Shown here piece after piece: positions 1-64,000 of a stretch of DNA of 64,000 nt (positions are counted from its first letter, which is position 1; every line of letters begins with the position of its first letter). The stretch spans positions 1 to 64,000 of the forward strand of contig JACQWY010000002.1 of assembly GCA_016209015.1 (NCBI GenBank). The letters are read 5' to 3'. The notes under the pieces were generated by a model. The model was given only the letters and a program-made list of their open reading frames with translations. It made no database searches and had not been told where the DNA came from. The DNA is from Gammaproteobacteria bacterium. Its GTDB lineage: Bacteria > Pseudomonadota > Gammaproteobacteria > Ga0077536. A program made the position numbers and the translations under genes.

Positions 1-525
1 GCGATTCAGGCTGTAGGCCTGTTCGTCGTGGCCGTCGGAGACGGGACGCTCCTCGCCGTAGCTGACCGTCTGGATCTGCTGGGCGGAGGCACCGAGCAGC
101 ACGAGCTGCTTGCGAACCGCCTGCGCGCGGCGCTCGCCGAGCGCGAGGTTGTACTCGCGGGAGCCGCGTTCGTCGGTGTGACCTTCGAGCGTGATCGAGG
201 TGCCGGCGCTTTTCGACAGATACTGCGCATGCGCCTGAACGACGTTCTGGAAATCCGCGCGGATGTTCGCGCTGTCGTAGTCGAAGTAGATCACGCGCGT
301 CGCCAGCGGACTGTTCGGATCGTTCAGCTCCGCCGCGCCCGCGCCGCCCTCGGCGCCGAGGCCGCGGGCTTTCGCGCGATCGATGTCGCTCATCTCGCTG
401 CCGGAAACGCCGTGGTCCTCGGTTTTGGCGCCGTTCGCGCCGTCCTTGGTGTTGAGATCGCTGCACGCCGTCAGCGCCAGCGCCGCAAGGCCTATCAGCA
501 CGTTTCTCGTCATCGCCCAGTTCAT
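1..525 (-). CDS. pal: Peptidoglycan-associated lipoprotein Pal (partial)
   Basis: Outer-membrane lipoprotein of the Tol-Pal system; it binds peptidoglycan and TolB and helps constrict the envelope at division. The ATG at 525 follows a strong AGGAGAGG ribosome site (530-537). A signal peptide ends in the lipobox LTAC, so Cys21 should be lipidated. An OmpA-like peptidoglycan-binding domain follows, with the motif EGHTDERGSREYN near residues 113-125. The reading frame runs off the left edge after 175 residues; family members are about that long, so only a few C-terminal residues are missing. It is the last visible gene of the tolQRAB-pal cluster, 99 nt after tolB. Confidence 0.96.
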   Translation of the reverse strand, partial: MNWAMTRNVLIGLAALALTACSDLNTKDGANGAKTEDHGVSGSEMSDIDRAKARGLGAEGGAGAAELNDPNSPLATRVIYFDYDSANIRADFQNVVQAHAQYLSKSAGTSITLEGHTDERGSREYNLALGERRAQAVRKQLVLLGASAQQIQTVSYGEERPVSDGHDEQAYSLNR

Positions 526-624
526 ATTCCTCTCCTGTCAGAATTCATTCGGGTGTGTTCTTGCCAGGCTGGCGAATACCCGAGTCGATTTCCGCCAGCC
601 GTCCGGTCCGCGCCTGTCGCGGTC

Positions 625-1953
625 CTATTTTCGATACGGTCCCCAGGCCGGTTCGCGCACTTCGCCGACCTGCAACGCGAGCCGCTGCTTGACCCGCCCG
701 TCGGTCGACGTCGCGGCGAGCTCTGCGCCGCGCGGGCCCATTGTCGCATACATGATCATGCTGCCGTTCGGCGCGTAGCTCGGGCTCTCGTCCAGCGAGG
801 CGTTCGTGATCACCTGCGACGCGCCGGTCGCGAGGTCGAGCACCGCAATCCTGAAGCCGCTGCCGCCCGTGACCATCACGAGCTGCTTGCCGTTCGGCGA
901 GAAGCTCGCACGCGCGTTGTAATTACCCATGTTGAACGTCACGCGCTGCGGCGTGCCGCCGCCCGCCGACACGCGGTAGATCTGCGGACCACCGCCGCGA
1001 TCCGAGGTGAAGACGAGGCTCTGGCCGTCGGGCGCCCAGGCCGCCTCCGTGTCGATCGCCTCGTTCGTCGTGATGCGCGTCAGGCGCTTGCTCGCGACTT
1101 CCAGCACGTAGATTTCGGGATTGCCGTCGCGCGAGAGCGTGATCGCGAGGCGGCCGCCGTCGGGCGAGAACGCGGGCGAGCTGTTGATGCCCGAGCCCGA
1201 CATGATTTTCTCGCGCTGCCCCGTGCGAATGTCCTGGATGTAGATCGCCGAGTTCTGATCCTCGAACGACACGTAGGCGAGCTGATTGCCGTCCGGCGAC
1301 CACGCCGGCGACATCAGCGGCTGCTGCGATTCGAGGATCGTGCGCGCGCCGTAACCATCCGAGTCGGCGACCTGCAGCCGCGCGATGCGCGTCTTCGCAT
1401 CGCGCTTCTCGACCGTGACGTAGGCGATGCGCGTAGCGAACGCGCCTTTGATCTTCAGCAGCGCCTCGTAGATCAGATCGCTGATGCTGTGCGCCGTCAA
1501 GCGCATGTTCGCGGCGGACGTCGGGATCTGGAAGCCCGCAATCTGTTTGCCGCCGAGCGTGTCCATCAGGCGGAACTCGACGGTGTAGTTGCCGTCGCCG
1601 CCCGGCGTGACGCGACCGATGACGAGATAGTCCATGTGGACGATCGACCAGTCCTTGAAGTTCACCTGGCTGACGTCGCTCGGATGGCTCGGCAGATCGG
1701 CGAACGGCATCGGGGCGAAACGGCCGCTGCGCCCGAGATCCGAGCGTATGACCTCCGCCACGTTCTCGGGCAGCGTCGCGCCGCCTGCATCGAAGGGCAC
1801 GATGGCAATCGGCAGCGGATGATCTGCGGACTTCGTGATGGTGATTTCCATCGGGGCTGCGGCGGCCGGCGGCAGTGCGCCGACACCGAGCACGACGACG
1901 GCGCAAGCGCCGAGGATCGCGGCCCGCAGCTTAGTGATTCGGGTCAAATTCAA
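625..1953 (-). CDS. tolB: Tol-Pal system protein TolB
   Basis: Periplasmic TolB (442 residues), which binds Pal and is displaced through TolA when the complex is energised. An N-terminal Sec signal peptide (residues about 1-33, hydrophobic stretch then AAAA) is followed by a TolB N-terminal domain and a six-bladed beta propeller; repeated motifs such as SPAWSPDG and SPAFSPDG mark the blades. The start chosen is a TTG at 1953 which overlaps the 3' end of tolA by 23 nt; a second TTG two codons later would give almost the same protein. The overlap suggests translational coupling to tolA. Length is normal for the family. Confidence 0.96.
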   Translation of the reverse strand: MNLTRITKLRAAILGACAVVVLGVGALPPAAAAPMEITITKSADHPLPIAIVPFDAGGATLPENVAEVIRSDLGRSGRFAPMPFADLPSHPSDVSQVNFKDWSIVHMDYLVIGRVTPGGDGNYTVEFRLMDTLGGKQIAGFQIPTSAANMRLTAHSISDLIYEALLKIKGAFATRIAYVTVEKRDAKTRIARLQVADSDGYGARTILESQQPLMSPAWSPDGNQLAYVSFEDQNSAIYIQDIRTGQREKIMSGSGINSSPAFSPDGGRLAITLSRDGNPEIYVLEVASKRLTRITTNEAIDTEAAWAPDGQSLVFTSDRGGGPQIYRVSAGGGTPQRVTFNMGNYNARASFSPNGKQLVMVTGGSGFRIAVLDLATGASQVITNASLDESPSYAPNGSMIMYATMGPRGAELAATSTDGRVKQRLALQVGEVREPAWGPYRK

Positions 1954-2887
1954 GCTTCAGCTCCCGTATCTGTTGATTCAAGCGAGCCTCGTCCGGCACC
2001 GGCAGCGGAGCCGCTTTACGTACTGCTATTTCGGCCTGACGATCGAACGCCGGGTTCCCGCTGGATTTCACGATTGAGACGTCGATCACTTCGCCGCTGG
2101 GCGTGAGGTGGACCAGCAGCCAACATTTCAGCTGGGAATCCGGATCCGGATTGACGAACTGCCGCTCGACGGCATTCTTGATCGCCAGCCTGTAACGGTC
2201 CAATTCGCTCTGATCTTGTCGCGCCTGCTCGGCTGCCGCAAGCTCCTGCTCCTCGGCATCCGCCGCGTCCTTGAGCGCCTGCTCAGCCTTGCGCTTGTCG
2301 TCTTCCTTGCGCTTCTTCTCGTCCGCTGCCTTCTTTGCTTCCGCCGCTTTCTTGTCCTCGGCTGCCTTCTTCTCTTCCAGTTCCCTGGCCCTTTTTTCCT
2401 CGGACGACTTCTTTTCGTCCGCTATCCGCTTCTTTTCGCGGACATCGTCCTCCTCCTTCTTCTTCTCGTCGGCCTGCTTCCTCTCCTCCTCCAGCTTCTT
2501 CTTCTGCAGCGCGACGTTGTCCTTCTCCTGCTCGATGCGCTGCTTCTCCTCGTCGAGGCGCTTGTTCTCGGCCGCCTTCTGCTTCTGCTCTTCCTTGATC
2601 TCTTTCAGGCGATCCTCTTCCTGCTTGCGGCGCTGCTCCGCCTCTTTGGCCTTGCGCTCGATCTCCTGCTGCTTCTTCTGCTCGGCCTGCTTCAGCTTCT
2701 CGACCTCTTTGGAGACGACGGATTCGTCGACCGCCGTCGCCTTCATGACCTCCGTCGGCGCGGGTGCAGGCGGCGCGGGCGTCGAGGAGCTGAAGTCGAG
2801 CCCGACGATGAAGAAGAGCACGATCAGGACGTGCAGAGCCACGGCGTAGACGAGCGCGCGTTTGTTTTTCAGTCCGAGAAAGGCCAT
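1931..2887 (-). CDS. tolA: Cell envelope protein TolA
   Basis: Inner-membrane protein linking the TolQR proton motor to TolB and Pal in the periplasm. A single N-terminal membrane segment (about residues 12-30) is followed by a long charged Lys/Glu/Ala-rich helix (about 55-225) and a globular C-terminal domain with the TonB/TolA-like fold, where motifs such as YRLAIKNAVERQF are visible. At 318 residues it is shorter than E. coli TolA, mostly in the helical linker. It lies 63 nt after tolR and overlaps the tolB start by 23 nt. Confidence 0.95.
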   Translation of the reverse strand: MAFLGLKNKRALVYAVALHVLIVLFFIVGLDFSSSTPAPPAPAPTEVMKATAVDESVVSKEVEKLKQAEQKKQQEIERKAKEAEQRRKQEEDRLKEIKEEQKQKAAENKRLDEEKQRIEQEKDNVALQKKKLEEERKQADEKKKEEDDVREKKRIADEKKSSEEKRARELEEKKAAEDKKAAEAKKAADEKKRKEDDKRKAEQALKDAADAEEQELAAAEQARQDQSELDRYRLAIKNAVERQFVNPDPDSQLKCWLLVHLTPSGEVIDVSIVKSSGNPAFDRQAEIAVRKAAPLPVPDEARLNQQIRELKLEFDPNH

Positions 2888-2950
2888 GGCGTCAGATCGG
2901 GTCGCTCCGGCGGGTCGAATTCATGTGTAGAGGATGGTGTCGATGGTATT

Positions 2951-3391
2951 TCAGCGCGCCTTGTCCGGCGGCTCCGTCAGCAGGCCCACGGTCTCGATCC
3001 CGGCGCTCTGCATGAGCGCCATGACCTGGACGACGCGGCCGTAGCTCGCGCCGCGATCGCCCTTCACCAGGAACTGCGTCCCCGGCTGATACTTGTTCAC
3101 GGCGGCGATGCGCGTGACGAGCGTCTCCTCGTCGACCGCCTTGTCCGGGTTGTCGCCGAAGTCGATGAAGACCTCGCCGGCCTCGTTGACGCTCACGATC
3201 ACCGGCTCCTTGTTCGAGGGCTCGACGACCTGCGAGGGCGCCTGCGGCAGATCGACCTTCACGCCCTGGGTGATGAGCGGCGCGGTGATCATGAAGATGA
3301 TCAGCAGCACGAGCGTGACGTCGATGTAGGGCACGACGTTCATCTCCGCCATCATCCGCTTGCCGCCCTTCCGGGAATATACCGAAGCCAT
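2951..3391 (-). CDS. tolR: Tol-Pal system protein TolR
   Basis: ExbD/TolR family inner-membrane protein (146 residues) that forms the proton channel of the Tol motor with TolQ. One N-terminal transmembrane helix (about 18-40) contains the channel aspartate in the motif PYIDVTLVLLIIFM, which is known to be essential in this family. The C-terminal periplasmic domain follows. It begins 10 nt after the tolQ stop, in the standard tolQ-tolR order. Confidence 0.96.
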   Translation of the reverse strand: MASVYSRKGGKRMMAEMNVVPYIDVTLVLLIIFMITAPLITQGVKVDLPQAPSQVVEPSNKEPVIVSVNEAGEVFIDFGDNPDKAVDEETLVTRIAAVNKYQPGTQFLVKGDRGASYGRVVQVMALMQSAGIETVGLLTEPPDKAR

Positions 3392-3401
3392 CGTCGTGTC
3401 C

Positions 3402-4076
3402 TCAGGTATGGACCTGGCGCTGCAGGATCGCCGAGAACTCGTCCATGAAGATCTCGTAACGGCTCGCGATGCGATCGATCTCGCTCGCGAAACGGTTGTA
3501 GGCGACGACCGCGGGGATCGCCGCGAACAGACCCATGGCCGTCGCGACGAGCGCTTCCGAGATGCCGGGCGCCACCATCGCGAGCGTCGCCTGGTGCATG
3601 TTCGAGAGGCCGCGGAAGGAATTCATGATGCCCCACACCGTGCCGAACAGACCGATGTAGGGGCTGACCGAGCCCACGGTGGCGAGCAGCGGCAGGTTCG
3701 CCTCGAGCTCCTCGAGCTCGCGCGAGAGCGCAATCTTCATCGCGCGTTGCGAGCCCTCGAGCACCATCGCGGGATCGATGCCCTCGCGCTTGCGCAGACG
3801 CGCGAACTCCTTGAAGCCCGCCTCGAACATGCGCTGCATGGCATCCGCCGATCCGCGCTTCTGCGTGATGCGGTTGAAGAGTGCCGTCAGATCCTCCGAC
3901 GACCAGAACTGATCCTCGAAGCTCTGCGCGGCGCGTTTCGCGCTCTTGATCTCGCGGTTCTTCGTGAACACCAACGTCCAGGACGCGATCGACGCCGAGA
4001 GCAGGATGAGCATCACGAACTTCACGAGCAGGCTCGCGCCCAGGATCAGATTGGCGATCGACAGGTCAGCTTCCAT
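3402..4076 (-). CDS. tolQ: Tol-Pal system protein TolQ
   Basis: MotA/TolQ/ExbB family inner-membrane protein (224 residues), the multi-pass partner of TolR in the proton-driven Tol motor. Three hydrophobic segments are visible: one near the N-terminus (about 12-35) and two in the second half, including the family signature around GLFGTVWGIMNSF. Its start codon lies inside the end of ybgC (11-nt overlap), so the two are probably co-translated as in other Gammaproteobacteria. Confidence 0.96.
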   Translation of the reverse strand: MEADLSIANLILGASLLVKFVMLILLSASIASWTLVFTKNREIKSAKRAAQSFEDQFWSSEDLTALFNRITQKRGSADAMQRMFEAGFKEFARLRKREGIDPAMVLEGSQRAMKIALSRELEELEANLPLLATVGSVSPYIGLFGTVWGIMNSFRGLSNMHQATLAMVAPGISEALVATAMGLFAAIPAVVAYNRFASEIDRIASRYEIFMDEFSAILQRQVHT

Positions 4077-4485
4077 CTCGAATCCTCGAAAACAACTCAG
4101 GCGGCATGCGCCGCGGCACCATCCTGCTCACGTCGACGCAGCCGACGCGCACTTCCGCGCTGCAGAGCGCGCGCCCCGCGGCATCGGCGACGACTTGCAG
4201 AAACTCCATCGTCGCGCGTCCGATGCTCAGGATACTCGTCTTCACGACGAGCTCGTCGTTGAAGCGCGCCGGCGCGATGAATTCGAGCGTCGCGTTGCGA
4301 ATGACGAATACCACGCCGAATTCCGCCACCAGCGCGTCCTGCTCGTAGCCTAGCGCGCGCAGCCATTCCGTCCGGCCGCGCTCCATGAACTTCAGATAGT
4401 TCGCGTGATAGACGATGCCTGCGGCGTCGGTGTCCTCGTAGTAGACGCGCACCGGCCAGCAAAATTCCGCTCGCTTCCCCGTCAT
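4066..4485 (-). CDS. ybgC: Tol-Pal-associated acyl-CoA thioesterase YbgC
   Basis: Hotdog-fold thioesterase (139 residues) of the 4-hydroxybenzoyl-CoA thioesterase family, cytoplasmic, acting on short acyl-CoA or acyl carrier protein. The family motif VYYEDTDAAGIVYHANYLKF near residues 14-33 contains the catalytic Asp. It is the first gene of the tol-pal cluster, overlaps tolQ by 11 nt and follows ruvB by 22 nt, so ruv and tol genes may be transcribed together. Its exact physiological substrate is not settled in the family. Confidence 0.94.
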   Translation of the reverse strand: MTGKRAEFCWPVRVYYEDTDAAGIVYHANYLKFMERGRTEWLRALGYEQDALVAEFGVVFVIRNATLEFIAPARFNDELVVKTSILSIGRATMEFLQVVADAAGRALCSAEVRVGCVDVSRMVPRRMPPELFSRIRDGS

Positions 4486-4507
4486 GATCCGCGCCTTGCG
4501 CCCCGCC

Positions 4508-5548
<1,041 letters not shown>

Positions 5549-5638
5549 GCTCGGCGGGGGGGGATACCAAGCGTGGATCGCAACACGCGCGGGCTGAACG
5601 GGCCATTAACGACGGCGCATTTTGCAAACCGTTCGGCA

Positions 5639-6241
5639 TCAGCCGCGCACCAGGCCTTTCAATACTTCGCGGATGATCTCCTCGCTCGGCTTGCCCGCGG
5701 TGTCCAGCGCATGCACGAAGCGACTCGCGTCCTGCGGCTTGTAGCCGAGCGCGATGAGGCCGCTGACGGCGTCCGAGACCGCATCCGGTGCGGTATTCGC
5801 AGCAGAAGCAGTCGGCACGAACGGCGCACCGTCGCTCCAGTCCGCGACGCGATCGCGCATCTCGACGATGAGCCGCTCGGCGGTCTTCTTGCCGATGCCG
5901 GGCAGGGCGGTGAGGCGCACCGTGTCGCCCTGCTGCACGCAGAGCACGAATTCGTCGGCCTGGATGCCCGAGAGGATCGCGAGCGCGACTTTCGCGCCCA
6001 CCCCGCTGACCTTCAGGAGGCTCTGGAACAGCCGGCGTTCCGCGACCGTCGCGAAGCCGAACAGCAGATGCGCATCCTCGCGAACGATGAGCTGCGTGTA
6101 GAGCAGCACCTCGTGATTCAGATCCGGCAGGTTCCAGATCGTCGTCATCGGCGCCTCGAGCTCGTAGCCGACGCCGTGGCAGTCGACGACGAGGCGCGGC
6201 GGATGCTTCTCGACGAGCGTCCCGCGCAGGCGGCCGATCAT
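5639..6241 (-). CDS. ruvA: Holliday junction branch migration protein RuvA
   Basis: RuvA (200 residues) binds the four-way junction and loads RuvB. The protein starts MIGRLRGTL, the usual RuvA N-terminus; the upstream 24-codon extension of the frame lies inside ruvC and is rejected. An OB fold, two helix-hairpin-helix motifs (one around LLKVSGVGAKVALAIL, the next around LPGIGKKTAERLI) and the C-terminal RuvB-binding domain are visible. The ATG overlaps the ruvC stop as ATGA, so the two genes should be translationally coupled. Confidence 0.96.
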   Translation of the reverse strand: MIGRLRGTLVEKHPPRLVVDCHGVGYELEAPMTTIWNLPDLNHEVLLYTQLIVREDAHLLFGFATVAERRLFQSLLKVSGVGAKVALAILSGIQADEFVLCVQQGDTVRLTALPGIGKKTAERLIVEMRDRVADWSDGAPFVPTASAANTAPDAVSDAVSGLIALGYKPQDASRFVHALDTAGKPSEEIIREVLKGLVRG

Positions 6242-6756
6242 ACGAGCCTCCCGCCGCGCACGGCGCGCACGCCGGCGATCGCCGAGAGCCCCTGCTGCAT
6301 GTGGGCGTGGCACATCGCGATTGCGAGCGCATCCGCGGCGTCGCTCGGCGGCAACTCACCGAGCGCGAGCAGCATCTTCACCATGTGCTGGACCTGCGTC
6401 TTCTCGGCGTGACCGCGGCCGACGATGGCGAGCTTGACTTGATTCGGGGAATATTCGTGCACCGGCAGGCCCTGGTTCGCGCAGGCGACGATCGCCGCGC
6501 CGCGCGCCTGGCCGAGCTTCAAGGCCGATTCGACGTTGCGGTTCACGAACACCTTCTCGATCGCGACCTGATCCGGCCGGAACGAGGCCACGACGTCGGA
6601 AATGCCGGCGAAGATGCGACGCAGCCGTTCGGGCAGCTCGTCGTCCGCGACCTGCAGACAACCGCACTCGACGTAGACCGGCCGCTTGCCCTCGAGGCGG
6701 ATGACGCCGTAGCCCGTCGTACGGGACCCGGGGTCGATGCCGAGGATGGTCGTCAT
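6238..6756 (-). CDS. ruvC: Crossover junction endonuclease RuvC
   Basis: Holliday junction resolvase (172 residues) with an RNase H fold. The acidic active-site residues of the family are present: Asp7 in ILGIDPGS, Glu in VAIEKVF, and the paired Asp in SDAADALAIA. It overlaps ruvA by the ATGA arrangement and follows yebC by 22 nt, the arrangement typical of this operon. Confidence 0.97.
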   Translation of the reverse strand: MTTILGIDPGSRTTGYGVIRLEGKRPVYVECGCLQVADDELPERLRRIFAGISDVVASFRPDQVAIEKVFVNRNVESALKLGQARGAAIVACANQGLPVHEYSPNQVKLAIVGRGHAEKTQVQHMVKMLLALGELPPSDAADALAIAMCHAHMQQGLSAIAGVRAVRGGRLV

Positions 6757-6778
6757 GTCGCGTGGGCGGGCGCGGCGT

Positions 6779-7528
6779 TCAAGCGTCGAGGCTCGCCAGG
6801 ATCTCGTCGGAAATCTCCGCGTTTGAATACACCTTCTGCACGTCGTCGAGCTCCTCGAGCATGTCGAGGAGCTTCACCATCTTCTGCGCGTCCTCGGCCT
6901 CGAGCGACTTGTTCGTGCCGGCGCGCATCGTCACTTCCGCCGACTCGGGCTCGAGCCCCGCGGCACTCATCGCGTCCTTCACCGGGCCGAAGGCGTCGGG
7001 CTCGGTCAGCACGTCGAAGGAGCCGTCGTCGTTCGTCACGACGTCGAGCGCGCCCGCTTCGAGCGCGGCTTCCATGAGCTTGTCCTCGCCGACCGTGTTC
7101 GGATAGGAGAGCACGCCGGCCTTCGTGAACAGGAAGCCGACCGAACCGTCCTGGCCGAGATTGCCGCCGCACTTGCTGAACGCGTGGCGCACTTCGCCGA
7201 CGGTGCGATTGCGGTTGTCGGTCATGCAGTCGACCATCACGGCCGTGCCGCCCGGGCCATAGCCCTCGTAACGGATTTCCTCGTAATTGCCGCCGTCCTC
7301 GCCGCCCGCGCCGCGCTTGATGGCGCGATCGATGGTGTCTCTCGTCATATTGTTCGCGAGCGCATTGTCGACGGCCGCGCGCAGGCGCGGATTGAACCCG
7401 ACCTCGGCGCCGCCCATGCGGGCGGAAATCGTGATTTCACGGATCAGCCGGGTGAAGATCTTGCCGCGCTTGGCATCCTGCTTGGTCTTCCGGTGCTTGA
7501 TGTTCGCCCATTTGCTATGTCCCGCCAT
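6779..7528 (-). CDS. yebC: YebC/PmpR-type transcriptional regulator
   Basis: Conserved YebC/TACO1-family protein (249 residues) starting [14 protein letters not shown], the signature N-terminus. Members have been described as DNA-binding regulators and more recently as factors that help ribosomes through difficult stretches; which role applies here cannot be told from sequence. It lies just upstream of ruvC, as in many Gammaproteobacteria. Confidence 0.95.
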
Positions 7529-7626
7529 GGTGTCCCCTGACTGTCGTCGTTAGCCCGGCATTTTCGCAAAAAGCGGCGCCACGTGGCAGCGGTTTGAGCC
7601 GCCGCCGCGCCGTGTGAGCGCCGTCT

Positions 7627-8712
7627 TCAGGCGTCGTTGTTGCCGTAAATCTGCTGCTTCTGGGCGGCCGCGAAATCGAGCAGCCGCTTGATGGGCACGA
7701 GCGCCCGCTCGGCGATCGCGCGCGGCACGTGGATTTCGTGCCCGGTCGTGTCCCGCAAGGCCGCGGCGAGCTTCGAGAGCCCGTTCATCGCCATCCACGG
7801 GCAGGCCGCGCAACTGTGGCAGGTCGCGCTCTCGCCGCTCGTCGGCGCCGGGATGAGCGTCTTCCCGGGTGCCGCCTGCTGCATCTTGTAGAAGATGCCC
7901 TTGTCGGTCGCGACGATGTATTCCGCGGCCCGGCCGCTTTTCACCGTCGCGATGAGCCCCGAGGTCGAGCCGACGTAATCGGCCTGCGCAATGACCGAAG
8001 GCGGCGATTCCGGGTGCACCAGGACCATCGCCTGCGGGTGCGCGGCGCGCAGTTCCGCGAGCTCGTGCCCCTTGAACTCCTCGTGCACGACGCATGCGCC
8101 GTTCCAGAGCAGCATGTCGGCGCCGGTCCGGCTGCGGACGTAGTCGCCGAGATACTTGTCCGGCGCCCAGAGGATCTTCCTGCCCTGCGCGTGCAGATGA
8201 CGCACGACGTCGAGCGCGCTGCCCGAGGTCACCATCCAGTCCGCGCGCGCCTTCACGGCCGCGCTCGTATTCGCATAGACGACGACGGTGCGGTCCGGGT
8301 GCTGGTCGCAGAACGCCGCGAACGCCTCGGCCGGACAGCCGAGATCGAGCGAACACTCCGCGGCGAGCTCGGGCATGATCACGCGCTTCTCGGGGTTCAG
8401 GATCTTCGCCGTCTCGCCCATGAAGCGCACGCCCGCGACGACGAGCGTGCCGGCCTTCTGCTCGTGTCCGAAGCGCGCCATGTCGAGCGAATCCGAGACG
8501 TAGCCGCCAGTCGCCTCGGCGAGCGACTGCAGCTCCGGATCCGTGTAGTAGTGCGCGACGAGGACCGCGTCCCGGGCTTTCAGCAGCGCTTCGATCTCGT
8601 TGCGCAGCGCGCTCTTCGCGGCGGGTGAGAGGTTCTCGCACACCGTCGGCGGCACTTCGATGCGGGGACGCGGCACCTGCACGGTGCCGGTGATGGTGTC
8701 AGCGCTCAACAT
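7627..8712 (-). CDS. nadA: Quinolinate synthase NadA
   Basis: Condenses iminoaspartate with dihydroxyacetone phosphate to quinolinate in de novo NAD synthesis, using an oxygen-sensitive [4Fe-4S] cluster. The protein is 361 residues. Candidate cluster cysteines lie in the segments [26 protein letters not shown] and [10 protein letters not shown], and the substrate-binding motif [10 protein letters not shown] is near residues 53-62. No nadB or nadC is nearby. Its position between aspS and yebC is unusual; in E. coli nadA follows pal instead. Confidence 0.96.
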
Positions 8713-8805
8713 GATCGTTCACTCCTGGGCGCACGGCGCCCCGAATCACGGGCCGGCCAGCGACCCGTTTCGCTTGGACCGCTGCACGTCGCCCTTGATT
8801 CCGGC

Positions 8806-10596
8806 TCAGCTCGTGGCCGGCTGCTGCCCCGTGCTCTCCTTGCGCAGGCGCAGGCCGAGCTCGCGCATCTGGCGCTCGCCGACGCCGGCCGGGGCCGAGG
8901 TCAGCAGGCAGGCCGCGGTCTGCGTCTTCGGGAACGGGATGACGTCGCGGATCGACTTCTCGCCGGCCATCAGCATCACGAGGCGATCGAGCCCGAACGC
9001 GATGCCGCCGTGCGGCGGACAGCCGTACTGCAGAGCATCGAGCAGGAAGCCGAACTTTTCGCGGGCCTCTTCTTCGCCGATGCCGAGCAGCGTGAACACC
9101 TGGCGCTGCAGGTCGGTGTCGTGAATACGAATCGAACCGCCGCCGATTTCGCTGCCGTTCAGCACCATGTCGTAAGCGCGCGAGAGCGCCTTGCCGGGCG
9201 CCGCGGCGACGCTCGCGGCATCCGCGTGCGGCGCGGTGAACGGATGGTGGAGCGCGGCCCAGCGCTTCTCGTCCTCGTCCCATTCGAACATCGGGAAGTC
9301 GACGACCCACAGCGGCCGCCAGGCGTCCGCGACGAGTCCGAGATCCGCCGCGACCTTGTCGCGCAGCGCGCCGAGCGCGGCGTTCACGACCTTGCCCTCG
9401 TCCGCGCCGAAGAACACGACGTCGCCGTTCACGGCCCGCGTGCGTTCGAGGATCGCGGCGATCACGTCGTCCGGCAGGAACTTCAGGATCGGCGACTGCA
9501 GGCCCTCGCGGCCCTGCGCCTCGTCGTTGATCTTGATGTAGGCGAGCCCCTTCGCGCCGTAGATGGCGACGAAATCCGTGTAGTCGTCGATCTGCTTGCG
9601 CGACAGCGCGCTGCCGCCGGGCGCGCGCAGCGCCGCGATACGACCCGTCTCGCTCTTCGCGACGCTCGCGAAGACCTTGAATTCCACCTGCTGCATCAGG
9701 TCCTTGAGCTCGACGAGCTCGAGCGGATTGCGCATGTCGGGGCGGTCGCTACCAAAGCGGTGCATGGCCTCGGCGTAGGTCAGGCGCGGGAACGGGTTCG
9801 GGAGATCGACGTTCATGATCTCCTTGAAGAGCGTACGGATCATCTCTTCCATCACGCCCGTGACCTTCGTCTCGTCGATGAACGACATCTCGATGTCGAG
9901 CTGCGTGAATTCGGGCTGGCGATCGGCGCGCAGGTCCTCGTCCCGGAAGCAGCGGACGATCTGATAGTAGCGATCGAAGCCTGACATCATGAGGAGCTGC
10001 TTGAAGAGCTGCGGCGATTGCGGCAGCGCGAAGAAGCGGCCGGGATGCGTGCGGCTCGGCACGAGATAGTCGCGCGCGCCCTCGGGCGTCGCCTTCGTCA
10101 GCATCGGCGTCTCGATGTCGAGGAAGCCCTGTTCGTCCAGGAAGCGCCGGAAGAAGCGCGCGACCTTTGCCCGCAGCATGACGTTCGAGCGCATACGCTC
10201 GGTGCGCAGATCGATGTAACGGTACTTGAGGCGGTTGTCCTCGTTCACGTTCAGCTCGTCGATCTGGAACGGCGGCGTCTGGGCGGTGTTCAGGATTTCG
10301 AGCTCCTTGACCAGGAGCTCCACCCGGCCGGAGCCGAGATTCGGGTTGATCGTGCCCTCGGGACGGGGACGGACACGGCCCTTGGCGCGGAGCACGTACT
10401 CACTTCGGGCACGCTCGGCGAGCGCAAACGCCTCGGGGGTATCGGGATCGATGACAACCTGGAGCACGCCCTCGCGGTCGCGCAGGTCGATGAAGATCAC
10501 CCCTCCGTGGTCGCGCCGGTGATGCACCCAGCCGCAGACGGCGACGTCCTGCCCGACGAGGGTCTCGTTGATGTGTCCGCAGTAGTGGGTTCGCAT
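8806..10596 (-). CDS. aspS: Aspartyl-tRNA synthetase
   Basis: Class II aminoacyl-tRNA synthetase (596 residues) charging tRNA-Asp. The start [16 protein letters not shown] at 10596 is the usual bacterial AspRS N-terminus; the open frame extends 157 codons further upstream, but that part overlaps fmdB out of frame and is not coding. Visible elements are the OB-fold anticodon-binding domain, the bacterial-type GAD insertion in the middle of the catalytic domain, and the final class II motif around [19 protein letters not shown]. Whether it is strictly Asp-specific or also charges tRNA-Asn cannot be decided here. Confidence 0.97.
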
Positions 10597-10760
10597 AGAA
10601 ATTGCCGTAAATCCGGTCGGTTGGCGGGCCGGAACGGCCCGAAAACGAGGACGGGGATGATACGGGGAGCGCTGCGGCGCCGCAATGCCGGCGGGCGGCG
10701 GGGGAACGGGTTCCGGGCGACCCTGCCGGGTGGCGCGAGGCCCGCGCCACCCGGCAGGGT

Positions 10761-11087
10761 TCAGTCGCTGCTCGCGGCTTTGGCCGGGGCGCTGTCTGCC
10801 GGTTTCGCCTCCGTGGGCTTCGCCTCCGCAGGCTTCGCCTCCCCGCCCGCATCGCTCTTCGCGGCGCCTTCCCCGTCCGTCTTCTTCGCGTCGCCGGGCT
10901 TGCCCTTGTTCTTGAAGTCGGTCTCGTACCAGCCCGTGCCCTTCAGCCGAAATCCCACACGGGAAATCTGCTTTTCCAGGTTCGCCGCGCCGCAGATCGG
11001 GCAATCGCGCTTCGGCTCGTCGGACATGCGCTGGATGACTTCCAGTTGATGACCGCAGGCGCTGCATTTGTATTCGTAGATCGGCAT
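10761..11087 (-). CDS. FmdB family zinc-ribbon protein
   Basis: Small protein (108 residues) of the FmdB/CxxC_CXXC_SSSS family. It begins [13 protein letters not shown] and holds a zinc ribbon with two Cys pairs (CSACG and CPICG). The C-terminal half is a low-complexity Ala/Lys/Pro/Glu tail with an imperfect repeat based on EAKPTEAKP. The first of the family genes usually sits upstream of aspS, as here. Its function is not established; putative regulatory protein is the usual annotation. The start at 11087 was chosen because the family motif begins there. Confidence 0.9.
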
Positions 11088-11324
11088 GTCGTCCTCGGGA
11101 GAATTCGCAACCCCTCGCAAGATAGGGACCCTGCCCGAAATTTCAAGAACCCCCGCCCTGAAATTCCTCGCCGCGGCCCGCCCGGCCGGCGTCCGTGCCG
11201 AAATGCCCGCGGCCACGATGGTTTGCTTGTGCTGCCGGAGGCCGATTCGCTATCATCCGCGCCTCTTTTCCCTCCGGTGCCCCCCGGCCCCCCGGCCCCG
11301 CCGCTCCGGACGACCGATTTCCCC

Positions 11325-11400
11325 GGGCCGTTAGCTCAGTCGGTAGAGCAGCGGACTTTTAATCCGTTGGTCGTAGGTTCGACCCCTACACGGCCCACCA
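11325..11400 (+). tRNA. tRNA-Lys (anticodon UUU)
   Basis: A complete 76-nt cloverleaf. The acceptor stem GGGCCGT (11325-11331) pairs with ACGGCCC (11390-11396), and the 3' CCA is encoded. The anticodon loop CTTTTAA (11356-11362) has anticodon TTT at 11358-11360. The D-loop and T-loop (GGTTCGACCC region) follow the E. coli tRNA-Lys sequence closely. It is transcribed divergently from fmdB-aspS. Confidence 0.98.
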
Positions 11401-11880
11401 ATCCCGATGTCCAGGTCGCTGCGGCGGGCCGCTCGCGCCTCGCAGGCCGAAGCGCCGTGCGCCCTCACTACGCGGCCGCCGCGCTGCGTCCGTCATGACC
11501 CCGTTCCGCGGTTTTGACGTCCACGCCGCCGCTTCGCTAAACCCCGCAGCGCTCTCCGTCGATAACCTCCCCCGACGCCGGCCTCCGTCCACGCCGGTGT
11601 CGCGACTCCCAGCCCAGCCCCCGCACGAGTCGCCCATCGATGTTCCGTCAGGCCTGCCCAGGGTGCGCTCCGCGCGCCGCGGCCTATCGCGGGCATCGCA
11701 CAGCAAGTCGAACGTCGCTGCAGTCGAGGTGCGCATGGCTGTCCTCCGGACGTGTCTCTCCATGCCTGTCGGGTCCCGCGGGAGCGCGGCGGCCCAATCT
11801 GCCTCGCCCGCAACGTCGATGCGCCCGTCACGGCGGCACGACCGCCGTCGCCCCGTCACGCAACACGAGGAAAGCCCAAC
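11401..11880. other. Non-coding stretch between tRNA-Lys and the chemoreceptor
   Basis: About 480 nt without a convincing gene; open frames here lack ribosome sites and have no recognisable protein. A candidate sigma-28 promoter lies at 11538-11565 (separate entry). The rest probably forms the end of the tRNA transcript and the leader of the chemoreceptor mRNA. Confidence 0.5.
11538..11565 (+). promoter_or_regulatory. Candidate sigma-28 (FliA) promoter for the chemoreceptor
   Basis: TAAA at 11538-11541, 16 nt, then GTCGATAA at 11558-11565. The FliA consensus is TAAA, 15 nt, GCCGATAA, so the -10 element matches at 7 of 8 positions. Chemoreceptor genes are usual FliA targets. The distance to the ATG (about 315 nt) is long, which lowers confidence. 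Confidence 0.45.
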
Positions 11881-14202
11881 ATGAAACCATCCGCCTCCGC
11901 GCTCAGCGTCTCCGCCGGTTTCCGGCTCGTCGCCTTCACCGCCGCCGCGGCGTTCTCGGCCGTCGCGACCATTGCTTATGTCATGCACGCGGGTCCGCTC
12001 GTGAGCTCGGCGGCGATCGCCGCGGCGACGATCGTCTGCCTCGCCGCGCACTTTCTCGGCACGGCGTTCGAGCGCCGGCACGGTCATCTCGCGCGCTTCA
12101 TCGCGGATCTCGCGCGCGGCGATTTCGAGGCGAGCCACGATCACGGCCTCGTCGCCGTCGAGCACACGAGCACCTTGAAGGAGAAGCTGAAGTCGCTGCA
12201 GACGGAATGCGAGGCCCAGCGCGAGCAGGCCGAGCGCTACCGGCTCGCGCTCGACAGCGCGAGCATCTGCCTGCAGATCGCGGACGCGAACGGCAACATC
12301 CTCTACATGAACGCGGCGCTCGAACGCATGTTCGAGACGGCCGAGAGCGCGATCCGCCAGGAGCTCCCGCATTTCGATCGCGGGCGGGTGATCGGCATGA
12401 ACATGGATGCCTTCCACCGCAATCCCGCGCACCAGCGCGGCATGATCTCGGCGCTCACGCGACCGCATCGCGCGAAGCTCAAGCTCGGCGGACGCAGCTT
12501 CTCGCTCGTCGCCTCGCCGGTCAGCAATGCCGCCGGCACGCGCGTGGGCACGGTCGTCGAATGGCACGATCGCACGAACGAGGTCCAGGCGGAGAACGAA
12601 GTCACCTCGCTCGTCGCTGCGGCCGCGAACGGTGATTTCAGCCAGCGCGTGAACGCGGAGAACATCCCGGAGAACATGCGCCCGCTCGCCGCCGGGCTCA
12701 ATTCGCTCGTCGAGACCACGGGCGGCGTGCTCGGACACACGGTGGAAAATCTGCTCGCGCTCGCGGACGGCGATCTGAACACCGCGTTCACCGGTGAACT
12801 GAACGGCACGTTCGGCCGCATGCGCGACAGCGTCGAGCGTGTGCGCGCGAACGTCGGCCGGCTCATCAGCGAGCTCGAGCGCATGGCGACGCGCCACGAG
12901 GCGGGCGAGATTTCCGCACGCATCGACGCGGCGACGTTCCAGGGTGCGTATGCCGAGATGGCGCGCGGCCTGAACGCGATGATCGAGGGTCACGTCGAGA
13001 TGAACCGCAAGGCGATGAGCTGCATGCGCGCGTTCGGCGACGGTGATTTCGCAGCCGAGCTCGAGCCGTTCCCCGGCGAGAAGCGGCTCATCAACGACAC
13101 CATCGAGGCCGTGCGCCGCAATCTCCAGGCGCTGATCGCGGATGCGGACATGCTCGCCACGGCGGCCGTTGCGGGCCGGCTCGAGACCCGTGCCGACGCG
13201 GCGCGCCATCAGGGCGATTTCCGCCGCATCATCGCCGGCGTCAACGCGACGCTCGATGCCATCGTCGGGCCCGTCGAGGCGGTGAGCGCGACGCTGGTCG
13301 CGATGGCGCAAGGCGACCTCACGGCGCGCATGAGCGGTCGTTTCGAGGGCGCGTTCGCGACGCTCGCGAACGTCATCAACGACACGCTCGAGAAGCTCGC
13401 GCACACCATGGGCGAGGCGCGGCAGGCCGCGGACGCGCTCGCGGGCGCGGCCGAACAGTTGAACGCGACGGCGCAATCGCTCTCGGAATCCTCCAGCGAA
13501 CAGGCGGCGAGCGTCGAACAGAGCAGCGCCTCGATGGAGGAGATGTCGGCCTCGATCGCCCACAACAGCGACAACGCCAAGGTCACCGACACCGTCGCGA
13601 GCCAGGCCGCGCAGGATGCCGCGAACGGCGGCGAAGCGGTGCGTGCGACGGTGCAGGCGATGAAGCAGATCGCGGAGCGCATCTCGATCATCGACGACAT
13701 CGCGTATCAGACGAATCTCCTCGCGTTGAATGCCGCGATCGAAGCGGCGCGCGCCGGGGGACACGGCCGCGGCTTCGCGGTCGTGGCGGCCGAGGTGCGC
13801 AAGCTCGCCGAGCGCAGCCAGGTCGCCGCGCAGGAGATCGGCGGGGTCGCGGGCGAGAGCGTCGGCCTCGCGGAGCGCGCGGGCACGCTGCTCGACACCA
13901 TCGTGCCGGCCATTCGCAAGACCTCCGACCTCATCCAGGAGATCGCCGCGGCCTCGGCGGAGCAATCGACCGGCGCCTCGCAGATCAACGCGGCGATCGT
14001 CGAGCTGAACCGCGCGACGCAGCACTCCGCGAGCTCGTCCGAGGAGCTCGCGAGCACGGCCGAGCAGGTCAGCGAACAGGCGCTCCGGCTGCAGCAGGCG
14101 ATGGCCTTCTTCAAGCTCGAGGCGGGCCGGGTGGTGCAGGACGCCCGCGCCAGTGCGCCGCGGGCCGCGGGCCGGGCGGATGCGGGGTTCGTGAAGTTCT
14201 GA
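11881..14202 (+). CDS. Methyl-accepting chemotaxis protein, PAS and multiple HAMP domains
   Basis: Chemoreceptor of 773 residues that would signal to CheA/CheW. Start ATG at 11881 follows AGGAAAG. Two hydrophobic segments near residues 15-60 are separated by only a few residues, so there is essentially no periplasmic sensor domain. A PAS-like region (about 110-235) follows, then a run of HAMP-like units (recurrent motifs such as [22 protein letters not shown] and [11 protein letters not shown], about 240-490), then the signalling domain with the conserved hairpin tip around [20 protein letters not shown]. No C-terminal CheR/CheB-binding pentapeptide is seen. Sensing is probably cytoplasmic through the PAS domain. 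A terminator-like hairpin follows the stop. Confidence 0.93.
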
Positions 14203-14210
14203 GCGCTGAG

Positions 14211-14253
14211 CCCGCGAGCCCGCCGGTTCGGAGCCGGACCGGTGGGCCGCGGG
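14211..14253 (+). terminator. Hairpin terminator after the chemoreceptor gene
   Basis: Arms at 14211-14227 and 14238-14253 pair over about 16 bp with one bulge and one G-T wobble, around a 10-nt loop, 8 nt after the stop codon. There is no T-run, as is common for terminators in very GC-rich genomes. Confidence 0.55.
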
Positions 14254-14374
14254 AGGAGAGCCTTCGACCTCTGTCGACGAGCGGCGCGCAACCGGAGCGG
14301 CTTATTCTGCCATGGTCCGGAAATCGCACCGCCGTTAGGCTGCTCGTGAACCCCGCCATCACAGGAGCCCATCC

Positions 14375-14668
14375 ATGACCACTCAGGTAATCCTCGAATT
14401 CCAGGCGAAGGAAGGCTGTATCGAAAAGGTCCAGGCCTGGCTCAAGAGCGTGCTGCCCGACACGCGGAGCTTCGACGGCTGCGTGACGCTGCACGTCGTG
14501 CAGAACCAGGACGATCCGGCCGGCATCATGATCATCGAACAGTGGGACACGCGCGCGCAGTACGAGCGCTATCTCGCCTGGCGCCAGGAGCGCGGCGACA
14601 TGGAAGTGTTCGGCGCGATGATGGCCGGGCCGCCCACGATCCGCTTCTTCGATTCGTTCCGCGTCTGA
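14375..14668 (+). CDS. Antibiotic biosynthesis monooxygenase (ABM) domain protein
   Basis: Small single-domain protein (97 residues) with the ABM/YgiN-like ferredoxin fold. Typical features are the alternating N-terminal strand VILEFQAKEG, the helix IEKVQAWLKSVLP, and the motif IEQWDTRAQYERYLAWR. Members include cofactor-free quinone or anthrone monooxygenases and heme-degrading enzymes; the substrate here cannot be told. The ATG follows CAGGAG. It stands alone between the chemoreceptor terminator and a small membrane protein gene. Confidence 0.8.
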   Translation: MTTQVILEFQAKEGCIEKVQAWLKSVLPDTRSFDGCVTLHVVQNQDDPAGIMIIEQWDTRAQYERYLAWRQERGDMEVFGAMMAGPPTIRFFDSFRV

Positions 14669-14740
14669 GCAGGGAACCCGGCGCGTCTCCCGCGTACTAA
14701 GCCTGACCGCCGCTGCGGCGACAACGAGAAGGGGACGGGA

Positions 14741-14968
14741 ATGCCGGATTCGAATCGACGCCGCGGCGAGCTGCTGCGCGCCGCGGGCCTCGTGGTCACC
14801 GCGGTGTCGCTGCTGCTGCTCGCCACGATCTTCGTCGACTGGGCGGAATGGACGAAGGACGTGAAGGCGACCGTCTTCGGCAATACGCTGCCGGTGTTCG
14901 CGGTCGTCGGGATCGTGGCGGGGCTGTTCCTCGTCCTCGTCGGACAGAACGCGATCGACGGGGAGTGA
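14741..14968 (+). CDS. Small two-helix membrane protein, unknown function
   Basis: A 75-residue protein with two predicted membrane segments (about 13-32 and 50-67) joined by a short loop containing DWAEWTKDVKATV. The N-terminus is basic, so both ends are probably cytoplasmic. I do not recognise a family. A purine-rich sequence (GAGAAGGGGACGGGA) precedes the ATG and can serve as ribosome site. Confidence 0.65.
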   Translation: MPDSNRRRGELLRAAGLVVTAVSLLLLATIFVDWAEWTKDVKATVFGNTLPVFAVVGIVAGLFLVLVGQNAIDGE

Positions 14969-14999
14969 GTGCGCCGGCACCTCCGATGAAGGTCATGCC

Positions 15000-15911
15000 C
15001 TAGCCCCGCGGCGCCAGCGCCGTCAGCGCCTCCCAATCCGGAATCGACTGATAGTTCACCCCGCTCGCGAGAATTTTCGAATCCGTGGATTCCAGCCGGA
15101 TCGTGTTCAGAATGACCTGCGTCGCTCCGGCGTCGAAGTGCTGCCGGATGCGATCGCGGATCTGCGCCTCCGTGCCCCACGCGACGAGCGCGTCGATCAG
15201 ACGATCGCTGCCGCCGCCTTCGAGATCCTGCGCCGTGTAGCCGAGCCTCAGCCAGTTGCGGTAGTGGTTCGGCGTGATGAAGTAGAACTCGAGCGCCTTG
15301 CGCGCCGCGGCGCGCGCCGCTTTCTCGTCCGTCGTCCAGCACACGTGCTGGGCGGTGCAGATCCACTTCCCGGGCCCGACGATCTCGCGTGTCCGGCGGG
15401 TGTGCTCGGGCGGCGAATTGAAGGGATGCGCACCGTCCGTCATTTCGGCGGCGAGGCCGATCATCTTCCAGCCGAGCGCACCGAGCACGACGGGCGGATC
15501 CTCGCCGCGCAGGTGTTCGCGGGCGCGCTGCATGTCATTCAGGTAATTGCGCATCGTCGTGAGCGGCTTGCCGTAGGCGTGACCGTGCGCACCGGACACG
15601 ATGGACTCGTGCGAGACGCCGAGCCCCATCACGAAGCGATCGCCGTGGAAGGATCGGAGACTCCGTCCGCTCTGCACGCAGGTCATGGGATCGCGGCCGT
15701 AGATATTCGCGATGCCGCTCGCGATCGTGATTCGCCGGGTCTGGTCGAGGAGGAAGCCACCGAGCGTGAAGCTCTCGTAGTAATAGACCTCGGGATACCA
15801 GATCGCCTGATAGCCGAGACCCTCGATGCGCTGCGCGGCCGCGGCGAGCTCGGGGCCGGTGAAGTTGTCGGGATAAAGGAATGCGGCGACGCTGCCTTCG
15901 ACGATGGACAT
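15000..15911 (-). CDS. LLM-class (luciferase-like) oxidoreductase
   Basis: TIM-barrel protein (303 residues) of the bacterial luciferase-like monooxygenase family, which uses reduced FMN or F420. Typical family segments are LGYQAIWYPEVYY near residues 32-44, SGIANIYGRDP and VMGLGVSHESIV. It has an excellent ribosome site (AGGAGG) before the ATG at 15911. It is divergent from a Baeyer-Villiger monooxygenase gene, with an inverted-repeat element between them. Cofactor and substrate are not predictable from the sequence. Confidence 0.86.
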   Translation of the reverse strand: MSIVEGSVAAFLYPDNFTGPELAAAAQRIEGLGYQAIWYPEVYYYESFTLGGFLLDQTRRITIASGIANIYGRDPMTCVQSGRSLRSFHGDRFVMGLGVSHESIVSGAHGHAYGKPLTTMRNYLNDMQRAREHLRGEDPPVVLGALGWKMIGLAAEMTDGAHPFNSPPEHTRRTREIVGPGKWICTAQHVCWTTDEKAARAAARKALEFYFITPNHYRNWLRLGYTAQDLEGGGSDRLIDALVAWGTEAQIRDRIRQHFDAGATQVILNTIRLESTDSKILASGVNYQSIPDWEALTALAPRG

Positions 15912-15953
15912 CGAACCTCCTCTTCAGACGCGATTGAGCTTCGGAGAAATTTC

Positions 15954-16048
15954 GGAAAATTGCGGGGACACGATACTTAATTTCGCCGCGCAGTCGAGAG
16001 GCAGGCGAACGCCCATGCGAATCAGGTGTCGTGTCCCCGAAATTTTGC
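15954..16048. repeat. Imperfect inverted-repeat miniature element
   Basis: Two 23-bp arms, 15954-15976 and 16026-16048, are inverted copies with 3 mismatches (20 of 23 identical); both contain GGGGACACGA or its complement. They enclose 49 bp. The layout fits a miniature element or the fused ends of a lost insertion, possibly of the REP-associated (IS200-like) transposase type. That assignment rests on general resemblance only. It lies in the divergent promoter region of the flanking genes. Confidence 0.55.
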
Positions 16049-16182
16049 AGGGTAGGTGTCCGCCGGAGCGTGCGGACTACCCGACCGGGTGGCGACTTCG
16101 CGTTCGCCCGGCCCCATGCTCCGCCCGCAATCATCGACACAGCGGCCACGCCAGAGGGCCGCGTTCTCAGGAGGTCTGCGTT

Positions 16183-17802
16183 ATGGCTACGGATCGGGCG
16201 GCGGCACAGGCGCCGCGCTCCCTCGACATGATCATCGTCGGCGCCGGCTTCGCCGGGCTGTACATGCTGCACAAGGCCCGTCGGATGGGCCTCGACGCCC
16301 GCGTGCTCGAGGCCGGCAGCGGCGCCGGCGGCACCTGGTACTGGAATCGCTATCCGGGCGCGCGCTGCGACATCGAAAGCATGCAGTACTCCTATCAGTT
16401 CGACGAAGCGCTCGAGCAGGAGTGGCACTGGTCGGAAAAATATGCCGCGCAGCCGGAGCTCCTCGAATACGTCGAGCACGTGATTCAGCGCTTCGGTCTC
16501 GCCGAGGCAATCCAATACGACACGCGCGTCGAAGCCGCGCATTTCGACGAGACCGCGAACCGCTGGCGCGTCCGCGCGAGCACGGGCGAGGAGTTCTCCG
16601 CGCGCTATTGCGTGATGGCGACCGGCTGCCTGTCTTCCGCGAACGTGCCGCACTTCGAGAACAAGGAGCTCTTCCAGGGCCCGATCTACCACACCGGCCA
16701 GTGGCCGCACGAAGGCGTGGACTTCACCGGGCTCCGAGTCGGGGTGATCGGCACGGGCTCGTCGGCCATCCAGGCGATCCCGATCATCGCGGAGCAGGCC
16801 GCGGAGCTGACCGTCTTCCAGCGCACGCCCGCGTTCACGGTGCCGGCGCGCAACCGCCCGCTGACGGACGAAGAGGAAGCGGCGATCAAGGCCGATTATC
16901 CGAGTCTCCGGGCCCGCGCGAAGCAGCAGATCCTCGCGTTCGACATCCAGTTCAACGAGCGCCGCGGCAGCGAGGTGGGAGCGGAGGAAATCCGCGCGGA
17001 ATGCGAGCGCCGCTGGGAGATGGGCGCGCTGAACTGGTACGGCGCATTCGCCGATCTGCTGACGGATCCGCACACGAACGAGATCGTCTCCGACTGGGTG
17101 CGCGGCAGGATCGCGGAAATCGTGAAGGATCCCGCGACCGCGCAGCTCCTCACGCCGAAGACGATCTTCGGCTGCAAGCGCATCTGCGCCGACACCGGCT
17201 ACTACGAGACGTTCAACCGTGCGAACGTGACGCTCGTCGACGTGAGCGAGAAGCCGATCGAGGAATTCACGGCGCGGGGGCTCGTCGTCGACGGCCGCGA
17301 ATACGCGTTCGATGCGATCGTCTCCGCGACCGGCTTCGACGCCATGACGGGCTCGCTGAACCGCATCGACATCCGCGGCCGCGCCGGCCAGCCGCTGCGC
17401 GAGAAGTGGGCCGCGGGTCCGCGCACGTATCTCGGCCTGCAGGCCGCGGGCTTTCCGAATCTGTTCATGATCTCCGGCCCCGGCAGCCCCTCCGTGCTGA
17501 CCTGCATGATGACCTCGATCGAGCAGCACGTGGAGTTCATCGCGGACGTGGTCGAGCATCTCGGCTCGAACGGTCTCGTCTCGATCGAACCGACGGTCGT
17601 CGCCGAGGATCAGTGGGTCGAGCACGTCAACGAAGTCGCGGGCGGCACGCTCTTGAACGGCTGCAATTCGTGGTACCTCGGCGCGAACGTGCCGGGCAAG
17701 CCGCGGGTCTTCATGCCCTATGTCGGCTTCCCGGCGTATGCGGAAAAATGCCGGCAGATCGTCGCCGCCGGTTACGAGGGCTTCGCGCTCCGCGCGGCCT
17801 GA
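16183..17802 (+). CDS. Flavin-binding Baeyer-Villiger monooxygenase
   Basis: Class B flavoprotein monooxygenase (539 residues), converting ketones to esters or lactones with NADPH and O2. An N-terminal FAD-binding Rossmann motif GAGFAG (residues 20-25), a second dinucleotide motif around GVIGTGSSAIQAIP, and the Baeyer-Villiger fingerprint FxGxxxHxxxWP (FQGPIYHTGQWP, residues 164-175) are all present, as is the GGTWYWNRYPGARCD segment of cyclohexanone-monooxygenase relatives. Start ATG at 16183 follows a clear AGGAGG; the frame continues upstream through the inverted repeat but without a ribosome site. It converges on the MalT-type regulator gene. Confidence 0.94.
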   Translation: MATDRAAAQAPRSLDMIIVGAGFAGLYMLHKARRMGLDARVLEAGSGAGGTWYWNRYPGARCDIESMQYSYQFDEALEQEWHWSEKYAAQPELLEYVEHVIQRFGLAEAIQYDTRVEAAHFDETANRWRVRASTGEEFSARYCVMATGCLSSANVPHFENKELFQGPIYHTGQWPHEGVDFTGLRVGVIGTGSSAIQAIPIIAEQAAELTVFQRTPAFTVPARNRPLTDEEEAAIKADYPSLRARAKQQILAFDIQFNERRGSEVGAEEIRAECERRWEMGALNWYGAFADLLTDPHTNEIVSDWVRGRIAEIVKDPATAQLLTPKTIFGCKRICADTGYYETFNRANVTLVDVSEKPIEEFTARGLVVDGREYAFDAIVSATGFDAMTGSLNRIDIRGRAGQPLREKWAAGPRTYLGLQAAGFPNLFMISGPGSPSVLTCMMTSIEQHVEFIADVVEHLGSNGLVSIEPTVVAEDQWVEHVNEVAGGTLLNGCNSWYLGANVPGKPRVFMPYVGFPAYAEKCRQIVAAGYEGFALRAA

Positions 17803-17814
17803 TCCTGCACGCAT

Positions 17815-17844
17815 GCGGCGGCGGAGCGCCGCCTCCGCCGCCGC
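17815..17844. terminator. Bidirectional hairpin between convergent genes
   Basis: Perfect 12-bp inverted repeat, arms GCGGCGGCGGAG (17815-17826) and its complement (17833-17844), with a 6-nt loop. It sits between the convergent stops at 17802 and 17847, so it can end transcripts from both sides. Confidence 0.65.
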
Positions 17845-17846
17845 GC

Positions 17847-20549
17847 TCACCCTTCTCCGGGCAGGCGCCGCGCCGCTTCCGCAGCCTGCGTGCGATTCTT
17901 CACGCCGAGCTTGCCGTAGAGGTTCTTCAAGTGGAACTTCACCGTGTTCTCGGAAATGAACAGCGCCGCGCCGATGTCCTTGTTCGAGAGGCCCCGCGCG
18001 AGCATGCGCACGATCTCGCGCTCGCGTTCGGACAACGGCTCGACGTCCGTCCCGGTCTCGACGGCAGCCGTGCGTGCTGCCGGCAGTGCCGGCAGCATCG
18101 TGCGCAGACGCGCGAGTGCCGCCGTCGTCGCCCCGGTCGCGGGCGTCGCGGCGACGAGCGCCGCGATCTCCGGTTCTTCCGCGACGAGTCGCAGACAGCC
18201 GAGCTGCGCGGCGCGCGCGATCACGTCCGAGAATTCCTGAGCCGCGGCGGACACCGGGCCCGCGGCGAACGTGGCGCGCGCCTGCAGGAGGCGGAACTTG
18301 AGCGCCCGGAGCTCGCGACCACACGCCAGCGCGGCGTGCTCCCCGGCCGTGCAACGGGCGAGCGCCGCGCGCGTGTCGCCTGCCGTGATCAAGAGGCGGA
18401 TCTCGCCGAACGCACGGCCCTCGAGCAGTTCCGCATTGCCGACGAGCGCGGCCCCGGGCGCCTCACCGGCGCCGAGCGTCGCGGCGAGCGCGCGCGCGGC
18501 CTCCGCCTCACCGGCCGCGAGCTGCTCGCGCACCTGCTCCCAGCCCACGGCCGCGACGGTGCGCGCGAGCCCCGCTGCCCCGGCTATCGTTCGGGCTTCG
18601 GCGAGCGCCTGTGAAGCACCGTCCGCGTCGCCCGCCTGGGCCAGCAGCTTCGCATACGTGACGTGCGCAATGGCGAGCGAATCCGCGACGCAGGTCTGAC
18701 GGATGAGCGGCAACGCATCGTCGAGCAGCGACTTCGCATCCGCGAGCGCATCCGTGTAATAGAGCACCTCGGCATAACCCGCCGCGACGATCGCGAGCGC
18801 ATACGAGCCGCGATGCCGCCGCGCGAGCTCGTGGCCTTCCGCGTATTGCGCGAGCGCACGCGCGACGCGGCCTTGCGCGAACTCGGCGGCCGCGGCGATC
18901 GAACAGGCATAGGCGCCGCTGAACGAGGAACCCGCGCGCCGGCTCATGCGCTTGCCGATCTCCGCGCGTTCGAGCGCTTCGGCATAGCGTCCGGCGGCCG
19001 AGAGATAGAAGCCCTGCATGTTCGCCGCGGCCGCCATCTCGAACGCCGTAAAGACCTCGTTCGTGTCGAGATCGAAGTCGAAGTCCATGACGACGTCCGC
19101 GACCGCCGGCAGGTCGTCGGCGTTCACGCGTTCCGCGGCCGCGAGCAGCGCCACCGCGCGCCCGTCCGCCGCGCTCGTGCCGGGCTCGGCGGCCCAGGCG
19201 GCGAGCGCCGTCATCAACGGACGCGCCTTGTCGAAGCGGCGCAGGAAGTACAGCGCCCACAAGACCGTCATCAGCAGGCGCGGCCGCGCGAGCACGCTGG
19301 CGAGCGGCAGCACGTCGAGCCAGCGCTCGACGGTCGCGAGCCGCGTCTCGATCACGAGCTGGCCCGACCAGCGCTCGAAGAGATCCGCGGCCTCGACGTA
19401 GCGGCCCGCCTTCACCGCGTGGTACATCGCCTCTTCCGGGTCGCCGCGCTCGGTGTGCCAGCGCATCGCGCGCGCATGCAGCTCCGCGACGAGCCGCGGA
19501 TGGCGGCGCTCGAGCTGACGCGCGAGATAGGCGCCGAACAGGCTGTGATAGCGATACAGCACGTGCTCGCGATCGACGGCGTGGATGAAGAGCCCGGCAC
19601 GTTCGAGCTCGGCGAGATGCGCCTCGCCGTCCTCGCGCTCGCAGAGCAGGTCGGCGAGCGGCGGCGTCACGACGCGCAGGATGCTCGTGCGGAGCAGGAA
19701 CTCCTGGCGCTCCGCCGGCTGCGCCGCGAGCACGTTGTCGGCGAGATACTCCTCGAGATTCGTCGCGCCCGTGAACCAGATGTCGTCGATCGCGCGCCGG
19801 CCGTGACGGTTCGCGAGCGCGAGCCGCGCGAGCTCGAGCACGGCGGGCCAGCCCTCCGTGCGCAGATAGAGCTCTTCGACGATCGCCTCCTCGGGCCGCT
19901 CGCCATCGGGCGCGGCGAGGAACTGCGCGGTCTGCTCGCGATCGAAACCGAGCTCGTCGCTGCGCACGATGCGCGCCTCGCCGCGCACGAGCATGCGGCT
20001 CAGGCCGAGCGCGGGCACGCTGCGCGAGGCGAGGAACAGCAGCGTACGCGGCGGCAGGAGCGTCACGAAGCGCCGGAGCAGCGCGAGTATCGTCGGACTT
20101 TCGAGCACGTGGAGGTCGTCGACGAAGATCGCGAGGGGACGGCGCGAGGCCGCGATACGGTTGATGAGATCCTCGACGAAACCGAACGGCGCGGCGAGCG
20201 CGGGCGGCGCCGTCGGCGTCGCCTGCGGATCGAGCGCGAGATCGATCACCGCCTGCAGGTGGGCGAGCACGCGCGTCGGATCGTCGTCCGCCTCGTCGAG
20301 CGTGAGCCAGCCGGTCGCGTAGCCGGCCGTCGCGGCATGCACGGCGCACTGCTGGAGGAGCGTCGTCTTGCCGAAGCCCGCCGGCGCCTGCACGAGCACG
20401 ACGCGCAGCGCGGGCTCTGCGAAGAAGGCCTCGAGGAGCCCCGTCCGCAGCACACGCCGCGGCAGCAGCGGTGGCATGGTGAGCTTGCTACGGACGATGC
20501 GGGTGACGAGCGGCAAGGGCGGTTCCGTGGGCGGGGATCGGAGGATCAT
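17847..20549 (-). CDS. MalT-type LuxR-family transcriptional regulator
   Basis: Large ATP-dependent STAND-type regulator (900 residues). The Walker A motif APAGFGKTT is at residues 55-63, a Walker-B-like segment LAIFVDDLHVLES follows, then a long helical TPR-like region (about 400-820) and a C-terminal LuxR helix-turn-helix with LSEREREIVRMLARGLSNKDIG. In MalT the TPR region binds the inducer and ATP drives oligomerisation. Start at 20549 was preferred because upstream codons look non-coding, but the ribosome site is weak. It is divergent from an LLM oxidoreductase gene, which it may control; the inducer is unknown. Confidence 0.9.
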   Translation of the reverse strand: MILRSPPTEPPLPLVTRIVRSKLTMPPLLPRRVLRTGLLEAFFAEPALRVVLVQAPAGFGKTTLLQQCAVHAATAGYATGWLTLDEADDDPTRVLAHLQAVIDLALDPQATPTAPPALAAPFGFVEDLINRIAASRRPLAIFVDDLHVLESPTILALLRRFVTLLPPRTLLFLASRSVPALGLSRMLVRGEARIVRSDELGFDREQTAQFLAAPDGERPEEAIVEELYLRTEGWPAVLELARLALANRHGRRAIDDIWFTGATNLEEYLADNVLAAQPAERQEFLLRTSILRVVTPPLADLLCEREDGEAHLAELERAGLFIHAVDREHVLYRYHSLFGAYLARQLERRHPRLVAELHARAMRWHTERGDPEEAMYHAVKAGRYVEAADLFERWSGQLVIETRLATVERWLDVLPLASVLARPRLLMTVLWALYFLRRFDKARPLMTALAAWAAEPGTSAADGRAVALLAAAERVNADDLPAVADVVMDFDFDLDTNEVFTAFEMAAAANMQGFYLSAAGRYAEALERAEIGKRMSRRAGSSFSGAYACSIAAAAEFAQGRVARALAQYAEGHELARRHRGSYALAIVAAGYAEVLYYTDALADAKSLLDDALPLIRQTCVADSLAIAHVTYAKLLAQAGDADGASQALAEARTIAGAAGLARTVAAVGWEQVREQLAAGEAEAARALAATLGAGEAPGAALVGNAELLEGRAFGEIRLLITAGDTRAALARCTAGEHAALACGRELRALKFRLLQARATFAAGPVSAAAQEFSDVIARAAQLGCLRLVAEEPEIAALVAATPATGATTAALARLRTMLPALPAARTAAVETGTDVEPLSEREREIVRMLARGLSNKDIGAALFISENTVKFHLKNLYGKLGVKNRTQAAEAARRLPGEG

Positions 20550-20916
20550 TCTAGAGGCGTCGCTGCGCGAGGGGCCACCATCGCAACCTTGTCCAGAGCG
20601 GGGAATCCACCGTCCGTGACCTCGGGAACCAGCACGCGGCCCGGGCGGCGCGCAGGCCATCGAGCGCCGCTCGGTACAAAGCCTGCCCGCCGAGGAAGAC
20701 CCCGTGATGAGGCTGCCTTCGTCCGCGTTCATTGCCGCCTGTCCCGCGCCTGCAGTCCGGTGCTGACGTCCGTCGCCGCGCGTCGCCGGACGCGCTGAGA
20801 CCTCCCGACGCGCGCCGGCCGCGTTTGACCGCGCCCCGGCCGTCCACCCACAATGCCCTCGCGCGGATCACCGCGCATCGCTCGTGCCCACCTCTCTGAC
20901 ACAGAAAGGAGCGTTT
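20550..20916. other. Divergent intergenic region
   Basis: 367 nt between the divergent MalT-type regulator and an LLM oxidoreductase gene. It must hold promoters for both. I see no clear sigma-70 pair, repeat or operator that I would trust. Confidence 0.4.
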
Positions 20917-21792
20917 ATGGACGTCGGATTCGTAACCATCGCCTCGGCCCAGAGCGGCGACCTCGTCGCCGTCGCACAGCAGGCCGAAGCCCTCGGCTTC
21001 GACTCGCTGTGGATCCCCGAGCACCCCGTGATCCCGCGCGGCGAGATCACCCCCTATCCGTTCGGCGGCCCCCTGCCCGAGCACTACGGGCGCTGGCTCG
21101 ATCCCTTCGTCGCGCTGACCGTCTGCGCGACGGTCACCACGAAGCTCAAGCTCGCGACCGGCATCTGCCTCTTGCCCGAACGCGAGCCGCTCATGACGGC
21201 GAAAGTGATCGCGAGCCTCGATTTCGTCTCGCGCGGCCGCGTGCTGCTCGGGATCGGCGCCGGCTGGCTGAAAGAGGAGACGGAAGTCATGGGCGCGAAC
21301 TTCGCGACGCGCTGGCAACGCATGCGCGAAATGGCGGAGGCGCTCCGCGTGCTGTGGACCGAGGAGTCGCCGAGCTACCAGGGCAAGCAAATCTCCTTCC
21401 CGCCCGTGCGTTGCGAGCCGAAACCGGTGCAGGCGGGTGGCCCGCCGTTCCTGCTCGGCGGCCACGGCGAGAAAGGGCTCATGCGAATTGCAAAAAACTA
21501 TGACGGCTGGTGCCCGCTCGCGAACGATCCGACGGCTTTCGCCGCAGAGGCCGAGCTCCTGCGCGAGATGACGAGAGAGGCGGGCCGCGATCCCTCGAAG
21601 ATCGAGCTCACGCCGTTCGTCGATCCTCAAGCCGGTGAGCTCTCGACGGCCGCACTGCGCGCATATCGCGACGCGGGTTGCACGCGCATCGTCGTCTTCC
21701 CGCACGACGCGACGCCGGAGATCGCGGACGGCAAGGCACTCGAGTGGATGGCGCGCACGGCCAATATCGTCGAGCGCGCGAGGACGCTCTGA
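20917..21792 (+). CDS. LLM-class (luciferase-like) oxidoreductase
   Basis: Second luciferase-like TIM-barrel oxidoreductase (291 residues) of the window. The segment ALGFDSLWIPEHPVIP is the typical N-terminal motif of the F420-dependent LLM group, followed by KLKLATGICLLPEREP and RVLLGIGAGWLKEE. It has a good ribosome site (AGAAAGGAG) before the ATG at 20917. Being divergent from the MalT-type regulator suggests regulation by it. Cofactor (F420 or FMN) and substrate cannot be assigned. Confidence 0.88.
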   Translation: MDVGFVTIASAQSGDLVAVAQQAEALGFDSLWIPEHPVIPRGEITPYPFGGPLPEHYGRWLDPFVALTVCATVTTKLKLATGICLLPEREPLMTAKVIASLDFVSRGRVLLGIGAGWLKEETEVMGANFATRWQRMREMAEALRVLWTEESPSYQGKQISFPPVRCEPKPVQAGGPPFLLGGHGEKGLMRIAKNYDGWCPLANDPTAFAAEAELLREMTREAGRDPSKIELTPFVDPQAGELSTAALRAYRDAGCTRIVVFPHDATPEIADGKALEWMARTANIVERARTL

Positions 21793-21935
21793 GGAAGGAC
21801 GGATCGCGGCCGCTATCGATCCCGCACCCGGCGATGCGCGGCGTGACAGAGCGGCCGCAGCTTGCATCGCAGTCCGGTGTGTTGCCGCGCTGAGCGGGAA
21901 TATGACCGGAAATAAGCGCTGATCTCCCGATCGCA

Positions 21936-21980
21936 TGTGAATACTTTCACAGACGATGCCAGGCGTGCTTCGCGTATAGT
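21936..21980 (+). promoter_or_regulatory. CRP-type site and class II promoter before the RiPP locus
   Basis: TGTGA-N6-TCACA, a perfect CRP/Clp-family core, lies at 21936-21951. A -10-like TATAGT is at 21975-21980 with no good -35 element. With a start about 5-7 nt after the -10, the CRP site centres near -41 to -43, the class II activator position. This would give a leader of about 165 nt before the precursor gene. Confidence 0.6.
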
Positions 21981-22075
21981 GCGCTTGCCTCGGCGACGGA
22001 CTGTGGCGCGCGGCACTGAAGAGCCGCGCTGCAGATCGTCCCGACCACGGACCTCTCGAGTAGCCTCGCCCACCT

Positions 22076-22089
22076 GCGGTGATCACCGC
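22076..22089. promoter_or_regulatory. 14-bp perfect palindrome in the RiPP leader
   Basis: GCGGTGATCACCGC reads identically on both strands, 63 nt before the precursor start. It could be an operator or an RNA hairpin core. Function unproven. Confidence 0.35.
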
Positions 22090-22152
22090 CGGGCGAATCG
22101 GGAGAGGGGCCGCGGATAATTCAACCATCGACCATGCAGGAGAATTCGAACA

Positions 22153-22413
22153 ATGGAAATCAATGCAGAACTCGCACGCTTCAATGCCGACGTCAACAGC
22201 AAATCCGATCTTCGCGACGGCGTGAAAGCGCTCGGCAGCGACCTCGGCGCGATCACCTCCTATGCGAACTCGCAGGGCTACAACTTCAGCCAGAGCGACG
22301 TGACCTCGCTGATGGGCGAAGGTGAGCTCGACGAAGAGCAGCTCGACGGCGTCGTCGGCGGCCTGATGATTCTCATGAAGACGAAGAACGGCACATTTTT
22401 CATCCAGACCTGA
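22153..22413 (+). CDS. Nif11-type RiPP precursor peptide
   Basis: An 86-residue peptide with the Nif11-like leader architecture. Residues 1-68 form an acidic helical leader with the characteristic segments SYANSQGYNFSQSDVTSLM and GELDEEQLDGVV, ending in Gly69-Gly70. The double-Gly marks the expected cleavage by a C39-type protease, leaving a 16-residue core, LMILMKTKNGTFFIQT, that is hydrophobic and contains no Cys and only two Thr outside NGT-type positions. Start ATG follows AGGAGAA (22138-22144) with 8-nt spacing. The next gene encodes a PoyD-like radical SAM epimerase, so the product is probably a D-amino-acid-containing peptide. No lanthionine synthetase or transporter gene is adjacent. 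Confidence 0.85.
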   Translation: MEINAELARFNADVNSKSDLRDGVKALGSDLGAITSYANSQGYNFSQSDVTSLMGEGELDEEQLDGVVGGLMILMKTKNGTFFIQT

Positions 22414-22427
22414 GCAAGGCCGGATGA

Positions 22428-22457
22428 GGCGCCGACGACCTGCGAAGTATCGGCGCC
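22428..22457 (+). terminator. Attenuator-like hairpin between precursor and epimerase genes
   Basis: Perfect 8-bp inverted repeat GGCGCCGA (22428-22435) and TCGGCGCC (22450-22457), 14 nt after the precursor stop. Such hairpins in peptide operons let the precursor be made in excess over the enzyme. No T-run is present. Confidence 0.5.
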
Positions 22458-22533
22458 CGCCTCCCGAGTCCACATCGGACAAACTGTACGGCCCTGGCGG
22501 GCAAGCCGCCGCCAGGATGCCCCCCGGAAATTC

Positions 22534-23967
22534 ATGACAGCACCCACTACCTCCGAACGCGAACTGCGGGACCTCGCCCACTTCAAGCGTCTCCTCGAGC
22601 TGTGGGAGGGCGATACCGAATTTCGTGAGCGCTGCCGGGAGCCGGCCCTGGATCGCCGCGCCTTGCTCGCACGACACGGCCTCGATCTCGCAGATGCGGA
22701 GCTCGAGGCCTTCTGGCCTCTCGCCGCACTCGAGAACCGTACCGGCCCCGAAGCGCAGCGACTCGTCGCGGCCATGAACGAGAGCCCGCTCGGGCGGCGC
22801 TGGGTCGAATGGCAGGCGGCCACGGAAGCCGCGCACACCGCGGCCGCACGGGCGCGGTTCGCGACCGGTAATCCGCGTTTCGACGCCTGGCGCGCGCGGC
22901 AGCGCGCACGCACGCTCAGCGAGGCCTACGTGCCGGCGATCGGCGAGGACTACTGGCCGCCGCTCTTCGCGTTCGAGTTGAGCAGCGGCTGTTCGAAGCA
23001 GTGCTGGTTCTGCGCGTTCTCGCCCGAGAAGCTCACGCGGAATTTCGACTACACGCCGGAGAATCGGGCGCTGTGGCGCGACGTACTGAGAGTCGGGCAG
23101 GCGCTCTTCGGCAACGCCTGTCAGTACAGTGGGCTCTATCACGCGACCGAGCCGAGCGACAATCCGGACTATCTCGAATTCGTCACCGACTTCCACGCCA
23201 TCCTCGGCGCCGTGCCGCAGACGACGACGGCGGATCCGCTCAAGAACCTCGACTGGACGCGCCGCATGCTCGCGCTGCGCGATCTCGACCCGACCACCGC
23301 CGACCGCTTTTCGATCCTGACGCCGAAGGCTTTGCGCGGCGTCCACGCGGCGTTCACGCCCGAAGCACTGCGCGAGGTCTCGCTCGTGCTCCACAACAAG
23401 GGGTCGATCGGCGTGAAGAACGAATGCGGACGCGCGATCGAGAACGACGCACTCCTCGGCCGCAGCCAGGACATGACGCGTGACATGCTGCCGGAAGGCA
23501 AACAGCTCACGCCGCAGCTCACGCTCGAATGTCTCGTCGGCTATCTCGTGAACATGGTCGACCACACCATCAAGCTCATCAGTCCGTGCAACGAGTCTGC
23601 GCAGTGGCCGAAGGGCTACATCGTGCACGCCGAAGGCCGCTTCACGGACGCCGCGAGCTTCCGCGCGTTCGTGGAGGACAGCATCGGGCGCTGCGCGCGC
23701 GAGAAGCTCGGCGCCGCGGACCGGCTCGGCTTCCGCCGCGATCTCGTCTTCGAGAAGCTCGACGGCGGATTCGGTCTCGTGGCGCGCTACAAGCGTCACA
23801 AGATGCGCGGCAATCCCCACTTCGGAACGCTGGGGGAACTGCTGCGCACCGGGACTTACACGGCCGGAGAAGTCGTACAGCGGTTGACGGACGAGGGCAT
23901 GCCGGCGCCGCAGGCCGCGAGCTGGCTCGAGAAGCTCTATCAGCGCGGATTGCTCGCGGAATCCTGA
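22534..23967 (+). CDS. Radical SAM RiPP epimerase, PoyD/OspD-like
   Basis: Radical SAM protein (477 residues). The [4Fe-4S] motif CxxxCxxC is CSKQCWFC at Cys153, Cys157 and Cys160, within SSGCSKQCWFCAFSPEKL, which resembles the PoyD/OspD family of peptide epimerases that turn L- into D-residues. In those enzymes a separate Cys donates the hydrogen atom; Cys352 in LISPCNESAQWPKGY is the candidate here. Residues about 15-65 (FKRLLELWEGDTEFRERC and on) resemble a Nif11-type leader, a feature of this family. It follows the precursor gene by 120 nt with a hairpin between. A different radical SAM modification is possible but less likely. Confidence 0.84.
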   Translation: MTAPTTSERELRDLAHFKRLLELWEGDTEFRERCREPALDRRALLARHGLDLADAELEAFWPLAALENRTGPEAQRLVAAMNESPLGRRWVEWQAATEAAHTAAARARFATGNPRFDAWRARQRARTLSEAYVPAIGEDYWPPLFAFELSSGCSKQCWFCAFSPEKLTRNFDYTPENRALWRDVLRVGQALFGNACQYSGLYHATEPSDNPDYLEFVTDFHAILGAVPQTTTADPLKNLDWTRRMLALRDLDPTTADRFSILTPKALRGVHAAFTPEALREVSLVLHNKGSIGVKNECGRAIENDALLGRSQDMTRDMLPEGKQLTPQLTLECLVGYLVNMVDHTIKLISPCNESAQWPKGYIVHAEGRFTDAASFRAFVEDSIGRCAREKLGAADRLGFRRDLVFEKLDGGFGLVARYKRHKMRGNPHFGTLGELLRTGTYTAGEVVQRLTDEGMPAPQAASWLEKLYQRGLLAES

Positions 23968-23977
23968 GCGTCCCTGC

Positions 23978-26077
23978 TCAGAACGCGTAGCTGCCCTGGA
24001 CGTAGAACGAGCGTCCGGCGAGCGGGAAGTCGTAGGGCAGCGAGATGAAGGGATGGCCCGGGGTCATGTCGAAGGGCGAGGGCTCGCGGACGTCGGCATC
24101 GAAGAGATTCCTGAGCGAGCACTTCACGTTCCAGCCCTTGCGACCGCGCTCCGAACGCACCGTGAAATCCACCGCCGTATAACCGTCCAGCGCATCGCGC
24201 GTATCGCCCGGCGCGCGCTCCCGGGTCCCCACGACATTCACCTGCACGTCGCCGGCCCATTGCGGCAGGAAGCGCCAGTCGGCGCGCAGATAGCCGTGAT
24301 GCATCGGCGCGAGCCCGGCGAGCTCGCCGCTCGCCTCGTCGATCGAATGCTGGAAGCTGTAATTGCCCGCGAATCTGAGCGTACGCGTCGCGTCCCAGGC
24401 GGCCTCCGCTTCCAGGCCCTCGCCGGTCTGCTCGCCGCCGTTGCGGAATGTCGTGCCGACGATTTGGATGATGTGGTCCATTCGATAACGGAAGGCGTTC
24501 ACGCCGAAATGCAGCGCCGGCGTCGCCTGCCAGGACAGCGCGCCCTCCGTCGTCTCCATGGTCTCCGGCTGCAGGTTCGGCGTGCCGACCTGCACCGGGT
24601 TGTTCGAGGTATAGAGCTCGACGAAGGACGGCGCGCGGAACGCCGTCCCGTACATGAGCTTCGCGGTGAGGTTGTAGGTGACGTCCCAGGCGAGTGCGAC
24701 ACGCGGGTTCGTGGTGTCGCCGAAATCCGAGTATTCGTCGCGGCGCACGCCGGCGGTCAGCGTCCAGTCCGGCGCGAACGTCCACTCGTCCTGCACGAAC
24801 CACCAGACGTCCATGCGATCGTGGGGCCGCAGGTAGGGCGCGGTCGCGGAGACGTCGACGACGTCGGCGACGCTGCCCGTGCCGTACGGCGTGAACGGCA
24901 GCACGCCCGGCAGGAAGTTCTTCGTCTCGCGGATCTTGTAGAGATCGTCGTCCGTCGCGCCGACGCCGACGCGCACGTGATGGTGTTCGAAGCCGTTGTA
25001 GCCGGCCTGGACGTTGCCGCGGAAATGCTGCTCCCACTTGTAGGGGTTGCCGATCATGCCGTCGACGAACGTGCCGCCGCCGAGGTTAGTTCCCGCCGGG
25101 AAGAGCGTCAGATCGGACTGCACGTCGAGATACATGTAGCTCGCCTGCACGCTCACGTCCCAGTCTGGTCGGAAATTCGTCTTGTGATACGTGAGATCCG
25201 CCGTGACCTGCTCGCTGCGATTGTGATCCCCCGGCGCGAGCGCCGAGGCGACGCCCCAGAACGAGCCCATGTCGTCGTGGGCGCGATAGGCAGTGCGCAA
25301 TTGCCATGCACCGTATGTCAGATCGAGCGCGCCGTCGATGTTGCCGAAGTCGGCGTCGATAGGGCCCGGCGCCTTCGAAGCGTGCGTGCCGAGCAGGCTG
25401 TCGAGACCGGTCTGGGCGTCCGCGCGCACGGTGCGCTCCCAGCCGTCCGTACTGCCGACGCTGAGATAGCCGGCGACCTCGAGCGTGCCGAGCCGCCCGC
25501 CATGCAGCGCCCAGCCCTGCACGCTGCCGAACTCGCCGGCTCGCACGCCGATCTCGGTACCGGCGATGTCGGCGGCGGATTTCGTCGTGACGTTGATGAC
25601 ACCGGTCATTGCGTCCGCGCCGTAGAGCGCGGAACCCGGCCCGCGGATGACTTCGATGCGCGCCACGTTTTCGAGCCGGATGCCGCTCGACACGTCACCG
25701 CGGTTCTCCTCGAAGGCCGTCGTCATGGGAATTCCGTTGACGAGCACCAGGACCTGCGGATTGAGATCGCGATGCACGCCGCGTATCACGTAGACGCTCG
25801 TGCCGGCCTGCGTGCCGCGCGCGACGTGCAGCCCTGGCACGGTTTCGAGGACCTCGTCGAGCGTCGTCGCGCCTGTCGCGGCGATGTCCTCGGCGGTGAT
25901 CACTGTCGCGACCGCCGGTGCGCGCGGTGCGACCACTTTCGTGCCGGTCGCGATGGTCACGAAGCTGCGATCGCCGTAAGCGAGCGCGAGCTCGTCCTGA
26001 TCCGAGCTCTGCGCCGCGGCTGCGAGGGGCAGCAGGCACAGCAGCGCGGGACCCGGGCGGTTGAGAGATCTCTTCAT
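23978..26077 (-). CDS. TonB-dependent outer-membrane receptor
   Basis: Outer-membrane receptor of 699 residues. A Sec signal peptide (about 1-23, ending AAAAQS) precedes the plug domain (about 55-165, with TLDEVLETVPGLHV, VYVIRGV and IEVIRGPGSALYGADAMTGVINV) and the beta barrel, which ends in the terminal Phe expected for assembly by Bam. A separate N-terminal signalling domain is absent. It is the last gene of an operon, 59 nt after the hybrid kinase/GGDEF/EAL gene. The ligand is unknown; the family includes siderophore, cobalamin and copper receptors. The start ATG at 26077 is chosen for the signal peptide; ribosome site is weak. Confidence 0.93.
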   Translation of the reverse strand: MKRSLNRPGPALLCLLPLAAAAQSSDQDELALAYGDRSFVTIATGTKVVAPRAPAVATVITAEDIAATGATTLDEVLETVPGLHVARGTQAGTSVYVIRGVHRDLNPQVLVLVNGIPMTTAFEENRGDVSSGIRLENVARIEVIRGPGSALYGADAMTGVINVTTKSAADIAGTEIGVRAGEFGSVQGWALHGGRLGTLEVAGYLSVGSTDGWERTVRADAQTGLDSLLGTHASKAPGPIDADFGNIDGALDLTYGAWQLRTAYRAHDDMGSFWGVASALAPGDHNRSEQVTADLTYHKTNFRPDWDVSVQASYMYLDVQSDLTLFPAGTNLGGGTFVDGMIGNPYKWEQHFRGNVQAGYNGFEHHHVRVGVGATDDDLYKIRETKNFLPGVLPFTPYGTGSVADVVDVSATAPYLRPHDRMDVWWFVQDEWTFAPDWTLTAGVRRDEYSDFGDTTNPRVALAWDVTYNLTAKLMYGTAFRAPSFVELYTSNNPVQVGTPNLQPETMETTEGALSWQATPALHFGVNAFRYRMDHIIQIVGTTFRNGGEQTGEGLEAEAAWDATRTLRFAGNYSFQHSIDEASGELAGLAPMHHGYLRADWRFLPQWAGDVQVNVVGTRERAPGDTRDALDGYTAVDFTVRSERGRKGWNVKCSLRNLFDADVREPSPFDMTPGHPFISLPYDFPLAGRSFYVQGSYAF

Positions 26078-26136
26078 CTGCCTGATTCGATCTTTTTCGA
26101 TGTTCGGAAGTGCTGACACCGTGCCGTTCTCCCGCG

Positions 26137-29100
26137 CTAGGGAAGTAGCGGCAGGGGCCGCGCCGGTTTCAGCATCCGTGCTTCGAATTCTTCGGCCGAC
26201 AAGGGCTCCGCCAGGTAGTAGCCCTGGATATATTCGCAATCGAGCGCCGCCAGGAACTCACGCTGCGCGTGCTGTTCGACCCCCTCGGCGACCACCGCGA
26301 GGCGCAGGCTGTGGGCGAGCGCGATGATGGCATTGACGATCGAGGCGTCGTCCACGTTCTCGGTCATGTTGCGCGTGAATGCACGGTCGATCTTCAGCGC
26401 ATCGACCGGGAAGCGTTTGAGATAGGCGAGCGAAGAATAGCCCGTCCCGAAATCGTCGATCTCGAGCCGCAGGCCGAGATGCTTCAGGCGCTGCAGCATT
26501 GCCGTGGTCTCGCGGGCGTGCTCCATCAATACGCTCTCGGTGATCTCCAGCGTAAGATGCCGCGCATCGAGCCCCGTCTCGCGCAACACGGTCGCGACGA
26601 GGTCGCAGAAGCCGGGGTCCTTGAGCTGCACGCCGGAGATATTGACGGCGACACTCAGCCCGCCGCGCCCGGCGGTCACCCACTCGCGCATCTGCGCGCA
26701 GGCCGTCCGCAACACGAACTCGCCGATGCCGATGATGAGCCCGGTCTCCTCCGCGAGCGGCACGAACTCGAGCGGCGAGATGAGCCCCTGCTCGGGATGC
26801 TTCCAGCGCACGAGCGCCTCCATGCCGGTCACCGCACCGGAACGCGTCTCGGCTTTCGGCTGGTAGAGGACGAGGAAATCATCGCGTTCGACCGCGCGGC
26901 GCAGCGCGCTCTCCAAGCGCAGATGCTCGGCGACCGAGGCTTCCATGCCCTCCTCGTAGAAGTGGAAGCCGCCGCCGCCCCGCTTCGCGCGGTACATCGC
27001 GGTATCGGCGCGACGCAGCAGGGTGCTGACGTCGGGCCCGTCGTTCGGATAGATCGAGATGCCGATGCTCGCCGAGACGAAGATCTCCTGACCGTCTATG
27101 TCGAAGGCGGAAGCGAGCGCGCGACACACCTTCTGCGCGGCGTTCGCGGCGACCGTCGCGTCGTCGAGCTCGTCGAGCAGCACCGTGAACTCGTCGCCGC
27201 CGAGACGCGCCACACCGTCGCCGGAACGCACGCAGTAGCGGATGCGGCGCGCGACCGCCTTGAGCAGGCGGTCGCCCTTCTCGTGGCCGAGCGTGTCGTT
27301 GACGAACTTGAAGCGGTCTAGATCGAGGAACAGCACCGCGAGCGACTGGCCCGTGGTCTCGGCGCGCTCGATCGCCCGGCTCAGGTGCTCGGCGAACTGC
27401 ACACGATTCGGCAGGCCGGTGAGCGGATCGTTGAATGCGAGATCGTGCACGCTGCGCTCGGCACGCTTCGCGTCGACCACGCGGCGCACGCGCTGGTTCA
27501 CGACCGCGAGGTTCAGGGGCTTGGAGAGATAATCGCTCGCGCCGACCGCGAAGGCGCGCTCGATCGAGGCCGCATCCTCGAGCGCGGTGATGATGAGCAC
27601 CGGGATGTCGCGCGCACCCGGGAGCTCCTGCAGGCGCGCGCACGCCGTGAAGCCGTCCATCTCGGGCATCACCGCGTCCATCAGGATGACGTCGGGCGCG
27701 AGGCGCTCGACGGCCTCGAGCGCGCGCCACCCGTCGTTCGCCTCGTGGACGTCGAAGCCGTTGCGGGCGAGGGCGTAGTGCAGGGCCGAGCGCGTGCTCC
27801 GATCGTCATCGACGACGAGCACCGTGATGCCGCGTTCGGCGCTCGGCGCCGCGACCGCGGGCTGCTTCGCGAGCTCGGCGAGCAGCACCGCTTCCGCTTC
27901 GGCGAACCGTGCGAGGCCGCGCGCCATGAGCTCGGGCGCGGCATCGAGCGCGCCCGTCGCCGCCCGGGCCTCGAGCTGCGCCGCGATCGCGGCGAGCGGC
28001 GTGATGCCGAGATTGCCGGCCGCGCCCTTGATGGCGTGAGCCGCGCGGCGCAGGCCGGGCGCGTCGCGCTCCGCGACCGCACGCTCGAGCTGATCGAAAT
28101 AGTCCGGGATGTCCTCGAGGAACGGCCGGATCGCGCGCTCCATCGCGCCGCCCAGCGCTTCCCGCAGGCGACCGAGCAGCACCGTGTCGACGGGCTCGCC
28201 CTCCGCGGTATGCGTTTCGGGGGCCGGGCTCGTCGGCGCCGTGAAGCCGGGCAGCCAGGCGCGCAATGCAGCGGCCAGTGCATCGAGCAGGAGCGGCTTG
28301 CCGAGGTGGGCATCCATGCCCGCGCCGTGACATCTCGCGACGTCCTCCGGCTCGACGTTCGCCGTCATCGCGACGATCGGCGTGTGCTTGCCCGCGCCCT
28401 CCATCGCGCGCAGATTGCGGCAGGTCTCGTAGCCGTCCATGCCGGGCATGGCGCAGTCCATGAGCACGAGATCCCAGGCGCCCCGCTGGAAGGCGACGAG
28501 CGCCGCGGCGCCGTCGGCGGCGATCTGGGCCTCGCAGCCGAGGATGCCGAGCATGCTCCCGGCGACGACCTGGTTCGTGCGATTGTCCTCCACGACGAGT
28601 ACGCGATAACGCCGCGGGGCTGCGGGCCGGGACTGCTCGCGCGCGGCGCCCGCGAGCGCACGGACGAGCGCGTCGCGGAGCCGGTTGGCGCCGAGCGGTT
28701 TTGCGAGATAGGCATCGGCGTGCGCCGCCGCCGGGATCTCCTCGGCACCGAAGCGATTCATGACGATGAGGCGCAACGAGCCGCCGTGCTGGGCACGGAT
28801 GCGCATCGGCAGGCTGTCGCCCTCGACCCCGGGAAACGTCGTGTCGAGCAGGACGAGATCATAGGGCCGCCCCGCCGCTGCCGCCTCGCGCAGCGTCGCG
28901 AGCGTCGCCTCGGGCTCGGTGGCCGTGGCGCATTCCAGCCCCCAGCTCCGGAGCACGCGCTCGAGGAACTGGCGCGCGATGTCGCTCTCGTCGACGACGA
29001 GCGCGCGCAGGCCGCTCCATTCCGGATGTCCGGACGCCAGGCCACCCTCCGCGCCGCGGCCGAACGCGAGACGGAACCAGAAGCGGCTGCCCCGGCCGGG

Positions 29101-30525
29101 CGCGCTTTCTACACCGACGTCGCCGCCCATGAGCTCGACGAGCTGCCGGCAGATCGCGAGCCCGAGCCCGGAACCGCCGAAGCGGCGCGTGGTGGAGGCG
29201 TCTTCCTGAGTGAAGGCCTCGAAGAGGTGCGCCAGCGCTTCGGGTCGGATGCCGATGCCGGTATCGGTAACTTCGAACAGCAGCACGACGCCGCCGGCAG
29301 CGGCGTCCGCCTCGTGTACGACCCGTACCTGGACGCTGCCGGAGTCGGTGAACTTCAGCGCATTGCTGAGAAGGTTGATGAGGATTTGGCGGAGGCGCTG
29401 GCGGTCGCCGAGCAGGCAGCCCGGCACGTCGGTCGCGATCAGATAACCGACTTCCAGGCCTTTCTGCAGCGCCTGCGGCCGCAGCAGCTCGAGCACGTCC
29501 TCGATCATCTGCGCGAGCCCGAACTCGGTGCGCTCGAGCTCGACCTTGCCGACCTCGAGCCGCGAGAAATCGAGGATGTTGTTCACGAGCTCGAGGAGGT
29601 ACTGGGAAGAGTCCCAGGCGATCTCCACGAACTGACGCTGCTTCTGCGGCAGCTCGCCGGTCATGAGGATGTTCAAGGTGCCGACGACGCCGTTCAGCGG
29701 CGTGCGGATCTCGTGGCTCACCATCGCCGCGAACTCCGCTTTGAGCCGCGCGACGCGCAAGGCGTTGTCGCGAGCCTCGCGCAGCTCGCGCTCACGCTCC
29801 TCGAGCACGGCCATCATCTTGTTGAATGCGCCGGCCATGCGCACGATGTCGCGCGCGCCGGACGTCTCGGCCCGCACGCCCGTTTCGCCCCGCTCCGCGC
29901 GCGCCATCGCTTCCGAGAGGCGCACGAGCGGCCGGCTCAGGCGCCCGGTCAGCTTGCGCACGATGATGAGGAACACGAACGCGAAGAAGAAGGACAGCGC
30001 GAGATTGATCGCGAAGACTTCCGTGCGCACGCGCGTCAGCGCCGCCTTGCTCTGGACGACGCGCACGTAGCCGAGCAGCTCGGGCGCCTTGGCGTCGACC
30101 TCGAACGGCGAATCGCCGCCTCCGGCGTAGACCGGCGCATGGAACTGCCAGGCTGCGGCGCCTTCGGTCTCGAGCGCAGCGCCCACCGCGGGCACGGCGC
30201 CGCCGGCGGGCAGCAGCGTGCCGTGCGTGATCACGACGCGGCCGTCGGCGTGGCGGATCTCCACCCCCGTCACGTTCGGGAACGCGAGCGTGAGCGCAAC
30301 GGGCGCCGTCGCGTTGTCGGCGGAATCGTAGAGCAGGGCGAGCCGGCTCTGGCGCGCGAGATTGTCCGCGACCTGTTGGCCCTGCTCGAGCTGGCTGCGC
30401 CGGAGCTGTCGGGTCGCCTGCCACGACACGGTGAGCGAGGAGACGAAGGCGAGACCGAGCAGCGCGAGCGTGACGACGACCGAGAGCTGGCCGCGGAGCG
30501 AACCGTCGGTGAAGCGCGTCCTCAT
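26137..30525 (-). CDS. Hybrid histidine kinase with phosphorelay, GGDEF and EAL domains
   Basis: Giant inner-membrane signalling protein of 1462 residues. Order: membrane segment (about 12-30), periplasmic region, second membrane segment (about 165-185), HAMP, HisKA (His271 in [12 protein letters not shown]), HATPase with TDTGIGI and GSGLGLAI, receiver 1 (Asp561), receiver 2 (Asp690), HPt (His830 in HAIKGAAGN), receiver 3 (Asp950), GGDEF (intact GGDEF at 1109-1113) and EAL (EALVRW, Glu1236). All catalytic signatures look intact, so it could both make and break cyclic di-GMP under control of its own relay. Its ATG overlaps the stop of the upstream binding-protein gene (ATGA). The longer open frame upstream of 30525 is the out-of-frame binding-protein gene and is rejected. 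Confidence 0.94.
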
Positions 30526-31607
30526 GGCTCGGGGAACACCAGGTCGAAGGACTGCCGGCGGCGCGCATCGAGATCGACGCCGAGGTGACTCGCCGTGCGC
30601 AGGTTCACTGCCCAGAATACGTCCGTGAGCGGGGTGATAGTGCCGTCGCGCGCGTCGCGCGCGACCCGGGCCAGCGCCGAATCCGCGAGCTTGCGGCCGA
30701 GCGCGGCATTGTCCGGATAGAGCGCGAAGAGCGCGCCGCGCCGCACGTGCGCGACCGAGCTCGAGAACACCACGAGGTCGCGCCGCCAGGCCTCCTCGAG
30801 CACGAGCGGCAGCACCGAGCTGTCCTCGACGGTCACCGAATCCTGCGGCAGCCACACCGCGTCGGTGCGCGGATCCGCGGCCGCGATCGCCTCGCGATAC
30901 GCCAGCATCGCGCCTTTGAGATCCGTCGCCTCGCGCGCGACGAGCTCGAGTCCGCGGCGCGGCGCGGCCTCGCGCGCGAGACGGATGAGCCACGCATTCT
31001 GCCGCGGCTCGTAGACGGTGATGACGCGCCGCGCGCCGGGCACGAGCTCGTGCAGGCGCTGGAAGAGCAGCCCCGGATCCGGCGCGAGACTGAACACCGA
31101 CTTGCCGTGGATTTCCGATTCCGGGACCGAGAGCACGCCGCCCACGACGACGCCGATCCCGGGATCGAGATTCGCGGTCGCCTTCAGGCCGTTGCGGCCG
31201 AGCACGATCACGACGTGCACGGACTGGCGCTTGAGCTCGGACTCGATGTTCGAGGCGCCGGCGCCGATCGCATAGCTCACGATCGGGAATTTCGCTTCGT
31301 CGCGGATGCCCTGGATGATGTTCGAGAAAACGCTGCGATAGGGTTCCTCGATGTCCGGATAGACGACGGCGATGCTGGCGCGGACGCGGGGCTGCGGCGT
31401 GCCGTCGGACTCGTCGAGGGCGGCGGCGAGACGGCCCGTCCCCTGCGGCTTGGCGCCGAACGGGCTCGGGCGCCCGACGGCCGTCGCGAGCTCGCGCTCT
31501 GCGGGCGGCGCGTAGGACTGCCCGGGTACGATGTCGCCCCCCGCGGCGCCGGCCAGGCTGGCGAGCAGGGACAGGAGGACGAGCGCGCTGGACAACAGGA
31601 CTTTCAC
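30522..31607 (-). CDS. ABC-type substrate-binding protein, sensor partner
   Basis: Periplasmic binding protein-like product (361 residues) with a Sec signal peptide (about 1-22) and the two-lobed fold of the ABC_sub_bind family; visible segments are IAVVYPDIEEPYRSVFSNII and HVVIVLGRNGLKA. No permease or ATPase gene is adjacent. Because it is translationally coupled (ATGA) to the hybrid kinase gene, it probably presents a ligand to the kinase's periplasmic domain rather than to a transporter. It starts with GTG at 31607 behind TAGGATT. The ligand is unknown. Confidence 0.85.
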   Translation of the reverse strand: MKVLLSSALVLLSLLASLAGAAGGDIVPGQSYAPPAERELATAVGRPSPFGAKPQGTGRLAAALDESDGTPQPRVRASIAVVYPDIEEPYRSVFSNIIQGIRDEAKFPIVSYAIGAGASNIESELKRQSVHVVIVLGRNGLKATANLDPGIGVVVGGVLSVPESEIHGKSVFSLAPDPGLLFQRLHELVPGARRVITVYEPRQNAWLIRLAREAAPRRGLELVAREATDLKGAMLAYREAIAAADPRTDAVWLPQDSVTVEDSSVLPLVLEEAWRRDLVVFSSSVAHVRRGALFALYPDNAALGRKLADSALARVARDARDGTITPLTDVFWAVNLRTASHLGVDLDARRRQSFDLVFPEP

Positions 31608-31732
31608 GCACGAATCCTAGCGGGATGCCCGACGACCCCACCCCCATCTGGATCAACTGGCCTGGAAGCCGGCCCCTCGCGCCGCCCAGCGCGCGAGCGC
31701 GGCGCTGAGCATCTCGTGCAGACGCGCCTCAG

Positions 31733-31939
31733 CCCGCCGGGGTGGTCGACATGCGCGTGCGTCGCGATCGCCCGCAACTCCACGCCGAACCAATCGCGTG
31801 CCGCGGTCGCGAGACTCGCGACACCGAGACCGGTGTCGACGGGCAGATTGCGATCGCGGCCGCGCGGATGCCAGATGTAGCAGCGGACGAACGGGTCGAC
31901 GTGGGGCGCCCACCGGGGCGAGAGGGCATCGCCGCTCAG
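31733..31939 (-). pseudogene. Remnant of a metallo-beta-lactamase-fold hydrolase
   Basis: About 69 codons, read on the minus strand directly after the desaturase stop, give a clear fragment of an MBL-fold hydrolase: LPVDTGLGVASLATAARDWF and then ATHAHVDHPGG, which contains the zinc-binding HxHxDH motif. There is no start codon or ribosome site, and after the GG the frame becomes unrelated sequence. A different frame just downstream (to 31653) could be the old C-terminus, pointing to a deletion with frameshift. Not expected to make a working enzyme. Confidence 0.7.
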
Positions 31940-32934
31940 TATTGGGTGAGGAAGGACACGCCGAGCGCGCCCGCGAACTGCGCCGCGTCGCCGAGGCCCT
32001 GCCCCTCCGCGCCGTAATCATCGAGCACCCGCGCGACGCGGTAGCGGTGGTAATTGCGCAGGAGCTGCGCGAATGGCAGCGTGTGCGCGGCGAGTGAGCC
32101 GTACATCGCGCGATGGATCGCGGGCAGGCGGTACCAGGGTTCGCCCGGTTTCAGGTGATGCGCGTTGTGGAACGAGAAATTCAGCGTCAGCCAGTTCACG
32201 GGCGGCACGGCGACGGACAGGGGATTCGAGAACGTGTTCTCCTGCTCGTAGTCCCGGCTCCGGCGCGCGACAGCGTCGAGATCGCCGCGTGCGTTCACCA
32301 CGCGGAGCGCGTAGGTGTGCTGGAAGCAGTCCATGAAGCGCAGCACGTGGATGAACAGCACATAGGCGAGCGCATAGCCGACGACCGCGCGCGGCGACCA
32401 CGCCCAGAGCAGCGCGAAGCACGCCGCGCGGATCGCGAGCACGGCGAGCACGCGGCCGCGATCCGCGCGCCGTTCCGCGACGTGCCAGGGGGCGGTGAGC
32501 GAGACGAAGTGCATCCACAGCTCGACCGCCGGCACGTAGCAGAATTCGAGCGCGCGGAACACGCCGGCGAGCCAGGGCTTGCGGCGCAGCAGCGGCCGGT
32601 AGTCGTAGCTCACGTTGTCGATGCGATCCGTGTGATGGACCATGTGCTTCTCGACGATGCTGGCGAGTGGCGTGTAGCACGCACCCACGATCCACGACAG
32701 CAGGTGGCCGAGGCGCACGTTCCAGCCTGCTTCGCGGAACACGGTATTGTGCGAGCACTCGTGGATGAAGTAAGCCGCGACCACGAACGCGCTCGCGAGC
32801 AGCGCGACGCCCGCGGCGTTCGCCGCGAGCGAGGACTGCCCCGCGAGCGCGATGCCGCCGCCGCAGCCGCCGGCAATCCACAGCATGGCGAGCCCGTGCG
32901 GGAGCGCGCCGTCCTCGTACCTGAATGTCGACAT
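31936..32934 (-). CDS. Membrane fatty acid desaturase family protein
   Basis: Di-iron membrane desaturase or hydroxylase (332 residues). Three histidine boxes are present: HECSH (residues 58-62), HMVHH (97-101) and HNAHH (near 275), with four hydrophobic segments around them. Members introduce double bonds or hydroxyls into acyl chains, carotenoids or related lipids. Start ATG at 32934 follows AGGAGAA. It does not share an operon with any lipid gene here. A decayed MBL-fold gene begins at its stop codon and a hairpin-repeat region lies upstream. Confidence 0.9.
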   Translation of the reverse strand: MSTFRYEDGALPHGLAMLWIAGGCGGGIALAGQSSLAANAAGVALLASAFVVAAYFIHECSHNTVFREAGWNVRLGHLLSWIVGACYTPLASIVEKHMVHHTDRIDNVSYDYRPLLRRKPWLAGVFRALEFCYVPAVELWMHFVSLTAPWHVAERRADRGRVLAVLAIRAACFALLWAWSPRAVVGYALAYVLFIHVLRFMDCFQHTYALRVVNARGDLDAVARRSRDYEQENTFSNPLSVAVPPVNWLTLNFSFHNAHHLKPGEPWYRLPAIHRAMYGSLAAHTLPFAQLLRNYHRYRVARVLDDYGAEGQGLGDAAQFAGALGVSFLTQY

Positions 32935-33103
32935 CTCGTTCTCCTGCAGCCGCGCCGCGCGGCCGGTTTCGATCCCAAGCAAGCAACGCGCCCGGATTGC
33001 GCCGCGCTTCGCACACCGTTCGACGCACCCGTGCACCGATCCATGGCCACCGCCCGTGGTGCTGCACCAGCCCTGTGCGCGGCGGCCGCGATCCAGGATT
33101 GAT

Positions 33104-33173
33104 GAAGCTCTGAATGAGTCGCTCCCGGACTTTTCGGAGCGCCGCCGGCAAGAAACGTGGTTCGTGCCGGCCT
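33104..33173 (+). repeat. Two-hairpin repeat, copy 1
   Basis: 70-bp unit, 58 of 70 positions identical (83%) to copy 2 at 33218-33287, without gaps. It begins GAAGCTCTGAA and contains two potential stem-loops: one from the GCTCTGAA region to CGGAGC, and one from GGCAAGAA to TTCGTGCC. Confidence 0.75.
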
Positions 33174-33188
33174 CACGCTCCGGGCTCG

Positions 33189-33228
33189 TTCAGAGCTTCT
33201 TTAATTAATCGATTAGGGAAGCTCTGAA
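33189..33228. repeat. 11-bp inverted repeat joining the two hairpin repeats
   Basis: TTCAGAGCTTC (33189-33199) is the exact complement of GAAGCTCTGAA (33218-33228), the first 11 bp of repeat copy 2. The 18-bp AT-rich spacer contains TTAATTAA and is unlike the surrounding GC-rich sequence. Confidence 0.65.
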
Positions 33229-33287
33229 TAAGTCCATCCTGGACTTTTCAGAGCACGGTCGGCAAGAAGCGTGGTTCTTGCCAACCT
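33218..33287 (+). repeat. Two-hairpin repeat, copy 2
   Basis: 70-bp unit paired with copy 1. First stem-loop at about 33221-33254: GCTCTGAATAAGTCCA pairs with TGGACTTTTCAGAGC with one bulged base. Second at 33261-33282: GGCAAGAA pairs perfectly with TTCTTGCC around a 6-nt loop. Differences from copy 1 fall partly at positions that keep pairing through G-T wobbles. Confidence 0.75.
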
Positions 33288-33337
33288 TAAGCTTGGCACG
33301 GTTGCTGCTCGAGCCCGTGGCGCGGCCCGTGCCGCAG

Positions 33338-34390
33338 ATGAACCGGAACACGACCATGCTCAAATCCACCGCCGCCCCGAACGGCAACCACTGGATCCTG
33401 CATCTCGGCGACCTGCCGCTCGCCGGCGGCGGCGTGCTCGCGAACGCGAAGCTCGCGTTCCAGACCTACGGGCTCTTGAACGACGCGCGCGACAACTGCA
33501 TCGTCTTCCCGACGTATTACACGGGCACGCACGAATCGAACGCACGCATGATCGGCCCGGGGCGGGCGCTCGATCCCGCGCGCTGGTTCATCGTCGTGCC
33601 GAACCTGTTCGGCAACGGACTCTCGTCCTCGCCGAGCAATACGCCGGGCGCCCAGCGCGGTGCGGATTTCCCGCGCGTGACGATCCTCGACAACGTCCGT
33701 GCCCAGCACCGGCTCGTCGTCGAGCATCTCGGCGTCGCGCGCATCGCGCTCGCGACCGGCTGGTCGATGGGCGCGGTGCAGGCCTATCAATGGGCGGCGA
33801 GCTATCCGGAGCTCGTGGCGCGTCTGCTGCCGTTCTGCGGCGCGGCGCGCTGCTCGCCGCACAACGCGGTCTTCATCGCCGGGGTGACCGCGGCCCTGAA
33901 GGCGGATCCGACGTTCGCGGGCGGGCGCTACACGACGACGCCGGTCGCAGGGCTCAAGGCCTTCGGCCGCGTCTACGCGGGCTGGGCGTACTCGCAGGCG
34001 TTCTTCCGCGACGCGCTCTATCGCAACCTGGGTCATTCGTCGCTCGAGGAATTCCTGATCGCCTGGGAGGACGAGCATCTCGTGTGGGACGCGAACGATC
34101 TGCTCGCGAAATTCCAGACCTGGCTGTCGGCCGACGTGAGTGCCGATCCGCTCTATGCCGGCGACTTCGAGCGCGCGCTCGGCGCCATTAAAGCGAAGAC
34201 GATCGTCATGCCGGGCGATCGGGATCTCTATTTCACGCTCGACGACAATCGTCACGAAGCCGCGCTCATTCCCGGCGCGGAGCTGCGCGCGTTCCGATCG
34301 GACTACGGCCACTGCGCCGGCGCGCCGGGGCGGTTTCCGGAAGAAATGGTGTTCCTCGAGAACGCGCTGCGGGAGCTGCTCGCGCGTTGA
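33338..34390 (+). CDS. Alpha/beta hydrolase, MetX (homoserine O-acyltransferase)-like
   Basis: Alpha/beta-hydrolase fold protein (350 residues) resembling homoserine O-acetyltransferase. The nucleophile elbow is GWSMGA with Ser143, not the GGSMGG of true MetX; the acid and base of the triad are probably the Asp in MPGDRDLYFT and the His in DYGHCAG. The full-length pattern (ARMIGPGRALDP, VVPNLFGNGLSSSPSN) is MetX-like. The altered elbow suggests a related hydrolase or acyltransferase rather than methionine synthesis. Start: ATG at 33338 preferred; a TTG at 33278 lies inside the repeat hairpin and an ATG at 33356 is possible. Confidence 0.8.
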   Translation: MNRNTTMLKSTAAPNGNHWILHLGDLPLAGGGVLANAKLAFQTYGLLNDARDNCIVFPTYYTGTHESNARMIGPGRALDPARWFIVVPNLFGNGLSSSPSNTPGAQRGADFPRVTILDNVRAQHRLVVEHLGVARIALATGWSMGAVQAYQWAASYPELVARLLPFCGAARCSPHNAVFIAGVTAALKADPTFAGGRYTTTPVAGLKAFGRVYAGWAYSQAFFRDALYRNLGHSSLEEFLIAWEDEHLVWDANDLLAKFQTWLSADVSADPLYAGDFERALGAIKAKTIVMPGDRDLYFTLDDNRHEAALIPGAELRAFRSDYGHCAGAPGRFPEEMVFLENALRELLAR

Positions 34391-34402
34391 TCGTTCGCGC
34401 CC

Positions 34403-34798
34403 CTACGTGATCGCGCGCGCTCCTTTGTAGCCGAGCAGCGCCCACAACCGCCGGCGGAGCACCGCGATCGCCTTATCGACGCGGAAATCCGGCACGATCA
34501 CCGAGCGCACCATCACGCCGTCGAGATGAGTCGAGACGAACATCGCGTTCCGATCGGCATCGACGGCCCGGAACAGCTTCTGCTCGATGACCGCCTTGCT
34601 GTCGAAGTAGTAATGGATGAGCGCGGTGTTCACGCCCGTCGCGGCGGCGATGTCCTTGATCGTGACGTCGGCGAAATTGCGCGTCGCGAACAGCTCGAGC
34701 GCCGCGGCGAGCAGCTCCTCGGCGCGGTTCAGGCCGCCGGCTTTCGCGTTCGTCCGTGACGCGGGCGGCCGTCCGCGCGTCTTCTTCTTCGTGGCCAT
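34403..34798 (-). CDS. TetR-family regulator, short
   Basis: DNA-binding regulator (131 residues). A basic N-terminal tail (MATKKKTRGRPPASRT) leads into a TetR helix-turn-helix (about residues 25-70, with AALELFATRNFADVTIKDIA and ALIHYYFDSKAVIEQK). TetR proteins usually have about 200 residues; here the ligand-binding half is cut to about 60 residues, so it is either a degenerate or a minimal regulator. It converges on the MetX-like gene (12 nt between stops) and is divergent from the PhoX-like gene. Confidence 0.8.
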   Translation of the reverse strand: MATKKKTRGRPPASRTNAKAGGLNRAEELLAAALELFATRNFADVTIKDIAAATGVNTALIHYYFDSKAVIEQKLFRAVDADRNAMFVSTHLDGVMVRSVIVPDFRVDKAIAVLRRRLWALLGYKGARAIT

Positions 34799-34910
34799 GC
34801 GTCGTGCCTTCGATCCGAGTGATGAGCCAATCCAGCGAGCGGCGCCCCGGCCAGGCAAGGGCGGGCCCACGGCCCGGCGGCGACACTGCCGCCGCATTGC
34901 AGGTTCCCCC

Positions 34911-34966
34911 TCGTCACGCAATCTTCACACCCGATAAATCATCCCGTCACGCCACCCCGGTATACC
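34911..34966 (+). promoter_or_regulatory. Candidate Pho box and -10 for the PhoX-like gene
   Basis: Four 7-bp units at exact 11-bp steps: TCGTCAC (34911), TCTTCAC (34922), GATAAAT (34933, weak) and CCGTCAC (34944). The PhoB consensus is CTGTCAT repeated with 4-bp spacers. A -10-like TATACC at 34961-34966 starts 10 nt after the last unit, the spacing of classical PhoB promoters where the box replaces the -35. Confidence 0.65.
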
Positions 34967-35105
34967 TCACACGGCCCGCGGTCGCGCGCCGCACCGAAGC
35001 AGTCGGCGCGGACGGAGGGCTGGATTCCGGCGACCTGGGCACACACGAAATCTCTTTGGCGCTCCGCCCGCGGAGCTCACCACTGCAACCTCGAGGAATA
35101 CAACG

Positions 35106-36671
35106 ATGATCGAATTTCGCATGCGCAAGATCCCCGCGGCTGTCGCCGCGGTGGTGATCGCGGCGCCGCTCGCGGCCCACGCCGGGACCGGCCCGAGCTC
35201 CTCCGCCACACCCTATCTCCTGGCCACGCAGCCCGGCTATACGGTGACCTCCCTCCTGACGGTCGGCGATTCCGTCGGGGGCTACAGGCTCGGCGGCATT
35301 CCGGACGGGCTCGGCGCCTATGACAACGGCAACGGGACTTTCACGCTGCTCGTGAACCATGAGTGGAGCGCAGGCGCGGGCAGCGCGCACGGAGTGCTCG
35401 GCGCCGGGGCCTACGTCTCGAAGTGGATCGTCGACAAGAGCACGCTGAGCGTCGTCAGCGGCTCGAACCTCATCCAGAGCGTCGCGACCTGGAACAGCGC
35501 GACGCAGGCGTCGGACCCGCTCGTCTCCACGCCCGCCGCGATCGCCTTCAACCGCTTCTGCTCGGCTGATCTGGCCGCCACTTCGGCGCTCTCCTACCTC
35601 GACACGAACACGAATACGACGTACGGCACCACCGAGCGCCTGTTCATGACCGGCGAGGAAGGGGGCACCGGCCGCGCGGTCGCCACGATCGTGAACTCGG
35701 GCGAAGCTTACGTGCTCGGCAAGTTCAATCTCGCCTCGAACGGCTCGGGAGGCACCGCGGTCGGCGGCTGGGAGAACATCCTCGTCAACCCGCTGAGCCA
35801 GATGAAGACCGTCGCCGTCGGCACCAACGACGGCGGCACGGGGATCATGACCAACGCGCTCGCCGTCTATGTCGGCACGAAGACGGAGACGGGCTCCGAG
35901 GTCGACAAGGCCGGTCTCACGAACGGCGTGACGAAGTTCGTGAACGTCGCCGGCAATCCGGCGGAAATCGTCAACACGACCAGCCGCGCGACGAACATCG
36001 TCGACGGCACGCGCTTCACGCTGAGCGATACCGCGTCGACGACGTTCTCGCGCCCTGAAGACGGCGTGTGGAATCCGGGCAACGCGAACCAGTTCTTCTT
36101 CGTGACGACGGACCGCCTCGACCAGGTCGCGGAAGGCCTCGGCACGCAGGTCGGCCGCACCCGCCTGTGGAGCATGACGTTCGACGACATCACGAACCCG
36201 GATGCGGGCGGCAAGATCGACATGCTCGCCGAAGGCACCGGCCTGGACGGTAACATGTGGGACAACATGACCGTGGACGTCAGCGGCCACCTCATCCTGC
36301 AGGAAGACCCGGGCAATACGCCGCACAACGGCAAGGTGTGGGATTACGACCCGGCCACCGGCACGATGACGCAGATACTGAAGGCCGACCCGGCCCGCGT
36401 CGGAGACGTCGGCCTCGCGGCGACCGCCCCGTTCAACGTCGACGAAGAATCGTCCGGCGTCATCGACGTCACCGACATCTTCGATGCGAGCCGTCAGAGC
36501 GGCCGCTACTACCTCCTCACCTCGCAGATGCACTACGCGACCGGCGATCTCGCCACGGTCGAAGGCGGTCAGTTGCTGCTCGTCCACGCCGTGCCCCTGC
36601 CGGGCGCCGTGTGGCTGCTCGGCTCCGCACTCGCCGGCCTCGGCGGCCTGCGCCGCCGCATCGGCTGCTAG
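35106..36671 (+). CDS. PhoX-like protein with PEP-CTERM sorting signal
   Basis: Exported protein of 521 residues. A signal peptide (about 6-26, ending AAHA) is followed by a beta-propeller-like domain related to the PhoX/DUF839 alkaline phosphatases: LLVNHEW, FNRFCSADL, FMTGEEGG, SRPEDGVW and LQEDPG resemble the metal-binding and active-site segments of that family. The C-terminus VPLPGAVWLLGSALAGL followed by RRR is a PEP-CTERM-type sorting signal, cut by an exosortase. So it is probably a cell-surface or matrix-bound phosphatase. A Pho-box-like promoter lies upstream, a strong terminator follows. Catalytic activity is inferred, not shown. Confidence 0.82.
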   Translation: MIEFRMRKIPAAVAAVVIAAPLAAHAGTGPSSSATPYLLATQPGYTVTSLLTVGDSVGGYRLGGIPDGLGAYDNGNGTFTLLVNHEWSAGAGSAHGVLGAGAYVSKWIVDKSTLSVVSGSNLIQSVATWNSATQASDPLVSTPAAIAFNRFCSADLAATSALSYLDTNTNTTYGTTERLFMTGEEGGTGRAVATIVNSGEAYVLGKFNLASNGSGGTAVGGWENILVNPLSQMKTVAVGTNDGGTGIMTNALAVYVGTKTETGSEVDKAGLTNGVTKFVNVAGNPAEIVNTTSRATNIVDGTRFTLSDTASTTFSRPEDGVWNPGNANQFFFVTTDRLDQVAEGLGTQVGRTRLWSMTFDDITNPDAGGKIDMLAEGTGLDGNMWDNMTVDVSGHLILQEDPGNTPHNGKVWDYDPATGTMTQILKADPARVGDVGLAATAPFNVDEESSGVIDVTDIFDASRQSGRYYLLTSQMHYATGDLATVEGGQLLLVHAVPLPGAVWLLGSALAGLGGLRRRIGC

Positions 36672-36686
36672 TCTTCCCTTTCCGAT

Positions 36687-36715
36687 ACCGTGCCCGGCTC
36701 CGCGCCGGGCACGGT
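36687..36715 (+). terminator. Terminator hairpin after the PhoX-like gene
   Basis: Perfect 12-bp stem, ACCGTGCCCGGC (36687-36698) with GCCGGGCACGGT (36704-36715), 5-nt loop, 15 nt after the stop. It may also serve the convergent small gene ending at 36757. Confidence 0.7.
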
Positions 36716-36756
36716 CCCTCCCGAAATTCCCCCGGCCCCGATTTCGCGAGCGCTTT

Positions 36757-37026
36757 CTATTGGATGTGCCGACGCAGGCGGCGCATCGATCGCGTGTTCG
36801 CAAAGCTGATCGTGGCTGCTCCCTCGAGACGCGCGATGGTCTCCGTCACCCGCGATCGAAGTTCCTTCCGCGACGCGGCCTCGACACAGACGTCCCAGGC
36901 ATCGCAGTGGCCGAACCAGCGCCCGCTCGGCAGCGCGGTGAATTCCCAGCGTTCGTAAGCGTAGGACCAGGCGGCGCGCGCCCAGCGCCTGCGGATCCGG
37001 ATGCGCCGCGCCGTACGCGAGTTCAT
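36757..37026 (-). CDS. Small basic protein coupled to a glycosyltransferase gene
   Basis: An 89-residue Arg-rich protein of unknown function. Its ATG overlaps the stop of the upstream glycosyltransferase gene as ATGA, which argues for real, coupled translation. The middle segment contains RWFGHCDAWDVCVEAASRKELRSRV; no known family was recognised. It would be the second gene of the Pho-box-preceded glycosyltransferase transcript. Confidence 0.6.
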   Translation of the reverse strand: MNSRTARRIRIRRRWARAAWSYAYERWEFTALPSGRWFGHCDAWDVCVEAASRKELRSRVTETIARLEGAATISFANTRSMRRLRRHIQ

Positions 37027-38063
37027 TCCGCGGACGCCGCGCTAGTCGTGCCCATGGGCACGCGGCGGACGATCGGCGCGAGATGGCCCTCGAACGCCGC
37101 CGTGCACGCCGCCCAGGTGTAGCGGGCCGCGTGCTCGATACAGTCGCTCGGCCGCATCGACAGCGCGCGCGCAATCGCCGTCGCCAGATTCTCGCCGAGA
37201 CAACCCGTCACGCCGTCAGCGACGACGTCGAGCGGCCCCTGCACCGGATACGCCGCGACCGGCAGACCGCAGGCCATCGCTTCGAGCAGCACGAGGCCGA
37301 ACGTGTCGGTGCGACTCGGGAAGACGAAGACGTCGCCGCCCGCGACGTGGCGCGCGAGATCGCGTCCGGACTTCGCGCCGAGAAAGCGGCATTCCGGATG
37401 GCGCGCGCGCAGCCGTTCGAGATCCGGACCGTCGCCGATCACGAGCTTCGTGCCGGGAATCGACGCCTCGAGGAAGGCCTCGATGTTCTTCTCGATCGCC
37501 ACGCGTCCCATGTAGACCACGATCGGCCGCGGCCAGTCGTACACGACGGCCTCGTGCGGATTGAAGATGTCGGTGTCGACGCCGCGCGACCACAGGCGCA
37601 GGTTCGCGAAGCCGCGCGCTTCGAGCTTCGCGAGCTGCGTCGGCGTCGGCACGAGCGTGCGCGCGGCGCGGGCGTGGAAGCGCCGGAGCCAGGCGTAGGT
37701 CCAGGCGACCGGCACCGGCGCGCGCAGCCGCAGGTATTCCGGGAACTGGGTGTGGAACGACGTCGTGAACGGCAGTCCGCGGCGCGCGCAATAGCGATGC
37801 GCCGCCTGGCCGAGCGGGCCTTCGGTCGCGATGTGGATCGCTTCCGGCACGAAGGCATCGAGCGCGGCGCGCACCTTCGCACCGGGCAATACCGCGAGCC
37901 GGATACTCGGATAAGTCGGGCACGGCACGGTGCGGAACCCGTCCGGCGTGATGACACGCACGTCGTGGCCGCGGCGCGCGAGCCACTGTCGCGTCGTGTC
38001 GAGCGTGCGCACGACGCCGTTGACCTGTGGATGCCAGGCGTCGGTGATGATCGCGATGCGCAC
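37023..38063 (-). CDS. Family 4 glycosyltransferase, candidate glycolipid synthase
   Basis: GT-B fold glycosyltransferase (346 residues). The N-terminus MRIAIITDAWHPQVNGVVRTL and the donor-site motif FVFPSRTDTFGLVLLEAMACGLPVAA (Glu-x7-Glu type) are typical of retaining family 4 enzymes that make glycosyl-diacylglycerols or mannosylated lipids, including the Agt-type enzymes of phosphate-starved bacteria. A paralogue is encoded at 40840-41841 on the other strand. It is divergent from the OlsF-like gene with Pho-box-like repeats facing both ways. Sugar donor and acceptor are inferred from context. Confidence 0.85.
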   Translation of the reverse strand: MRIAIITDAWHPQVNGVVRTLDTTRQWLARRGHDVRVITPDGFRTVPCPTYPSIRLAVLPGAKVRAALDAFVPEAIHIATEGPLGQAAHRYCARRGLPFTTSFHTQFPEYLRLRAPVPVAWTYAWLRRFHARAARTLVPTPTQLAKLEARGFANLRLWSRGVDTDIFNPHEAVVYDWPRPIVVYMGRVAIEKNIEAFLEASIPGTKLVIGDGPDLERLRARHPECRFLGAKSGRDLARHVAGGDVFVFPSRTDTFGLVLLEAMACGLPVAAYPVQGPLDVVADGVTGCLGENLATAIARALSMRPSDCIEHAARYTWAACTAAFEGHLAPIVRRVPMGTTSAASAE

Positions 38064-38105
38064 GGAACCTCCGCAGTGATGGCGCGCACAGCCTCGTCCT
38101 GCTCT

Positions 38106-38145
38106 GTTGCCGCGGCGTGACGTCCGCGTGACCGCGCGATGACGA
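38106..38145 (-). promoter_or_regulatory. Candidate Pho box for the glycosyltransferase gene
   Basis: On the minus strand, units TCGTCAT (38145-38139), CGGTCAC (38134-38128) and ACGTCAC (38123-38117) at exact 11-bp steps, then a weaker CGGCAAC (38112-38106). The last unit ends about 43 nt before the ATG. No convincing -10 was found. Confidence 0.65.
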
Positions 38146-38163
38146 AGGCGCTCGAGCAGGGTC

Positions 38164-38203
38164 TTGTCACGATCGCGTCAAGCAAACGACACATGGCTTA
38201 CAC
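38164..38203 (+). promoter_or_regulatory. Candidate Pho box for the olsF-plcP-like operon
   Basis: Units TTGTCAC (38164), GCGTCAA (38175), ACGACAC (38186) and CTTACAC (38197), stepping 11 bp. The first two match the PhoB core TCA position well, the last two weakly. It faces the OlsF-like gene, opposite to the box at 38106-38145. Confidence 0.55.
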
Positions 38204-38252
38204 ACCGTGCGCGCTCAATGACGGCGGCCCGAACAGGAGACGCCCGAGCATC

Positions 38253-40055
38253 ATGAGCGCCACGCCTGCCATCCCGGCACGTTCCACTGCCCTCTCCGTC
38301 AAGTCGTATCTGCCCCCGCATCTGTCCGCCCGTCCCGCGCTGGTCCGCATGATCGATGCGGCGCTCGGCCTGTCGCGGCTCGCCGAGGGCTACGAGCGGC
38401 TGCCGGCAGCGCAGGATCCGCGCGCGTTCGCGGAGCTCGCGCTCGCGGCACTCGGCGTGACCGTGGAGGCGGCGCCGGCGGAGCTCGCGCGTGTGCCGGG
38501 CATGGGGCCTTGCCTCGTCGTCGCGAATCATCCGCACGGCGGGCTCGACGGCCTCGCACTCGTGAGCCTGCTGCTCCAGGTGCGTCGCGACGTGAAGATC
38601 CTCGCGAATCACTTCCTCGCCGGGTTCTCCGAATTGCGGCCGCTGTTCCTCGAGGTCAACCCCTTCGGCGGCGACGATGCCGCGCGCCGCAATCCGCACG
38701 CCGTACGCGCCGCGCATCGCTGGCTCGGCGACGGCGGGCTCGTGCTGATGTTTCCGGGCGGCGAAGTCTCGAGCCTCGATCTGGCGACGCGCGAAGTCAT
38801 CGATCCGCCGTGGCAACACGGCGCGGCCCGCCTCGTACGCAAATCGGGCGCGAGCGTCGTACCCGTGCACCTCGACGGCCGCAACAGCGCGCTGTTCCAG
38901 CTCGGCGGGCTCGTGCATGCGAAGCTGCGCACGGCGCTGCTCGTGCGCGAAATGCTGAAGCCGAAGCGCGCGCGGCTCGGCGTGCGCGTCGGCGAGCCCA
39001 TCGCCGCCGCGGATCTCGCGACGCTGGGCTGCGATGCTGCGGTGACCGACTATCTGCGCTGCCGCACCTACCTCCTGCGCGAGACGGGCCGCGCGGCGAC
39101 CGCGACGACGCGTCAGCCGCGCCTCGCACCGCTCGCAGTGCCTGTCGACCCGGGGACGCTCGCTGCCGACGTCGCCGCACTGCCGGTATCGCAGCGTTTG
39201 ATCGAAAGCGGCAAATTCAGTGTCTGGTATGCAAGCGCAGCCGGGCTGCCCGCCGTGCTGCCGGAGCTCGGCAGGCTGCGCGAGCTGAGCTTCCGCGCCG
39301 TCGGCGAGGGCACGGGGCGCGCCGTCGACCTCGACGAATACGATGCGCACTACACGCACCTCTTCGTGTGGGACGCGAGCGTCTCCGCCGTCGTCGGCGG
39401 TTACCGGCTCGGCGACGCGAACGCGATCCTCGCGACGCACGGCGCGCGCGGGCTCTACGTGCAGTCGCTGTTCCGGCTCTCGGCACGCCTGCAACGCGAG
39501 CTGCGCTCGGGCCTCGAGCTCGGCCGCTCGTTCGTGCGCCCCGAATACCAGAAGAGCTTCTCGCCGCTGCTGCTGCTGTGGAAGGGCATCGCGGCCTATG
39601 TCGCGCGGCATCCGCGCTACCGCTACCTGTTCGGGCCGGTGAGCATCAGCAACGACTACCATCCGGCGTCGCAACGCCTGCTCGTGCAGTTCCTCGCCCG
39701 CCATCACTACGCGCACGAGCATGCGGACGAAGTGAAGCCGCGCAATCCGCTGAAGCGCTGGCGGCGCGAGGAGGCGGCGCTCGCGGCGATCGGCGATCCG
39801 GATTCGCCGCTGCTCGCCGGACTGCTGCAGACGATCGAGAACGACGGCAAGGGTGTGCCCGTGCTGCTGCGGCAGTATCTGAAGCTCGGCGGGAAGATCC
39901 TCGGCTTCAACGTCGATCCCGCGTTCAGCCACGTCGTCGACTGCCTGCTGCTCGTCGATCTGCCGGCGACGCGCCGCGAGGTGCTCGTGAAGTACATGGG
40001 GCGCGACGGGGCTGCGGAGTATCTCGCGGCGTGCGGCAGGGGGGCGGCTGCCTGA
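38253..40055 (+). CDS. Bifunctional ornithine-lipid synthase, OlsF-like
   Basis: Fusion of two acyltransferases (600 residues). The N-terminal half is a lysophospholipid-acyltransferase (OlsA/PlsC-like) domain with the variant motif NHPHGGLDG at residues 92-100 and the second motif FPGGEVSS. The C-terminal half (about 330-590) is an OlsB/hemolysin-like GNAT domain that would N-acylate ornithine with a 3-hydroxyacyl chain (LQRELRSGLELGRSFVRPEYQ). This is the domain order of OlsF from Serratia and relatives. Ornithine lipids replace phospholipids when phosphate is scarce. Start ATG at 38253 follows AGGAGA at 12-nt spacing; in-frame ATGs upstream lack a ribosome site. Confidence 0.88.
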   Translation: MSATPAIPARSTALSVKSYLPPHLSARPALVRMIDAALGLSRLAEGYERLPAAQDPRAFAELALAALGVTVEAAPAELARVPGMGPCLVVANHPHGGLDGLALVSLLLQVRRDVKILANHFLAGFSELRPLFLEVNPFGGDDAARRNPHAVRAAHRWLGDGGLVLMFPGGEVSSLDLATREVIDPPWQHGAARLVRKSGASVVPVHLDGRNSALFQLGGLVHAKLRTALLVREMLKPKRARLGVRVGEPIAAADLATLGCDAAVTDYLRCRTYLLRETGRAATATTRQPRLAPLAVPVDPGTLAADVAALPVSQRLIESGKFSVWYASAAGLPAVLPELGRLRELSFRAVGEGTGRAVDLDEYDAHYTHLFVWDASVSAVVGGYRLGDANAILATHGARGLYVQSLFRLSARLQRELRSGLELGRSFVRPEYQKSFSPLLLLWKGIAAYVARHPRYRYLFGPVSISNDYHPASQRLLVQFLARHHYAHEHADEVKPRNPLKRWRREEAALAAIGDPDSPLLAGLLQTIENDGKGVPVLLRQYLKLGGKILGFNVDPAFSHVVDCLLLVDLPATRREVLVKYMGRDGAAEYLAACGRGAAA

Positions 40056-40060
40056 ACACG

Positions 40061-40843
40061 GTGGAGAAATCCGCGCGCCGCAAGCAGCGCTATCGCAGCG
40101 TCTGGATCTCCGACGTCCACCTCGGCACGGCGGGCTGCAAGGCGGAATACCTGCTCGACTTCCTGCGTCATCACGAGTGCGAGCAGCTCTATCTCGTCGG
40201 CGACATCATCGACGGCTGGCGCCTGAAACGGCGCTGGTACTGGCCGCAGAGCCACAACGACGTCATGCAGAAAGTGCTGCGCAAAGCGCGCAAGGGCACG
40301 AAGATCACTTACGTCGTCGGCAATCACGACGAGGCACTGCGGCAGTTTCTCGGCTTGTCCTTCGGCGAGATCCCGATCGTCGAGGAAGCCGAGCACGTGC
40401 TCGCCGACGGCCGGCGGCTGCTCGTCGTGCACGGCGACCGCTACGATGCCGTCGTCCAGCGCGCGCGCTGGCTCGCGCTGCTGGGCGATCACCTCTACGC
40501 GTTCATCCTGAGGGTGAATCACTGGTACAACCACGTCCGCGCGCGCTGCGGCCTGGGCTACTGGTCGCTCTCGCAGTATCTGAAGCACCGCGCGAAGAAT
40601 GCCGTGGCCTACATCTACGATTTCGAGACTGCGCTCGCACGGGAAGCGCGCGAGCGCGGCTACGACGGGGTGGTCTGCGGCCACATCCACAAGCCGGGGA
40701 TCCGCGAGATCGAAGGCGTGCTCTATTGCAACGACGGCGACTGGGTGGAAAGCCTCTCGGCGCTCGTCGAGACGCCGGACGGGCGGCTCGCGATCGTCGA
40801 GTGGCGCGAGCGTGGCGTCGAACCGCTCGAGCTCGCCGCGTGA
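40061..40843 (+). CDS. Metallophosphoesterase, PlcP/LpxH-like
   Basis: Calcineurin-like phosphoesterase (260 residues) of the COG2908 group. The two-metal motifs are intact: SDVH (Asp18, His20), GDIID (Asp48), GNHD (Asn88, His89) and VCGHIH. This group includes UDP-diacylglucosamine hydrolases and PlcP, a phospholipase C that strips headgroups from phospholipids under phosphate limitation. The sequence is longer than E. coli LpxH and its neighbours are an ornithine-lipid synthase and a glycosyltransferase, so PlcP-like activity, giving diacylglycerol, is favoured. Start is GTG at 40061, 5 nt after the OlsF stop; its stop overlaps the next GTG start. Confidence 0.82.
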   Translation: MEKSARRKQRYRSVWISDVHLGTAGCKAEYLLDFLRHHECEQLYLVGDIIDGWRLKRRWYWPQSHNDVMQKVLRKARKGTKITYVVGNHDEALRQFLGLSFGEIPIVEEAEHVLADGRRLLVVHGDRYDAVVQRARWLALLGDHLYAFILRVNHWYNHVRARCGLGYWSLSQYLKHRAKNAVAYIYDFETALAREARERGYDGVVCGHIHKPGIREIEGVLYCNDGDWVESLSALVETPDGRLAIVEWRERGVEPLELAA

Positions 40844-41841
40844 AGCTCCTGGTCGTCACCGATGCCTGGCGGCCGCAGGTCAACGGCGTCGTGACGACGC
40901 TCGCGACGCTCGCCGATCAGCTCGCGCCGCGCGGCTGGAGCACCGAGTTCGTCCACCCCGGCGAGTTCACGTCCTTCCCCTGCCCGACCTACCCCGAGAT
41001 CAAGCTGAGCGTCCTGCCGTACCGGCGGCTCAGCGCGCGCATCGCCGCCGCGCGGCCGGACGCACTGCACATCGCGACGGAAGGACCGCTCGGCGCGGCG
41101 GCGCGACGCTACTGCCTCGAACGCGGGCATCGCTACACGAGCGCCTATCACACGCGCTTTCCGGAATACGTCCGCGCCCGCACGCGGCTGCCGCTCGCCG
41201 CGACGTACCGCTGGCTGAGACGCTTCCACGATCCGGCTCAGGCGCTGATGGTGCCGGCACCGGCGGTGCGGCGCGATCTGCTCGCCCGCGGCTTCACGAA
41301 CACGGTGCCGTGGACACACGGGATCGACCTCGAGGTCTTCACGCCCGGACATCGCGAGCGGCTCGCGACGGCGCGGCCGATCTTCCTCTACGTCGGACGG
41401 GTCGCTATCGAGAAGAACATCAGTGCCTTCCTCGAGCTCGATCTGCCGGGCTCGAAATGGGTGGTCGGCGCGGGCCCGCTGCGCGCGAAGCTCGAACGCG
41501 CCCACCCCGACGTGCACTTCGCAGGCATCCAGACGCCGACCGAGCTCGCGCGCTTCTATCGCGCGGCGGACGTCTTCGTCTTCCCGAGCCTGACGGACAC
41601 CTTCGGACTCGTGATGCTCGAGGCGCTCGCCTGCGGCACGCCCGTCGCGGCCTATCCGGTCGGCGGGCCCGTCGACGTGATCGGCACGAGCCCCGCCGGC
41701 GTGCTCGACGCGGATCTGCGTTCCGCCTGCCTCAGCGCGCTCGACATCCGGCGCGAGACCGCGCGCGCCCACGCCGAGCGGTTTTCGTGGGCGGCGGCGG
41801 TCCTGCAATTCGAACGCTATCTCGCGCCGTTCGGCGCCTGA
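40840..41841 (+). CDS. Family 4 glycosyltransferase, Agt-like
   Basis: Second GT-B family 4 glycosyltransferase (333 residues), clearly paralogous to the one at 37023-38063 (shared DAWxPQVNGVV, HIATEGPLG, VGRVAIEKNI, VFVFPSxTDTFGLV). The start GTG overlaps the stop of the PlcP-like gene (GTGA), so the two are coupled. Diacylglycerol released by a PlcP-type enzyme is the usual acceptor for Agt-type enzymes, giving mono- or diglycosyl-diacylglycerol. The donor sugar (glucose, glucuronate, galactose) cannot be told from sequence. Confidence 0.86.
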   Translation: MKLLVVTDAWRPQVNGVVTTLATLADQLAPRGWSTEFVHPGEFTSFPCPTYPEIKLSVLPYRRLSARIAAARPDALHIATEGPLGAAARRYCLERGHRYTSAYHTRFPEYVRARTRLPLAATYRWLRRFHDPAQALMVPAPAVRRDLLARGFTNTVPWTHGIDLEVFTPGHRERLATARPIFLYVGRVAIEKNISAFLELDLPGSKWVVGAGPLRAKLERAHPDVHFAGIQTPTELARFYRAADVFVFPSLTDTFGLVMLEALACGTPVAAYPVGGPVDVIGTSPAGVLDADLRSACLSALDIRRETARAHAERFSWAAAVLQFERYLAPFGA

Positions 41842-41842
41842 C

Positions 41843-42022
41843 TCACACCACGTCCTCGAGCTCGTCGCGGATTTCGCGCGCGAGATCCGCGCTCAGGCGC
41901 AGGCGCAGATTCTGGCCCTCGCCGTCGATCAACACGATGAGAATCGCGCCGGACTTCTCCGCGCGCAGCTCGGCGAGGATCTCCAGCGTCTCGCCGTCCG
42001 TACCGCCAATCAGATTCGTCAT
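41843..42022 (-). CDS. Small acidic protein, unknown function
   Basis: A 59-residue protein starting MTNLIGGTDGETLEILAELR, with a strand-like centre GAILIVLIDGEGQNLRLRL and an acidic C-terminus. A strong ribosome site (GGAGGG) precedes the ATG at 42022. The gene stops 1 nt after the convergent glycosyltransferase stop. I recognise no family. It shares its upstream region with the divergent HAD gene; only one isolated GTCAC unit is seen there, so Pho control is not claimed. Confidence 0.65.
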   Translation of the reverse strand: MTNLIGGTDGETLEILAELRAEKSGAILIVLIDGEGQNLRLRLSADLAREIRDELEDVV

Positions 42023-42168
42023 GGATAGCCCTCCGCGTGATGAATGCGCGGGATCGTAGAGCGCGAATCTTGCGTCGCCGTGACGGGTGGAAACGCGTCG
42101 TCCCGCAACGGCAACATCGTGGTCGCATACTCGATCGCGAATCGCCGTCGCGCGGAGGACAGCGCGCC

Positions 42169-42984
42169 ATGCACACTCACCCCCATCGCCCCGAGCGCAA
42201 GCGCCTGCTCGTCGTGCTCGATTTCGACGGCTTCCTCGTCAATTCCTACGCATTGATCCGCGAAACGTTCGCGGCGTTCGGTCTCGACGTCGGCGACGAG
42301 GAGCGCTTCCGCAACCGCCGCAAGTTCCTCAAGTACCTCGGCGGCGGCAAGGAGTTCCTGACGAACCTCGTGCGCTTCGCGCTGCCGAAGGAGCGCCGCA
42401 TCCGCGAAGTGCTGACCGAGGTCTATCGTACCGAGGGCCTCGTGTATCCGGAGTTCCGCGACGTCGTCAATCGTCTGATCGCCTCACCGCGCGTCCACTG
42501 CGGCGTGGTGAGCCGCAATTTCACGCTCGCGCCCGGGCCGACGATGCGCTGCGTGTTGAAGCGCAGCGGCATCGCGGAAGCCGAGCTCGATTTCGTCATT
42601 CCGATACCGGCCGGGACACCGAAAGACGAGACGCTCGCCGCGATGCGCTCCTCGCGCTATCACGAATGCCTGCTCGGCGCTGACGAAATCTCCGACTACC
42701 GGGCCGCGACGGCCGCCGGCTACGAAGTGCTGATGGCGAGCTACGGCTTCGATCATCGCAATCGGCTGATCGACCGTGGCGACGTGCCGGGCGCGCTCAT
42801 CTACGACGATCCCGCGACGCTCGCCACGGAGCTCGCCGATCACGTCGCGCCGTACGTCGATCCGCCGCGGCGCCGTGCGCTGTCGTTGCCACCGCCTGGC
42901 GCGGACTTCGGTGTGAACGCCGTCACAGCCGCTGCGGCCCACGAGCTCACCGCGTTCAGACGACATTCAGACAGCCCGGCTTAA
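42169..42984 (+). CDS. HAD-superfamily hydrolase
   Basis: Haloacid-dehalogenase-like protein (271 residues). Motif I is LDFDGFLVNS with nucleophile Asp18 and acid Asp20; an alpha-helical cap follows, then motif II/III candidates around GVVSRN and CLLGADEISD. It resembles phosphoglycolate-phosphatase-type HADs, so a phosphatase acting on a small phosphorylated molecule is likely. Start ATG follows GGAGGA. It lies inside the phosphate-starvation island, which would suit a phosphatase, but has no clear Pho box of its own. Confidence 0.75.
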   Translation: MHTHPHRPERKRLLVVLDFDGFLVNSYALIRETFAAFGLDVGDEERFRNRRKFLKYLGGGKEFLTNLVRFALPKERRIREVLTEVYRTEGLVYPEFRDVVNRLIASPRVHCGVVSRNFTLAPGPTMRCVLKRSGIAEAELDFVIPIPAGTPKDETLAAMRSSRYHECLLGADEISDYRAATAAGYEVLMASYGFDHRNRLIDRGDVPGALIYDDPATLATELADHVAPYVDPPRRRALSLPPPGADFGVNAVTAAAAHELTAFRRHSDSPA

Positions 42985-43026
42985 TCTCACTCCCACATCA
43001 CGCAAGCCTGCCGAACCGCGCTGCGG

Positions 43027-43066
43027 GTGTCGCCGGACCTTCACGGGACTGGCATCCCACGGTCAC
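43027..43066 (+). promoter_or_regulatory. Candidate Pho box before a small gene
   Basis: Units GTGTCGC (43027), CCTTCAC (43038), CTGGCAT (43049) and CGGTCAC (43060) at exact 11-bp steps. Two units match the core TCA exactly. It ends 44 nt before the ATG at 43111. Confidence 0.5.
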
Positions 43067-43110
43067 GCGGACCGGGCAGACTGCGCCACACGACGAGAGG
43101 AGCGTACATC

Positions 43111-43317
43111 ATGAGCAAGCGACAGCACGCCTACGAATTCCCGCTCGACCCGACGCTCCTCGACGAGTTGAGCGCATGGCGCGACAAAGCGCCGGAGCCG
43201 GCGCATCCGCTGCGCGTAGCGCAGTACGCGGCGCGGCTCGCCCACGCCGCGCGGGGATTCGGGTTGCGCCTGGCGCGACGCCCGCACGGCAGCCAGTTCG
43301 GCGGCTGCGCGCGCTGA
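43111..43317 (+). CDS. Small basic protein, unknown function
   Basis: A 68-residue protein with a mixed N-terminus (MSKRQHAYEFPLDPTLLDEL) and an Arg/Ala-rich C-terminal helix. A good ribosome site (GAGAGGAG) precedes the ATG. Pho-box-like repeats lie upstream. I recognise no family; it could be a membrane-associated or regulatory peptide. Confidence 0.55.
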   Translation: MSKRQHAYEFPLDPTLLDELSAWRDKAPEPAHPLRVAQYAARLAHAARGFGLRLARRPHGSQFGGCAR

Positions 43318-43432
43318 GATCTCTTCGCCACGCGCCGCGGATCCGCGGCGCGCGAGCTCGCTGCCTGCTGTCGCGGGCTGATCACCCGCTCGCCGGTTTC
43401 CCACATCGTCAGCCCGCCGTTCGATCCGGGAG

Positions 43433-43468
43433 CAAGGGGAAGGAGTCATCGCGAACCCCTTCCCCTTG
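43433..43468 (-). terminator. Terminator hairpin after a PEP-CTERM gene
   Basis: 11-bp perfect inverted repeat CAAGGGGAAGG (43433-43443) and CCTTCCCCTTG (43458-43468), 14-nt loop, 10 nt past the stop of the minus-strand PEP-CTERM gene. Confidence 0.55.
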
Positions 43469-43478
43469 GTGCCGGAGA

Positions 43479-44258
43479 TCAGCTCGACCGCCGGCGGAGC
43501 GCGGTCAGCGCGAACGAGAACGCCGAAGCGAACAGCGCGAAAGAACCGGGTAGCGGGACCGGATGGATGTCGGACATCACGAGGACGGCTTTCGGCGAGA
43601 GGAGCTGCGACGTGAGATCCTGAACGAGTCCGGTCTCTTCCAGGAAGCTGAGCTTCGCCGTGCTCACGAGGGGCACGGTCCAGGTCGCGTCCGTCGTGAC
43701 GTTCACGTGACCGAGTGCCGCGTCGATCGCCGAGACGACACTGCTCTTCACGCTGGCCGACACGCCCGCGAAACCGAGCGTACTCTTGCAGGTGTTCCAC
43801 AGCGCGCTCATCCCCGACAGATCGGCGTTGAACGTCCCCGCGTCGGAATCCGTGACCATGAGCCAGGCATCGAACGACGCGGAGACGAACGGAATGGCGG
43901 GCGCGTGGACGTGGATGACCGCGTCGCTGAGCTGACGAGGTCCGCTCGTGACACCCGGCGCGTAAGGCTCGATGAGCCCGACGAGCCCGATGTCGAACGG
44001 CGTCTTGATTCCGGACGGAAGGCCGAGACCGCTCGTGTAAGTGAACATCCACGCCTGGGGATTACCCTGGGCGTCGAGATCGACATCGTTCGGCCCCTCG
44101 TAGAGTGTGCCGGTGAACAACACGGGATCGGCGCTGGTGCCCGCCCCGATCTGCATCGTGTCCGACACCGCCAGGGCGTGCGCGCTGCCGGCGGCGGCGA
44201 GCAGCACGGCTCCCGCGGCCAGCGGCACGTGCCGGCGAGGGTTCGCAATTGAAAGCAT
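43479..44258 (-). CDS. PEP-CTERM sorting-signal protein, unknown function
   Basis: Exported protein (259 residues). A signal peptide (about 10-32, ending GSAHA) is followed by a domain I do not recognise (VLFTGTLYEGPNDVDLDAQ and so on) and by a C-terminal PEP-CTERM-like signal, VPLPGSFALFASAF plus a second hydrophobic run and RRRSS. Exosortase would cut it and attach it outside the cell. The ATG at 44258 follows AAGGAG. Pho-box-like repeats lie about 100 nt upstream. Unlike the other two PEP-CTERM proteins here, no phosphatase resemblance was seen. Confidence 0.75.
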   Translation of the reverse strand: MLSIANPRRHVPLAAGAVLLAAAGSAHALAVSDTMQIGAGTSADPVLFTGTLYEGPNDVDLDAQGNPQAWMFTYTSGLGLPSGIKTPFDIGLVGLIEPYAPGVTSGPRQLSDAVIHVHAPAIPFVSASFDAWLMVTDSDAGTFNADLSGMSALWNTCKSTLGFAGVSASVKSSVVSAIDAALGHVNVTTDATWTVPLVSTAKLSFLEETGLVQDLTSQLLSPKAVLVMSDIHPVPLPGSFALFASAFSFALTALRRRSS

Positions 44259-44358
44259 GAAGATACTCCTTGATTGACTGCACGTTTCATCGATGAAGCG
44301 GCGTGCGTTCCCGCGCTGGGCGAGACCGCACGCCGCGCGTGAAGCGTGCGGCACGAAG

Positions 44359-44398
44359 TTGACGTGATGGGGTCGCGGCGATAACGGTTTGGTGACGT
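44359..44398 (-). promoter_or_regulatory. Candidate Pho box for a PEP-CTERM gene
   Basis: On the minus strand: ACGTCAC (44398-44392), CCGTTAT (44387-44381), GCGACCC (44376-44370, weak) and ACGTCAA (44365-44359), in 11-bp steps. The pattern closely resembles the upstream region of the phytase-esterase-like PEP-CTERM gene at 49 kb. Confidence 0.55.
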
Positions 44399-44464
44399 GT
44401 CGAGCGCCGCACGATGAAGACACGAGCGCGGCGCGACGACGACCTGCACGGGCGACGAGAAAAG

Positions 44465-44500
44465 GAGAGCTCTTTCCTCAGGCTCGAAGAAAGAGCTCTC
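44465..44500. repeat. 12-bp inverted repeat, stem-loop
   Basis: GAGAGCTCTTTC (44465-44476) and GAAAGAGCTCTC (44489-44500) are perfect complements around a 12-nt loop. It lies between a small minus-strand gene ending at 44590 and a Pho-box-like promoter, so it may be the terminator of that small gene. Confidence 0.55.
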
Positions 44501-44589
44501 GAGGCCGGACATCGCCGGCACATCAGCAAGCTGCACCGGCGATGGAGCGCATGTTGAGCATCGGGCATGACACGACGCGGTCGGTACGA

Positions 44590-44775
44590 TTAAGCTTTCG
44601 TGAACGGCCGCCGTTCGGAGCGCGCATCCACAAGTTCACCCGGCGTCACGATTCGCGCCGCAGCGAAGTCCAGAATGCGCTTGGTGCACGCGACTCGTGC
44701 GACCGCAACCGCGAGGCGACCGATCCGCGAGCCGGGCTGATAGAGCTCCGACGCACAGCGTTCGACGTCCGACAT
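44590..44775 (-). CDS. Small protein, unknown function
   Basis: A 61-residue protein beginning MSDVERCASELYQPGSRIGR. A strong ribosome site (GGAGGAG) lies 5 nt before the ATG at 44775, and a two-unit Pho box with a well-placed -10 lies further upstream. The composition (helical, Ala/Val/Arg-rich) is not diagnostic. I recognise no family. An inverted repeat at 44465-44500 could end its transcript. Confidence 0.5.
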   Translation of the reverse strand: MSDVERCASELYQPGSRIGRLAVAVARVACTKRILDFAAARIVTPGELVDARSERRPFTKA

Positions 44776-44806
44776 GTCGCTCCTCCGATCCGCGTTTCCC
44801 GCAGGC

Positions 44807-44840
44807 ATCACAGCGCAATGCCATGACGGTCCGGTGAACT
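44807..44840 (-). promoter_or_regulatory. Candidate Pho box and -10 for the 61-residue gene
   Basis: On the minus strand AGTTCAC (44840-44834) and CCGTCAT (44829-44823), 11 bp apart; a -10-like TGTGAT (44812-44807) starts 10 nt after the box, the classical PhoB spacing. Confidence 0.55.
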
Positions 44841-44867
44841 GCCGCGCTGGCCGCCGTCACGCGATCC

Positions 44868-44885
44868 GGTTCATTGAGATGTCAC
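44868..44885 (+). promoter_or_regulatory. Candidate Pho box for the 116-residue gene
   Basis: GGTTCAT (44868) and ATGTCAC (44879) with a 4-bp spacer, facing the gene at 44927. The -10 (CAAGCT near 44896) is poor. Confidence 0.45.
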
Positions 44886-44926
44886 AAGCCAGGCGCAAGC
44901 TGCGCGCGACTGACCGGGGAACGAAC

Positions 44927-45277
44927 ATGCTCAGAATCGAGTTGATCAAATGCGGGAGCCGGGAATTCGTGGAATACACCGGCACGCGGGACGATTTGCT
45001 GGCGAGCGGAGTCGCGGAGCCGCGCATGTTCCCGTGCGTCGGTTACGTGCGTCTCTACCCCGCGGAGGCCCGCCGCTGGAACAGCGCAGGCTATTTCCAC
45101 ACGACGCGCCGCGGCGAGCTGTTCGTCATTCGGCGCTGGCGGCACTGGCAGCTCGCACCCGCGCAACAGGCACGGTTGCGTGCGCTCGTCGCCTCGCTGA
45201 GTCCGGGCAGTGGCGACGGGCGACCGCTCGCCCGCGTCATCTCGCTGGCGGAAGAACGTCGTCGTCGGGAGGCATGA
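44927..45277 (+). CDS. Hypothetical protein
   Basis: A 116-residue basic protein starting MLRIELIKCGSREFVEYTG. It has a predicted beta-rich first half (GYVRLYPAEARRWN, GELFVIRRWRHWQL) and an Arg-rich C-terminal helix. No family recognised. The start at 44927 is preferred because an earlier in-frame ATG (44879) lies within the Pho-box-like site. It converges on the 57-residue membrane protein gene, 18 nt between stops. Confidence 0.55.
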   Translation: MLRIELIKCGSREFVEYTGTRDDLLASGVAEPRMFPCVGYVRLYPAEARRWNSAGYFHTTRRGELFVIRRWRHWQLAPAQQARLRALVASLSPGSGDGRPLARVISLAEERRRREA

Positions 45278-45295
45278 GCGCGCGATGACGCGCGC

Positions 45296-45469
45296 TCAGT
45301 GTTTCGGATTCTTCTCGCCGGGTCGCCGTTTCGCCGCGGGCGTGGCCACCGTGGCGTCGTGAGCCGCGGTCCGGCGGCGCGCGCGCTGCAGCGCTATCGT
45401 CTCGATGAGCCCCCAGACGAGCGCGCCTCCGATCGTGATCACGGGCGCGGTTACCTGCCTGAGCTGCAT
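45296..45469 (-). CDS. Small single-helix membrane protein
   Basis: A 57-residue protein with one membrane segment (about residues 7-27, VTAPVITIGGALVWGLIETIAL) and a long basic cytoplasmic tail rich in Arg, Ala and Lys. A strong ribosome site (GAGGAGG) precedes the ATG at 45469, and one of the best Pho-box matches of the window lies 75-92 nt upstream. No family recognised. Confidence 0.65.
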   Translation of the reverse strand: MQLRQVTAPVITIGGALVWGLIETIALQRARRRTAAHDATVATPAAKRRPGEKNPKH

Positions 45470-45543
45470 GCCATCCTCCTCATGTCGCGTTAAACCGGAA
45501 CCGCCATTGCAAGCCCCGCGCGTGGCGCACGGAAGTCGGCGCC

Positions 45544-45561
45544 GTGACGATTGCATGACAC
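45544..45561 (-). promoter_or_regulatory. Candidate Pho box for the 57-residue membrane protein gene
   Basis: On the minus strand GTGTCAT (45561-45555) and TCGTCAC (45550-45544), exactly 11 bp apart with a 4-bp spacer; GTGTCAT matches the consensus CTGTCAT at six of seven positions. Confidence 0.6.
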
Positions 45562-45631
45562 GAGGCGACGCGGCGCTCCTCGCGTGTCCGCGCTCCGCTA
45601 TGCTGCGCGTGTCTCCTTGCGGACACCGGGG

Positions 45632-46657
45632 ATGATTCCAGGCGTGCTCTCCCAACTCGCCGAGCTCGAGGCCATCCTCGAGGCCGGACGCGGACACCTC
45701 GAAACGGAAATCCTGTGCACCGTGGCGACGGCCGGCACCACGCTGCCCGTGCACGCCGTCGCGCTCGGCGGCCGCGACCCGGCGCTGCCGGCCGTCGGCT
45801 TCTTCGGCGGCGTGCACGGGCTCGAGCGCATCGGCACGGAAGTCGTACTCGCGTATCTGCAGAGCCTCGTGACCCGGCTCGACTGGGACAGCGGCTTGCA
45901 CGATGCCCTGGCGCGCGTGCGGCTCGTATTCATGCCGCTCGTCAATCCGGGCGGCATGTGGCTCGGGACGCGGGCGAATCCGCAAGGCATCGATCTCATG
46001 CGCAACGCACCGGTCGAAGCCCGGGAGAAAGTGCCCTTCCTCGCCGGCGGCCAGCGCCTGAGCAGCCGCCTGCCCTGGTACCGCGGGGCCGCCGGGGCGC
46101 CGCTGGCTGCCGAAGCACGGGCGCTGTGCGACTTCGTCTCGCGCGAGCTCCTGGTGCGCCCGTTCAGCATCGCCGTCGACTGCCACTCCGGCTTCGGCGT
46201 GCACGATCGGATCTGGTTTCCCTTCGCCCACACCCGCGAGCCGATACCTCACCTGCCCGAGCTGCATGCGCTGTTCGACGTCTACGATCGCACGCATGCC
46301 CACCACGACTACCTCGTGGAGCCGCAGAGCGCGCAGTACCTCGCGCACGGCGACCTCTGGGATCACCTCTATCTGCGGGCGGCGACGGAGCCGCGGAGGA
46401 TTTTCCTGCCGCTCACGCTCGAGATGGGCTCGTGGCGCTGGGTGAAGAAGAATCCGCGACAGCTCTTCTCGCGCGACGGCATGTTCAATCCGCTCGTCGC
46501 GCACCGCCGGCAGCGCGTCTTGCGCCGGCATCCGGGCTGGCTCGATTTCGTGGCGCGTGCCGCGGCGGGCTGGGAGCGCTGGGTGCCGCAGGGCGCGGCG
46601 CGCGCGGAGCACCTCGCGCTCGCGAACGCGCGCTGGTACGGGACGGCCGCGACGTGA
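45632..46657 (+). CDS. M14-family zinc carboxypeptidase-like protein
   Basis: Zinc hydrolase (341 residues) of the M14/succinylglutamate-desuccinylase group. Zinc ligands are in GGVHGLERIG (HxxE) and in the later DCHSGFG (His); a catalytic Glu is likely in LTLEMGSW. Substrate-binding Arg/Asn pairs occur around LGTRANPQGIDLMRN. No signal peptide was seen, so it is cytoplasmic. It may remove amino acids or acyl groups from small molecules. Start ATG at 45632 has a poor ribosome site. Its stop overlaps the next gene start (GTGA). Confidence 0.78.
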   Translation: MIPGVLSQLAELEAILEAGRGHLETEILCTVATAGTTLPVHAVALGGRDPALPAVGFFGGVHGLERIGTEVVLAYLQSLVTRLDWDSGLHDALARVRLVFMPLVNPGGMWLGTRANPQGIDLMRNAPVEAREKVPFLAGGQRLSSRLPWYRGAAGAPLAAEARALCDFVSRELLVRPFSIAVDCHSGFGVHDRIWFPFAHTREPIPHLPELHALFDVYDRTHAHHDYLVEPQSAQYLAHGDLWDHLYLRAATEPRRIFLPLTLEMGSWRWVKKNPRQLFSRDGMFNPLVAHRRQRVLRRHPGWLDFVARAAAGWERWVPQGAARAEHLALANARWYGTAAT

Positions 46658-47460
46658 CGACCTGGGTGCTGCTGCGCGGATTGATGCGCGAAACACGCCA
46701 TTGGGGCGACTTCCCGACGCGGCTCGCCGCGGCGCTCGGCGGGGCGAACGTCGTCGCGATCGATCTGCCGGGCAACGGACGCGCGAATGCACTCCCGAGC
46801 CCGACGCGCGTCGAGGCGATGGTCGATTACGCGCGACGCGAGCTCGCCGCCCGCGGCTGCACGCCGCCCTACGTGCCCGTGGCGCTCTCGCTCGGCGGCA
46901 TGGTCGCCGCGTGCTGGGCAGCGCGCCACGATGGCGAGCTCGCGGGTGGGGTCCTGATCAACACGAGCCTGCGGCCGTTCAGCCCGTTCTACCGGCGGCT
47001 GCGGCCGGTGTGCTATCCGACCCTGGCGCGGCTCGCGCTGTGCGGCGGCGCTGACGCGCGCTGGGAGAATGCCATTTTCGACATCACGAGCAGGCGGCCG
47101 GCACTCCGCGACGCCTGTCTCGGAGCCTGGATTGCCTGGCGCGGCGAGCATCCCGTCAGCCGCAGGAATGCATTGCGCCAATTGCTTGCCGCGGCACGCT
47201 ATGCGGCGCCCGTGACTGCGCCGGCCTGCGCCCTGCTCGTGCTTGCGAGCGGTGGCGACGCGCTCGTCGATCCGGCCTGTTCGCGCACACTCGCCGCGCG
47301 CTGGAACACGGCCTATGCGGAACATCCGGACGCCGGACACGATCTGCCGCTCGACGACGCGGCATGGGTGGTGGAGGAAATCGTGAAATGGTCGCGCGCG
47401 GCGGGCGTGCCGCGCGCGACCGGGACGGCGGGGATCAGGCGCGACGACGGCGGGCGTTGA
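46654..47460 (+). CDS. Alpha/beta-fold hydrolase
   Basis: Alpha/beta hydrolase (268 residues). The nucleophile elbow is ALSLGGM with a catalytic Ser, the acid is probably the Asp in ASGGDALVDPACS and the base the His in DAGHDLPLDD. The start is GTG at 46654, overlapping the stop of the M14 gene. Its 3' end overlaps the convergent PEP-CTERM gene by 26 nt. Substrate unknown; BioH-like esterases and lysophospholipases are related folds. Confidence 0.78.
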   Translation: MTTWVLLRGLMRETRHWGDFPTRLAAALGGANVVAIDLPGNGRANALPSPTRVEAMVDYARRELAARGCTPPYVPVALSLGGMVAACWAARHDGELAGGVLINTSLRPFSPFYRRLRPVCYPTLARLALCGGADARWENAIFDITSRRPALRDACLGAWIAWRGEHPVSRRNALRQLLAAARYAAPVTAPACALLVLASGGDALVDPACSRTLAARWNTAYAEHPDAGHDLPLDDAAWVVEEIVKWSRAAGVPRATGTAGIRRDDGGR

Positions 47461-48874
47461 CGAGGCCGGCGAGCGCCGAGCCCATCAACCACACGGCGCC
47501 CGGCACCGGCACGGCCGAAATGTTCTGCGCCGCGAACGTCGGCAGATCGGAGGCCTTGATCGCGAAGACGTAGAAGTTGTTCGGGCCGGCGACGGCGGCG
47601 ACGAAGTCGTTGTCGTTCGCGACCCACAGCGTGTGGAAGAGCTCGCCGTTGTCCGTGATGTCCTGGCCGAAGGCGAGGCCTTCGATCTTCGCCGGCACGT
47701 CGGTCGGCGCGATGCCGTGGGCGCCGAGCGCGGCGACTACATCGAGGACGGGGCTCGCGCTCTTCGCGACGCGGGTGAACGTGGCGCCCGCGGCGCTGAG
47801 GCTCGCGATGCCCGTGACGTCCGTCGCGCCCGTGATGTCGACCTTGAAGAGCTGTTTCACGGCGGCGGCCGAGCTGTCGCCGAGGCCCTTGCCGTCCCGT
47901 TCGTCGACCAGGAATTCGTGGTCGTTCAAGGCGACGATTTCACTCACTCCGGAGCCCGTCGTCAGCTTGTAGGCATACTCGTGCGTGGTGCCGGTCGCGA
48001 TGTCGATGGTCACGAGCCGTACGTCCTTGCCCTTGTTCGTGGCGTCCTGCTCGAGCGGCGCCTGCATGATCCCGACGAGCGTCGTGCCGTCGGGCGTGAT
48101 CGCGAGCCCTTCCATGCCCTTGTTCGCGACACGGCCGACGGTGTTGCCGGCGATTTCGGTGTTGCCGACCGGGCTCAGGTTCGTCGCCGCGAGATTCGCG
48201 GGCAGGTCGAACGTGCGGATGCGCTGGCCGGTCGCGCGATCGAACTGGTAGACGTAGGGACCGTACTCGTCGGAGACGAACACGCTCTTGCCATCGTTCG
48301 AGACGCGGATGCCTTCCGGATCGAGACGGCCGTTCGCGGGATTCGTCGAGGGCAGGCTCGCGTCGAAATTGTCGGAGCGGCCGGTGAAGTAGTACGCGCT
48401 GGCACTGTTCTGCGCCGGCGCGCCCGATCCGACACCGAGACCGCTGCCCGTGCCGTACGTCAGCGGCGTCGGGCTCGACAGCAGCGTCGTCCGGGTGAGC
48501 ACGGGCGTGAGCGTATACGGAAGGCCACCCGAGGCAGCCGCCGTCAGCGTCATGTTCACCGTCTGGAAGCGCGAAATGTAGCTGACCGTGTCGTCGAGCA
48601 GCGGGTTGTAGGCCGTCGCATTCGGACCGCGATCGGGCAGCGCGAGATACGTCGAGCCACCGGCGTAGGCGAAGGCGGAGCCGATGCCGCCGAGGAGGTT
48701 CGCAGGCAGGCCGTTCTCGAGCGTGCCCGTGAGGCCCGAGAGATCGGCATAGGATCCTGCGCTGCTGCTGGTGAGGCTGCCGATGGCGATCAAATCGTAA
48801 GAGGAGAGCGCGTGCGCCGCGGGGGCGCCGAGCGCGGCCGCGACGGCCGCCGCAACGATGGCGTTGTGTTTCAT
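47435..48874 (-). CDS. Phytase-type esterase-like PEP-CTERM protein
   Basis: Exported protein (479 residues). A signal peptide (about 1-22, ending AHA) precedes a beta-propeller of the 'esterase-like activity of phytase' family (PF13449), recognised by LALPDRGPNAT, LDPEGIRVSNDGKSVFVSDEYGPYVYQFD and NKGMEGLAITPDGTTLVG. The C-terminus VPVPGAVWLMGSALAGL plus RRRRA is a PEP-CTERM signal. It is probably surface-anchored and may hydrolyse organic phosphates. Four strong Pho-box units with a good -10 lie upstream. Its 3' end overlaps the convergent hydrolase gene by 26 nt. Confidence 0.85.
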   Translation of the reverse strand: MKHNAIVAAAVAAALGAPAAHALSSYDLIAIGSLTSSSAGSYADLSGLTGTLENGLPANLLGGIGSAFAYAGGSTYLALPDRGPNATAYNPLLDDTVSYISRFQTVNMTLTAAASGGLPYTLTPVLTRTTLLSSPTPLTYGTGSGLGVGSGAPAQNSASAYYFTGRSDNFDASLPSTNPANGRLDPEGIRVSNDGKSVFVSDEYGPYVYQFDRATGQRIRTFDLPANLAATNLSPVGNTEIAGNTVGRVANKGMEGLAITPDGTTLVGIMQAPLEQDATNKGKDVRLVTIDIATGTTHEYAYKLTTGSGVSEIVALNDHEFLVDERDGKGLGDSSAAAVKQLFKVDITGATDVTGIASLSAAGATFTRVAKSASPVLDVVAALGAHGIAPTDVPAKIEGLAFGQDITDNGELFHTLWVANDNDFVAAVAGPNNFYVFAIKASDLPTFAAQNISAVPVPGAVWLMGSALAGLVNARRRRA

Positions 48875-48964
48875 TCTTTTCACCTCGAGGATGCTGTAAA
48901 AGGGGCGGCCGACGATCCCCGGCCGCGCTGCGATCGCCGCCTGCCTGACGTTCGATCGTCCGTG

Positions 48965-49020
48965 ACAGTACCGAGGCGCCGTGACCGACGGATGGCGGCG
49001 ACATGACGGCTCGGTGACGG
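48965..49020 (-). promoter_or_regulatory. Candidate Pho box and -10 for the phytase-esterase-like gene
   Basis: On the minus strand four units in exact 11-bp steps: CCGTCAC (49020-49014), CCGTCAT (49009-49003), CCGCCAT (48998-48992) and CGGTCAC (48987-48981). A -10-like TACTGT (48970-48965) starts 10 nt after the last unit. The clearest Pho-box array in the window. Confidence 0.7.
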
Positions 49021-49090
49021 GCCTGTAATAATCGCGGCACGAAGCGGCACACCGCGGCGCTTCCGGATGGCCTCTCACCATGATCCGACG

Positions 49091-51553
49091 ATGAGCAACG
49101 ACCGCTTCCCCATCACCCCCGTCCTGCCCGAGATCCTCGCGAGCCTCGCCGCGCATCCGCGCCTCGTGCTCGAAGCGCCGCCCGGCGCCGGCAAGACGAC
49201 GCAGGTCCCGCTCGCGCTGCTCGACGCGGCCTGGTGCACGGGCAAGGTCATCATGCTCGAGCCGCGGCGCATCGCGGCGCGCGCGGCGGCGGCGTTCATG
49301 GCGGAGCAGCGCGGCGAGGCGGTGGGCGCGACGATCGGCTATCGCATCCGCTTCGAAACGAAGGTCTCGAAGGACACGCGCGTCGAAATCGTGACGGAAG
49401 CGATCCTGAGCCGGCTCCTGCAGGAGGATCCCGAGCTCGGCGGCGTCTCGGCCGTCATCTTCGACGAATTCCACGAGCGGCATCTGACGAGCGACCTCGG
49501 GCTCGCGCTCTGCCTCGACGTGCAGGAGAGCCTGCGTCCGGACCTGCGGATCGTCGTCATGTCGGCCACACTCGACGGCGAGAAGCTCGCGGCCTTCCTC
49601 GACGCGCCGCGCGTGAGCTCGCCCGGCAAGAGCTTCCCGGTCGAGATCGGTCACGTCGCGGCGCGGCCGCGCGAGCCTGCGGAGCTGCATTTCAAGCGCG
49701 CCGTGCAGCTCGCGCTCGCCGCGACGGACGGCGACGTCCTGTGCTTCCTGCCCGGCAAGGCGGAGATCGATCGCACGGCACGCGCGCTCGGCCCGATCGG
49801 CGCGGACGTCGAAGTCCTGCACGGCGAGCTCCCGGTCGACGAGCAGGCGCGCATACTCAAGCCGGGCGCGAACCGCCGCGTCGTCCTCGCGACGAACGTC
49901 GCGGAATCGAGCGTGACCCTGCCGGGCGTGCGCGCGGTCGTCGATTCCGGGCTCGCGCGCGAGCCGCGCTTCGATCCCGCGAGCGGCATGAGCCGGCTCG
50001 AGACGGTGCTGATCACGCAGTCCTCGGCGACGCAGCGGGCGGGGCGCGCGGGCCGCGTCGCGCCGGGCCGCTGTTACCGGCTATGGGCCCAGAGCCAGCG
50101 CCTCGATCCGGCCTCGCGACCCGAGATGAGCAACGTCGAGCTCTCGGCGTTCGTGCTCGAGATGAAGGCCTGGGGCTCGGACGCGCTGCGCTTCCCTGAT
50201 CCGCCGCCGCCCGGCGCGCTCGCACAGGCCGTGGCGGTATTGAAATCGCTCGGCGCGCTCGGTGCGGACGAACGACCGACGGCGCACGGCAAGCGTCTGC
50301 TCGAGCTCGGCGTGCATCCGCGGCTCGCGAACGCGATGCAGCGCGCACCGGAGGCCTCGAAGGGTCTCGCCTGCGACATCGCTGCCGTGCTGGATGCCGG
50401 CGGCTCGCTCGGCGGCGAGGCCGGCCGCAGCGACGATCTGCGCGCACGCATCGCGCTGCTCCACGGCGCGCGGGGCGGCCGCCCGGCGCGCGGCGCGATC
50501 GCCCGCGTCGATCGCGCCGCCCGGCACTGGCGCCGGCGGCTGCGCTGCCGGGAGCGCGACGCGGTCGAGCCGGCCCGTCACGACGTCGGCAACGTGCTCG
50601 CGCTCGCCTATCCCGATCGCATCGCGCGCCAGGACGGCACGAATGCGCTGCGCTACCAGTTGAGCAACGGCCGCGGTGCGCTGCTGAAAGAGGAATCCCC
50701 GCTCTACGGCGAGCCCTGGCTCGCGGTCGCGGAGCTGCGCTTCGACGAGCGCAACAGTTTGATCCTCTGCGCCGCGCCGCTCGATCCCGAATTCCTCGAA
50801 CACGAGTTCCCCGGGAGCTACAGCACGGGGCGGCAGCTCCGCTTCAATCGCGACACACGCGCCGTCGAGGCGCTCGACGAGAAGCGCTTCGGCGCGCTCC
50901 TGCTCGAACAGCGTGCGCTGCCCGTGCCGCGCGATGCGGCGACTAGCGCGATGCTGCTCGCCGGCATCGCGCAGCTCGGCCTCGACTGCCTGCCGTGGAC
51001 GGAAGCGCTGCGTGAGTGGCAGGCGCGCGTCGAATTCCTGCGGCAGTGGTGTCCGGATCTCGATCTGCCCGACGTCGCCGACGAGGCGCTCGCGGCGACG
51101 CTGGAGGAATGGCTCGCGCCGCTCGCCGCGGGCAAGGCGCGCGTCTCCGAGATCGATGCGGCCTCGTTCACGGAGGCCGTGAAGAACCGCCTCGACTATC
51201 GCGAACGCAAGCTGCTCGACGAGCACGCCCCCGCCGATCTCCTCGTGCCGAGCGGCATGCGGCGCAAGCTGTCCTACGTGCGGGGCGAGACGCCCGTGCT
51301 CGCCGTGCAGTTGCAGGAGCTCTTCGGCCTCGCCGACACGCCGCGTCTCGCGCGCGGCCGCGTCGCGGTCGTCCTCCATCTCCTCTCGCCGCGCAAGGCA
51401 CCCCTGCAGGTGACGCAGGACCTCAAGAGCTTCTGGGAGCGCACGTATCCGGAAGTGAAGAAGGAGATGAAGATCAAATATCCGAAGCACCCGTGGCCGG
51501 ACGATCCCTGGACCGCGCAGGCGACGCATCGCACGAAGCGGCGCGGGGAGTGA
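49091..51553 (+). CDS. hrpB: ATP-dependent RNA helicase HrpB
   Basis: DEAH/RHA-family helicase (820 residues). Walker A APPGAGKTTQVP, the DEFH box (DEAH variant) in IFDEFHERH, SAT in VMSATLDG, and QRAGRAGRVAPG are present, followed by the HrpB C-terminal domain ending KYPKHPWPDDPW. Its cellular role is not well defined in bacteria. An ATG 8 codons upstream (49067) is an equally possible start. Confidence 0.94.
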   Translation: MSNDRFPITPVLPEILASLAAHPRLVLEAPPGAGKTTQVPLALLDAAWCTGKVIMLEPRRIAARAAAAFMAEQRGEAVGATIGYRIRFETKVSKDTRVEIVTEAILSRLLQEDPELGGVSAVIFDEFHERHLTSDLGLALCLDVQESLRPDLRIVVMSATLDGEKLAAFLDAPRVSSPGKSFPVEIGHVAARPREPAELHFKRAVQLALAATDGDVLCFLPGKAEIDRTARALGPIGADVEVLHGELPVDEQARILKPGANRRVVLATNVAESSVTLPGVRAVVDSGLAREPRFDPASGMSRLETVLITQSSATQRAGRAGRVAPGRCYRLWAQSQRLDPASRPEMSNVELSAFVLEMKAWGSDALRFPDPPPPGALAQAVAVLKSLGALGADERPTAHGKRLLELGVHPRLANAMQRAPEASKGLACDIAAVLDAGGSLGGEAGRSDDLRARIALLHGARGGRPARGAIARVDRAARHWRRRLRCRERDAVEPARHDVGNVLALAYPDRIARQDGTNALRYQLSNGRGALLKEESPLYGEPWLAVAELRFDERNSLILCAAPLDPEFLEHEFPGSYSTGRQLRFNRDTRAVEALDEKRFGALLLEQRALPVPRDAATSAMLLAGIAQLGLDCLPWTEALREWQARVEFLRQWCPDLDLPDVADEALAATLEEWLAPLAAGKARVSEIDAASFTEAVKNRLDYRERKLLDEHAPADLLVPSGMRRKLSYVRGETPVLAVQLQELFGLADTPRLARGRVAVVLHLLSPRKAPLQVTQDLKSFWERTYPEVKKEMKIKYPKHPWPDDPWTAQATHRTKRRGE

Positions 51554-51680
51554 GGGCGGGGACTGCGCAGCGAACCCGCAACGCGCCGCCGTGAGCCCGG
51601 CACCTGCGCCAATTCGGGAGATCTTCCCCAGTAGACTCGGCTCGGATTACGGCACAAGATGAGCCCGGTACGCTTCGCTC

Positions 51681-51869
51681 ATGACAGTGATCGAAGTCCT
51701 GAGTGTGCTCGGAGAGGACGGCGGGTCCCTCGTCGCGACACGCGGCAGCCCTCGACCGTACCGACACCTTTTCAAGCCCGGACGAGTCACAGTTGCCGGC
51801 AAACCGAGCGACGATCTGGCCCCCGGCACGCTCAACAGCATTCTGAAGCAGGCCGGCATCGAGAAATGA
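51681..51869 (+). CDS. hicA: HicA-type toxin, probably inactive
   Basis: Small double-stranded-RNA-binding-like protein (62 residues) with HicA features: VIEVLSVLGEDGGSLVATRGS, YRHLFKPGRVTVAG and LAPGTLNSILKQAGI. HicA toxins cut mRNA with a His in the motif GS(H/N)H; here that segment reads GSPRPY (Gly22 to Tyr27), so the catalytic His is replaced by Arg25. It may therefore be an inactive or neutralised toxin. The ATG has no clear ribosome site. The hicB gene follows, overlapping or 11 nt away depending on its start. Confidence 0.75.
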   Translation: MTVIEVLSVLGEDGGSLVATRGSPRPYRHLFKPGRVTVAGKPSDDLAPGTLNSILKQAGIEK

Positions 51870-51880
51870 ACGAGGTCCCG

Positions 51881-52093
51881 ATGCGCTATGCGATAGTGAT
51901 CGAGAAGGCCGGGAACAACTATTCGGCCTATGTCCCGGATCTGCCGGCTTGCGTCGCGTCGGGCGCGACTCCGGAAGACGCTGAACGGTCCATGCGGGAA
52001 GCCATCGAAATGCACCTCGCCGGTTTGCGCGAAGACGGGCTGCCCATTCCGCTTCCTTCGAGCCGGGTGCAGTACGTCGAAGTGGCGGCGTAA
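51881..52093 (+). CDS. hicB: HicB-type antitoxin
   Basis: Short HicB antitoxin (70 residues) with the family N-terminus RYAIVIEKAGNNYSAYVPDL and GATPEDAERSMREAIEMHL; it lacks the C-terminal DNA-binding domain of longer HicB proteins. The start at 51881 follows GAGG with good spacing; an alternative ATG at 51866 overlaps the hicA stop (ATGA). It would neutralise HicA by direct binding. Confidence 0.85.
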   Translation: MRYAIVIEKAGNNYSAYVPDLPACVASGATPEDAERSMREAIEMHLAGLREDGLPIPLPSSRVQYVEVAA

Positions 52094-52354
52094 GACGCGC
52101 GTTCGCCGCCGTACGCACCCTCTTCCGCTTCGTGAACGGCACAACATTCACGATCGAACCGTGGTAGAGGTCGGAACGCGAGACGGCGGCGCTGCCGTCG
52201 GGCCGTCCTGATTTCCCGATCTTCAGCACGTGCTGCGCACCCGGCGGGGCGACCGGAATGACTCTGCTGCCGCTTCGACTGCTTCGAACGCGGGCGCAGC
52301 CGAGGCGCAGAATTCAGTAGACTGTCCGGGTCATTCCACAGCAGGAGTCAGGTG

Positions 52355-53203
52355 ATGAAATTCGGCGTCGTGATCTTCCCCACCGACAAATCCATCCAGC
52401 CCGTGCAGCTCGCGCAGGAAGTCGAGGCCCGTGGCCTGGAATCGCTCTGGTTCCCCGAGCACAGTCACATTCCGACGAGCCGCGAGACGCCCTGGGGCGG
52501 CCGCAAGGGGGCGCCGCCGCTGCCCGAGTGCTACTGGCGCTCGCACGATCAGCTCATCGCACTCGCGGCCTGCGCCGGGGCGACGACGAAGCTGCGCCTC
52601 GGCACCGGCATCACGCTCGTCGCGCAGCGCGATCCGCTCTGGCTCGCGAAGGAAGTCGCGAGCCTGGACATGATATCCGGCGGGCGCTTCGAGCTCGGCA
52701 TCGGCTACGGCTGGTGCGTGGAGGAGATGCGCAACCACGGCCTCGAGTACTCGAAGCGCCGCGCGATCCTGCGCGAGAAGATCCTCGCCATGAAGGAGCT
52801 GTGGACGAAGGACGAGGCGAGCTACGCGGGCGAGTACGTCAACATCGAGAAGAGCTGGGCGTGGCCGAAGCCCGTGCAGCGCCCGCATCCGCCGATCACG
52901 CTCGGCGGCGCGATCGGGCCGCGCACGGCGGATCACATCGCGGAATTCTGCGACGGCTGGATGCCGATCAGCGGGCGCTACAGCATCGACGAGGGGCTCG
53001 CGATGATCGGCGAAGCCTGCAGGCGCCGCGGCCGCGATCCGCAGGAAATCCGGCTCGGCATGTTCTACCTCGGCGCCGTCGATCAGAAGGAGCTCGACGC
53101 CGCGCGCGGTCGCGGCGCGGTGCGGGCGATTCTGCCGCTGCCGTCGGAAGGCGCGGACCAGGTGCTGCCGCTGCTCGACCAGTACGCGAAGCTCAGCGGT
53201 TGA
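52355..53203 (+). CDS. LLM-class (luciferase-like) oxidoreductase
   Basis: Third luciferase-like oxidoreductase of the window (282 residues), starting MKFGVVIFPTDKSI with LESLWFPEHSHIPTSRET and KLRLGTGITLVAQRDP. This pattern is common in F420-dependent LLM proteins (often annotated TIGR03619-type). Ribosome site AGGAG at 52343-52347; a GTG one codon earlier is also possible. Cofactor and substrate unknown. Confidence 0.88.
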   Translation: MKFGVVIFPTDKSIQPVQLAQEVEARGLESLWFPEHSHIPTSRETPWGGRKGAPPLPECYWRSHDQLIALAACAGATTKLRLGTGITLVAQRDPLWLAKEVASLDMISGGRFELGIGYGWCVEEMRNHGLEYSKRRAILREKILAMKELWTKDEASYAGEYVNIEKSWAWPKPVQRPHPPITLGGAIGPRTADHIAEFCDGWMPISGRYSIDEGLAMIGEACRRRGRDPQEIRLGMFYLGAVDQKELDAARGRGAVRAILPLPSEGADQVLPLLDQYAKLSG

Positions 53204-53227
53204 TCGGGCCGGGGGGACGCGCGGCGT

Positions 53228-53635
53228 TCAGGCGCCGCGCAGCTTCGTCGAGGGCTGCGACAGGGCGGCGCGCAGCCACTCGTCGAGCTCGAAGCAGGAT
53301 TCGAACACGTGCTTGGCGTGCGTCTCCTCGTAAGGCGCGCTGCTGAGCGCTTCGGCAAAGCGGCGGATGCGTTCGTCGGTCGTGACGACGAGAACGCGCA
53401 GGCGTGGATTCGTCCACCGGGAGCCGAGGCTTATCGCCCCGAGCTCCTCGAGGATGTCGGGGCCGTCGATGGCGTGGTCGGTGACGGCGGAGAAATCGTT
53501 GACGACGTAGTACAGCGTATCGAAGCGCGGATCGGCCCCTAAGGTCCGTGCGCCGGCGATGAACTCCGCGCCGGACACGAAGCCGGTGAATCGCACCGTG
53601 GCGACGTGCGGTTCCCAGGTGAACGAATGGGGCAT
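53228..53635 (-). CDS. Hypothetical protein, possibly STAS-like
   Basis: A 135-residue cytoplasmic protein beginning MPHSFTWEPHVATVRFTGFV. The alternation of strands and helices (FDTLYYVVNDFSAVTDH, PRLRVLVVTTDERIRRF) loosely resembles SpoIIAA/STAS-like domains, but this is a structural guess. It converges on the LLM oxidoreductase gene, 24 nt between stops. Confidence 0.6.
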   Translation of the reverse strand: MPHSFTWEPHVATVRFTGFVSGAEFIAGARTLGADPRFDTLYYVVNDFSAVTDHAIDGPDILEELGAISLGSRWTNPRLRVLVVTTDERIRRFAEALSSAPYEETHAKHVFESCFELDEWLRAALSQPSTKLRGA

Positions 53636-53724
53636 GCTCGAATATCTCCCTGCGGTCGGCAATTTCCGGCCGCGAACGATACACGGCGCGCGGAGGGAAG
53701 GCCAGCAGGGACGAATTCCCAGCC

Positions 53725-54753
53725 TCATCCCCGCAGCGCCCGCACCACCGCGCACCAGGCCCGCGCGAGATTGTCGCGATCGTAGCCGCCGCCGCCGAAC
53801 GCCATGAGCCGGCCGTGGGCATGGCGATCCGCGAGCGCACTCAGGTCCCTCGCCACCCGCGCGTGCACGGCCGGCGTGTAGTCGAGCTGGGCGATCGGGT
53901 CGCCCTTCAGGCCGTCGGCGCCCGCCTGCAGGAGGACGAACTCCGGCTCGAAACGTTCGACGTGCGCGAGCACGCGCGGCCAGGCCGCGAAGAACGCGGC
54001 GTCACCGGACCACGGCGGCAGCTCGACGTTCAGCTTCGTGCCGCGCGCCGCGCCCAGCCCCGTCTCCTCCGCGCGGCCCGTGCCGGGGAAGAGCGTGCGG
54101 TGATCCTGATGAACGTCGGCGATCACGATCTGCGGATCCTCCTCGAAGGCGTAGAACACGCCGTCGCCGTGATGCGCGTCGATGTCGACGTAGGCGATGC
54201 GCTCGATGCCGTGCACCTTGCGCAGGGCTTCGATGACGATGCCGGGATCGTTGAACACGCAGAAGCCCGCCGCGTGGTCGCGCCCGGCGTGATGCAGGCC
54301 GCCGATCGGCTGGAACGTGCGCGTGCAGGCGCCGGCGAGGATCGCCTCGAGGCCGGCGAGCGCCGTGCCGGCGACCGTCGCGGCGTGGGCGTAGAGCCCG
54401 GGCACGACCGGCGTGTCGCCGCCGTCGAGCGCGGTCAGACCCGCGCCTTCCGCACCCGCGACGCGATCGACGTAGGGCGCGGTGTGGAAATGCAGGAGCT
54501 CGGCGCGCCGCGCGACCCGGCTGCCGCGCGTCGGCGGGACGAGCGCTTCCGTCGCGGCGCGCGCCAGGAACGCGGCCTGGCGATCCGTCCCGAACGGATG
54601 ATCCGCCGCGAAACCGTACTGCGCGAGCGCGCCGTCGGCGTAGACGCAGACGCCCGCCTCCGCCGCTGCGCGCAGCGCCGGTGCGAGGAGGCCGAGCGCG
54701 GCGAGCGCCGTGCGGCGCAGGAAAGCGCGGCGGGAGAATCCGATCCTCGACAT
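53725..54753 (-). CDS. Tat-exported histone-deacetylase-fold amidohydrolase
   Basis: Arginase/deacetylase-fold protein (342 residues) of the HDAC/AcuC/acetylpolyamine amidohydrolase family. Zinc-site motifs are intact: GGLHHAGRDHAAGFCVFND and DIDAHHGDGV, followed by ADVHQD and GGGGYDRDN. The N-terminus SRRAFLRRTALAALGLLAPAL is a canonical twin-arginine signal, so the folded enzyme is probably exported. Family members remove acetyl or other acyl groups from amines. Periplasmic location is unusual for this family. It is divergent from a small exported protein gene. Confidence 0.85.
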   Translation of the reverse strand: MSRIGFSRRAFLRRTALAALGLLAPALRAAAEAGVCVYADGALAQYGFAADHPFGTDRQAAFLARAATEALVPPTRGSRVARRAELLHFHTAPYVDRVAGAEGAGLTALDGGDTPVVPGLYAHAATVAGTALAGLEAILAGACTRTFQPIGGLHHAGRDHAAGFCVFNDPGIVIEALRKVHGIERIAYVDIDAHHGDGVFYAFEEDPQIVIADVHQDHRTLFPGTGRAEETGLGAARGTKLNVELPPWSGDAAFFAAWPRVLAHVERFEPEFVLLQAGADGLKGDPIAQLDYTPAVHARVARDLSALADRHAHGRLMAFGGGGYDRDNLARAWCAVVRALRG

Positions 54754-54901
54754 GACGGCCTCCGCACGGACGAAACGCGAGCCCGGACTATGCGCGAACG
54801 CGCGCCCTGCTGTCAGCCGGGGAATTCGCGCGCAAGAAGCGGAGTGTCCGGCGGCAGGCGTGCGCGCAGAATGGCGGAACAGCCGTCGAGGAGCCTCGCC
54901 C

Positions 54902-55330
54902 ATGATCCGACACGCCGCCGCGATCCTGCTCGTGGTCACCATCCCCGCCGCGGCCGCGCCCGCCGTCCCGCCCGGCCGCTACGCGCTCGCCGCGCAGACC
55001 GTGATGCCGCACCTCGAGGCGATGCGCAACAGCGTCGACCACCGCGAGCGGTGCATCGCGGACGGCGCGCTCGAACGGCTCTTCCCCGTCCTCGAGCATC
55101 CCGCGCTCCGCGGCTGCACGCTCGCGTATCCGAAGCCCGAGGCGCGCGGCACGCGTTACGTGCTGAGCTGTGCGTCGGCGCGCGTCGCGTCCGGCGATCT
55201 GCTGCTCGTCGACGAAGGCCGCGCGCTCATTGGCGATCTCGCGGTCAAGATGGGCGGCAAGAACATGACGTTCACCCAGCACGTGCGCGCCGAGCGGCGC
55301 GGCGCGTGCGACGCGGCGGTCGCGCCCTGA
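54902..55330 (+). CDS. Exported hypothetical protein
   Basis: A 142-residue protein with a Sec signal peptide (about 1-19, ending PAAAAPA). The mature part has three or four cysteines that could form disulfides (CIADGALERLF, RGCTLAYPKP, LSCASARV). It loosely resembles DUF3617-type exported proteins. Divergent from the Tat-HDAC-like gene. Function unknown. Confidence 0.65.
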   Translation: MIRHAAAILLVVTIPAAAAPAVPPGRYALAAQTVMPHLEAMRNSVDHRERCIADGALERLFPVLEHPALRGCTLAYPKPEARGTRYVLSCASARVASGDLLLVDEGRALIGDLAVKMGGKNMTFTQHVRAERRGACDAAVAP

Positions 55331-55485
55331 AGCATTTCGCGCGGCCGATGCTGCGCCTGCGAGAATCGCCCGCACATGGCCTAGATCATTGACCTCGCGA
55401 TCGGTGCCCTGACGCTCTTGATCGTCGTGCACGCGGAATGCTATCGGTCGCGCTCGACGCTGAAACCGCGCAGGGACGGGAAGCC

Positions 55486-57507
55486 ATGGGCTATACGATC
55501 GACATCGACACGGGCGGCACTTTCACGGACGGCTTCATCGCCAACGGCGCGCGCGCCGAAGCGGTGAAAGTCCCGACCACGCCGCACGACCTCACCGTCT
55601 GCTTCGCGGCCTGCATCGAGGCCGCCGCGGCGCGCTTCGGCGTAGCGGTCGAGGATCTGCTCTACGACACCGAGATCATCCGCTTCTCGAACACCATCGG
55701 GACGAACACGATCATCCAGCGCGACGGCGCGAGGGTCGGCGTGCTCGTGACCGCGGACCGCGAGAGCTCGGCGCCGACGAGCGATCCCGGCGGCAAATCG
55801 CCGCTCGTCGCGCCGGACATGGTGCACGGGATCGCCGAGGAGACGGGTCCGGACGGCGCGTCGCGGCACGCGCCGGCGCCCGAGGCCGTGCTCGCGGCGG
55901 CACAGACACTCATCGACCGGGGCGCGCGCTGCCTCGTCGTCGCATTCGCGAACTCGCATCTGAATCCGGCCCACGAACGCGCCGCCCGCGCGGCCATAAA
56001 ACGCGAATACCCGCGCGACTATCTCGGCTCCGTGCCCGTCTTCCTCGCCTCGAACATCAGTCCCCGCGACGGCGAGGCGGAGCGCGTGAACGCGGCCTGC
56101 ATCAATGCCTACATCCACGCCCGGCTCGTGCGCCTGCTCTACAAGGCGGGTGAGGATCTGCGGCGCAAGCGCTATCGCGGCAGCCTCTTCATCGGCCACA
56201 ACGACGGCGCCGTCGCCCGCGTCGCGAAGACCCGCGCGATCAACACCTACAACTCCGGCCCGGCCGGCGGGCTCATGGGCGCACGCCTCGTCGGCGAGCT
56301 CTACGGCGCCGAGGCGCTCATTTCCGCGGACATGGGCGGCACCTCGTTCGATCTCGGCTACGTGCGCGGGGGCGAAGCGAGCTATGCGCTCACGGCCGAC
56401 GTCGAGGGCTTCCGGGTCAATCTGCCGATGCTCGCGATCCGCGCCATCGGCGCCGGCGGCGGCTCGATCGCCCGCGTCGAGAACGGCGCGATCGCCGTCG
56501 GACCGCGCTCGGCGGGCGCGCTGCCCGGACCGGCCTGCTTCGGCCTCGGCGGCACGGAGCCGACGGTGACGGACGCGAACGTCGTGCTCGGCATCATCGA
56601 TCCCGCGTGCTTCCTCGGCGGCGGCATGACGCTCGACGCGGCGCGGGCCCGTGCGGCGATCGAGGCCCACGTCGCGATGCCGCTCGGGATCCCCATCGAG
56701 GAGGCCGCGCTCGGCATCCGCGCGGCCGTCGACGCGCACATGGGACGCGAGACGAAACGCCTGCAGGAGGACGCCGCGCTCGGCGCGGCGCCGCTGCTCG
56801 TCGTCTACGGCGGTGCCGGCCCCGCGCACTGCTGCGAAATCGCGCGCATCGCGGGCCTGCCGCGCATCGTGATGACGCCGTTCTCGGCCGTGTTCTCCGC
56901 GTTCGGTTCGTCCACCATGGACGTCGGCCACGTCTACTACGGCCGCGTCGGGCTGCCGCTCGACGAGGCCTCCTTCGCGACGCTCGCCGAGGTGCTCGCG
57001 ACGCTCGAAGCCGAGGCTGCGCGCGATCTGCGCGGCGAGGGTTACGGGGATGGGACGGCGGCGGGCACGGTCGAATTGTTCCTGCGACCGGCCGGCGAGG
57101 GCGCGGAGATCCGGATCTCCGCCGCCGCGCAGGAGCTCGCGAGCGCCGCCGGTCGCGCGACACTCCGCGCGGCGGCGAACCAGGCGCTCGGCGGCGCCGG
57201 CGGCACGATCGCGACGCTCGCGCTCCGTACCCGTGCGCCGGTGCCGCATTTCGCGCCGCCGCGCGAACCGCGCACGGCGGGCGATGCGGCCGCCGCATGC
57301 AAGGGATCGCGCCGGACGCTGCTCGGTGCGGACAGCGGCTACGTCGAGCTGCCGGTCTATGATCTCGAACGCCTCGGCCACGGGCATGCGCTCGCCGGTC
57401 CCGCGCTGCTCGAATCCACGACGACCACGCTGCTGCTCGGCGCGGGCTGGCAGCTCAGCGTCGACGCTTATCGCAACTGTGTCATGGAACAGGGAGCCCC
57501 GGCATGA
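55486..57507 (+). CDS. HyuA/acetone-carboxylase beta-like subunit (ATPase)
   Basis: Hydantoinase-A-fold ASKHA ATPase (673 residues). Nucleotide-binding motifs IDIDTGGTFTDGF (residues 4-16) and DMGGTSFDLGYV, and GAGGGSIARV are present. Family members are ATP-dependent hydrolase or carboxylase subunits. With the following genes it would form a five-subunit enzyme like acetophenone carboxylase, where the subunit masses (about 70, 15, 87, 75 and 34 kDa) match those encoded here. Start ATG at 55486. Its stop overlaps the next ATG (ATGA). Confidence 0.85.
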   Translation: MGYTIDIDTGGTFTDGFIANGARAEAVKVPTTPHDLTVCFAACIEAAAARFGVAVEDLLYDTEIIRFSNTIGTNTIIQRDGARVGVLVTADRESSAPTSDPGGKSPLVAPDMVHGIAEETGPDGASRHAPAPEAVLAAAQTLIDRGARCLVVAFANSHLNPAHERAARAAIKREYPRDYLGSVPVFLASNISPRDGEAERVNAACINAYIHARLVRLLYKAGEDLRRKRYRGSLFIGHNDGAVARVAKTRAINTYNSGPAGGLMGARLVGELYGAEALISADMGGTSFDLGYVRGGEASYALTADVEGFRVNLPMLAIRAIGAGGGSIARVENGAIAVGPRSAGALPGPACFGLGGTEPTVTDANVVLGIIDPACFLGGGMTLDAARARAAIEAHVAMPLGIPIEEAALGIRAAVDAHMGRETKRLQEDAALGAAPLLVVYGGAGPAHCCEIARIAGLPRIVMTPFSAVFSAFGSSTMDVGHVYYGRVGLPLDEASFATLAEVLATLEAEAARDLRGEGYGDGTAAGTVELFLRPAGEGAEIRISAAAQELASAAGRATLRAAANQALGGAGGTIATLALRTRAPVPHFAPPREPRTAGDAAAACKGSRRTLLGADSGYVELPVYDLERLGHGHALAGPALLESTTTTLLLGAGWQLSVDAYRNCVMEQGAPA

Positions 57508-57836
57508 AGCTGCGGATCACGGAATACCTCGACCTCGATCTCGCCACGGAACAGTGGTGCTGCCAGCGTTGCGGGCAGGTGCTCATCGGCGCGCGCGAGA
57601 ACTACAAGCGCGGCTGCCTCGTCGCGGAGCGGAAGCTGGAAGAAGTCCATCCGCCGCTCACCGACGGTGCGGCCTACAGCTTCTGCCCGGATCCGGATTA
57701 CTGCCGGCTCGTCGAGTTCTACTGCCCGGGCTGCGGCGTGATGATCGAGAACGAATACCTGCCGCCGGGTCACCCGATCACCCACGACATCGAGCTCGAT
57801 CTCGACGCCTTGAAGGCCCGGCACGCCGCGGCATGA
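57504..57836 (+). CDS. Small zinc-binding subunit, acetone-carboxylase gamma-like
   Basis: A 110-residue protein with two Cys pairs, CCQRCG and CPGCG, typical of the small zinc-binding gamma subunit of acetone and acetophenone carboxylases. ATGA overlaps on both sides (with the HyuA gene upstream and the UroD-like gene downstream) show tight translational coupling and suggest stoichiometric assembly. Confidence 0.82.
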   Translation: MKLRITEYLDLDLATEQWCCQRCGQVLIGARENYKRGCLVAERKLEEVHPPLTDGAAYSFCPDPDYCRLVEFYCPGCGVMIENEYLPPGHPITHDIELDLDALKARHAAA

Positions 57837-58750
57837 GCACGGCTCGCGAGCGCTTTCGCGCAGTGCTCGGCGGCGGCACGCCGCCTGCGCCCGTCTATGC
57901 GCCGCTGTTCACAGCGCTCGCGGCCCGCGTCGGCGGCACCGGTTATCACGGCATGAGCGGCGATCCCGCGCTCTGGTCGGCCGCGCTCGCGCGCACGGCC
58001 GGGCTGTTCGATCTCGAAGCCGTGTGTCTCGCCGCCGATCCCGCGCTCCTCGCGGAAGCCTGCGGCGCGCCGGTGACCTGGGCTGCCGATCGACCCACCG
58101 TCGCCGGTCCCGCACCGGCGATCGTCGAGACGCCGCAGGACGCGCGCCGCCTCGCCGCGTTCCTCCAGACCGCGCAACGCGCGTTCGCCGCGACCGACCG
58201 CGCGCGCGTCGCCGCACTCAGCGGCCCGCTGCTGCTTGCGGAACAACTCTGCGGCGCGGACGGGGCCGAAGCCGGGCTCAACAGCGCGAAGCAGGTGCTG
58301 AACGGCGCGCTCGAAGCGCTGTGCGCGTCGCGCCCCGATCTCGTGGTGCTGATCGAAGGCCCGACCCTCGGCGCCGCGGCGCCCGGCGGACCGCTGCGCC
58401 GCGCCTACAACACCTTGAAGAACGTCGCCGGCTATTTCGACGTCCCGCTCGCCGTCGTGCTCGAAGGCTATGCGCCGGACGGACTCGCAGCGTTCGCCGC
58501 GCTGCCGGCGGACGTCTACGTGCTCGGCCGCGCCGCGGACGGCAGCCTGCCCGCGCCGACGGACGCGTTCCCCGAAGCGCGCGCGCTCGGCGTCTGCCTG
58601 CCGCCGCTCGCGGACGACGCGACACACGCCGCGCTCGCGCAATGGCGCGCGACGAAGCGCCCGGTTTTCTACACGAGTCTCGAGCCCGACACGGGCGGGC
58701 TCGACATCGACGCGGTTCACGCCTTCGTCCGCGCGCTGCGCGCGGACTGA
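57833..58750 (+). CDS. Uroporphyrinogen-decarboxylase-like protein
   Basis: TIM-barrel protein (305 residues) that resembles the uroporphyrinogen decarboxylase/methyltransferase (MtaA, CmuA) superfamily, with YAPLFTALAARVGGTGYHGM, DPALWSAALARTAGLFDLEAV and FYTSLEPDTGG. Its mass (about 32 kDa) is close to the 34-kDa epsilon subunit of acetophenone carboxylase. It overlaps the upstream gene (ATGA) and lies 12 nt before the second HyuA gene. Its function is uncertain; it is clearly part of the operon. Confidence 0.7.
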   Translation: MSTARERFRAVLGGGTPPAPVYAPLFTALAARVGGTGYHGMSGDPALWSAALARTAGLFDLEAVCLAADPALLAEACGAPVTWAADRPTVAGPAPAIVETPQDARRLAAFLQTAQRAFAATDRARVAALSGPLLLAEQLCGADGAEAGLNSAKQVLNGALEALCASRPDLVVLIEGPTLGAAAPGGPLRRAYNTLKNVAGYFDVPLAVVLEGYAPDGLAAFAALPADVYVLGRAADGSLPAPTDAFPEARALGVCLPPLADDATHAALAQWRATKRPVFYTSLEPDTGGLDIDAVHAFVRALRAD

Positions 58751-58762
58751 GCGGAGGGAAGG

Positions 58763-60910
58763 ATGGGATTCGAAGTCAACATCGACATCGGCGGCACGTT
58801 CACGGATTTCTTCGCGACGCGCGGCCGCAGCGACGTGCGCGTCACGAAGACGCCGACCACGCACTACGACCTCTCGGTCGGCTTCATGAAGGGCATGGCG
58901 GATCTCGCGAAGGCCTACGGCGTGCCGGCGCGCGAGTTCCTGGAGCGCACGCAGGCCGTGCACTACTGCACGACGGTCGGCACGAACGCGCTGATCGAGC
59001 GCAATGGCCCGAAGCTCGGCCTCATCACGACCGCGGGCTTCGAGGACCAGATCTTCCTCGGCCGCGCGCGGAGCTGGGCGGACGGCGGCTCGACGCAGGC
59101 GAACAAGGATCTCGCGCGCATCGAGCGGCCGGCGCCGCTGATCAGCCGCGACATGGTCGTCGGCATCCACGAGCGCATCGATTCCTTCGGCCACGTCGTG
59201 AGCCCGGTGCGGCGCGAGGAAGTACTGCAGAAACTGCAGCTCCTCGTCGACCGCGGCGCGATGGGCTTCGTAGTGTGCCTGCTGTGGTCGTTCGCGAATC
59301 CCGACCATGAACGGCGCGTGAAGGAAATCATCGAAGACGAATATCCCGAGGACTATCTCGGCTCCATGCCGGTCACGCTCGCGAGCGACGTCTCGCCGAA
59401 GGCCGGCGAGTACACGCGCTTCACGACGGCGATCGTCAATGCCTACATCCACGGCGTGATGGCCGACCAGCTCGGCAAGCTCGTCAACGAGCTGCGCGAC
59501 GGCGGTTACAAGCGCCCGCTGCTGCTCGTCCACAACACCGGCGGCATGAAGAAGGTCTCGCGCACGCGGAGCGTCCTGACCCACAACGCCGGTCCGGTCG
59601 CCGGCCTGCACGGTGCGCTGACGCTCGGTCAGGCCTACGGCTACGCGAACTCGATCTTCACGGACATGGGCGGCACCTCGTTCGACATCGGCGTCGTCAC
59701 GGGCGGCGAGCTGCGCACCTACGACTTCATCCCGGTCATCGATCGCTGGCGCACGAACATCCCGGCCGTCGAAGTGAAATCGATCGGCGCGGGCGGCGGC
59801 TCGATCGCCTGGCTGAACGAGCTGATGGGCAAGGCCGTCGAAGTCGGGCCGCAATCCGCGGGCTCGATGCCGGGTCCGGCGTGCTACGACAAGGGCGGCC
59901 GCGAGCCGACGGTGACGGACGCCGACCTCGTGCTCGGCTATCTCAATCCCGACAACTATCTCGGCGGGCGCATGCTGCTCGATCCCGATCTGAGCCGCGA
60001 AGTGATCGAGCGGAAGATCGCCGAACCACTCGGCATCTCCGCGGTCGAGGCCGCGGTGCGCATCCGCCGCCTCGTCGATGCGCGCATGGGCCAGGAAGTG
60101 TTCAACGAAGTCGCGATGAAGGGCCACGATCCGCGCGAATTCGTGCTGTTCGCCTGCGGCGGCGCCGGGCCGACGCACTGCTGCGGCTTCGCGCCCTACG
60201 TCGGCGCGAAGCAGGTCATCGCCTCGCCGTTCTCGCCGGTGTTCGGCGCGTTCGGCGCCTCGACCGTGCCGATCAGGCAGGTCTGGGAGAAGAGCCGGGC
60301 GATGAAGATCTTCCAGTGGGGCAGCCAGGCGTATTCCGGCGACTATGCCTCGTTCAACGAGATCGTCGCGGAGCTGAAGGATCTCGCGCTCCGCGATTTG
60401 AAGCTCGAAGGCTACGGTCCGGACGACATCCGCTTCCGGCTCGAGCTCGAGATGCGCTACGGCATGCAGTTCAATCTGACGAAGGTCGTCTCGCCGCGGC
60501 TCGAGGTCGGCTCGGCCGCGGACTATCAGGAGATCTGCGAGCGCTTCACGGCGCAGTACTCCGCGATCTACACGCCCGAGGCGACGTTCCCGCAGGGCGG
60601 GGTGAACATCGAGTGCTTCTATCTCACGGCGTCCGTGGAGCGGCCGGCGCTCACGTTCACGGCGCGCGAGATCGCCGGCCCCGTGCCGCCCGCGAACGCG
60701 AAGCGGCCGTCGCGTACCGCCTACTGGGCGGCACTCCGGGCGGCCTGCGAAACACCGGTCTACGTCTTCGAGGCGCTCGAACCCGGCAACATGCTCGACG
60801 GTCCGGTGCTCGTCGAGGCGAAGGACACGACGTTCGTCGTCGAACCGGGCTGGCGCTTCACGCTCGACGCTTACGGCAACGGCGTGCTCGAACAGATTTC
60901 CGTGCAATGA
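58763..60910 (+). CDS. HyuA/acetone-carboxylase beta-like subunit (second)
   Basis: Second HyuA-like ATPase subunit (715 residues), paralogous to the one at 55486. Phosphate motifs NIDIGGTFTDFF (6-17) and DMGGTSFDIGVV, and GAGGGSIAWL are present. Ribosome site GGAGGG. Two different HyuA-like subunits in one operon is the arrangement of acetophenone carboxylase (alpha and alpha prime). Confidence 0.86.
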   Translation: MGFEVNIDIGGTFTDFFATRGRSDVRVTKTPTTHYDLSVGFMKGMADLAKAYGVPAREFLERTQAVHYCTTVGTNALIERNGPKLGLITTAGFEDQIFLGRARSWADGGSTQANKDLARIERPAPLISRDMVVGIHERIDSFGHVVSPVRREEVLQKLQLLVDRGAMGFVVCLLWSFANPDHERRVKEIIEDEYPEDYLGSMPVTLASDVSPKAGEYTRFTTAIVNAYIHGVMADQLGKLVNELRDGGYKRPLLLVHNTGGMKKVSRTRSVLTHNAGPVAGLHGALTLGQAYGYANSIFTDMGGTSFDIGVVTGGELRTYDFIPVIDRWRTNIPAVEVKSIGAGGGSIAWLNELMGKAVEVGPQSAGSMPGPACYDKGGREPTVTDADLVLGYLNPDNYLGGRMLLDPDLSREVIERKIAEPLGISAVEAAVRIRRLVDARMGQEVFNEVAMKGHDPREFVLFACGGAGPTHCCGFAPYVGAKQVIASPFSPVFGAFGASTVPIRQVWEKSRAMKIFQWGSQAYSGDYASFNEIVAELKDLALRDLKLEGYGPDDIRFRLELEMRYGMQFNLTKVVSPRLEVGSAADYQEICERFTAQYSAIYTPEATFPQGGVNIECFYLTASVERPALTFTAREIAGPVPPANAKRPSRTAYWAALRAACETPVYVFEALEPGNMLDGPVLVEAKDTTFVVEPGWRFTLDAYGNGVLEQISVQ

Positions 60911-60932
60911 CAGACCCGAGGAGCATGCGCAC

Positions 60933-63005
60933 ATGAGCAGGACTTACGGACGCGATCACGACGTCGTGCAACGGCTGCGGCCGGAGCCGATGACGGCACT
61001 CGAAGCGGCGGCGCAGGCTGCGATCGAGGACATCGACTTCGAGATCTTCCGCCACAAGATGGAAATGATCGCGCAGGAAGGCAAGGAGACGACGATGAAG
61101 CTCGGCGCCTCCACTGGCATGCGCTGGGGCGACGTCGCGTTCGGCATCTACACCGCCCAGGGCGATCTCGCGGTCGTCGCGACCGGCATCTGGTTCCACG
61201 CCGTGCTCGGCCAGATCCCGGTGAAGTACATCGTCAAGCACTGGGTGAACGAGGCTTCGGTCGGCGTGAAGGAAGGCGACTCGTTCTTCTGGAACGATCC
61301 CTTCTACGGCGGCGTGCACGGCGCGGACATGGGGCTCGTCGTGCCGGTCTTCCACGACGGCAAGCTCGTGTGCTTCGCGGGCGCGGTCGTGCACACGGGC
61401 GAGAACGGCAGCACGGATCCCGGCGGCATGAGCAATAACGCGCGCTCGCGCTTCGACGACGGCTTGTCCACGCCGCCGGTGAAGGTCGGCGAGAACTTCA
61501 CGCTGAAAGAAGACCTGCTCACGCTCTTCGCGACCATGGTGCGCGACCCGCGGACGCTCATCCTCGACATCAAGGCACGGCTCGCCGCCTCGCGCGTCGC
61601 GGAGCGGCGCGTCATCGAGCTCATCGGCCACAAGGGCCCGGAGTTCTTCGTCGGCGCGCTGCGCCGGATCCTGCTCGTCACGGCCGAGGCTGCGAAGAAG
61701 AAGGTGAGCCTGCTCAACGACGGCACGTTCCGACAGCCGCGCTTCATGGACACCGTCGGGCCCGAGGCCTCGCTCGTCAAAGTCGACGTCACGATCACGA
61801 AGCAGGGCGACGGCTTCAGGCTGTCGTTCGCGGGGAGCAGCCCGATGTTCGCGGACAAGCCGCTGAACAGCTATTTCCAGGGCATGATCGGGCTCTCGAT
61901 GGTGTACTTCTGCGGCTGGTTCTTCCACGAGCTGCCCGCGAACAACGGGCTCCTCGAGACGCTCGAATGGGAATTCCCCGAGGATTCCTGCGTGAACGCG
62001 AAGGGCGATGCCTCGACTTCGCTCGCGCCGTTCGTGCAGACCTGCTTCACGCTCGGCATGTTCCTGTGCGGCGCGCGCATGAGCTATGCGCTCGACCCCT
62101 TGCGCGCGGTGGCGGGCTGGTACGTCGGCTTCGGCGCGCCGATGTTCGGCGGGCTGAATCAATGGGGCGAGCCGGTCGCGGACATCTTCGCGGAGATGAA
62201 CGCGACGGGCTGCGGCGCGCGGCCCGACATGGACGGCGTGGACGGGGCGGGCTCTTATTTCGCGACGATGAGCGACTGCTCGGACGTCGAGTCGACGGAA
62301 TCCGATCGGCCGTTCCTGTATCTCTTCCGCAATTTCTTCAACGGCTCCTACGGCCACGGCAAGTATCGCGGCGGCGCGGGTGTGGGCTACGGCGTGACGG
62401 TGCACCACGTGCCGTGGGTCGTGATGGGCTGCTTCGGTTACGGCTCGAAGTTCCCGGCGACGGTCGGCACGTTCGGCGGTTATGCCGTGCCGCCGGTCTT
62501 CATCCAGAGCGTGAAGGGCAGCGACGCGAAAGCGCTGCTCGCGGCCGGCGACCGGCGCCTGCCGGCGACGATCGACGCGATGTACGACGGCACGAATCCC
62601 GAGACGGGAACGCGCGAGTTCCACCACACGAGCATGCAGGTCGAGCCGTTCCAGAACGGCGACACGTTCTATGTCGCGGCGGGCGGCGGCGCCGGCTACG
62701 GCGACGCGCTCGAGCGCGATCCGCAAGCCGTGATCGCGGACCTGCACAACGGGCTCGTGACGGACTGGGCGGCAGAGCACGTCTATCGCGTCGCCTACGA
62801 TCGCGACTCGCTCCGGCTCGACGTCGCCGGCACGCAGGCCTTGCGCGCCGCGGCGCGCGCGGAGCGCCTGCAGCGCGGCAAGTCGTTCGACGAGTTCGAA
62901 GCGGAATGGTCGAAGCTCAGGCCCTCGGCGCAGGCGATCAAGTATTACGGCAACTTCCCGGATCCCGGCGCGCCGATCGCAACGCCGCGGCAGGCTGCGG
63001 CATGA
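60933..63005 (+). CDS. HyuB/acetone-carboxylase alpha-like subunit
   Basis: Hydantoinase-B-fold catalytic subunit (690 residues), with FFWNDPFYGGVHGADMG, NGSTDPGGMSNNAR and PATVGTFGGYAVP typical of acetone carboxylase alpha and related subunits. It follows HyuA-2 by 22 nt with GAGGAG. Its stop overlaps the start of the acyl-CoA ligase gene. Confidence 0.88.
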   Translation: MSRTYGRDHDVVQRLRPEPMTALEAAAQAAIEDIDFEIFRHKMEMIAQEGKETTMKLGASTGMRWGDVAFGIYTAQGDLAVVATGIWFHAVLGQIPVKYIVKHWVNEASVGVKEGDSFFWNDPFYGGVHGADMGLVVPVFHDGKLVCFAGAVVHTGENGSTDPGGMSNNARSRFDDGLSTPPVKVGENFTLKEDLLTLFATMVRDPRTLILDIKARLAASRVAERRVIELIGHKGPEFFVGALRRILLVTAEAAKKKVSLLNDGTFRQPRFMDTVGPEASLVKVDVTITKQGDGFRLSFAGSSPMFADKPLNSYFQGMIGLSMVYFCGWFFHELPANNGLLETLEWEFPEDSCVNAKGDASTSLAPFVQTCFTLGMFLCGARMSYALDPLRAVAGWYVGFGAPMFGGLNQWGEPVADIFAEMNATGCGARPDMDGVDGAGSYFATMSDCSDVESTESDRPFLYLFRNFFNGSYGHGKYRGGAGVGYGVTVHHVPWVVMGCFGYGSKFPATVGTFGGYAVPPVFIQSVKGSDAKALLAAGDRRLPATIDAMYDGTNPETGTREFHHTSMQVEPFQNGDTFYVAAGGGAGYGDALERDPQAVIADLHNGLVTDWAAEHVYRVAYDRDSLRLDVAGTQALRAAARAERLQRGKSFDEFEAEWSKLRPSAQAIKYYGNFPDPGAPIATPRQAAA

Positions 63006-64000
63006 GCGGCGAGGACCTCACGCGCGCGCGGACGATCCACGGCGTGCTCGCTCGCCAGGCGCAGCGCTACGGCGATCGCACGTTCTTCTGGTTCAGGGAG
63101 CGGTCGTTCAGTTATCGCGATTTCGACCGCGAATCCGATCGCGTCGCCGCCGGCCTGCAGGCGCTCGGGATCGGCAAGGGCGACAAGGTCGGCCTCATGA
63201 TGGGCAACCGGCCGGAGTATCTCTTCGTGTGGTTCGGGCTCTCGAAGCTCGGCGCGGTGGAGGTGCCGCTGAATACCGCGCATCGCGGCGACCTCCTGAC
63301 CTACATGCTCGAGCTCGCGGACTGCAGGCTCGTGGTGTGCGAGGCGGAGTTTCTCGATCGCTTAGGCCCCGTGCTCGGCAATGTGCCGAAGCTCGAGCGG
63401 CTCGTGGTCCTCGGCGACGTACCGGCCGGGCTCGCGAAGCCGGCACTCGTCTACGAGGCCTGCATGGCGAACGACGGCGTATATGCCGCCGTCGACGTGC
63501 GCTGGTCGGATCCGTTCGCGATTCTCTTCACGTCCGGCACGACGGGCCCGAGCAAGGGCAGCCTCATGCCGCAGAACTACGCGCTCTTCATGGGCGAGGT
63601 CGTGAGCCGTTCGATGGCGTACACCGAGGACGATCGGCTCTACAACGTGCTGCCGCTCTTCCACGGCAACGCCCAACTCCTCTCGACGATGGCGGCGCTC
63701 GTCAGCGGCGCGCAGATGGTGCTCGGCGAGCGCTTCTCGGCGAGCGAGTTCTGGCCGGACGTGAAGAAATACGGCTGCACGGAGTTCAACTACATCGGCG
63801 GCATCCTGCCCATCCTGCTGAAGGCCGAGCCGCGGCCGGACGACGCGGCGAATCCGCTCCGCGTGATGATGGGCGCGGGCGCGGCGAAGGATATCTTCCT
63901 CGCGTTCGAGGCGCGCTTCGGCGTGAAGCTCGTCGAGGGCTACGGCATGAGCGAGATCGGCCTGCCGCTCATGAACCGCGTGGACGGCGAGCGCGTGCCG
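63002..64000 (+). CDS. AMP-forming acyl-CoA synthetase (partial)
   Basis: AMP-dependent ligase (333 residues visible, cut by the window edge). The P-loop motif LFTSGTTGPSKGSLMP, the A5-type motif VEGYGMSEIG and LFHGNAQLLST are present. In the acetophenone pathway the carboxylase product (benzoylacetate) is activated by a dedicated CoA ligase encoded next to it; this gene is in the equivalent place. ATGA overlap with the HyuB gene. Confidence 0.88.
   Translation, partial: MSGEDLTRARTIHGVLARQAQRYGDRTFFWFRERSFSYRDFDRESDRVAAGLQALGIGKGDKVGLMMGNRPEYLFVWFGLSKLGAVEVPLNTAHRGDLLTYMLELADCRLVVCEAEFLDRLGPVLGNVPKLERLVVLGDVPAGLAKPALVYEACMANDGVYAAVDVRWSDPFAILFTSGTTGPSKGSLMPQNYALFMGEVVSRSMAYTEDDRLYNVLPLFHGNAQLLSTMAALVSGAQMVLGERFSASEFWPDVKKYGCTEFNYIGGILPILLKAEPRPDDAANPLRVMMGAGAAKDIFLAFEARFGVKLVEGYGMSEIGLPLMNRVDGERVP

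Follow-up and report, generated by a model that had tools for sequence, protein, structure and literature searches.

Lipid remodelling by PlcP and Agt under the control of PhoBR has been described in Phaeobacter, SAR11, Pseudomonas aeruginosa and Methylosinus (PMC4796936, PMC8528852, PMC9239053), and Pho boxes together with phosphate induction have been reported for the PlcP-Agt genes of P. aeruginosa (PMC8528852) and of marine bacteria (PMC4796936). PlcP-Agt genes under Pho boxes are already known, and the locus analysed here resembles these systems in having a plcP-like gene directly before a GT4 glycosyltransferase gene, a Pho box before the genes and, as with Agt1 and Agt2 of P. aeruginosa, two GT4 genes. 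It differs from them in that its operon is headed by an olsF-like gene, one GT4 gene (GT_A) is divergent from the operon, and the locus also includes genes for phosphatase-like and phytase-like proteins that carry PEP-CTERM-like tails. Its 7-bp units, 4-bp spacers, 11-bp steps and upstream placement are those of gammaproteobacterial Pho boxes, but the latter have two or three units and AT-rich spacers, whereas the arrays described here have up to four units and GC-rich spacers, and, unlike the gammaproteobacterial PhoB regulon, the locus packs nine promoters into 14 kb. Among PEP-CTERM/exosortase regulons, a floc PEP-CTERM gene is RpoN-dependent (PMC9850573) and DVUA0057 is a case from Desulfovibrio (PMC3333781). 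As in such regulons, the secreted proteins of our locus have a VP(L/V)PG tail, a hydrophobic stretch and arginines, and exosortases are encoded in the genome; in contrast to the cases compared, which are RpoN-dependent or have an exopolysaccharide-linked regulator, the locus is predicted to be under PhoB. PEP-CTERM was not named together with PhoX or with phosphate limitation in our literature search. The concentration of boxes and their pairing with exosortase-type surface phosphatases appear to be new.

On sequence grounds, we predict with high confidence that the stretch from 34.9 to 49.0 kb of the window (the whole 64,000-nt stretch of DNA analysed) is a PhoB-activated phosphate-starvation island. 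The preliminary description had proposed a PhoB regulon island here, and this proposal is supported by a motif trained on pstS and phoB promoters, a PhoB ortholog and a gene content suited to phosphate famine. At nine of nine sites, 7-bp units follow one another in tandem at intervals of exactly 11 bp, each array standing before a gene and directed toward it, and unit-by-unit reading confirmed the coordinates, the 11-bp register and the orientation toward adjacent genes previously given for all nine. The units are not all perfect, several of the arrays containing a decayed one. Sites were ranked as chains of units with 11-bp spacing among 869 upstream regions from 1.64 of 5.7 Mb (29%) of the genome, using a unit matrix trained only on pstS and phoB promoters of same-family genomes (42 boxes). 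The nine sites took ranks 2–15, with the genome's own pstS and phoB, included as controls, at ranks 1 and 5. The putative promoters along the stretch are as follows: array 34911–34950 (+, TCGTCAC/TCTTCAC/GATAAAT/CCGTCAC, rank 4 of 869) for the PhoX-like gene; array 38106–38145 (−, TCGTCAT/CGGTCAC/ACGTCAC/CGGCAAC, rank 3) for GT_A; array 38164–38203 (+, TTGTCAC/GCGTCAA/ACGACAC/CTTACAC, rank 10) for the olsF-like/plcP-like/agt-like operon; array 43027–43066 (+, GTGTCGC/CCTTCAC/CTGGCAT/CGGTCAC, rank 6); array 44359–44398 (−, ACGTCAC/CCGTTAT/GCGACCC/ACGTCAA, rank 8) for the gene at 43479 (PEP43479); the pairs 44823–44840 (−, AGTTCAC/CCGTCAT, rank 14) and 44868–44885 (+, GGTTCAT/ATGTCAC, rank 15); pair 45544–45561 (−, GTGTCAT/TCGTCAC, rank 7) for the gene at 45296 (s45296); and array 48981–49020 (−, CCGTCAC/CCGTCAT/CCGCCAT/CGGTCAC, rank 2). 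The TetR gene, a 59-aa gene at 41843, the 45632 operon and HrpB have no box, and the box of the HAD-like gene is weak in the window (score 6.8).

The strongest functional clue is the gene for a PlcP-like phospholipase C that, with a second GT4 gene, follows the olsF-like gene, a clue that the preliminary description had passed over. The first product of the operon (38253–40055, +) is an OlsF-like, putative bifunctional ornithine-lipid synthase, with an N-terminal acyltransferase and a C-terminal OlsB-type GNAT domain both present. It matched the NCBIfam equivalog NF052615 over nearly its full length (E 2e-125, 419 bits) and is named only OlsF-like because the equivalog cut-off of 620 was missed. 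The PlcP-like metallophosphoesterase (40049–40843, +) is LpxH-related and adjoins the GT4 gene; LpxH itself was ruled out as its identity, the true LpxH being located elsewhere in the same genome (C28:159387). The nearest matches of the second, Agt-like GT4 glycosyltransferase (40840–41841, +) are betaproteobacterial genes directly behind plcP, and homologs of the Agt-type GT_A (37023–38063, −) likewise lie directly behind plcP elsewhere. GT_A is conserved in the family (61–73% to most same-family orthologs), and the HAD-like hydrolase (42169–42984, +) is linked to GT_A/PlcP in relatives. Contig scans gave 80 loci with the GT4 alignment and no match with the OlsF-like protein.

Three putatively secreted proteins have PEP-CTERM-like tails, a feature on which the preliminary description was silent. 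The 521-aa PhoX-like protein (35106–36671, +) ends in a PEP/VPLPA-CTERM-like tail (VPLPGAVWLLGSALAGL-RRR) that scored 24 bits against VPLPA-CTERM, just below the cut-off of 25.35. Pfam PhoX (PF05787) was matched by five of the six members of its ortholog alignment (best 3.3e-12), and the protein is called only PhoX-like because the window member itself was unmatched. The phytase-like protein (47435–48874, −) matches PF13449 (1.9e-54, 185.9 bits, cut-off 27.6 passed), and its tail reached 16.6 bits against PEP-CTERM, just below the cut-off of 20.7. PEP43479 (43479–44261, −) has the tail VPLPGSFALFASAFSFALTALRRR and no family match. We refer to the tails as PEP-CTERM-like because the curated sorting-signal cut-offs were narrowly missed. 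Two exosortases are encoded in the same genome (204 and 173 bits, cut-off 105.6). No match came up when the PDB sequences were searched with profiles of the PhoX-like and the phytase-like protein.

The remaining products are small. Proteins of 68 aa (43111–43317, +) and 116 aa (44929–45277, +) had no family match, nor had the 57-aa s45296 (45296–45469, −), which is probably a single-span membrane protein. A possible 61-aa protein (44590–44775, −) with weak coding evidence was missed by the gene caller and added by hand; one or more of the nine promoters thus serve a small ORF of uncertain status.

Boxes also precede the plcP, agt, HAD, phytase and PhoX-like orthologs of relatives, where 32 of 203 regions were boxed vs 1 of 169 in control loci, for which the OlsF neighbourhoods of relatives were used. 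The phytase boxes of three relatives are weak (chain score 5.9–8.3). The island is absent from these OlsF neighbourhoods, where most olsF promoters have no box; control of olsF is therefore not ancestral. Related bacteria carry similar putative phosphate-famine kits with differing contents.

Because the sites had been chosen by eye with a relaxed pattern, several units are imperfect and words of the GTCAC type turn up often where DNA is GC-rich, the arrays might be chance matches, a reading to which we assign a negligible probability given the behaviour of the motif. The nine sites still ranked 2–15 when the own-genome boxes were left out of training, 2–25 with a matrix from pstS boxes only and 2–18 with one from phoB boxes only. 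At spacings of 8, 9, 10, 12, 13 and 14 bp they were scattered over ranks 6–382; the effect is confined to the 11-bp spacing. Scores of at least 12 were found in 9 of 14 island regions vs 7 of 855 other regions (hypergeometric P about 3e-14), and when the 14 island regions were dinucleotide-shuffled 500 times, a mean of 0.12 such regions (maximum 2) resulted against the nine observed. No region in the rest of the window scored 10 or more. The strict two-unit pattern had 16 matches in the whole genome vs 2 for the reversed control; one of the 16 precedes a phosphate-selective porin gene. Unit-pair counts over the whole sequence including genes were confounded by codon periodicity and were abandoned for upstream regions only. 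A matrix built from E. coli boxes plus native pstS/phoB boxes gave the same trend and was replaced by the 42-box family matrix. A rigid 22-bp two-unit matrix was poor at finding the island sites, a result that we counted against the PhoB reading.

OmpR-family regulators often bind tandem sites about 10–11 bp apart, and eight regulators with a Trans_reg_C domain other than PhoB are encoded in the genome, so that the arrays might be bound by another response regulator of this family whose tandem sites are spaced at 11 bp (e.g. a CreB-like one, with TTCAC repeats). Some units do read TTCAC, and the AT-rich spacer and flank seen in the family's strong pstS/phoB boxes are absent from those of the island: in a 22-bp model including both, the sites scored about 4–14 vs 25–28 for the best pstS/phoB boxes, and this departure in the spacers would fit another regulator. 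AT-rich spacers and flanks are typical of strong Pho boxes and are not known as essential; the island boxes may be weaker because they lack the AT-rich spacers of pstS/phoB. Against a different regulator, most units contain GTCA and not TTCA, the matrix derived from pstS/phoB alone places the arrays beside the genome's own pstS and phoB, and the island genes are phosphate-starvation genes, which makes this alternative improbable. A PhoB ortholog (350 bits, cut-off 296 passed) is encoded next to phoR, pst genes, phoU and ppk, a neighbourhood like that of PhoB beside pst/phoR in the gammaproteobacterial regulon, and the genome's pst/pho genes bear the same motif as the arrays. A less remote possibility, although still doubtful, is that PhoB governs the island in part (e.g. 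the lipid operon, GT_A and the PhoX-like and phytase-like genes), the boxes of the small ORFs and of the 43479 gene being weak or unused. Scores are lowest (12.8) for the two-unit boxes at 44823 and 44868, the gene caller did not predict the 61-aa ORF, and the loci retrieved for comparison yielded no orthologs of the small proteins; yet both boxes still rank 14–15 of 869, and at both the best −10-like hexamer lies at exactly 10 nt (TGTGAT, 44807–44812, −, and CAAGCT, +). Hexamers likewise follow the arrays at 34911 (TATACC, 34961–34966, +, 10 nt), 38164 (CTCAAT, 38214–38219, +), 43027 (CAGACT, 43077–43082, +) and 48981 (TACTGT, 48965–48970, −, 10 nt). The preliminary description had noted −10-like hexamers exactly 10 nt after the box at three sites, which is borne out only in part: such a hexamer stands at exactly 10 nt from the last unit at five of nine sites, and GT_A, PEP43479 and s45296 have none. 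Three or four sites lack a −10 element. The pstS/phoB promoters of the family favour a gap of 10–11 nt.

Under the predicted control by PhoB, exhaustion of phosphate would lead PhoR to phosphorylate PhoB, which would bind the tandem 7-bp units on one helix face and recruit RNA polymerase, the box standing in for a −35 element. For membrane economy, the PlcP-like phospholipase C would remove phospholipid head groups, the two GT4 enzymes would glycosylate the resulting diacylglycerol and the OlsF-like enzyme would make ornithine lipid, these phosphorus-free lipids taking the place of phospholipids. For scavenging outside the cell, the PhoX-like, phytase-like and third secreted proteins would be exported and, as judged from their tails, sorted by an exosortase, and three or four small proteins would be a third output. 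We infer PhoB binding, phosphate induction, enzyme substrates and surface location alike. Taken further, we regard it as an evenly balanced proposition that this uncultured family of gammaproteobacteria keeps part of its Pho regulon as a modular island. Genes for lipid remodelling would be clustered there with those for surface phosphatases/phytases sorted by an exosortase, every one having a PhoB array of its own; species would exchange the contents (here ornithine lipid and glycolipid; in relatives BtaA-type genes for betaine lipid, a porin or PhoD), and the small orphan proteins would be new members of the Pho regulon. A locus of mostly unannotated genes thereby becomes a testable phosphate-starvation programme. 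Its nine close promoters, each of which carries two to four units, may help to learn how the PhoB threshold depends on the number of units and on the composition of the spacers, and, if the reading is true, exosortase/PEP-CTERM sorting, a system that handles cargo mostly without a known use, would be linked to phosphate scavenging.

The 5.7-Mb genome (65 contigs) encodes one clear PhoB ortholog (C57:56644–57384; profile match of 350 bits, above the cut-off), and phoR, pst genes, phoU, ppk, and ppx adjoin its gene. The genome's own pstS and phoB promoters carry textbook boxes (CTGTCAT-cacc-CGGTAAT-aaac-TTGTCAT and CTTTCAT-aaac-ATGTCAC, respectively). A matrix of the 7-bp unit was trained on 42 boxes from pstS and phoB promoters of same-family genomes, with no island sequence (window 34911–49020) in the training set, and each of 869 upstream regions, drawn from 1.64 Mb of the genome, was scored by its best unit run at 11-bp steps. 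pstS ranked first and phoB fifth, and the nine island promoters occupied ranks 2, 3, 4, 6, 7, 8, 10, 14, and 15. These promoters still ranked 2–15 when own-genome boxes were left out of training, 2–25 with training on pstS alone, and 2–18 on phoB alone; at steps of 8, 9, 10, 12, 13, or 14 bp the island signal was gone from the 869 regions. Because the sites had been chosen by this very pattern, the actual test was not rank but the clustering of high scorers in the island. Sixteen of the 869 regions scored ≥12, nine of them among the island's 14 regions (expected 0.26; P ~3e-14), and the rest of the window had none. A shuffled control, of the kind proposed in the preliminary description, bore out its candidate island: shuffling the 14 regions left a mean of 0.12 at ≥12, versus nine observed.

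Reading of the sequence confirmed the nine arrays (34911, 38106, 38164, 43027, 44359, 44823, 44868, 45544, and 48981), each with two to four units in exact 11-bp register and oriented toward the neighbouring gene. A −10-like hexamer exactly 10 nt past the box, the gap preferred by same-family pstS and phoB promoters, had been described for three sites; it is present at five of nine and lacking at others. Some units are degenerate (e.g., GTGTCGC, GCGTCAA, CCGCCAT), and on a 22-bp model that also covers the spacer and flank the island sites score far below pstS and phoB because their spacers are GC-rich. The arrays may thus be weaker candidate boxes in which extra units compensate in part, perhaps used late in starvation. 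A pair facing hrpB (window 49012–49029, +; CGGTGACgggcCTGTAATaatc; 13.6 on the 22-bp model, first unit poor) overlaps the array of the phytase-like gene and could be chance or a divergent weak box.

The strict pattern YNGTCAY-N4-YNGTCAY matched 16 times in the whole genome versus two for the reversed control, many matches lying within genes. One intergenic pair (C32:59240–59257; TAGTCATcgttTTGTCAC) lies 45 bp upstream of a phosphate-selective porin O/P gene (PF07396, 3.4e-54), an expected Pho target that was not sought beforehand. Two strict pairs on opposite strands, ~50 bp apart (C58:898–968), lie between genes for a 175-aa protein and, ~400 bp off, a PEP-CTERM-like protein. The only further non-pho region among the top ten of the 869-region ranking (C39:279894–279922; CGGTGAT/CTATAAT/CCGTCAT) overlaps the start of a 277-aa ORF (279921–280754).

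PlcP-Agt remodelling with Pho boxes is already established (PMC4796936; PMC8528852; PMC9239053). The island's lipid operon (38253–41841) comprises OlsF-like (NF052615, 419 bits, below the cut-off of 620), PlcP-like, and GT4 genes. The PlcP-like protein is LpxH-related, but identity as LpxH was rejected, since LpxH proper is encoded elsewhere in the genome. plcP and agt were repeatedly adjacent across loci found by GT4 alignment, among which the closest relatives of the operon's PlcP (69%) and GT4 (61%), together at 40049–41841, were betaproteobacterial plcP-agt pairs (Cupriavidus), which suggests that the operon was probably gained horizontally. In contrast, the other GT4 gene (37023–38063), of the family-conserved Agt type with 61–73% to most orthologs, is family-ancestral.

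The 35106 protein is PhoX-like by way of its orthologs' matches, and the 47435 protein is phytase-like (PF13449). Both, like the secreted protein of 43479–44261, end in a tail of VP(L/V)PG, then a hydrophobic stretch, then arginines; two of these three tails score, both just under curated PEP-CTERM cut-offs, and the genome encodes two exosortases. PEP-CTERM proteins have been tied to floc formation (PMC9850573) or exopolysaccharide regulators (PMC3333781). The literature searched did not name them together with PhoX or phosphate limitation, a negative that weakly indicates a link so far undescribed. The island's four small ORFs had no family match, and the 61-aa small ORF is doubtful as a gene.

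Same-family genomes carry plcP, agt, HAD, and phytase genes together in varying combinations, with candidate boxes upstream of plcP in six relatives and of several orthologs of the agt, HAD, phytase, and PhoX-like genes. Other high scorers at these loci include additional phosphate genes, namely those for BtaA-type DUF3419, PhoD, porin, and further phytase-like proteins with the same PEP-CTERM-like tail. The BtaA-type genes lie near plcP, most of them strongly boxed (loci L202, L205, L207, L208, L209, L210, and L217), and these relatives may make betaine lipid in place of ornithine lipid. Locus L215, from a same-family relative, has seven box-bearing promoters within 16 kb, around genes for phytase-like, HAD, GT4, cNMP-binding, phospholipase-C C-terminal-domain, and porin proteins, and is a second, different candidate Pho island. 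Scores ≥12 were reached by 32 of 203 upstream regions in the relatives' loci versus one of 169 in control olsF neighbourhoods of the same family. Judged from these boxes and phosphate genes, the candidate island is a recurrent arrangement in the family, with changing contents.
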